A DNA stretch of 28,600 nucleotides, from assembly GCA_001799195.1 (NCBI GenBank), contig MGSU01000291.1, positions 1 to 28,600 on the forward strand, read 5' to 3'. The first letter of the stretch is position 1, and each line of letters starts with the position of its first letter. This DNA is from Deltaproteobacteria bacterium RIFOXYA12_FULL_61_11. Lineage in GTDB: Bacteria > Bdellovibrionota_F > JAHFAK01 > YA12-FULL-61-11. The position numbers and the translations under genes were made by a program. Positions 1 through 28,600 of this stretch are shown piece by piece. The notes beneath the pieces were generated by a model. It searched no databases and was not told the DNA's origin. It saw only the letters and a program-made list of their open reading frames with translations.

Positions 1-1
1 C

Positions 2-796
2 GAGCACCTGGGCCCCCGGCTCGACGCCTTCCACGGCGAACTGCGTCGGCGCGGCGTCGCCTTCTCGATCGAGATCAGGCTGGGCTCCGGTGCCTATGTC
101 TGCGGAGAAGAGACGGCGCTGATCGAATCCCTCGAAGGGAAACGCGGGGAGCCGCGCAACAAGCCTCCCTATCCCGCGGTCCGAGGCTTTCGGGACTGTC
201 CCACCGTGGTCAACAATGTCGAGACCCTGGTCTACTGCACGCTGATCCTCCATCACGGTCCCGAGCACTTCCAACAACTCGGGACTAAAGATTCCCGTGG
301 TTCCAAATTGTTCTGCGTCTCTGGGGACACCGAGAAGCGCGGTATCTACGAGTTAGAGCTAGGCATGACCCTCCAGCAATTCACCGACCTGTTCAGCGAC
401 GGGTTCACCAAGGCGGTGCAAGTCGGCGGTCCTTCGGGCTTCTGCGTGGCGCGTAAGGATTTCGCCAGCACGGTGATCGGCTTCGAGGGTATTCCCACCG
501 GCGGCTCGATGATGCTCTTCAACAGTACCCGTTCCATGTATAACATCCTGCACAACTTCCTCGAATTCTTCTGCGAGGAATCCTGCGGCCAATGCACCCC
601 GTGCCGAGTGGGGTGCCAGCAGTTGCTGCTCGGCATCGAGGCGGTAAAACGCAAGGAACTGCCCCCTACGCATCTCGATACCCTTCGTAAATTGGCCGCC
701 ACCATGCGGATCACGGCGAAATGCGGGCTCGGACAATCCGTGCCCAACTGTTTCACTTCCATCGTCGAGAACTTTCGCGAGGAGATCGTCTACTAG
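2..796 (+). CDS. NuoF/HydB-type NADH-binding flavoprotein subunit of a soluble [FeFe]-hydrogenase (5' end outside the window)
   Basis: The reading frame is open from base 2, so the gene begins upstream of the window. The visible part matches the C-terminal two thirds of NuoF/HoxF/HydB proteins, which bind FMN and NAD(P)H and pass electrons to a [4Fe-4S] cluster. The Gly-rich GAYVCGEETAL segment (about 90-125) and the PTVVNNVET segment near 200-228 are typical of the flavin/nucleotide domain. The SLBB-like part follows, then ESCGQCTPCR near 572-607 and a fourth Cys (AKCGLG, about 722) that together ligate the N3-type cluster. The protein stops just after this domain, so it lacks the two extra C-terminal [4Fe-4S] ferredoxin motifs of many HydB/HndC proteins. 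It lies 48 bp upstream of the hydrogenase gene on the same strand and is surely co-transcribed with it. It could be called HydB, HndC or HoxF; the exact subtype cannot be decided from this part alone. Confidence 0.93.
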   Translation, partial: EHLGPRLDAFHGELRRRGVAFSIEIRLGSGAYVCGEETALIESLEGKRGEPRNKPPYPAVRGFRDCPTVVNNVETLVYCTLILHHGPEHFQQLGTKDSRGSKLFCVSGDTEKRGIYELELGMTLQQFTDLFSDGFTKAVQVGGPSGFCVARKDFASTVIGFEGIPTGGSMMLFNSTRSMYNILHNFLEFFCEESCGQCTPCRVGCQQLLLGIEAVKRKELPPTHLDTLRKLAATMRITAKCGLGQSVPNCFTSIVENFREEIVY

Positions 797-844
797 CCCA
801 TGGACCTGGACTGATACTCTCTCTCGCAACTACCCGGAGGCTGC

Positions 845-2689
845 ATGGACACCATGATCACCTTGACCATCAACGAACTTCCGGTCGAGGTCCCGCGGGG
901 CACCTCGATCCTCGAGGCGGCCAAACAGCTCGGCCTGACCATCCCGACCTTGTGCCACCACGAGGACCTCTGCGTAGCCGGGAATTGCCGCGTCTGCGTC
1001 GTCGAGCAGCAGGGTTCGCGCCTGCTCGTCGCCGCCTGCTCGACCCCGGTCACCCAAGGCATGGTCATCTTCACCAACACCGCACGAGTCCGCCAGGCTC
1101 GCAAACACATCATCGAACTCCTGCTCTCCGAGCACGATGCCGATTGCACCCGCTGTTACCGCAACGGCAGTTGCGAATTGCAGGCCCTGGCCGTGAAGTA
1201 CCGCCTCGAGGGACGCAACCTGCTCGAGCTGCGGCACACCCACGCCATCGACCTGAGCTCCCCGGCCATCGTCAAGGACGACGGCAAGTGCATCCGCTGC
1301 CAACGCTGCGTTCGGACGTGTTCCCAGATCCAAGGCGTCAACGCCCTGACCGTGGCCCACAAAGGCGAGAAGATGCGCATCGAGACCTTCTGCAATCTCC
1401 CTCTGGACCGGGTTTTCTGCACCACCTGTGGTCAATGCGTGGCCCACTGTCCGACCGGGGCGCTGGTCGAGAAGACGTCGGTGGAACAGGTTTGGTCCGC
1501 CCTGGGGAACCCGAAAAAGCACGTCGTCGTCCAGACCGCCCCGGCCGTGCGCGTGGCGCTCGGCGAGGAGTTCGGACTCGAACCCGGGACCCGGGTCACC
1601 GGCAGGATGGTCACCGCCTTGCGACGCCTGGGCTTCCACGCCGTCTTCGACACCAACTTCACCGCCGATCTCACCATCATCGAGGAGGGCAACGAGCTGC
1701 TCTCCCGGCTCACCACGGCCCTCGGCGCACAGAAGGGCAAGGCCGTCCTGCCCATGGCCACCTCGTGCTCTCCCGGCTGGATCCGCTACATGGAGTTCGC
1801 CTACCCGGATCTGCTCGAGCATCTCTCGACCTGCAAATCGCCGCAGCAGATGTTCGGCGCGGTGGCCAAGACCTACTACGCCCAACAGGCCAAGGTAGAC
1901 CCGGCCACCATGGTCGTGGTCTCCGTCATGCCCTGCACGGCCAAGAAGAGCGAAGCAGATAGACCGGAGATGCGTTCCAGCGGTTTCAAGGACGTCGACT
2001 ATGTCCTGACTACGCGGGAGCTGGCCCTGATGATCCACCAGGCCGGTATCGACTTCGCGGCGCTGCCCGAGGGTCCCTGCGATTCCCTCTTGGGAACTCA
2101 CAGCGGGGCAGGGGTCATCTTCGGGGCTACCGGCGGCGTGATGGAGGCTGCCCTGCGCACGGCCTACGAGCTGGTCACGGGTCGGGAGGTTCCCTTCACG
2201 AACCTAGAAATCCTCCCGGTGCGGGGGATGGAGGGCGTGCGCGAAGCCACCCTCCCCATTCGCGACCCGCTGCCTGCCTGGAACTTCCTTGAGGGGGTCG
2301 ACCTGCGTGTGGCCATTGCGCACGGCCTGACCAACGCCAAGAAGGTCATGGACCAAGTCCGCGCAGGGACTTCTCCGTACCACTTCATCGAGGTGATGAC
2401 CTGTCCCGGCGGCTGCCTGGGCGGAGGGGGCCAGCCCATCCCCACCACCCCAGAGATCCGGCGCAAGCGCGCCGAGGCCCTCTACGCCGAGGACCGCGAC
2501 CTGCCGGTGCGCAAGTCCCACAACAACCCGCAGGTCCAGGAACTCTACGCCAACTTCTTGAAAAAGCCCCTCGGCGAGCGTTCCCACGCCCTGCTCCACA
2601 CCCACTACCATGCCAGGGAACGCATTGGTGCCGATGTTCCGTTCACCCCCATGGCGTACGCTGAAGGCGAGAGCGAGCTCAGATTGTAG
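845..2689 (+). CDS. hydA: [FeFe]-hydrogenase catalytic subunit, HydA/HndD type (NuoG-like N-terminus)
   Basis: This 614-residue protein is the catalytic subunit of a cytoplasmic, NAD(P)-linked and possibly electron-bifurcating hydrogenase. Domains in order: a [2Fe-2S] ferredoxin (Cys37, 48, 51, 65), a His-Cys [4Fe-4S] site (His97, Cys101, 104, 110), two [4Fe-4S] motifs (Cys148/151/154/158 and Cys191/194/197/201), the H-cluster domain, and a small-subunit-like tail ending near LLHTHYHARER. H-cluster motifs are L1 TSCSPGW (305-311), L2 MPCTAKK (from 361) and L3 EVMTCPGGCLGGGGQP (from 516, with Cys520 and Cys524). L1 has Ser where the textbook motif TSCCPxW has its second Cys. The ATG has a GGAGG Shine-Dalgarno 5 bases upstream. 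The NuoF-like gene directly upstream supplies the flavin subunit; a HydC-like [2Fe-2S] subunit is probably further upstream, outside the window. Confidence 0.95.
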   Translation: MDTMITLTINELPVEVPRGTSILEAAKQLGLTIPTLCHHEDLCVAGNCRVCVVEQQGSRLLVAACSTPVTQGMVIFTNTARVRQARKHIIELLLSEHDADCTRCYRNGSCELQALAVKYRLEGRNLLELRHTHAIDLSSPAIVKDDGKCIRCQRCVRTCSQIQGVNALTVAHKGEKMRIETFCNLPLDRVFCTTCGQCVAHCPTGALVEKTSVEQVWSALGNPKKHVVVQTAPAVRVALGEEFGLEPGTRVTGRMVTALRRLGFHAVFDTNFTADLTIIEEGNELLSRLTTALGAQKGKAVLPMATSCSPGWIRYMEFAYPDLLEHLSTCKSPQQMFGAVAKTYYAQQAKVDPATMVVVSVMPCTAKKSEADRPEMRSSGFKDVDYVLTTRELALMIHQAGIDFAALPEGPCDSLLGTHSGAGVIFGATGGVMEAALRTAYELVTGREVPFTNLEILPVRGMEGVREATLPIRDPLPAWNFLEGVDLRVAIAHGLTNAKKVMDQVRAGTSPYHFIEVMTCPGGCLGGGGQPIPTTPEIRRKRAEALYAEDRDLPVRKSHNNPQVQELYANFLKKPLGERSHALLHTHYHARERIGADVPFTPMAYAEGESELRL

Positions 2690-2839
2690 ACACCCTATGG
2701 TCTTTTCTCATCGATCGCCTAGGCAGGTTTGGACCAGGGTCGAAGTACGGTATTCCCCAACACGCTGAAGGACTCCACCTCTCGAACCATTCTCCAAGGA
2801 GTCGAGGGCAGGAACGGTTCTTGCCGCCTTGCATTAGCC

Positions 2840-2867
2840 TTGATAAGTACACAGTAATTTATATAAA
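2840..2867 (+). promoter_or_regulatory. Sigma-70-like promoter in the AT-rich island
   Basis: TTGATA (2840-2845) and TATAAA (2862-2867) are separated by 16 bases, each five of six to consensus. It points at the Cys-rich protein gene starting at 3000 and would give a leader of roughly 125 bases. An AT-rich island can give such matches by chance. Confidence 0.42.
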
Positions 2868-2933
2868 ACAATGAAATAATATAAAAAAAAATTCAGGAAA
2901 ATAATATATCTCAATTTTTGTCCACAGAAATGA

Positions 2934-2962
2934 TTGACCCTATCAGCAGCACGTGCTACTGT
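2934..2962 (+). promoter_or_regulatory. Second possible promoter, overlapping the palindrome AGCACGTGCT
   Basis: TTGACC (2934-2939) and TACTGT (2957-2962) are 17 bases apart. A perfect 10-bp palindrome, AGCACGTGCT (2948-2957), fills the end of the spacer and touches the -10 element, where a repressor could act. The -10 match is weak (three of six). Confidence 0.3.
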
Positions 2963-2999
2963 TCCTGGGAATGATCGTAGAGGTGAGGGGGGGGGCAGT

Positions 3000-5444
3000 A
3001 TGAAGTATTTTCGATTTGTGGCCTTCGAGAAGCCTTCACTTCCGAGTATGCAGGATAGATCTACTGACAGTATGGAACAACTGCATTCTCTCCAACGTCG
3101 CAGTAGTGAGGGAGCGGGGATCGTTAGACCTTCTACAACTTCTCTGAAGACGTCGGGACAGCAAAATCATGTCATCAGGGTAAGTTCATGGCTATTAGCC
3201 CTTTCTGCCCTTAGCTGCGCTCTACCAATCTCCATCGTAGACGATGGTAAAAACTCTAGCCTTGACACGGCAGCGGTGCCTGTTCGTTTTGCAGACGGGA
3301 ATTATCGTTACGAAGACTGTATCGACCCCACCAATCCCGAGGAATGTCCTTCCACCAAGTACATCACGGGAGATCGTAACCTCTGCAATCCATTACCCGA
3401 TGGCAGATATCGCGGGCAATGTTTTGCGTGTCTCGATCACCTAGGCGCGTGGAGACAACCGGATGGTCAGGATGGGGCTTGTGTCTGCCCAATAGGGAAA
3501 ACCTGGGAAGATGGAGAGGGTGGGGGGAGATATGATTGGAATATGGACACTGCCGATTTCGCAAATCTAGCTGGCTGCGTTTATTCAGCAAACCAATTAG
3601 GGAACAGTTGCATCGACCCAGACGCCGCGGATGAATGTCCTCGTGAAGACTATCTCAAGGGTGACGAGTCGCAATGTCAACGGTACAACGACGACGAGAC
3701 GAAAAGGAAGGGTAGGTGCCGAGCTTGCCTCCGCGATGGCGGCGCCTGGAATATTTTTTCGGCGGATACGTGTGTCTGTCCCTTGGGCAGCATCTTTCTA
3801 CCAGGAGATCCTAGCATTATCTCTTCAATAATTTCTTCTGTACCTCGCAGCGAAAACGATTGGTACCGTGCAGCTCGCTGCGAGAGAGCCCCAGGCTCAG
3901 TCGCATCAGCTGGTGCTACACGAGAACGCGACCGAAATGATGAGGCCCGATCGGAATTGATCGAAATGTGCGTGCAAAGTTATGCGGTGGTTGGCGATAA
4001 CTATGAAAAGCGCGGGAATTGTATGCACAGTGCAGCCTGTATCGATGCCTTCCCAGAATTCAGTAGGGAAGATTTACTAGAATATACAACATGTTGTTTC
4101 GACTGTCTTGAGGCACATGGAAAATGGGCAGTCCTACCTTATCAAGGGCAGGCGTATGTGCCTTCTTACTGTTCCGGTGCAACGATCGACTGCGCGTATG
4201 ATGATGCCTACCTGAATGATGATGGTCCCAACCCCACAATCACTCCTGAAGTCCCCGTAACCGATACCTGTAGTGCTGCCTGTAAGGGCTGCAAGGAATC
4301 GGGAGGCACATGGAACGGCAACAACTGTACCTGTACCGGCTCGACGAGTTGGCATCCTGGGGTCAACCAATGCCGGGCAACCTGCACCGGCGACTGCACG
4401 AGCTGTGAGGCGAGCGGGGGCACCTGGATGGGGGGCGCGGGTGGTGCAAGTTGTCTCTGTAAGCTCGACTCCGTCTGGGACAACGGGACTAAACAGTGCG
4501 AACCGATCGATTCCGAGGCAGGCGTTGATTGTTTCGACGGTAGTGGGAAGTGTATTGACATCAACAGCCAGAGTTGCTGGGCCGGGCAAGGTACTATCGT
4601 TCGCAACCAGTGTCCAGGTGGGGATAATGTGCGTTGCTGCCGCACACCGGATGATTACGTGCAGGGAGGGTATACTGTACCGGAGCATGTTGGAGATACT
4701 TGCAGCGCCGAAGGAAAAACCGGTGAATGCAGAGATTCTACCCGTGCAGCGAGTTGCAGCGGAGGGCATTACGTCAGTGATAAATGTCTTGGTCCGGAAC
4801 AGGTGAAGTGTTGTGTCCCTGAAGTGGGTACAACGCTGCCTGATGCTCGCCCCGCCTGTTCCAATGCGAATGTGCTCTCGGCGATGCTTCCGGGAGGAGG
4901 AGTTTCGAGTTGGGCTTGCAAGACCAGCTCAGCCTGTTCTACTGCCCAGGGAACTGTCGATAATGGCTTCACCTGTGGCGAGACAGGTCAAGTTTGTTGT
5001 CAGACTGTTGTGAAAACCCTGTGTCCGACCAGTGCGAAGTATAGTTGTATTACTTCTGCCGCATGTATCAGCTCGCAGAACGAGGAGGAAGATGTGCATG
5101 GCGTCGTGAAGTCCGGCTATACTTGTAGCACTGGGGTTTGCTGCTATAAGGCTTGGATAACCACATCTGTTGATGCCCCCCCTGTTGTCGACAATAAAGC
5201 AATTTGTCAGAATAAGCTAGCTACAGCCAACCACAATTTGAGCAGCCAATGCGAGCCCTACTCATCGTCAAGTTGCAAGGAGGCTCTCGGTAGCAGTTCT
5301 GCAACTTCCATTCAAACTACTTGTCGCGCATGTTACGGTCCGGACAAGGGTATGACCCTATGGAAATGGAACTACAGCGGCAGTTCGATTGCCGGGAACT
5401 CCTGTACCAGACGAGCTACCGACGGTCCGGTGCCCGTATACTGA
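3000..5444 (+). CDS. Large exported Cys-rich mosaic protein
   Basis: I do not recognise this 814-residue protein as a known family. The ATG at 3000 is chosen because GAGGTGAG lies upstream of it; the frame is open back to 2934. After a basic, Ser-rich start, residues 61-80 form a hydrophobic segment (WLLALSALSC) that may be a signal peptide or lipoprotein signal with Cys73. The rest is built of Cys modules: two homologous units beginning CIDP (from 3318 and 3609), a diverged third (from about 3966), two short units with GGTW and CxC (4269-4498), and four units ending in CC (about 4528-5150). The CC units resemble the small GxC...C...C..CC modules attached to secreted peptidoglycan hydrolases in some bacteria and fungi. 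Base composition is clearly more A/T rich than the neighbours, suggesting acquisition or relaxed selection. An M23 peptidase lipoprotein follows after 50 bp. Disulfide-bonded surface protein is the likely nature; the function is unknown. Confidence 0.8.
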   Translation: MKYFRFVAFEKPSLPSMQDRSTDSMEQLHSLQRRSSEGAGIVRPSTTSLKTSGQQNHVIRVSSWLLALSALSCALPISIVDDGKNSSLDTAAVPVRFADGNYRYEDCIDPTNPEECPSTKYITGDRNLCNPLPDGRYRGQCFACLDHLGAWRQPDGQDGACVCPIGKTWEDGEGGGRYDWNMDTADFANLAGCVYSANQLGNSCIDPDAADECPREDYLKGDESQCQRYNDDETKRKGRCRACLRDGGAWNIFSADTCVCPLGSIFLPGDPSIISSIISSVPRSENDWYRAARCERAPGSVASAGATRERDRNDEARSELIEMCVQSYAVVGDNYEKRGNCMHSAACIDAFPEFSREDLLEYTTCCFDCLEAHGKWAVLPYQGQAYVPSYCSGATIDCAYDDAYLNDDGPNPTITPEVPVTDTCSAACKGCKESGGTWNGNNCTCTGSTSWHPGVNQCRATCTGDCTSCEASGGTWMGGAGGASCLCKLDSVWDNGTKQCEPIDSEAGVDCFDGSGKCIDINSQSCWAGQGTIVRNQCPGGDNVRCCRTPDDYVQGGYTVPEHVGDTCSAEGKTGECRDSTRAASCSGGHYVSDKCLGPEQVKCCVPEVGTTLPDARPACSNANVLSAMLPGGGVSSWACKTSSACSTAQGTVDNGFTCGETGQVCCQTVVKTLCPTSAKYSCITSAACISSQNEEEDVHGVVKSGYTCSTGVCCYKAWITTSVDAPPVVDNKAICQNKLATANHNLSSQCEPYSSSSCKEALGSSSATSIQTTCRACYGPDKGMTLWKWNYSGSSIAGNSCTRRATDGPVPVY

Positions 5445-5494
5445 CCGTGCTTGCGATGGAGAAGACCACGGAAGTCGCTGAGAGATACCCTTCA

Positions 5495-6589
5495 ATGGGG
5501 GTATTGATCCGAGGCTTCGGCATCCTCCTCTTCCTCTCCGCTTGCGGCGTCGAAGAGGGACAACTCGGTGCTCCTGCCGGAACGAACCTCCCGAGAGAAC
5601 GGCCGGGATTGGTCGCGGGAGAGACCGAGATAGCACCTGACCCGACAGAGGAGTTGGCAACACCCCCCACATCTCGCGTTCCCTGCGAGGTGGGCCGGTG
5701 CTGGTTGAACGCGCCGGAGATCCGAGGGGCTTGTCCCGACCGCCCGCTCGGGGAGGACTTCTCGTCCGGGAAGTACAATGTGCACCGCTATCCCTATGTC
5801 GCACCGGCTGGCACCTCGGTGGAAGTGACCCTCGAGGTGACCGCCGGTCAGTGGCAACCCATTCTTATCGTTGCGGATGCCGCCGACGGGATAACCCTTT
5901 TCGACGGTGAGGTAGGACTTTCTGGTGGAGCGGTACAGCTCGAAACCGGCGCCACGGGACGCACCGGCAGTCTGGCTTCGGTGCTTGTCACCGCCGCGAC
6001 CGAGACCCGGCTCGACCTCTACGTGACCTCCTGGGAAACGGTTGATAGCGGCTTTACGGCCGCCCTGGCGACCGAGGCGCGCTATACCCTTTCCACCTCC
6101 GCCGGTTGCCCCCCTCCTACTGAAATCTGTCCGATGGACCCGCAGAGCATCGACAGGCTCGCCTCCGGCTTCTTCACTGCTGCCGAGAGCAGCGATCCCC
6201 TGGCGCCGAACTACAGCCCCTATAAACGCGATGACCGCGACTCCCACTCAGGCTACGATCTCCATGCACCGATGGGCATACCGGTGCTGGCCACGCAGGA
6301 CGGAGTCATCGTATCGGCCACGACCGTCGATGCCAGCGACTGTGGCCGTTCGGTCACCCTGGAAATTCCCAGCGGGGTGAGGTTCCGCTACTGCCACCTC
6401 GACCAGGTCCTCGTAACCTCGGGCGAAGTCGTTGCGGGACAGGTCATCGGCCTCAACGGCGCAACCGGGAATGCCCATGTCTCCCATGTCCATTTCGTCT
6501 ACCTGGAGTCCCCCGCGCTCGCCGACACCTCCTCGGGCGAGGTGAAGAGCAGGAAGGTCAACCAGTACATCGACGACCTTTGCCGATGA
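5495..6589 (+). CDS. M23 family (LytM-like) metallopeptidase lipoprotein
   Basis: This 364-residue protein starts with a classic lipoprotein signal (MGVLIRGFGILLFLSAC, Cys at the end of the lipobox). That is why the ATG at 5495, with GAGAGA upstream, is preferred over in-frame starts further upstream. After a Pro/Thr-rich linker comes a beta-rich segment resembling a pre-peptidase C-terminal (PPC-type) domain (about residues 85-200). The C-terminal third is an M23 domain with the expected zinc ligands: His251 and Asp255 in HSGYD, and His333 in HVH (His331-Val-His333), with His301 in RYCHLD. All key residues are present, so it is probably an active endopeptidase cleaving peptidoglycan cross-bridges or peptides at the cell surface. 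It begins 50 bp after the Cys-rich protein gene and may share its transcript. Confidence 0.9.
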   Translation: MGVLIRGFGILLFLSACGVEEGQLGAPAGTNLPRERPGLVAGETEIAPDPTEELATPPTSRVPCEVGRCWLNAPEIRGACPDRPLGEDFSSGKYNVHRYPYVAPAGTSVEVTLEVTAGQWQPILIVADAADGITLFDGEVGLSGGAVQLETGATGRTGSLASVLVTAATETRLDLYVTSWETVDSGFTAALATEARYTLSTSAGCPPPTEICPMDPQSIDRLASGFFTAAESSDPLAPNYSPYKRDDRDSHSGYDLHAPMGIPVLATQDGVIVSATTVDASDCGRSVTLEIPSGVRFRYCHLDQVLVTSGEVVAGQVIGLNGATGNAHVSHVHFVYLESPALADTSSGEVKSRKVNQYIDDLCR

Positions 6590-6620
6590 TCGTAGCTCGC
6601 CCCTGCTTGTTGCACGAGGA

Positions 6621-6649
6621 TTGACATACCATCCCCTAGCGGCTAGGGC
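6621..6649 (+). promoter_or_regulatory. Promoter with overlapping perfect inverted repeat (candidate operator)
   Basis: A perfect TTGACA (6621-6626) is followed after 17 bases by TAGGGC (6644-6649), a weak -10. Between and over the -10 sits a perfect inverted repeat, CCCTAGC-G-GCTAGGG (6634-6648), with 7-base arms. This is the usual position for repressor binding. The gene served is the rubredoxin-TPP enzyme at 6671; transcription would start close to the start codon and leave a very short leader, in line with the absence of a clear Shine-Dalgarno sequence there. Confidence 0.45.
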
Positions 6650-6670
6650 ACCCTGGGTTGTTCTTCGACG

Positions 6671-8632
6671 ATGAGCATCATGGCAAGGTACATCTGTTCC
6701 GTGTGCGGGTATGCCTACGACGAAGAGACCGAGGGCACCCCGTGGAGCGAGTTGCCCACGAGTTGGGTTTGTCCCTTGTGCGGGGCCGACCGGAGCTTGT
6801 TCCTCCTCGAAGCAGCTCCGGCCGTCGCCCCAGCTCCTATCATCTCCATCCCCAGCACCCCATCGTCTTCGTGGCGTTGCAGTATCTGCGGATACCTCCA
6901 TCGGGGCGATACCCCTCCCGGGCGTTGCCCCGTCTGTCAGGCCGATGCCGACCTGTTCTCGGCCGTGGACGATACCGGCGTGCCTCTTCCCGAACTTCCT
7001 CTCACCGCTCCGATCGAGACCGTGTCGGATCTCCTGATCGAAACTATGCTCGCCTGGGGTATCACCCATGTCTTCGGCATGGTCGGGCATTCCAACCTCG
7101 GCCTGGCCGAGGCGATCCGGCGCCGCGTCGAGGCTGGCCGGTTGCACTACGTCGGAGTGCGGCACGAGGGCGCGGCTTCGTTCGCTGCCTCGGCTTTCGC
7201 CAAGCTCACCGGCCGACCGGCTGCCTGTCTTTCCATTGCCGGACCCGGCGCGACCAACCTGCTCACCGGACTTTGGGATGCCAAGATGGACCGCGCTCCG
7301 GTGCTGGCCCTGACCGGTCAGGTCGAGACCGCGGTGCTCGGACCGGGGGCTTTCCAGGAAATCGATCTGGGCAAGGCCTTCGCGGCGGTGGCCGGCTTTG
7401 GTCAACCCGTGCTCTCCACCAGCGACCCTTCCGCCTTGATGGCCTTAGCCCTCAAACACGCCCTGGTGCAACGCGAGGTCGCCCATCTCATCGTTCCCGA
7501 CGAGGTCCAGACCCTGCTGGTCACCGCTACGGTGCCTCTGGTTGGCCCCCGCGGACGGATACCGGACCGGGCAGTGGCTCCCTCGACAGCCTCTCTCGAG
7601 GCCGCCATCGAAGCCTTGCTCGCCGCGCGGCGGCCGGCGCTGATCCTCGGGTACGGTTGCCGTACCTCCCTGCCCGAGGTGAAGCAACTGCTCGACCTCC
7701 TCGGCGCCCCGGTGATGACCACCTTCAAGGCCAAGGGGTTCCTCCACGACGATCATCCGCTCGCCTGCGGCGTACTCGGTCGCAGCGGCACCCCGCTCGC
7801 CGCACAAGCCATGGCCGAGGCCGACCTGCTCCTGGTGCTGGGAGCCTCGTTCTCCAAACACACCGGCATCCGCCGCGGTGTCCGTACCATCCAAGTCGAC
7901 TTCGACCCTCTTGCCCTGGCCCGCTTCCACGAGATCGAACTACCGATCCTCGGGGAGCTCGGCATCACCGCGGGCCTGCTCACCGAACGCCTCTCCAGGC
8001 GAGGTTTCGAACCGGTCGAGGATCGCCGGGCAGAGTTGCAGGCCAGGAGAGAGAACTGGCGCGCCGAGAAGGTCACCCGCGCGGCCAAGGATCGCGGCCG
8101 CGGTCTGGCCAGCGCTCTCGTTTGCGAGACTCTCTCGAAGCTCGTTCCCGAGGATGCAGTCCTGGCCGTGGACGTCGGCAACCATGCTTACTCCTTCGGC
8201 CGCTACTTCGAGTGCCACAAGCAAAGCGTGCTGCTGTCGGGCTACCTCGGTTCGATCGGCTTCGGGTATCCCGCCGCCCTCGGGGCCGTCTGTGCCGCCC
8301 CGGAACGCAAGGTCGTGGCCCTGACCGGGGACGGCGGCTTCGCCCAGTACCTGGCTGAACTGTGTACCGCTGTGAAGTACCGGCTGCCGATCACCCACGT
8401 CCTCTTTGACAATGGCCAGCTCGGCAAGATCTCGCTGGAGCAGCAGAGCGAAGGCCTCCCCGTGTGGGAGACCGACCTCGTCAACCCCGACTTCGCTTCC
8501 TACGCCGATGGCTGTGGTGCCCGAGGTTTTAGGGTTGAACGGAGAGAAGAGCTTGCTCCGGCCCTGACCGAGGCCCTGGCGCACCCCGGCCCATCCCTGG
8601 TTGCCATCACCACGGATCCGGAATTGGTCTAA
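6671..8632 (+). CDS. Fusion of two rubredoxin-like domains with a thiamine-diphosphate-dependent enzyme (PoxB/acetolactate synthase superfamily)
   Basis: The 653-residue protein opens with a rubredoxin domain (Cys9, Cys12, Cys34, Cys37), then a shorter rubredoxin/rubrerythrin-tail-like zinc-ribbon-type iron site (Cys70, Cys73, Cys86, Cys89). From about residue 115 it is a full-length three-domain TPP enzyme. The cofactor-activating Glu166 lies in RHEGAASFAA, the central domain contains GYGCRTSLPE, and the TPP/Mg site has GDG at 553-555 with Asp580-Asn581 at the usual distance. The superfamily decarboxylates 2-oxo acids; here electrons may pass to or from the iron sites, for example in a pyruvate or oxo-acid oxidoreductase. 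The substrate cannot be read from sequence. A second ATG at 6680 is an alternative start; neither has a clear Shine-Dalgarno sequence. The gene appears monocistronic, with the convergent SGNH gene ending 20 bases downstream. Confidence 0.9.
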   Translation: MSIMARYICSVCGYAYDEETEGTPWSELPTSWVCPLCGADRSLFLLEAAPAVAPAPIISIPSTPSSSWRCSICGYLHRGDTPPGRCPVCQADADLFSAVDDTGVPLPELPLTAPIETVSDLLIETMLAWGITHVFGMVGHSNLGLAEAIRRRVEAGRLHYVGVRHEGAASFAASAFAKLTGRPAACLSIAGPGATNLLTGLWDAKMDRAPVLALTGQVETAVLGPGAFQEIDLGKAFAAVAGFGQPVLSTSDPSALMALALKHALVQREVAHLIVPDEVQTLLVTATVPLVGPRGRIPDRAVAPSTASLEAAIEALLAARRPALILGYGCRTSLPEVKQLLDLLGAPVMTTFKAKGFLHDDHPLACGVLGRSGTPLAAQAMAEADLLLVLGASFSKHTGIRRGVRTIQVDFDPLALARFHEIELPILGELGITAGLLTERLSRRGFEPVEDRRAELQARRENWRAEKVTRAAKDRGRGLASALVCETLSKLVPEDAVLAVDVGNHAYSFGRYFECHKQSVLLSGYLGSIGFGYPAALGAVCAAPERKVVALTGDGGFAQYLAELCTAVKYRLPITHVLFDNGQLGKISLEQQSEGLPVWETDLVNPDFASYADGCGARGFRVERREELAPALTEALAHPGPSLVAITTDPELV

Positions 8633-8651
8633 GGAGGGTAAGGTGCACTTC

Positions 8652-9746
8652 TCAGGGGGTATCTTTGAAGATATCCTCGCCGACCAGCCAATCCCCGAGG
8701 ATGGCTGCCACCAGGGCGTGTCCGGTCGCATTCCAATGCGGATCGTTCGGCAAGCTCGTGGTCTCGAGGAGGTGCTGGGAATAACAGCGCTGCACCACCT
8801 GGAGATCGTCGAGACCCTCGAAGGCATCCCCGGCTAAGCTCCGGCATAAGGGAGGAGCCAGTGGGAGGTACCGTAGGCCTGCGTCGGTTGCTCGTGTGGC
8901 GAAATATCGCTGAATCCCCTGGTCGAGGGGCGTGGTGACCAACAGGAACGTAGCCCCCATGCCTCGGCTTGTCCGTTCGAGCTCGCGGAGGAGCCGCCAC
9001 TGCAGGTCGAGTGATCGGGGCAGGGTCAGGCTCTCGAGGAAACGGCGGTGCTCCTCGGGTTCGTGGTCATGGAACATGAGGGCACCGAGGTCGAGGAAAC
9101 CTGCCAACCTGCCCAGAAGGATGGTGGAGCTCATCAACCTGCGGACGAGGGCCGCGGCGGTCGAGGTTTCCGGCACCGGCAGGTTGAGAGGAACCAGAGC
9201 TTCGTCGGTCAACACGAAACAGGGTTTGGGCCAACCGTATTGAGCACAGGCCAGGTTGTTCTCGAGATCATTGGGGGAGAAGAGGACCAGCACGAGGTCC
9301 GGTTCGAAAACGGCTCCTCGTTCCCGCAGATATTGCAATTCCTGGTCAGTACCGTAGCCGCACGCACCGGCGTTCACGACCTCGAGCAGAGGGAAGCGCC
9401 GTTCGAGCAGTTCGCTGAAGCGTTCTCGGACGTCCACGCCATAACCCCAGGCAAAGGAATCTCCGAGGAGGAGCAGTCGCCGGCGGCTGTTCTTGGCAAG
9501 GGGGACGTCATCCTCGCGGAGTCCCTGCTGGTTGATTCGGACCTCGAAGCGGCCGTGGGGGGCGTGGATGGAGGTATGGATCCCCGGGTGATGCGACCAA
9601 CCGAGCAAGGGGTCGTAGCGCCAGAGCGATCGTTCCGGTCTCGTCGGACGCCACGCCGGCACCAGCGCCGACAGGGTGATTTCCACCAACCCGAGCGCTA
9701 CCAGACCGATCAGGAGTGCGGCCAAGAGGTACAAGACCGTTCTCAT
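8652..9746 (-). CDS. Membrane-anchored SGNH/GDSL-family hydrolase or acyltransferase
   Basis: The 364-residue protein starts with a single hydrophobic anchor (residues 4-30) and has a complete SGNH fold. The nucleophile Ser97 sits in GDSFAWG, the block II Gly in NAGACGYG (about 125-132), the block III Asn159 in SPND, and the catalytic Asp335/His337 in NDPHW. Such proteins hydrolyse or transfer acyl groups on lipids, polysaccharides or peptidoglycan, here probably on the periplasmic face. The ATG at 9746 is preferred because GAGGGGG lies about 11 bases upstream and the signal anchor then begins directly; an upstream GTG at 9779 would overlap the previous gene by 14 bases. It is the last gene of the minus-strand sigma/vWA/membrane-protein operon. 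Its partnership with a polytopic membrane protein recalls O-acetylation pairs such as AlgI/AlgJ or DltB/DltD, but that is only an analogy. Confidence 0.85.
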   Translation of the reverse strand: MRTVLYLLAALLIGLVALGLVEITLSALVPAWRPTRPERSLWRYDPLLGWSHHPGIHTSIHAPHGRFEVRINQQGLREDDVPLAKNSRRRLLLLGDSFAWGYGVDVRERFSELLERRFPLLEVVNAGACGYGTDQELQYLRERGAVFEPDLVLVLFSPNDLENNLACAQYGWPKPCFVLTDEALVPLNLPVPETSTAAALVRRLMSSTILLGRLAGFLDLGALMFHDHEPEEHRRFLESLTLPRSLDLQWRLLRELERTSRGMGATFLLVTTPLDQGIQRYFATRATDAGLRYLPLAPPLCRSLAGDAFEGLDDLQVVQRCYSQHLLETTSLPNDPHWNATGHALVAAILGDWLVGEDIFKDTP

Positions 9747-9765
9747 CGACGGCGTGGCCCCCTCA

Positions 9766-11493
9766 TCAGGCCCCTCCACTTCTCAGGTTGACCAGCACGG
9801 TAAAGCCGAGTTGGACTGCCAACAGCAACCGCCAGGGTGACGTTGCTTCGAGTAGGGTCCATCCGAGCCAGAGCAGCAGGGGCGCGACGAGGGGAAGGCT
9901 GTAGAGCAGCATTTCGGTGGGGTTGAAATACCAGTAAAAGCAAAAATATCCCATGAGCAGGAAGAGCGGGGCGAGTCCGAGGGTCTGCATCCGACGCAGA
10001 GTTACCACCATTCCACGGCCGAGTAAGTGCAAGGTCAGGACGAGCCAGAGCGCGGCGAACGGATCGTACAGAAAACCGCGAAGCCCGATCCTACTCGTTC
10101 CGAAAGGCCCACCGGCAAGCGCGACGAGGAACTGCGCGGTGACCACGCGGTCCAAGTTTGCCAGCGTGAGGTTGGCCGTACTGGCATAGCCCTCGACGAC
10201 GCTGAGAAGGCGTTCGGCCTCGGCACCGAGCCCTAGCTGGGCCATGGGACGATACCACGCCCTGATTGCCAGGTTCCCGGCAAGGAACAGGGCAAGTCCC
10301 AGGAATACCGTCGCACCGCCCAACCCGACCCGCTGCCACCACGGTCGCCGGGTCCGATGGAAGCAGAGCAGCGCGGACACAGCTACGAGCATGAGCAAGG
10401 GAGGGTGTGCCAAGGCCGTCGCGATCGAACTCAGCAGGAGCAGGGCTAAGTTGCCTCTTCGCGGCAGCAACCAGTACCTCCATGCCGCAAGAGCGGTCAG
10501 GTTGAAGAGCAGTGTCGAGAATGGATACGTCTCATAGCTCGAGGCATATCCGATGAAGGCGAAGGTGCAGGGATAGGCGGCGGCGAGCCACTCGCCCATC
10601 GAGGCCCCGCCGAGCACGGTTCGGAAGAGCAGGTGACCGGTCAGGCCGGCGGCCGCGGCGACGAGGGAGAAGACCGAGGCCAGGGCCAGCAGGTCCTCTG
10701 CACCGAACCAACGGACGAATCGGACCAGGGGTGAGAGAATCGGCAAGAAGAGCAGGTGTTTGGACATATCGAAGGTCAATTCGCCGGTGAGGAGCGGTTC
10801 GATCACTTCCAGGCTGTCCGAGAAGAGGTGGTTGTCCAGGGGGAGCAAGCGCTGCGGGAACTGGAACAGGGTGGCCAGGACGAAGGTGACCGCTGCCGTG
10901 AGGAGCGGCGCGTACCGGTGGAAGGTTCCAGTGCGGCGAGAGGCTACGGCGAGGAGGAAGAGGAAGGCGCTTCCGAGCAACCAAGCAGGGCTCGAGGGCA
11001 ACGAGGGACCGGGGGGGAGGAGCAGCAACCTGCCTTTCCAGGGTCCGGGACCGACATTGCTGAGGATAACTGTCGTCGCTCCATCAGGTCCGGACAAGGG
11101 CAATATTCGTTCCCTAATGATCGTCGAGGGGCCGGCCCTCCAGCGCTCCTGCAGACGTTCGTTCACGGTCAGTTCGAGAATGGTCTCGGGCGTTCCGTAG
11201 GAACAAGCCGTGCGGACGAGGAGGGTAGAGCGAGCCGCGCCAGTGAGGGTAAGGGTATAGGAGGGGCAGGGCTCGGGCGGGGAGCAAGGCGGTAGGGCCA
11301 GGACCTGCACCCACGAGCCGGGTTGGACCGGCTGCAAGGGAACGGGCGTCGTCTGATCGCTCACCGGCCCCTGCCCTCGTGCGGGTGCGAGGGGGTGGCT
11401 GCCAAAGAGCCGGTACCCGCCGAACAGCGTCGCAGTCAGGAAGGGTAGCATGGAGAGGACGAGCGTCAGAGAGGGCACTTCACCGTCCCCCAC
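9766..11493 (-). CDS. Polytopic membrane protein, possibly GT-C-like
   Basis: This 575-residue protein has an N-terminal hydrophobic segment, a soluble region of about 130 residues with three Cys (likely periplasmic beta-structure), and then about ten to eleven membrane segments to the C-terminus. Loop sequences such as DNHLFSDSLEV after the second membrane stretch and the SYETYPF segment recall GT-C glycosyltransferases and related DUF2723-like proteins, which use lipid-linked sugars. The resemblance is weak and I see no decisive catalytic motif. The first possible start (GTG at 11493) overlaps the end of the vWA gene by 14 bases and has GGGGGAGG upstream; a GTG at 11478, one base beyond that gene's stop, is also possible. 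Translational coupling is likely either way. It sits between the vWA gene and the SGNH gene, suggesting a shared envelope-modification task. Confidence 0.75.
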   Translation of the reverse strand: MGDGEVPSLTLVLSMLPFLTATLFGGYRLFGSHPLAPARGQGPVSDQTTPVPLQPVQPGSWVQVLALPPCSPPEPCPSYTLTLTGAARSTLLVRTACSYGTPETILELTVNERLQERWRAGPSTIIRERILPLSGPDGATTVILSNVGPGPWKGRLLLLPPGPSLPSSPAWLLGSAFLFLLAVASRRTGTFHRYAPLLTAAVTFVLATLFQFPQRLLPLDNHLFSDSLEVIEPLLTGELTFDMSKHLLFLPILSPLVRFVRWFGAEDLLALASVFSLVAAAAGLTGHLLFRTVLGGASMGEWLAAAYPCTFAFIGYASSYETYPFSTLLFNLTALAAWRYWLLPRRGNLALLLLSSIATALAHPPLLMLVAVSALLCFHRTRRPWWQRVGLGGATVFLGLALFLAGNLAIRAWYRPMAQLGLGAEAERLLSVVEGYASTANLTLANLDRVVTAQFLVALAGGPFGTSRIGLRGFLYDPFAALWLVLTLHLLGRGMVVTLRRMQTLGLAPLFLLMGYFCFYWYFNPTEMLLYSLPLVAPLLLWLGWTLLEATSPWRLLLAVQLGFTVLVNLRSGGA

Positions 11494-13750
11494 CCGTGGG
11501 CTCGGCCTCCCCCGTCGGCAATGGGTCGGGGATTGGAGGTGGCAGGGCCAGGCGTTCGGCTCGGTCGACCAGACCGAGGAACTCGCGGCGGTAGCCGTGC
11601 GGATCGCGGGCGAGTCCCGGAGTCGTCAACTCGCGCACCTGGGTGTAGCTGGAACCTGCCTTGTACTCCGAGCCGCGCAGCAAGAGTCCGAACCCGGCTA
11701 CGGCCGCGGCAAAAGCGAAGTCGGGTGAGCGCTCGGGAGCCTTGCGACCCTTGTCACGCAGGGTGAAGGCGAGGAGCCCGCTGCGCGAGCCCTCGGGTTC
11801 TTTGTAGCGCAGCTTGAGCGTGCCGAGTTCCATAGTTCCCTTGCCGCTCGGAGCCGTCTGCTGGTACTTGAGCGGGTCCACGCCTTTGAACTCGAAGGCT
11901 ACTTCGGACGGTACCAGTTCGTAGAGGGCGGTCACGGTGTGCCCGGCGCCGAGCTCCCCGGCGTCCTTGGTGTCGTCGTTGAAATCCTCCTTGGCGAGCA
12001 CGCGGTTCTCGTACCCGATCAGACGGTAGGCCTTGACCGCGGCCGGGTTGAACTCGAGCTGGAGCTTGACGTCTTTGGCGATGGTCTGCAAGGTGCCGCC
12101 GAGCTGCTCCACCAGGACCTTGCGCGCCTCCTGCAGCCTATCGATATAGGCGTACTGCCCGTTGCCGCGGTCGGCCAGTTCCTCCATCTGGGCATCCTTG
12201 AGGTTGCCGCTGCCGAAGCCAAGCACCGTGAGGAAGATCTTGCTCTTGGCCTGGTCCTCGATCAGGCGGGTCAGCTCGCCGCGGTTGGTCACGCCGACGT
12301 TGAAGTCGCCGTCCGTGGCCAGGACGACGCGGTTGATCCCGCCCGGGACGAAGTGCTGTCGGGCCACGTCATAGGCCAGGCGGATGCCCTGGCCGCCGTT
12401 GGTCGAGCCGCCTGCCTGGAGCCGGTCGAGGGCCTGCAGGATGGTCGCACCCTCGGAGCCCGGGGTCGAGGGCAGTACGAGCCCCGAGGACCCAGCGTAG
12501 ACGGCGATGGCCACGCGGTCGCTCGGGCCGAGCTGCTCGACCAGGAGCCGCAGCGAACGCTGCACCAGGGGCAGCTTGTCCGGATGGTTCATGGAACCGG
12601 AGACGTCGAGCAGGAAGACAAGGTTCGCGGCGGGCCGGGCTTGACTCTTCATGGTCCTACCCTTGATCCCAATGCGCAGCAGGCGGTGCTCGGGTTTCCA
12701 TGGCGCTTGGTTGACCTCAACGTCCACGGCGAAGGGCTCTTTGCCCGTAGGTTCGGGGTAGGCATAGTCGAAGTAATTGACCAGCTCTTCGATCCGCACC
12801 GCGTCCGGCGGAGGTAGAGCGCTGCGCTCGAGGAAGCGGCGCACGTTGGCGTAGGCAGCGGTGTCCACGTCGATCGAGAAGGTCGAGAGCGGATCCTGCC
12901 GCGGGTCCTTGAACGGGTTGTCGCGGATGCGGTCGTAGGCCTCGGTGTTGAAGTTCGGGTCACCCTGCGCCCCGGGTAGGGAGATGCCCTCGTCGGCCAT
13001 GACCGGAGCCCCCGGGGGGGTGAGGGTGCGCATCATCAAAGGTCCTGCCCCGCCGAAGGAGGAAGAAGTCTCGTCGAACAATGCTACTCCTTGGAGGTGC
13101 GACAGCACGCCGTCCCGCTTTGGCCTAGGTTGAGGGAGAGGCGTCGGCGGTGGCGTGGCCAAGGCAACGAGCTGATCGGCTTGCTGCACGGGCATGGCCG
13201 TGGGTTCTACCGGGGGTGGTTGGAAGCCGGTGCGCTCGGCCTCGGCTCCAGCGGTGGTCGCGGCGACCTCGGTCGGGACGGTTCCGGTGCGAGGAGCAGT
13301 TGGCTGAGCTCTGCCGGGTTCGGGGGCGGCTTCCACGGGAGGTGGCACCACGGCGACGACCTCGGCTTCCGCGCTGTCGGGCACCGGAGTCTCCACCACC
13401 TTGGAATCCGGGGTGATTTCGGGTCCTCGGCTCAGGAAGACGATCAGGAGCAGCCCGCAGACCGCCACCGGTACCAGCACTGGCCAGCGCAACCAGGAGG
13501 CGAGGTAGGTCAACCCCCGGCTGCCGAGCGTGGCCGGACCGTGTTCCACCGCCTGCCGGCGTTTCGGGTCGAATATGGGTTCAGGCTCGGCGGCCAGCAC
13601 GGTGCGCAGCTCGCCGCCGAGGAGACGCAACTCCTCGACTTCGGCGCGCAGTTCCGGATCAGCGGCCAGCGCGGCCTCGATCGCGGCCCGTTCGGTGGCC
13701 TCGACCTCGTCCAACACATAGGCGGTCAACCGTTCTTTCTCCACGCTCAT
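11480..13750 (-). CDS. Transmembrane anti-sigma-like protein fused to a von Willebrand factor A (YfbK-type) domain
   Basis: The 756-residue product has three parts. Residues 1-85 are cytoplasmic and look like an anti-sigma domain without a zinc motif (LTAYVLDEVE, ADPELRAEVEELR). Residues 89-106 form one membrane helix. After a Pro-rich linker (110-230) comes a YfbK-like region with its own N-terminal domain, a vWA domain with an intact metal-ion site DVSGS (382-386) plus TDGDFNVG, and a C-terminal DUF3520-like part. The ATG overlaps the sigma factor stop by four bases (ATGA), so the two proteins are translationally coupled, typical for sigma/anti-sigma pairs. The vWA domain would sit in the periplasm and could sense a ligand or partner protein and release the sigma factor. 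Homologues are often annotated as Ca-activated chloride channel proteins; that name has no support here. Confidence 0.88.
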   Translation of the reverse strand: MSVEKERLTAYVLDEVEATERAAIEAALAADPELRAEVEELRLLGGELRTVLAAEPEPIFDPKRRQAVEHGPATLGSRGLTYLASWLRWPVLVPVAVCGLLLIVFLSRGPEITPDSKVVETPVPDSAEAEVVAVVPPPVEAAPEPGRAQPTAPRTGTVPTEVAATTAGAEAERTGFQPPPVEPTAMPVQQADQLVALATPPPTPLPQPRPKRDGVLSHLQGVALFDETSSSFGGAGPLMMRTLTPPGAPVMADEGISLPGAQGDPNFNTEAYDRIRDNPFKDPRQDPLSTFSIDVDTAAYANVRRFLERSALPPPDAVRIEELVNYFDYAYPEPTGKEPFAVDVEVNQAPWKPEHRLLRIGIKGRTMKSQARPAANLVFLLDVSGSMNHPDKLPLVQRSLRLLVEQLGPSDRVAIAVYAGSSGLVLPSTPGSEGATILQALDRLQAGGSTNGGQGIRLAYDVARQHFVPGGINRVVLATDGDFNVGVTNRGELTRLIEDQAKSKIFLTVLGFGSGNLKDAQMEELADRGNGQYAYIDRLQEARKVLVEQLGGTLQTIAKDVKLQLEFNPAAVKAYRLIGYENRVLAKEDFNDDTKDAGELGAGHTVTALYELVPSEVAFEFKGVDPLKYQQTAPSGKGTMELGTLKLRYKEPEGSRSGLLAFTLRDKGRKAPERSPDFAFAAAVAGFGLLLRGSEYKAGSSYTQVRELTTPGLARDPHGYRREFLGLVDRAERLALPPPIPDPLPTGEAEPTGGGR

Positions 13751-14262
13751 GCCGCACCTCCAGCGGTTTTGTCCTCGGCCAATCGTTCGCGCAGGGTCTT
13801 CAAGGCCACGTGGAGTTGAAAACCCACGTTGCTCACCGACAGCCCGGTGACCTCGGCGATCTCCCTGTACGAGAGTCCGTTCTGGAACTTGAGCACCACG
13901 ACCTCCTGCTGTCGCTCCGGCAGGGCGTCGAGCGCCGTGCGCACGCGCCATTCCCGTTCCCGGGCGAGCGCTCCGTCCTGGGGCGAGACTTCGACGCTAG
14001 GGGCGGATCCTTCCTGCAATGCCACCATGGGACGCTCCTTCTTGTTGCGGTCCAGCGCCTTGTTGCGGCAGACGGCGAGCAGCCAGGGTAGGATGCGCGG
14101 CCGGAGCCCCTCGTGATCGGCCCGCCACAGCGCCAGGAAGGTCTCCTGCACCGCGTCCTGGGCCCTCTCCGGATCGCCGGTGAGACGCCGAGCATAGCGC
14201 AGCAGGTGACTTCCGTGGTCGGCAAGACAGACGCGCACGAAGTCGCCCTTGGTCTCACTCAT
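13747..14262 (-). CDS. ECF-type RNA polymerase sigma factor
   Basis: The 171-residue protein has sigma region 2 (about residues 15-75, including LTGDPERAQDAVQETFLALW and the RNKALDRNKK tail) and region 4 (about 108-162, with LPERQQEVVVLKFQNGLSY and a helix-turn-helix GLSVSNVG). There is no region 1 or 3, as expected for group 4 (ECF) sigma factors. The ATG at 14262 is chosen because GGGGAGGG stands 5 bases upstream; two upstream ATGs lack this. The stop overlaps the start of the anti-sigma/vWA gene. It probably activates its own operon and perhaps other envelope genes. I could not pick out a convincing ECF promoter in front of it; the GGAAT at about 14320-14324 read on the minus strand is a loose -35 candidate only. 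Confidence 0.92.
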   Translation of the reverse strand: MSETKGDFVRVCLADHGSHLLRYARRLTGDPERAQDAVQETFLALWRADHEGLRPRILPWLLAVCRNKALDRNKKERPMVALQEGSAPSVEVSPQDGALAREREWRVRTALDALPERQQEVVVLKFQNGLSYREIAEVTGLSVSNVGFQLHVALKTLRERLAEDKTAGGAA

Positions 14263-14573
14263 CACACCCTCCCCGCGGCTCATGCCGCTTCCCATCCGTG
14301 GTATCGATCGAGATCGGGATTCCTTAGACCGGAGGTGAAAAAAAGTCGACCGCCCAGGAGAGAACCGACGCTCCTCCTGCGATTTGGTCGAGGCTCTGAA
14401 GGTTGGATCAGGGTAAGAAACGCAAGTATTAAACAGTTATGACGATGAAGTTATTGTAGAAACACGCAAAACGAGGAGGCGTTGACGCCCTTCCCCTATG
14501 GTGGTAAGCACAAATGACGATGGCAACTTGGGGGTCCGCTGCTCGGCGCGAGGTCGGGATCGGAGGAACCGCG
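14263..14573. other. Divergent intergenic region between the sigma factor and the transporter
   Basis: These 311 bases separate two divergent transcription units. The middle part (14400-14475) is A/T richer than its surroundings. A run of seven A at about 14338-14344 lies beside GGAGGTG but no gene fits. A short palindrome GGCGT-TG-ACGCC (14478-14489) overlaps a possible -35 element. No RNA gene or open frame with coding character is visible. Confidence 0.5.
14482..14510 (+). promoter_or_regulatory. Weak candidate promoter for the YeiH-like gene
   Basis: TTGACG (14482-14487) has five of six -35 bases; at 17-base spacing the -10 would be TAAGCA (14505-14510), a poor match. The position suits a transcript with a 55-60 base leader before the start at 14574. 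Confidence 0.28.
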
Positions 14574-16028
14574 ATGACAACGGAACACAGCCCGTTCTGG
14601 CGGTCCGAGGACTGGTGGTCGGTCTATCTCGGACTCTTGGTTTTCCTCCTCTCCCTCGGAGTCCTCGGAGGGCTCGATCTTTTAGGCTGGGGCGTCAAGT
14701 TCTCGGTCTGGGCCGACCCCCTGAAGGCGCTCAAGGCAGTATCCCCCGAGTACGCGGGGTTGCCCGGCTATCTCGCCCTGCTCGGCACCTATGCCGCCAT
14801 GCTCGTCCTTACCCTGGTCGGCGCCCACTTCCTCGGCCTGGACCTCAAACGCTTCCTCGTCGGCTTCACCGTCATCTTCGCCGTGTCCGCGCTGTGTCTC
14901 TTCCTCGGCCACTACGGTTACATCGCCGCCACCCCGGACAAGCGCGAGGCGCTCGGCCTCGGTTGGTCGCTCAACCTCACCGGTGAGGCCGGCTACATCC
15001 TCGCCCTGCTCGCCGGACTCACCCTCGGCAACCTCTTCCCCGCTGCCACGCGCCGCCTGGCCGAGGCCACCCGGCCCGAGTGGTACATCAAGACCGCGAT
15101 CGTGATCATGGGCGCGGCCCTCGGGGTCAAGGCTGCCTCGGCCACGGGTCTGGCCGGCACCATCATCTTCCGGGGGTTGTGCGCCATCGTCGAAGCGTAT
15201 CTCATCTATTGGGCCCTGGTGTACTTCCTGGCCCGCAAGTATTTCGGTTTCAGCCGGGAATGGGCCGCGCCGTTGGCCTCCGGCGTCTCGATCTGCGGGG
15301 TCTCTGCGGCGATCGCCACCGGGGCGGCTATCCGGGCGAGACCCGTGGTACCGATCATGGTCAGCTCCCTGGTCGTGGTCTTCGCCGTGGTCGAGCTGGT
15401 CCTCTTGCCCTTCCTGGCCCAGCAGTTCCTCTACCACGAACCCATGGTCGCGGGTGCCTGGATGGGTTTAGCGGTCAAGACCGACGGCGCGGCCGTGGCC
15501 AGCGGCGCCATCGTCGATTCCCTGGTGCGCGCCAAGGCCCTCGCCGAGGAGGGCGTCGTTTACAAAGAAGGCTGGATGCTGATGACCGCGACCACGACCA
15601 AGATGTTCATCGACGTCTTCATCGGCATCTGGTCCTTTCTTTTAGCCGTGATCTGGTGCACCAAGATCGATGCGGGCAAATCGGGTCAGCGGGTCGGCCT
15701 CGGCCACATCTGGGAGCGCTTCCCCAAGTTCGTGCTCGGCTATGTCTTGACCTTCGCCTGTCTGTTGGTCGCTGTTCTGACCTGGCCAGAACTGCAGGCC
15801 GTCGCGGCTACCGCCACGGACGAGGGCAACGTCTTCCGGGTCCTCTTCTTCACCATGACCTTCTTCTCGATCGGCCTGATCTCGGATTTTCGTAAACTGT
15901 GGGAGGAAGGCATCGGCCGCCTAGCCGCGGTCTACCTCATCAGCCTGTTCGGCTTCATCATCTGGATCGGCCTGTTCATCTCGTGGGTCTTCTTCCACGG
16001 GATCAAGCCGCCGCTGGGCAACGGTTGA
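14574..16028 (+). CDS. YeiH/UPF0324-family membrane transporter (putative sulfate exporter family)
   Basis: The 484-residue integral membrane protein matches the conserved core of the YeiH (UPF0324, DUF698) family: KTAIVIMGAALGVKA, SGVSICGVSAAIATGAAIRA and the later AGAWMGLAVKTDGAAVASGA region. About twelve membrane segments are visible. Family members are predicted exporters of small anions, linked to sulfonate or sulfite metabolism by context, with little direct proof. This one is longer than the roughly 340-residue E. coli type because of an N-terminal part and an extended region after residue 350. The ATG at 14574 is chosen for GGAGGAA 6 bases upstream; the frame is open to 14514. A small membrane protein gene follows after 20 bases. 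Confidence 0.88.
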   Translation: MTTEHSPFWRSEDWWSVYLGLLVFLLSLGVLGGLDLLGWGVKFSVWADPLKALKAVSPEYAGLPGYLALLGTYAAMLVLTLVGAHFLGLDLKRFLVGFTVIFAVSALCLFLGHYGYIAATPDKREALGLGWSLNLTGEAGYILALLAGLTLGNLFPAATRRLAEATRPEWYIKTAIVIMGAALGVKAASATGLAGTIIFRGLCAIVEAYLIYWALVYFLARKYFGFSREWAAPLASGVSICGVSAAIATGAAIRARPVVPIMVSSLVVVFAVVELVLLPFLAQQFLYHEPMVAGAWMGLAVKTDGAAVASGAIVDSLVRAKALAEEGVVYKEGWMLMTATTTKMFIDVFIGIWSFLLAVIWCTKIDAGKSGQRVGLGHIWERFPKFVLGYVLTFACLLVAVLTWPELQAVAATATDEGNVFRVLFFTMTFFSIGLISDFRKLWEEGIGRLAAVYLISLFGFIIWIGLFISWVFFHGIKPPLGNG

Positions 16029-16048
16029 TCCACTACCAGGGAAGCACT

Positions 16049-16216
16049 ATGCACACGCCCCGAGAACCGAAGCTCATCGAAGAACTCGACCGCATGCAGC
16101 AGGAACCCCTCCTGCCGATCGAGAAAAAGCTCATCACCTACAGCATCGTGCTGGGCGTGACCCTCCTCGCCCTGCTCGCCTGGATCAGTTGGACCTTCTT
16201 CGAGGTGCCTGGCTGA
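16049..16216 (+). CDS. Small single-span membrane protein (55 aa)
   Basis: A charged N-terminal half (MHTPREPKLIEELDRMQQEP) is followed by one membrane helix (about residues 29-50) and a short tail ending FFEVPG. AGGGA lies upstream of the ATG. The gene begins 20 bases after the YeiH-like gene, on the same strand, and is probably an accessory subunit of that transporter; the family is unknown to me. Coding status is supported by the second copy of its last 48 bases at 17540-17588, which differs only by conservative or silent codon changes plus one inserted base. Confidence 0.75.
   Translation: MHTPREPKLIEELDRMQQEPLLPIEKKLITYSIVLGVTLLALLAWISWTFFEVPG
16169..16216 (+). repeat. Direct repeat copy A: 3' end of the 55-aa gene
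   Basis: This 48-bp stretch, from GCCCTGCTCG to the stop TGA of the small membrane protein gene, recurs at 17540-17588. The two copies bracket the DUF4143 gene and its promoter (16217-17539). Confidence 0.9.
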
Positions 16217-16235
16217 GGGCTAGTACTCGGCAAGC

Positions 16236-16263
16236 TTGCAATTGTGCATTTGAAATGCATAAT
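16236..16263 (+). promoter_or_regulatory. Promoter of the DUF4143 ATPase gene
   Basis: TTGCAA (16236-16241) and CATAAT (16258-16263) are 16 bases apart, 18 bases upstream of the GTG start. The region is A/T rich in an otherwise GC-rich surrounding, and it lies inside the inserted segment, so the gene carries its own promoter. Confidence 0.5.
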
Positions 16264-16264
16264 T
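16240..16264. promoter_or_regulatory. 25-bp palindrome, candidate operator
   Basis: The core TGCATTT-G-AAATGCA (16245-16259) is a perfect inverted repeat. With one G/T mismatch the symmetry extends to AATT on each side, giving 12-base arms around base 16252. It covers the end of the -35 and all of the -10 element, so a dimeric repressor bound here would block transcription. A bidirectional hairpin terminator is less likely because no T tract follows and the arms are A/T rich. Confidence 0.55.
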
Positions 16265-16280
16265 ACCTGGCATACCCCAT

Positions 16281-17525
16281 GTGAAGGAGAAACCTGGTCC
16301 CTTGGACTATCTCCCCAGACAGGTAGAGAGCACCTTGGTCAGAGCGGTGGGGGAGTTCCCGGCCGTCGTCCTGACCGGACCGCGCCAGTCGGGTAAAACC
16401 ACGTTACTGCGACACCTGTTCGGTTCCAGCCATGGTTACATCTCCCTCGACCTGCCCGATGTCCGTGCTGCGGCCAAGCTCGATCCGCGCGGTTTCCTGC
16501 AACACTACCGACCTCCCCTCATCCTGGACGAAGTGCAAAACGTGCCCGAACTTCTACCGTACCTCCGCGAAGCTATCGATCACGAGCGAGCCGCCTGCGG
16601 ACGCTTCGTGCTCTCCGGTTCGCACAACCTGCTCTTGATGGAAAAGGTCAGCGAGACGCTCGCGGGTAGGACCGCAGTGTTGCGCTTGTTGCCGCTGGCC
16701 TGGGCTGAACTCGACCACCGTGATACGGCCGCGCTGCCCTGGGAGTGCGCTGCTGAAAGACCTGCCGAGTTGGCCGGCGTCTCGAGTTCAACCGACCCAT
16801 GGGCTCGAATCGTCCGCGGCGGATATCCAGAAGTAAGCCTGGATCCACAGCGGGATGCTCGACTCTGGCATGCCTCGTACCTGCAGACGTATCTCGAGCG
16901 CGACGTACGGCTCCTGCGCAATGTCGGGGACCTGACCCAATTCCAGATCTTCCTGCGCAGCCTTGCCGCCCGCGTGGGCCAACTGCTCAACCTCACGGCC
17001 CTGGCGCGGGATCTCGGGATCGCGGTCAATACTGCCAAGGCTTGGCTCTCGCTGCTGGAGGCCTGTCACCAGGTTGTGTTGGTACGCCCCTACTTCTCCA
17101 ACTATGGGAAAAGACTTGTCAAAACACCCAAGGTGTATTTCCTTGATACGGGAACCTTGTGTGCTTTGGTCGGCCTGCACGACGCCGAGCCAGCCCGGCT
17201 CGGTCCCATGGCCGGAGGGCTCTTCGAGAACGCGGCGGTCGTCGAGATCCTGAAGCGACTCACCCATCACGGTAAGAGCCCCGGGTTATCCTTCTGGCGG
17301 ACGAGCACGGGGCATGAGGTCGACCTGCTCGTCGAACACGCGGGTAGCCTCGTGCCCATAGAGATCAAGGCCACGGCGACACCGCGGGCAGAGATGGCCG
17401 CAGGCATCCGAATCCTGCGCGAGGCCCTCGGCGACCGTCTCGGTCCGGGCTACCTCATCCACGGGGGCACGCATCGCTTACCCCTCGGCCCAGCGCTCAC
17501 CGCATGGCCTTTGCTGGGGATGTGA
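16281..17525 (+). CDS. AAA_14 / DUF4143 family ATPase
   Basis: The 414-residue protein has the AAA_14 domain with Walker A GPRQSGKT (33-40), Walker B LILDEVQ (80-86) and a sensor-like SGSHN (112-116). A helical or winged-helix-like middle follows, then the DUF4143 domain. The C-terminus carries a restriction-endonuclease-like signature, with GHEVD (Glu346, Asp348) and IEIKAT (Glu361, Lys363), as is common in this family. Function is not established for the family; members are widespread, patchily distributed and often transferred. The start is GTG at 16281, without a good Shine-Dalgarno sequence. The gene stands alone, with its own palindromic promoter, between two copies of a 48-bp repeat derived from the neighbouring gene's end. 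No integrase or transposase is present beside it. Confidence 0.9.
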   Translation: MKEKPGPLDYLPRQVESTLVRAVGEFPAVVLTGPRQSGKTTLLRHLFGSSHGYISLDLPDVRAAAKLDPRGFLQHYRPPLILDEVQNVPELLPYLREAIDHERAACGRFVLSGSHNLLLMEKVSETLAGRTAVLRLLPLAWAELDHRDTAALPWECAAERPAELAGVSSSTDPWARIVRGGYPEVSLDPQRDARLWHASYLQTYLERDVRLLRNVGDLTQFQIFLRSLAARVGQLLNLTALARDLGIAVNTAKAWLSLLEACHQVVLVRPYFSNYGKRLVKTPKVYFLDTGTLCALVGLHDAEPARLGPMAGGLFENAAVVEILKRLTHHGKSPGLSFWRTSTGHEVDLLVEHAGSLVPIEIKATATPRAEMAAGIRILREALGDRLGPGYLIHGGTHRLPLGPALTAWPLLGM

Positions 17526-17539
17526 TCCCGACCTAGCGT

Positions 17540-17588
17540 GCCCTGCTCGCCTGGGTCAGTTGGACCTTACTTCGAAGTGCCGGGCTGA
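17540..17588 (+). repeat. Direct repeat copy B: displaced, frameshifted 3' end of the 55-aa gene
   Basis: Compared with copy A there are three substitutions and one inserted A. The substitutions are ATC to GTC (Ile to Val), GAG to GAA and CCT to CCG (both silent), a pattern of coding-constrained divergence. The inserted base (17570, or a neighbour) breaks the frame, so this copy is now a gene remnant. It lies 14 bases after the DUF4143 stop. Confidence 0.88.
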
Positions 17589-17609
17589 ACTGTTGTGGGA
17601 CCGCGGAGT

Positions 17610-19664
17610 TCAGGGGGTGGTCCCCGACATCGAATATGCTAGACCGCGTTGTTCCGTTGGGCTGGGAGAAGTGACCAGGGCGGCAATGGGTTGGTCCGCG
17701 GTGATGATGGCCGACCCGGTGAAGCCTGACGTAAGAGCGGCGATCTCAGCGGTACAGAGCTTCGCCCAACCTCGAACAGGAACGGTGACGACCTGATGCG
17801 CAGCCAGGTCACCGTTCTCGGCATGGAAGTCTATACCGGCCTCCACGGCAAGGGCGTGGTCGTGGACGACCCGGATGCAGGTCTGCCGGCCTTTAACATC
17901 CTTGTATATCGCGGGCAGATGAAGAACCCGGCCTTGGGGCATGATCCCGTTGTAGCCCATGCCGATACGCTGTTCGTCGTGATTCTGGAACACGGTGGCG
18001 ACAATGCGCCCATCATTCTCGCTCTCGAGCATGGCGAGACCGTCGAAACCGGCCTCAGGGGTCGTGGTGGTATCATCATTTTTCACAATCCAGGAAGCCC
18101 CGGGTTGGATGGACGGTGAGGTAACCGTTTTCAAGGCACTGCCGCCTGTGCTGGCGTAATAGGTGATCGTGCATCCGGTCGCAACGGTACCGGCGTTCTG
18201 GATGGCCAGGGTTGACGTATACCCGTTCGCGGCATGGGCTACCCAGGGCAGGATCAACCTGCTTGAGTGCGCCGGTTGAGCGATAGTCCCGAAGGCTCGC
18301 AAGCCAACGTCCGGGAGAGCTGATCTAAATACATTGCTGTCGGAAAAAGCATAGGCGGCAAGGGGGGCATCCGGTGCGGTGATGACCGCCGAGAATCGGG
18401 AATTATCCGGAAACCTAGCGTCAATCCGTATCGGAATGTCAACATTCTGAGATGCTTGGATAGGGGGATACTGATCTTCGAATAGCTGCAACCCATTCAA
18501 AGAATTGTAAAATGTTATTGAAATCGGAGTGCTGTCCTCGCCAAGGTTGATGATGGTTAACCCGGAGGTATAGAGGAGGTCGCGATTCTTCTCCAAGAGG
18601 GGGATGAACAACCTATTGCTGGCAGTACCAAAGGCGGGATAGCAGAAGCTGTCGTTCGTATCGTGAGCAGGATCATCCACGTTGATACGTTCGTTATGGA
18701 CAGCCATGGCGATGGGGACATCTGCCGTGACCCTGACCAAACCGCTGAATGAAGTCCCCAGCATGGTTTTATTCAAGGTATGGATTGTCTGCTGGCCGCG
18801 TTTTGCCAAAACAATGTTTTCGGATATTGAAAAAGAACTATTATCTTTAAAATAGGTGAGTTCCGCGGTCCCGGTTGTGACCTCCGAGGTGTTCACGAGC
18901 ACGAGTTCGCTGTCGAAATCAGCGGTCCGTCGGTACACAGGGGCGAAGAGCACAGGCGCTTCGTAGAACTCAGGCGTGTAAGGATCGGTAATTTTCTGTT
19001 CAACGGTCATCTCGAACCAGTGAGAGGCCAGTTGCCCCTCGCGGTCGAAAACAACCAAACGAATCGTATGAGTACCGATGTGGTTAATGTCGGGAGACCA
19101 GGTGAGTAACCCATCGGTACTATCGAGCTGCATACCTTCGGGTAGTTGTAAGGGGAAATAGAAAAAGGGCTCCGTCCCTCCAGCTACTTCGACTTGATAC
19201 GTGACAGCATTCCCGAGACGTAGGTTGGCCGGCGGCACTGAGGTCACCGTAGGTCTATTAAGCGGGGGGCCAGAGGCGCCCTGCGGCCCAATCTCACCTC
19301 GAGGCCCTGCCGGTCCCGGTTCACCTTGCGGCCCAACAGGTCCGGGCTCACCAGGCGCACCAGCGACCCCTGTTGCACCCTCCGGTCCCTGGATACCTAC
19401 GTCCCCAGGATCTCCCTTGGCTCCTTTGGATCCTTTCATGTCGGCGAGGAATTCTTCGTCCTCTTTCAATCTCCTGGTGACTTCGTCGAACAAGGCCTCC
19501 TCGGTGATCGCGCCTTCTTCTTGGAGCTTCAGCAGTTCCTCCAGTGTATACCCTTCGAGATCAGCAATGTGGGGTTCTATGAGGGCTGAGGGAGGCTTGT
19601 TCTCTGAGTTGCAGGCTACGATGCCGACGAACAGCAAGAGTATAGCGAGATGAGAACGTTCCAT
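17610..19664 (-). CDS. Collagen-like lipoprotein with Ig-like and repeated beta-sandwich modules
   Basis: The 684-residue protein has a lipoprotein signal (MERSHLAILLLFVGIVAC, lipidated Cys18). Residues 28-77 are helical and acidic, a likely trimerising coiled coil. Nineteen uninterrupted Gly-X-Y triplets follow (78-134, GSKGAKGDPGDVG onward). An Ig/cadherin-like domain of the putative-Ig (He_PIG) type spans about 135-230. Four diverged modules of about 110 residues come next, each starting with a hydrophobic strand (FAPVYR, LFIPLL, LILPWV, LHLPAI) and ending in a segment such as SAIITADQPIAALV. The whole looks like a trimeric surface spike or adhesin anchored in the outer membrane. The ATG has GGAG 8 bases upstream. 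Ligand and function are unknown. Confidence 0.85.
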   Translation of the reverse strand: MERSHLAILLLFVGIVACNSENKPPSALIEPHIADLEGYTLEELLKLQEEGAITEEALFDEVTRRLKEDEEFLADMKGSKGAKGDPGDVGIQGPEGATGVAGAPGEPGPVGPQGEPGPAGPRGEIGPQGASGPPLNRPTVTSVPPANLRLGNAVTYQVEVAGGTEPFFYFPLQLPEGMQLDSTDGLLTWSPDINHIGTHTIRLVVFDREGQLASHWFEMTVEQKITDPYTPEFYEAPVLFAPVYRRTADFDSELVLVNTSEVTTGTAELTYFKDNSSFSISENIVLAKRGQQTIHTLNKTMLGTSFSGLVRVTADVPIAMAVHNERINVDDPAHDTNDSFCYPAFGTASNRLFIPLLEKNRDLLYTSGLTIINLGEDSTPISITFYNSLNGLQLFEDQYPPIQASQNVDIPIRIDARFPDNSRFSAVITAPDAPLAAYAFSDSNVFRSALPDVGLRAFGTIAQPAHSSRLILPWVAHAANGYTSTLAIQNAGTVATGCTITYYASTGGSALKTVTSPSIQPGASWIVKNDDTTTTPEAGFDGLAMLESENDGRIVATVFQNHDEQRIGMGYNGIMPQGRVLHLPAIYKDVKGRQTCIRVVHDHALAVEAGIDFHAENGDLAAHQVVTVPVRGWAKLCTAEIAALTSGFTGSAIITADQPIAALVTSPSPTEQRGLAYSMSGTTP
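19263..19433 (-). repeat. Collagen-like Gly-X-Y repeat region (19 triplets)
   Basis: Within the lipoprotein gene, 19 consecutive Gly-X-Y codon triplets are seen, rich in Pro, Glu and Ala at X and Y. The pattern includes GEPGPVGPQGEPGPAGPR, a normal bacterial collagen composition. Confidence 0.92.
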
Positions 19665-19704
19665 AGACGCTCCGTCATGAGGGATGATCTCGAGTGTTGG
19701 GTGG

Positions 19705-19734
19705 GTTCTACGCCAATGCCTGGATTATTGTCAA
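19705..19734 (-). promoter_or_regulatory. Promoter for the collagen-like lipoprotein gene
   Basis: On the minus strand TTGACA (19734-19729) is followed after 18 bases by TAGAAC (19710-19705), about 40 bases upstream of the ATG at 19664. The -35 is perfect and the -10 four of six. Confidence 0.45.
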
Positions 19735-19742
19735 GGGTGGTA

Positions 19743-19913
19743 GCTCAAGATCTGAAACCCTTCTGTCTTGGGTGGATTGCAAATTGTTCTGGTTACCACG
19801 TTGGGGTGGCGCCGACGGGGGACCCCCGCCACGCGCAAGCATGAGCATGGTGGGGGTGTGAGGCGACAGGACCCCTTGTCCCACCCAAGACTGAAGAGAT
19901 ACCAAGATCTCAA
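19743..19913. repeat. Structured non-coding element with 16-bp inverted repeats and a GC-rich core
   Basis: Arms at 19760-19775 (CTTCTGTCTTGGGTGG) and 19881-19896 (its reverse complement with one mismatch) are 105 bases apart. Outside each arm stands an AGATCT (19748-19753 and 19905-19910) at a similar distance, so the inverted similarity extends loosely to about 30 bases. The interior holds nested GC-rich hairpins (GTGGCG at 19806-19811 with CGCCAC at 19827-19832; CGGGGG-A-CCCCCG at 19816-19828). It lies between the alaS stop and the lipoprotein promoter. It could be a small inverted-repeat mobile element (MITE-like), a terminator for alaS or a structured leader; there is no T tract. Confidence 0.5.
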
Positions 19914-19927
19914 GCGGGTGTAGCTCC

Positions 19928-22570
19928 TCACCCCAACACACCCAACAGCAAAGCCTCCAGCTCGGGGAAGCGGGCAGGGTCGGCCAGGGAGCCTTGGGCC
20001 AGGTGGGGTTTACCGCCGCCGCTGCCGCCGAGGCGTTCGGTCACGGTCTTGAGCAGGTCCGTGGCCGGGTGAGCGGCTTGAAGGTCCGGGGTCACGGTAA
20101 GGACTAGTGCTAGCTTCGGGCCCTGGGGCAGGGTCAGGGCGACCACGCCCGAGCCCAGGCGGTCGCGCAGGAGGTCGGCGCGGCGCAGGAGTTCGTTGCG
20201 GCCGAGTCCTTCGGGCAACTTCTCGACCAGCACTTTCGTGCCTTTCGGGGTCGTGGGTACGGAGGCGAGGCGCTCGGGCAGCCGGGCCACGAAGACCTCT
20301 TCGCCCAGCTTCTCGACCTGCCGCCGCAGTTCTTTGTTCTCGTCGGCCAGGCGGCCGAGGTGCTCGTCGAGACTGCTCTCGACCACCCCGAAGCGCTTGC
20401 CGAGCTTTTCCACCACCGCGAGTCGGTCGCGCAGGTACGTCAGCGCGCCCTCGCCGGTCCTTGCCTCGATGCGGCGCACCCCCGAGGCGATGCTCCCTTC
20501 TTCGGTCACCACGAAGGAGCCGAGGTCGCCGGTCCTCCTCGCGTGAGTGCCGCCGCACAGCTCCAGGCTCACGTCCTCGATCTGCACCATGCGCACCAGG
20601 TCACCGTATTTCTCGCCGAACAGGGCCATGGCTCCGTGGCGGCGGGCTTCTTCGAGCGGGAGGTCTTCATGGATCTCGACCGGCAGGTTGGCGAGGATGG
20701 CTGCATTGACCGCGGTCTCGAGGTGACGCAGGGCCTGGGGTTCCAGGCGTTGCGAGGTATTGAAGTCGAAACGCAGGGCTTCGGGTGAGACCTTGGAACC
20801 GGCCTGGTGAACCCCCTCGCCGAGGAGGTCGCGCAGGGCGCGGTGCAGCAAGTGAGTGGCGGTGTGGTTGCGGCGGATGGCTTGACGTCGTGCCCCGTCG
20901 ACCGTGGCGACGAAGGAAGTGTCGAAGAGCCCCAGGGGCAAGGCGCCGCTGCACGCGACGCGGTGGACGACGAGGTCGTTCTCGTTCCGCTGGACGTCTT
21001 GCACCGCGAGGCAGAGTCCGCAGCCCTCGAGGGTGCCGGTATCGGCGACCTGACCACCGCTCTCGGCATAGAAGGGGGTACGGTCGAGGACGAGCTCGAA
21101 CTGGTCCTCACCGTGAGCGCGGTAGCGCAGCACCCTGCACTCGGCCCGTTCGGTATGGTAGCCGACGAACCTCTTGCCGGCCAGTTCATCGTCACTACGG
21201 TAAGGACTCTCGACCCAAACCCCTGCCGCTGCGCCGGCTCCCTCGTAGAACTTCATCGCGCTGCGGCCGCGGGTCCGTTGGGCTTCCATGGCCTGATCGA
21301 AGCCGGAGCGGTCCAGCGTGGCCCCGCGTTCGCCGAGCATGATTTCGGTCAGGTCGACCGGGAACCCATAGGTATCGTGGAGCTTGAAAGCGGCTTCGCC
21401 CGGGAACCCCGTGCCCGGGGGAAGGGTCGCGAGGGTCTTGTCAAACAAGTCCAGACCGTGATCCAAGGTTGCGAGGAAGCGCTGTTCCTCGGTCCGGATC
21501 TCCCGTTCGACGTGGCCGCGCTTTTCGTGCAGCTCCGGGTACACGTCGCCAAGGGTCTCGGCTACGATCGCGACCAACTTGTAGATGAAGGGTTCGCGGA
21601 AGCCAAGTTCGCGGCAGAACCGCACGCCGCGGCGGAGAATTCGGCGCAGCACGTACCCTCTGCCCTCGTTGGAGAAGAAGGCCCCGTCGGCCAGGGAGAC
21701 CGAGACCGAGCGGACATGGTCGGCCACAACGTTACAGGCCACAGCCATTTTCTCTTCGGGGAGTTGCACCGGGGCTGCCGCTCGGATGGCCTGGATCAAG
21801 GGCTGGAAGGCGTCGGTCTCGAATACCGAGACCTTGCCGTTGAGGATGGCGGTCAGCCGTTCGAGTCCGAGCCCGGTGTCCACGGACTTGAAGGCCAGGG
21901 GGACGAAGGCGCCGTCCGCTTGACGGTTGAACTCCATGAAGACGTTGTTCCAGTACTCGAAGTAACGATCGCAGTCGCAACCCACGCCGCAGCTCGGCTT
22001 CCCGCAACTGTGGGCCGGGCCGAGGTCGTAGTACAGCTCGGTGCAGGGACCGCACGGACCGGTGGGACCCATGCTCCAGAAGTTCTCTTCGTCGCCCTTG
22101 TCCAGGTCGCCCAGGCGCACGATGCGCTCCGGCGGCACGCCGATGTGCGTGCGCCAGAGTTCGTAGGCCTCGTCGTCGTCCTTGTACACGCTGACGTGGA
22201 TACGGGAGGGATCCAGACCGAACCCCTCGAGCGAGAGGTTCCACGCCCATTCGATGGCCTCTCGTTTGTAATAGTCGCCGAAAGACCAATTGCCGAGCAT
22301 TTCGAAGAAGGTCAGATGGCGTCCGTCCTTGCCTACCGCATCGAGGTCGTTGTGCTTGCCGCCGGCGCGGATGCACTTCTGGACCGAACAGGCCCGGCGA
22401 TAGCCCTCGTCGCGCAAGCCAAGGAGCTGGTCCTTGAACTGGTTCATCCCCGCGTTGGTGAAGAGTAGGGTCGGGTCCTCGAAGGGGATCACCGGAGAGC
22501 TGCGTACCAGGCGGTGGTGCTGCCGGATGAAATAATCGAGAAAGGTGCGTCTGACGGTGCGGAAGTCCAT
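19928..22570 (-). CDS. alaS: Alanyl-tRNA synthetase
   Basis: The 880-residue enzyme charges tRNA-Ala with alanine in the cytoplasm. The class II catalytic domain starts at once (RRTFLDYFIRQHH, TNAGMNQFKD). The editing domain carries the zinc-binding His569/His573 (HTATH) and Cys672/His676 (CGGTH), which remove wrongly attached Ser and Gly. The C-terminal domain, with coiled coil and the Gly-rich GGSGGGKPH segment, serves oligomerisation and tRNA binding. Length and motifs are complete. The ATG has GGAGGG 8 bases upstream. A Cys-rich insertion (CGKPSCGVGCDC, near residue 190) is a variation in the catalytic domain that occurs in some bacterial lineages. The gene is divergent from the HEAT-repeat gene. 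Confidence 0.98.
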   Translation of the reverse strand: MDFRTVRRTFLDYFIRQHHRLVRSSPVIPFEDPTLLFTNAGMNQFKDQLLGLRDEGYRRACSVQKCIRAGGKHNDLDAVGKDGRHLTFFEMLGNWSFGDYYKREAIEWAWNLSLEGFGLDPSRIHVSVYKDDDEAYELWRTHIGVPPERIVRLGDLDKGDEENFWSMGPTGPCGPCTELYYDLGPAHSCGKPSCGVGCDCDRYFEYWNNVFMEFNRQADGAFVPLAFKSVDTGLGLERLTAILNGKVSVFETDAFQPLIQAIRAAAPVQLPEEKMAVACNVVADHVRSVSVSLADGAFFSNEGRGYVLRRILRRGVRFCRELGFREPFIYKLVAIVAETLGDVYPELHEKRGHVEREIRTEEQRFLATLDHGLDLFDKTLATLPPGTGFPGEAAFKLHDTYGFPVDLTEIMLGERGATLDRSGFDQAMEAQRTRGRSAMKFYEGAGAAAGVWVESPYRSDDELAGKRFVGYHTERAECRVLRYRAHGEDQFELVLDRTPFYAESGGQVADTGTLEGCGLCLAVQDVQRNENDLVVHRVACSGALPLGLFDTSFVATVDGARRQAIRRNHTATHLLHRALRDLLGEGVHQAGSKVSPEALRFDFNTSQRLEPQALRHLETAVNAAILANLPVEIHEDLPLEEARRHGAMALFGEKYGDLVRMVQIEDVSLELCGGTHARRTGDLGSFVVTEEGSIASGVRRIEARTGEGALTYLRDRLAVVEKLGKRFGVVESSLDEHLGRLADENKELRRQVEKLGEEVFVARLPERLASVPTTPKGTKVLVEKLPEGLGRNELLRRADLLRDRLGSGVVALTLPQGPKLALVLTVTPDLQAAHPATDLLKTVTERLGGSGGGKPHLAQGSLADPARFPELEALLLGVLG

Positions 22571-22603
22571 GGCCGTCCCTCCGGAGCGGAAAGAGCTTTA
22601 CGC

Positions 22604-22632
22604 TTTACAAGGTGGGCTGCATGCCCTATGCA
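22604..22632 (+). promoter_or_regulatory. Possible promoter for the HEAT-repeat gene
   Basis: TTTACA (22604-22609) and TATGCA (22627-22632) are 17 bases apart. An inverted repeat TGCAT-N5-ATGCA (22618-22632) overlaps the -10. The alaS promoter should lie in the same 100-base spacer on the other strand; TTGACC near 22665-22660 is a loose -35 candidate for it. Confidence 0.3.
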
Positions 22633-22673
22633 TTGGGTCATTAGCAATCCGAGCATAGGGGGGTCAACCGGAA

Positions 22674-23417
22674 TTGGCAGGCTTGAGCGGGTTCATCCAT
22701 GGTTTTCAGGAAAGCCGTCGGGCAAAACGGTTGGACCGGGCCGCGAAAATGCTGCGGCAGAAGACGGCGACCGAGGAACAACGCCGGGTGGCCTATGAAG
22801 AAATCGAGAATAACCCCGGAGCAGAGGCCGCCGAAGCCCTGCTCAACCGCTATGACTTCACCATCGAGAAGACCATTGCCGACCTCGAGGAGAAGGAGTG
22901 GATCCACGACCTGCTCATCGGCTGGGGGGAGGTCGTGGTCGAGCCGGTCAAGGCCTACCTCCGTCGGGCAGCGCAGATCGCCTGGCCGGTCAAGATCTTG
23001 GCCGCGCTGATCCCTCGCGAGGAATTGCTCGAGTTCTTGTTCCTGCTCATGCCCGAGGGGGACACCATCTTCGATGAGAACTCCCACCAGCGGGCCATCG
23101 AGGTCCTGGCCCAGCTCGGCGAGTTCCGCGATCCGCGCATCTCCCACCTCGCTGCTGGTCTTCTGGGTGACAGCGATGACGACCTCAAGCTGGCCGCGCT
23201 GGCCGCGATCGAACTCCAAGCCGGTGACGAAGAGCGCGAAGCCGTGACCGCCGCCTTCCTCGCCGAAGAAGATAACATCCGGGTCCGCAAACGCATGCTG
23301 GAACTATTCCACGCCAAGGGCTGGTCGGTCGAGAGCATACGCAAAGAAGCAGAAAAACTGCTGCCGCAGGGATACTTCCTCAGCAAGAACCACGTCATCA
23401 AGCAGCGCGACTACTGA
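22674..23417 (+). CDS. HEAT-repeat protein
   Basis: This protein of about 247 residues is almost wholly helical and soluble, with no signal peptide. Tandem helix pairs of HEAT/PBS-lyase type are visible (AIEVLAQLGEFRDPRISHLAAGLL, read as two helices, then a LKLAALAAIELQ pair). Such solenoids are protein-protein scaffolds. The start is uncertain: the first candidate is TTG at 22674, a second TTG lies at 22683, and the first in-frame ATG (22749) would remove the N-terminal helix. Its stop overlaps the stop of the convergent adenylate kinase-like gene by seven bases. A link with AlaRS is suggested only by adjacency. Confidence 0.75.
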   Translation: MAGLSGFIHGFQESRRAKRLDRAAKMLRQKTATEEQRRVAYEEIENNPGAEAAEALLNRYDFTIEKTIADLEEKEWIHDLLIGWGEVVVEPVKAYLRRAAQIAWPVKILAALIPREELLEFLFLLMPEGDTIFDENSHQRAIEVLAQLGEFRDPRISHLAAGLLGDSDDDLKLAALAAIELQAGDEEREAVTAAFLAEEDNIRVRKRMLELFHAKGWSVESIRKEAEKLLPQGYFLSKNHVIKQRDY

Positions 23418-24100
23418 CGGGTCTTCCCTTTCAATGCAACGTGGGTGGCGATCGTTTCGGCCACCTCGGGGATCGGCTTGGTGCTGTCGATGCGCACCAG
23501 GAGCCCGGCTTTCTCGTAGTGGGCGATGATGGGTCGGCTGGTGGCTTCGCTGAGGTCCAGGCGGCGTTCGATCACGGTCCGGTTGGCATCATCTGGGCGG
23601 CCGCTGGTCTTGCCGCGTTCGAGCAGCCGTTGCAGGGATACTTCCCTCGGCACCTCGAGGAGCACCACGGCCTTGATACGGAAGGGCGCGAGGAGGGTCT
23701 CGAGCAAGGCGACCTGGGCTATGGAGCGGGGCATGCCGTCGAGGATGAAGCCCTTAGGATAGCGCAGGTCGCCCGGGCTGCGAAACAACTCTTCCCCGAG
23801 GATACGCATCACCGTGGTGTCGGCGAGGAGTTCCCCCTTGGCCTGGGCCTGCCGCTCTGCCTCGTTCAGCCGGGCTGCCCGGAGCAGCGCACCGACGGAG
23901 ATGGTCGGCACCCCGAGTTTCGCGGCTAGGCGTTCGGCTTGGGTGCCCTTGCCCGCTCCGGGAGGTCCGAGCATCAGCACGATGATCGGATCGGTTGGGA
24001 CGCTCGGCAGGGGCGCTGCTACAGGGATGGCGTCGGGAGCGGCGAACAGTTCGGCTGAGGTCAAGATGAGGAGCAGGATGGAGCAAGGTAGGGCTTTCAT
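23411..24100 (-). CDS. Exported adenylate kinase homologue
   Basis: The 229-residue protein has a Sec-type signal peptide (MKALPCSILLLILTSAELFA, likely cleavage near residues 20-24) in front of an adenylate kinase fold. Present are the P-loop GPPGAGKGTQ (45-54), GFILDGMPRS (117-126, with Asp121 and Arg125) and the short LID region ERGKTSGRPDD (161-171, with Arg162 and Arg168). The zinc-type long LID is absent. The AMP-site motif, usually STGDMLR, reads SVGALLR (68-74), so the conserved Asp is lost and AMP binding may be altered. The ATG has AGGA 8 bases upstream and no good internal start exists, so the leader is real. Standard adenylate kinase is cytoplasmic; an exported one could act on nucleotides or another phosphoryl acceptor in the periplasm. 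It ends convergently with the HEAT-repeat gene and begins 36 bp after the Cys-repeat gene. Confidence 0.85.
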   Translation of the reverse strand: MKALPCSILLLILTSAELFAAPDAIPVAAPLPSVPTDPIIVLMLGPPGAGKGTQAERLAAKLGVPTISVGALLRAARLNEAERQAQAKGELLADTTVMRILGEELFRSPGDLRYPKGFILDGMPRSIAQVALLETLLAPFRIKAVVLLEVPREVSLQRLLERGKTSGRPDDANRTVIERRLDLSEATSRPIIAHYEKAGLLVRIDSTKPIPEVAETIATHVALKGKTRQ

Positions 24101-24136
24101 GAGTGGAGTCCTTTCTGATACTGGACTAGTGCGAGG

Positions 24137-25711
24137 TCAATCCTCAGGATCAGGCAACAGCGTGCATTCCACAGGGTAGAGGTTGTCGAAGAAGAACACC
24201 TTGTCCATGTAGGTATGGCAGGTGAAACCCTCCCGGCCGCAGGTGAAGCCTGTCCGGCATCCAGCGCCCGCGCAGTTGCCGCAGTACTCGAACAGGGTCT
24301 CGTTGCCGTTGGTGCAGTGTTGCACGCCTTGGCAGAGAAGGACCGGGGGTTCAGGCGGGTCCTCGGGGGGAGGTTCGGACGGCGGTGGTTCCGGCAAGAG
24401 CCTGCATTCCACGGGATAGAGCGTGTCGAAATAGAACTTGATTGAGGCGTAGGTCTCGCAGGTGAAACCCTCCCGGCCGCAGGTGAAGCCGGGCCGGCAC
24501 CCCGCGCCCTCGCAGTTGCCGCAGTACTCGAACAGGGTCTCGTTGCCGTTGGTGCAGTGTTGTACGCCTTGGCAGTCGAGAGCCGGTGGCTCGGGCGGGT
24601 CCTCGGGGGGATCCTCAGGTGGTGGCGGTTCGGGTTCCGGGTCTTCGGGCAAGAGCCGGCATTCCACGGGATAGAGCGTGTCGAAGTAAAACTTCTTCTC
24701 GGCGTAGGTTTCGCAGGTGAAGCCTTCCCGGCCGCAGGTGAAGCCAGGCTGACATCCCGCGCCGGTGCAATTGCCGCAGTACTCGAACAGGGTCTCGCCG
24801 CCGTTGGTGCAGTGCTGCACTCCTTGACAGAGGAGGGCAGGGGGCTCCGGTGGAGAGGGAGGGTCGGGGGGCTGCGGGTCGCAGGGAAGCTGGTACAGTT
24901 TGTCGAAGAAGAACACCTCGGTCGGAGAGGTCTTGCAGGTAAAACCCTCGCGGCTGCAGGTGAACCCCGGCCGGCAGCCCGCGCCGCTGCAGTCACCGCA
25001 ATACTCGAAATAGGTCTCGTTGCCGTTGGTGCAGTGTTGGACCCCCAGGCAGGTGTCCGGTGACGGTGGTTCGGGGGTGGGAGCGGGTTTGGGCAAGAGG
25101 GAGCAGTCCAGGGGATAGCGTTCGTCGAAGTAGAATACCGGTTCTGGAGAGGCGATGCAGGTGAAGCCTTCTTTCTTGCAAACCGATCCGGGATTACACC
25201 CGGGCCCAGCGCAGTCGCCGCAATACTCGAAGTAGGTCTCCTTCCCGTCGGTGCAGTGCTGCACCCCCAGGCACTGCGTGCCGAGATAGCTCCCGGTCTG
25301 TTGAAGCGATGCAGCCAGCGAGGTCGACGCTGGTAACCGTTGGATGTTGAAGTCGTCGATCTCGTCGACGAGTATGGTCGAACGGTCACGATAGGCCTCG
25401 AGGTCCTGGTGCGGGGTTCCGGCCTCTGAGTGGATCGGCTCGGTGCTGGGGAGGGCGAGGGTGGACTCAGGGTCCGGCTTGTCGGGCGCGGGTGTCTGGG
25501 GATCGGGGGAGTCGGGATCTGTGATCGTGGTCTGCTCCGGCTCCGCCGGCTCCTGAACCCCGCTGGATCCTGCTCGGTCGTCGCTGGCCTCTTGCACCTC
25601 GGCGGGATCGACCTCGGCTCCGTCCGTGCTGCAGCCAGTCCCACCGAGCCAGATCAGAGCGGTGATGACGAGAAAAACCGAAGAGCGCGGCCGGAAGGTA
25701 TGGTCGTCCAT
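24137..25711 (-). CDS. Probable lipoprotein with five tandem Cys8 modules
   Basis: The 524-residue protein begins with a signal peptide (FLVITALIWLGGTGC), probably lipidated at the Cys although the lipobox is not ideal. A Pro/Asp/Glu-rich linker fills residues 30-145. Then come five modules beginning at Cys147, 221, 295, 380 and 460, each of 57 residues with eight Cys in the pattern CxGVQHC, FEYCGxC, GC, C, EGFTC and a final C after an aromatic FxFDxxY segment. Pro/Glu-rich linkers of growing length separate them. Four disulfides per module are likely. I do not know the family. The ATG at 25711 is preferred for GGGGGA 7 bases upstream; the frame opens earlier. Modules 3 to 5 are far more alike than 1 and 2, showing recent duplication or conversion. 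It is presumably an extracellular binding or stalk protein. Confidence 0.85.
   Translation of the reverse strand: MDDHTFRPRSSVFLVITALIWLGGTGCSTDGAEVDPAEVQEASDDRAGSSGVQEPAEPEQTTITDPDSPDPQTPAPDKPDPESTLALPSTEPIHSEAGTPHQDLEAYRDRSTILVDEIDDFNIQRLPASTSLAASLQQTGSYLGTQCLGVQHCTDGKETYFEYCGDCAGPGCNPGSVCKKEGFTCIASPEPVFYFDERYPLDCSLLPKPAPTPEPPSPDTCLGVQHCTNGNETYFEYCGDCSGAGCRPGFTCSREGFTCKTSPTEVFFFDKLYQLPCDPQPPDPPSPPEPPALLCQGVQHCTNGGETLFEYCGNCTGAGCQPGFTCGREGFTCETYAEKKFYFDTLYPVECRLLPEDPEPEPPPPEDPPEDPPEPPALDCQGVQHCTNGNETLFEYCGNCEGAGCRPGFTCGREGFTCETYASIKFYFDTLYPVECRLLPEPPPSEPPPEDPPEPPVLLCQGVQHCTNGNETLFEYCGNCAGAGCRTGFTCGREGFTCHTYMDKVFFFDNLYPVECTLLPDPED
24164..25273 (-). repeat. Five tandem module repeats inside the Cys8 lipoprotein gene
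   Basis: Module DNA lies at 25273-25103, 25051-24881, 24829-24659, 24574-24404 and 24334-24164 (minus strand). The last three keep long identical DNA stretches, for example around GAGTACTGCGGCAA and the EGFTC segment. The units are 222, 222, 255 and 240 bases apart, all multiples of three, so changes in repeat number would keep the frame. Confidence 0.9.
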
Positions 25712-25744
25712 ACTTTGATCCCCCTGGTACTCCCAATGGGGTGC

Positions 25745-25774
25745 AGGATAGCACAAGCGGATGCTCCGAACCAA
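25745..25774 (-). promoter_or_regulatory. Possible promoter for the Cys8 lipoprotein gene
   Basis: On the minus strand TTGGTT (25774-25769) and TATCCT (25750-25745) are 18 bases apart, about 35 bases upstream of the ATG at 25711. Both are four of six to consensus. Confidence 0.38.
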
Positions 25775-25822
25775 CTTCAGGTCGAAAACCGGCTCGCTGT
25801 AGAAACCACGATTGCTGTTCTC

Positions 25823-25854
25823 ACCGCTACCTCGTGCGATCGGGGAGGTGCGGT
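25823..25854 (-). terminator. Hairpin downstream of the metalloprotease gene
   Basis: Minus-strand arms ACCGC-A-CCTC and GAGG-TA-GCGGT pair nine bases with a small bulge around an 11-base loop, 32 bases after the protease stop. There is no T tract, so it may slow polymerase or protect the RNA 3' end rather than terminate alone. Confidence 0.35.
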
Positions 25855-25885
25855 AGGGGGATGTACTCGAAAGGCGGTCGAGACG

Positions 25886-28600
25886 TTACAAGACCTCCAG
25901 GTCGGCCAAGATGCTCAGCTCGGCCTCGAACCAGCGGCGCAGGGGTTCCGGCAAGAGCGCGAGTACCGGAGCGGCGATGACTCCGCTCTCGGCGCGGTCG
26001 CTCGAGGTGTCCACCTCGGCCGGGAGCAGACCCTGCGCGGCGAGCCGGTCGACCGCGAGGTAGACTTCTTCTTTGTGTAGGTCGAAGCGTTGCAGCAAGG
26101 GTGGCCGCAGCTCGTCCTCCAGGGCGACGCTCCAGTCAGGGTCGAGGTAGGAGGCTTCGAGCAAGCGCAGCATGCTCCGGCGAGTTCCGGGTGCGAAGAA
26201 GGCAGGGGTGTAGGTGATGGTAACAGCATCATCCGAAGTGTCGCGGCCGAGTTCTGCCACGCTCGCCTCGTTTTGTGTGGACAGCAGCACGGCTGAGGTC
26301 AGTTCGGCCAGGAGGTCCTGGATGGCAGAGACATCGGCCGTGAAGGCGAGGGGTTGCTTGCCGATCCAGAACGCGAAGAGGTCCTGCCGTTGCTCGAGAC
26401 TCTTGATAAGGATCTGATAGTACTCCTTGGCCAGGAGGTCGAAGAAGCCCGCGGCCCGCTGCAGGACCGTGGCCAGGTCCTCCGGAGCGAGCTCGAAGTC
26501 TTCGCTTGCGAGGAACTGTTCGAAGGCCTCGCGCAGCTCGACGACCAGGGCCGGATAGCGCTCGTCCTCAGGACTCGGGCGCAGGTAGTCGAAGACCAGC
26601 TCGGCCAAGCCACCGGCGCGCTTGATTCTCGCAAGGACGTACTGCTCGGTCTCGGTCGTAATGGAATCACGGTTGAGCGCGGAGAGCTCGTAGCGGTTCA
26701 CCTCGGAGGGCCAGTGCTGTTCAATGGCCACAAAGCGGCGCTCCGGCTCCAACGCGGCCAGGATACCCCCGCTCTCGTCCCCGAAGGCCTCGGTCAGACC
26801 GGCCAGGTAGTAGTCGGGGTCGATGCGGAGCTGTTCGACGGGAGTGGACGTGATAGCCCAGAACTCGCTGGCCAGGGCGTAGGCCAGGGTGTGGCGTGCC
26901 TGCAGGACATCGTAGTCGCGGCGGAACAGGAGCGGATCAGGTCCCGCGTCGAAGGCTAGACAATCCTGATAGAGCGAGTAGTACTCCAGCGTGTCGCTGC
27001 AGAAGGGGATGGTTGGTAAGTCGGAGAGGGGCACGGCGTCGTACGCCCACCGGATGGCCTTGATGTCGTATGGTAAGGCCTCGGAGGCGATGGTGCGGCC
27101 GAGCATTCCCTGCTCCAGGTCCTGGTAGTCCATAACTGACGAAGCGGCGTAATGCCCAGGGGTTACCTCACCCGTGGCGTAGTAATGCTGTACCTCACCC
27201 GCGAAGTCCTCCGGGGGGATGTTGGCTCCGAGGTTGGCCGCGAAGTTGTGCCGCAAACCCAGGACGTGACCTACCTCGTGTGCGACCAGGGCACGGTACG
27301 AGTCGGCGAGCCAACCCTCCCCGGCCGCGGCGTTGGTCGGGAAGAAGAACTGGACCGGGTCGGCCGCGACCATGCCGCCGCCTCTGACGCGGTTGTCCGT
27401 CGCGGAGGGGCGAGCTTCGGCCAGACTGTAGGCCTCGTATTCGGAGACCAGGTAGTTTCGCCAGTCCGGCAGGAAGACGCCTCCGTGGAGGATCTCCCCG
27501 CTCCGCGCATCACCCTGGAACATGGCGTAGGCATAGGGGAGTTCGGCGTCGATCCACTGGATGACGTTGTGCTGCGGGTCGAGCGCGGTGATCGAGGGAT
27601 CGTCGAGACGCTCCACGTGCAGCACCTCGCGGGCGAAGACGAAGTTCCAGTACAGAATGCCCTCTTCGATCGGTTCGAGCAGCTCGGCAGGGGTGTTGGC
27701 GCTGATGGAAAAGGTGATGGGCCGGGTATGGTCCCACTTGAGCACGTTGAACTCGACCTCGCCCCAACCGGCGTTCTCCCCAAAGCGCGGCGCCGTTTCG
27801 AAGAAACCGACCTCGCGTTGGCGGTTCGAGGGGCACGGCTCGAAGCTCTCACTCGGCCGGTAAGGGGAGAAGTCGTGTTTGAGGACCATGGTCGGTATCG
27901 AGCGGGTGGTGAAGGTGCCGCGCACGCTCGCCACTTGGGTGAGCACGATGCGTTCACCCAGGTTGAGCACCTCCTCGAGGTAACTGTCCTCGATCACCTG
28001 GGCCACGACGGCCGAGGTGCTCCCAGGAGAGCAGGTGTCGTCGTCGCCGCAGAGCTCATCGGAGGCGTAGGCATACGATGCATCGAGGACCGCTAGATCC
28101 AGGCCGGCGAGGAAGTCCACGGCCAGGGCCTCGGACGACTCTACGGCCACCGGGAAACTGCCGATCACTCGCAAACGGGGCAATGCGGTGGGCACAGCCA
28201 GGCCCGTGCTGTCCTCGAGCAGGAGCACCTGGTTGCCGCGGCGCACGAAGCGGACCACGGTGGCGAGGTAATAGTCCGGTTCCACCCAGAAAAGCTGCTC
28301 GTAGATCACGCTGACGGCATAACGGAGGTCTACCTCTAGGATGTTTTTTGTGATGACCAGCAGGGGTATCGCGGTAACGGGGTCCTCGATGACGGCGAAG
28401 GGGGTTTCTCCGTCCAAGAGGCCGCTCTCGTCCCAACGGAGCTGCCCGGCCAGGACGTGGTCGCCGGGGAGACCCTCGATACCGGCAGGACCCCGGGGGC
28501 CGGGTGCTCCGGTAGCCCCGGTCAGACCTGCTGCCCCGGGCTGGCCCGGCGTTCCCTCTTGGCCCGAGGCCCCAGGCTCACCGGCCGCGCCTCGGCAGTC
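25886..28600 (-). CDS. Collagen-like stalk fused to a zinc metalloprotease (DUF5117/DUF4953-type met-zincin); 5' end outside the window
   Basis: The frame is open to the edge of the window, so the N-terminus and any signal peptide are missing. The first visible residues (DCRG) lead into fifteen Gly-X-Y triplets (28591-28457). A region typical of the DUF5117 family follows (TRSIPTMVLKHDFSPYRP, KWDHTRPITFSIS, GILYWNFVF). The zinc site is HEVGHVLGLRHNF (about 27280-27242), the three His being zinc ligands and the Glu catalytic, and the met-turn is SVMDY (about 27139-27125), so the protease should be active. The long helical C-terminus (26900-25886) matches the usual DUF4953 tail. EcxA-like met-zincins are the nearest named relatives. 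The collagen stalk would hold the protease away from the cell surface or allow trimer formation. The gene ends about 175 bases upstream of the Cys8 lipoprotein gene. Confidence 0.88.
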   Translation of the reverse strand, partial: DCRGAAGEPGASGQEGTPGQPGAAGLTGATGAPGPRGPAGIEGLPGDHVLAGQLRWDESGLLDGETPFAVIEDPVTAIPLLVITKNILEVDLRYAVSVIYEQLFWVEPDYYLATVVRFVRRGNQVLLLEDSTGLAVPTALPRLRVIGSFPVAVESSEALAVDFLAGLDLAVLDASYAYASDELCGDDDTCSPGSTSAVVAQVIEDSYLEEVLNLGERIVLTQVASVRGTFTTRSIPTMVLKHDFSPYRPSESFEPCPSNRQREVGFFETAPRFGENAGWGEVEFNVLKWDHTRPITFSISANTPAELLEPIEEGILYWNFVFAREVLHVERLDDPSITALDPQHNVIQWIDAELPYAYAMFQGDARSGEILHGGVFLPDWRNYLVSEYEAYSLAEARPSATDNRVRGGGMVAADPVQFFFPTNAAAGEGWLADSYRALVAHEVGHVLGLRHNFAANLGANIPPEDFAGEVQHYYATGEVTPGHYAASSVMDYQDLEQGMLGRTIASEALPYDIKAIRWAYDAVPLSDLPTIPFCSDTLEYYSLYQDCLAFDAGPDPLLFRRDYDVLQARHTLAYALASEFWAITSTPVEQLRIDPDYYLAGLTEAFGDESGGILAALEPERRFVAIEQHWPSEVNRYELSALNRDSITTETEQYVLARIKRAGGLAELVFDYLRPSPEDERYPALVVELREAFEQFLASEDFELAPEDLATVLQRAAGFFDLLAKEYYQILIKSLEQRQDLFAFWIGKQPLAFTADVSAIQDLLAELTSAVLLSTQNEASVAELGRDTSDDAVTITYTPAFFAPGTRRSMLRLLEASYLDPDWSVALEDELRPPLLQRFDLHKEEVYLAVDRLAAQGLLPAEVDTSSDRAESGVIAAPVLALLPEPLRRWFEAELSILADLEVL
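28457..28591 (-). repeat. Collagen-like Gly-X-Y repeat region (15 triplets visible)
   Basis: Fifteen uninterrupted triplets (GAAGEPGASGQEGTPGQPGA onward) precede the protease domain. The series starts four codons from the window edge after DCR, so it may be complete or part of an interrupted longer stalk. Confidence 0.9.

Follow-up and report, generated by a model that had tools for sequence, protein, structure and literature searches.

How does a solitary accessory gene, having no mobility genes of its own, come to stand at the end of another gene whose last bases recur behind it? This question is raised by a 28,600-nucleotide stretch of DNA (hereafter the window) from a draft assembly of Deltaproteobacteria bacterium RIFOXYA12_FULL_61_11 (342 contigs, 4.64 Mb), where a DUF4143 ATPase gene lies between the intact end of a 55-aa gene and a second, broken copy of that end (Table 1). 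The DUF4143 ATPases are abundant and patchily distributed, are defence candidates and come without mobility genes, and their mode of spread is of interest. It was proposed in a preliminary description of the locus that the ATPase gene had been inserted into the 3' end of the small gene by a site-specific integration, the incoming DNA restoring the gene with its own version of the tail and displacing the old one, and that the family may move as a minimal cassette. As argued below, the scar is most likely the product of ordinary one-sided recombination with the DNA of a relative and not of a new kind of mobile element.

Table 1. Features of the locus, in window coordinates.
Feature	Position	Strand	Basis
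yeiH-like transporter gene, upstream partner of the target	14514..16028 (start may be 14574)	+	PF03601, E 1.1e-21
55-aa small gene with one TM segment, the target, intact	16049..16216	+	ORF; homologues beside yeiH in relatives
Copy A, final 48 bp of the intact 55-aa gene	16169..16216	+	self-alignment
Promoter/operator-like element: TTGCAA, palindrome TGCATTTGAAATGCA (16245-16259), TAATTA	16236..16265	+	recurrence near homologues
AAA_14 + DUF4143 gene	16281..17525	+	PF13635, E 1.2e-44; PF13173, E 7.1e-27
Copy B, displaced and frameshifted 3' tail of the 55-aa gene, up to the stop codon	17540..17588	+	alignment, codon comparison
Convergent neighbour gene	17610..19664	-	ORF

The last 48 bp of the small gene recur 14 bp beyond the stop codon of the DUF4143 gene, as had been described, with 45 of the 49 aligned columns identical and with three substitutions and one extra base in copy B (self-BLAST E 2e-14). 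The alignment score is 76, whereas none of 852 random 300-bp segments drawn from the window scores above 24, and no third copy of the tail better than E 0.01 is found elsewhere in the assembly. Codon comparison confirms that the substitutions are either silent (GAG/GAA and CCT/CCG) or exchange Ile for Val (ATC/GTC). Copy A is part of a working gene and copy B is a frameshifted remnant, which begins abruptly inside the small-gene sequence; the last bases of each copy are those of the stop codon. Between them the list of open reading frames contains one gene only, that of the AAA_14-DUF4143 protein, with neither a transposase nor a recombinase gene in this segment, and the best inverted match between the 500-bp flanks in the window scores 21, which is at chance level. 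The reading of the locus as a transposon or insertion sequence was thus dropped, there being no terminal inverted repeats and no transposase between the copies. It might also be considered that two strain haplotypes were joined at the small gene during assembly, which a draft of this kind would allow. This we regard as hardly credible: A and B have no exact match longer than 15 bp, which is too short for a k-mer join, a complete and unique gene separates them, and this architecture is seen again in assemblies made independently.

In order to see which part of the arrangement is new, the locus is compared with 80 related transporter loci. The homologue of the small gene follows the yeiH-like gene directly in 76 of them, from many phyla, and at least two of the other four lie at contig ends. 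The proteins of this family of small proteins, with one TM segment, have the core motif PLLPxEKKLI and the end WxSxTFF, and they match no Pfam or NCBIfam model; the yeiH-like gene itself scores below the cut-off of TIGR00698. Not one of the 80 loci has a DUF4143 protein nearby (flank up to 5 kb) or a duplicated small-gene tail, the best direct score there being 33 as against 76 in the window, so that both the ATPase gene and the second tail are derived in the lineage of the window. The earlier statement that there was an insertion at the 3' end of another gene is supported. From its position, the convergent gene downstream of copy B probably marks the original downstream flank. Further downstream, on the minus strand, the window has a cysteine-rich repeat gene with internal repeats (24175-25273) about 70-81% identical.

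The ATPase gene matches the PADLOC single-gene candidate PDC-S01 with 391.8 bits, and no solved structure resembling it by sequence was found. Its translation probably starts at TTG 16302 instead of GTG 16281, because AAGGAG stands at 16284-16289 and a homologue starts with MDYIPRQ. Upstream of it, the palindrome TGCATTTGAAATGCA overlaps a promoter-like site; the exact palindrome occurs at equal distance upstream of homologues in two other genomes, G230 (L147) and G307 (L151), and variants of it are present upstream of other near DUF4143 homologues. From this recurrence the palindrome is a candidate operator of the DUF4143 family, and the imported unit would therefore include a conserved control region. 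The genome of the window has ten DUF4143 genes, the comparable ones being roughly 30-47% identical to that of the window. At the other nine loci no flanking direct repeat above chance was found in 500-bp windows, in a check in which the frame chosen for some loci (L019, L026) may be wrong. One contig of this genome (C255, L296) has two divergent DUF4143 genes placed head to head, about 300 bp apart.

That other DUF4143 genes might lie beside truncated ends of their neighbours, as the preliminary description suggested, turned out to be the case in two other genomes, G001 and G217. The former is the only other genome of the window's class in the comparison, which includes no close relative of the window genome; the gene names used here (thiG, carbonic anhydrase, amidohydrolase, SDR, HEPN/MNT and HicAB) come from reading the translations and not from a family search. 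One locus of G001 has, in order, an intact thiG, a HEPN/MNT-like pair, a thiG tail fragment, the DUF4143 gene and a second thiG tail fragment. The two fragments on either side of the DUF4143 gene (f1 and f2) have a common 22-bp deletion, and one fragment has about 108 bp identical to the intact thiG, 84 bp of them past the stop codon. At a second locus of G001 the order is the end of a carbonic-anhydrase-like gene, a HicAB-like pair, an SDR gene, the DUF4143 gene and a tail fragment that begins 28 bp past the DUF4143 stop. In G217 it is the other end of the target that is repeated: the DUF4143 gene is preceded by the first 177 bp of an amidohydrolase gene, and the whole amidohydrolase gene begins 8 bp past the DUF4143 stop. 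For this locus an empty site is available in G386, of the same genus, where the upstream 60 bp and the amidohydrolase gene are contiguous and in single copy, and both amidohydrolase pieces of G217 match it. Besides these loci, G001 contains long hairpin-like elements (L317, 847-941 and 16723-16818), the copies 85% alike and each flanked by inverted words of its own, which are possibly a dispersed palindromic repeat.

With these loci two further explanations can be weighed. According to the first, a recombinase supplied in trans brought about a site-specific insertion at the end of a gene, and the repeated tail is the attachment site. Integrative elements at tRNA 3' ends leave the target whole and a 3' piece at the far end, and so it is here. 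The stop codon of the target coincides with the end of the repeat, or lies within a few bases of it, in the window and at both G001 loci, and at thiG two successive cargoes are each bounded by a tail copy. Unlike those elements, the present segment has no recombinase and no constant att core, the targets are protein-coding and the copies have diverged. Moreover, the targets are unrelated, with no common core seen, the direct target repeats range from 49 bp in the window to 130 and 177 bp at two other loci, the gene end used also varies (5' in G217), and the same scar is present around RhuM genes. The term site-specific is thus not sustained, and we consider this explanation quite improbable. 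According to the second, the small gene was first duplicated in tandem, one copy was eroded to its tail and the DUF4143 gene landed between them later. The parts would then stand in the order observed, and the divergence would also be of the coding type if the second copy worked for a while. However, no tool result points specifically to it, no tandem copy or tail remnant is present in the relatives examined, the empty site in G386 has one copy, and the events would have had to happen again, independently, at thiG, at the carbonic-anhydrase gene and at the amidohydrolase gene, with a DUF4143 gene at each junction. We hold it to be very improbable.

The way in which the copies differ bears on how they arose. 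The differences at codon positions 1, 2 and 3 number 1, 0 and 2 in the window, 1, 1 and 9 between thiG and f1, 2, 0 and 7 for the amidohydrolase and 5, 3 and 7 for the carbonic anhydrase. Pooled over the four loci, 25 of the 38 differences are at the third position, giving P 4e-5 against one third and P 0.02 against 0.48, the latter being our estimate for a decaying fragment beside an intact gene that itself drifts silently; the pool is small and mixes loci, and the three substitutions of the window prove little by themselves. With G386 as the outgroup, the changes in the fragment lineage of G217 can be polarised: all five are at the third position (four silent, one nonsense), with P 0.004 under free decay. 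This bias indicates that, at least in G217, both copies were functional genes during their divergence and one of them was disrupted afterwards, which is what is expected if the incoming DNA brought one copy and the other is the allele of the recipient. The earlier statements that the copies diverged as coding sequence, and that the incoming DNA brought its own end of the target gene and displaced the old one, are both supported.

The alternative to be set against this is an insertion with long target duplication, in which a cassette is inserted at a break or staggered nick and a resident stretch of tens to hundreds of bases is copied across, so that the copies are at first identical and later diverge, one of them as a pseudogene. 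In its favour, direct repeats exceed reversed ones both around DUF4143 genes (14 against 4 of 128 loci) and in the surveyed contigs as a whole, the deletion common to f1 and f2 gives the impression that a fragment was duplicated when it was broken already, two remnants seem to enclose several RhuM loci, and there is a precedent in restriction-modification genes, as far as the citing papers summarise it (PMC1643837, citing Nobusato 2000; PMC3154945). On the other hand, the third-position bias and the five of five changes in G217 argue against free decay of an identical copy. We thus think this explanation rather unlikely for the window, while giving it serious weight. Note also that the carbonic-anhydrase copies, with 7 of 15 differences at the third position, fit plain decay. 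As this pair lacks the bias, and the thiG fragments have their common deletion and their identity past the stop, more than one process may act.

Is the scar peculiar to DUF4143? In a survey comparing the 500 bp upstream with the 500 bp downstream of each gene, direct repeats scoring at least 44 flank 14 of 128 DUF4143 loci (13 of 127 when the window is left out), about four or five of the 14 being duplicated target-gene ends. The repeats at L222/L271, L218, L160, L180 and L065 were rejected as target-gene duplications, being dispersed or tandem intergenic repeats or low-complexity sequence. At a score threshold of 40, a flanking direct repeat is present at 7 of 445 other genes (Fisher P 3e-5). 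The 36-locus and 71-locus comparisons are biased, some loci having been picked after their repeats were seen, and the 128-locus count is less biased. At this threshold of 40 the fraction is 5 of 24 for RhuM, an unrelated solitary family, and 0 of 27 for PGK; on these counts, set beside 13 of 127 for DUF4143, a mobility mechanism specific to DUF4143 was rejected. The proposed movement by the nuclease-like domain of the protein is hence not upheld, the scars being at least as frequent at RhuM loci and a HEPN/MNT-like pair lying between two thiG tail copies at one site, and a self-mobilising cassette is not supported either. The RhuM genes at L346, L347, L357, L362 and L344 are flanked by long imperfect direct repeats, several of which resemble gene-tail remnants. 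At L262 (15930-17067, reverse complement) direct repeats of 55 bp (51/55) enclose a RhuM-like gene; translated, these repeats resemble the beginning of a type I restriction subunit (TEDTLEQVLIDFFKELG).

It is noted that in well-studied species 10-18% of strain-variable segments carry flanking direct repeats (PMC2884548). The proportion of about 10% for DUF4143 loci is like that, whereas most repeats there are shorter than 30 bp and those found here, of about 49-177 bp, take in gene ends. From the RhuM scars and the published proportion it follows that the flanking-repeat signature is a mark of recently gained accessory genes generally and is not specific to DUF4143. One could still imagine that solitary defence-like genes (DUF4143/PDC-S01, RhuM, HEPN/MNT) share a dedicated trans-acting route, a recombinase-free cassette system by which they are inserted at the ends of coding genes and the ends are restored; we consider this improbable.

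On balance we lean towards the locus being the scar of a one-sided import, with homologous recombination on one side and illegitimate joining on the other. Based on this reading, DNA of a related lineage would have arrived carrying the end of yeiH and the small gene, followed by the DUF4143 gene. Homologous recombination in or upstream of the small gene would have left that gene intact with the tail of the donor (copy A), while the far end of the incoming DNA, 14 bp beyond the DUF4143 stop, would have been joined illegitimately into the small gene of the recipient at about codon 41. The old tail of the recipient (copy B), together with its old downstream flank, would thereby have been displaced 1.3 kb downstream, and copy B would have been frameshifted afterwards. 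Orthologous coding sequence keeps its similarity and intergenic DNA does not; because the similarity is thus lost past the gene, the repeat can end at the stop codon with no att site being needed. For the window itself we infer this mechanism by analogy with the better-resolved amidohydrolase locus of G217, and the same holds for the roles of donor and recipient and the steps of recombination.

In favour of the one-sided import, the repeat is unique, the insertion is derived, the architecture recurs elsewhere, G386 provides an empty site for one such case, and the divergence of the copies is of the coding type. It presupposes a donor that already had DUF4143 at the small gene, and none was found among the genomes compared; the relatives of the window among them are distant ones, having one tail and no insert, and the empty site at the DNA level is that of the G217/G386 pair. 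Against a single simple import stand the common 22-bp deletion at thiG in G001 and the identity of about 108 bp reaching past the stop. Relatives of ComEC and DprA are present in the genome of the window, in G001 and in G217, which is compatible with DNA uptake and not diagnostic of it; both proteins are near-universal. The scars, together with the one true empty site, suggest that single accessory genes can be moved between lineages by nothing more than recombination with the DNA of relatives, and a displaced gene end combined with coding-type divergence provides a simple signature for finding such imports in draft genomes.

Among known systems, the locus in the window is closest to two kinds. 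The first is the insertion with long target duplication described for restriction-modification genes of Helicobacter pylori (Nobusato et al. 2000, Gene 259:99, cited in PMC1643837 and PMC3154945). Going by the account in the citing papers, a short gene cargo there too lies between long direct target repeats at variable places. The cargo here is an AAA_14-DUF4143 gene, a PDC-S01 candidate, instead of a restriction-modification gene, and the copies here differ in a coding-type pattern, so that at least some of them would be donor and recipient alleles and not fresh duplicates. The second is homology-facilitated illegitimate recombination, which was proposed for the displaced and stacked T6SS effector-immunity modules of Vibrio cholerae (Kirchberger et al. 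2017, PMC5361080). There, as in the one-sided import, one junction depends on homology and the other on illegitimate joining, the former 3' part comes to lie further downstream, and repeated events pile up, as they do at thiG in G001. Unlike in V. cholerae, the targets here are unrelated genes of the housekeeping type, just the gene end remains, and a solitary gene, a defence candidate, makes up the cargo.
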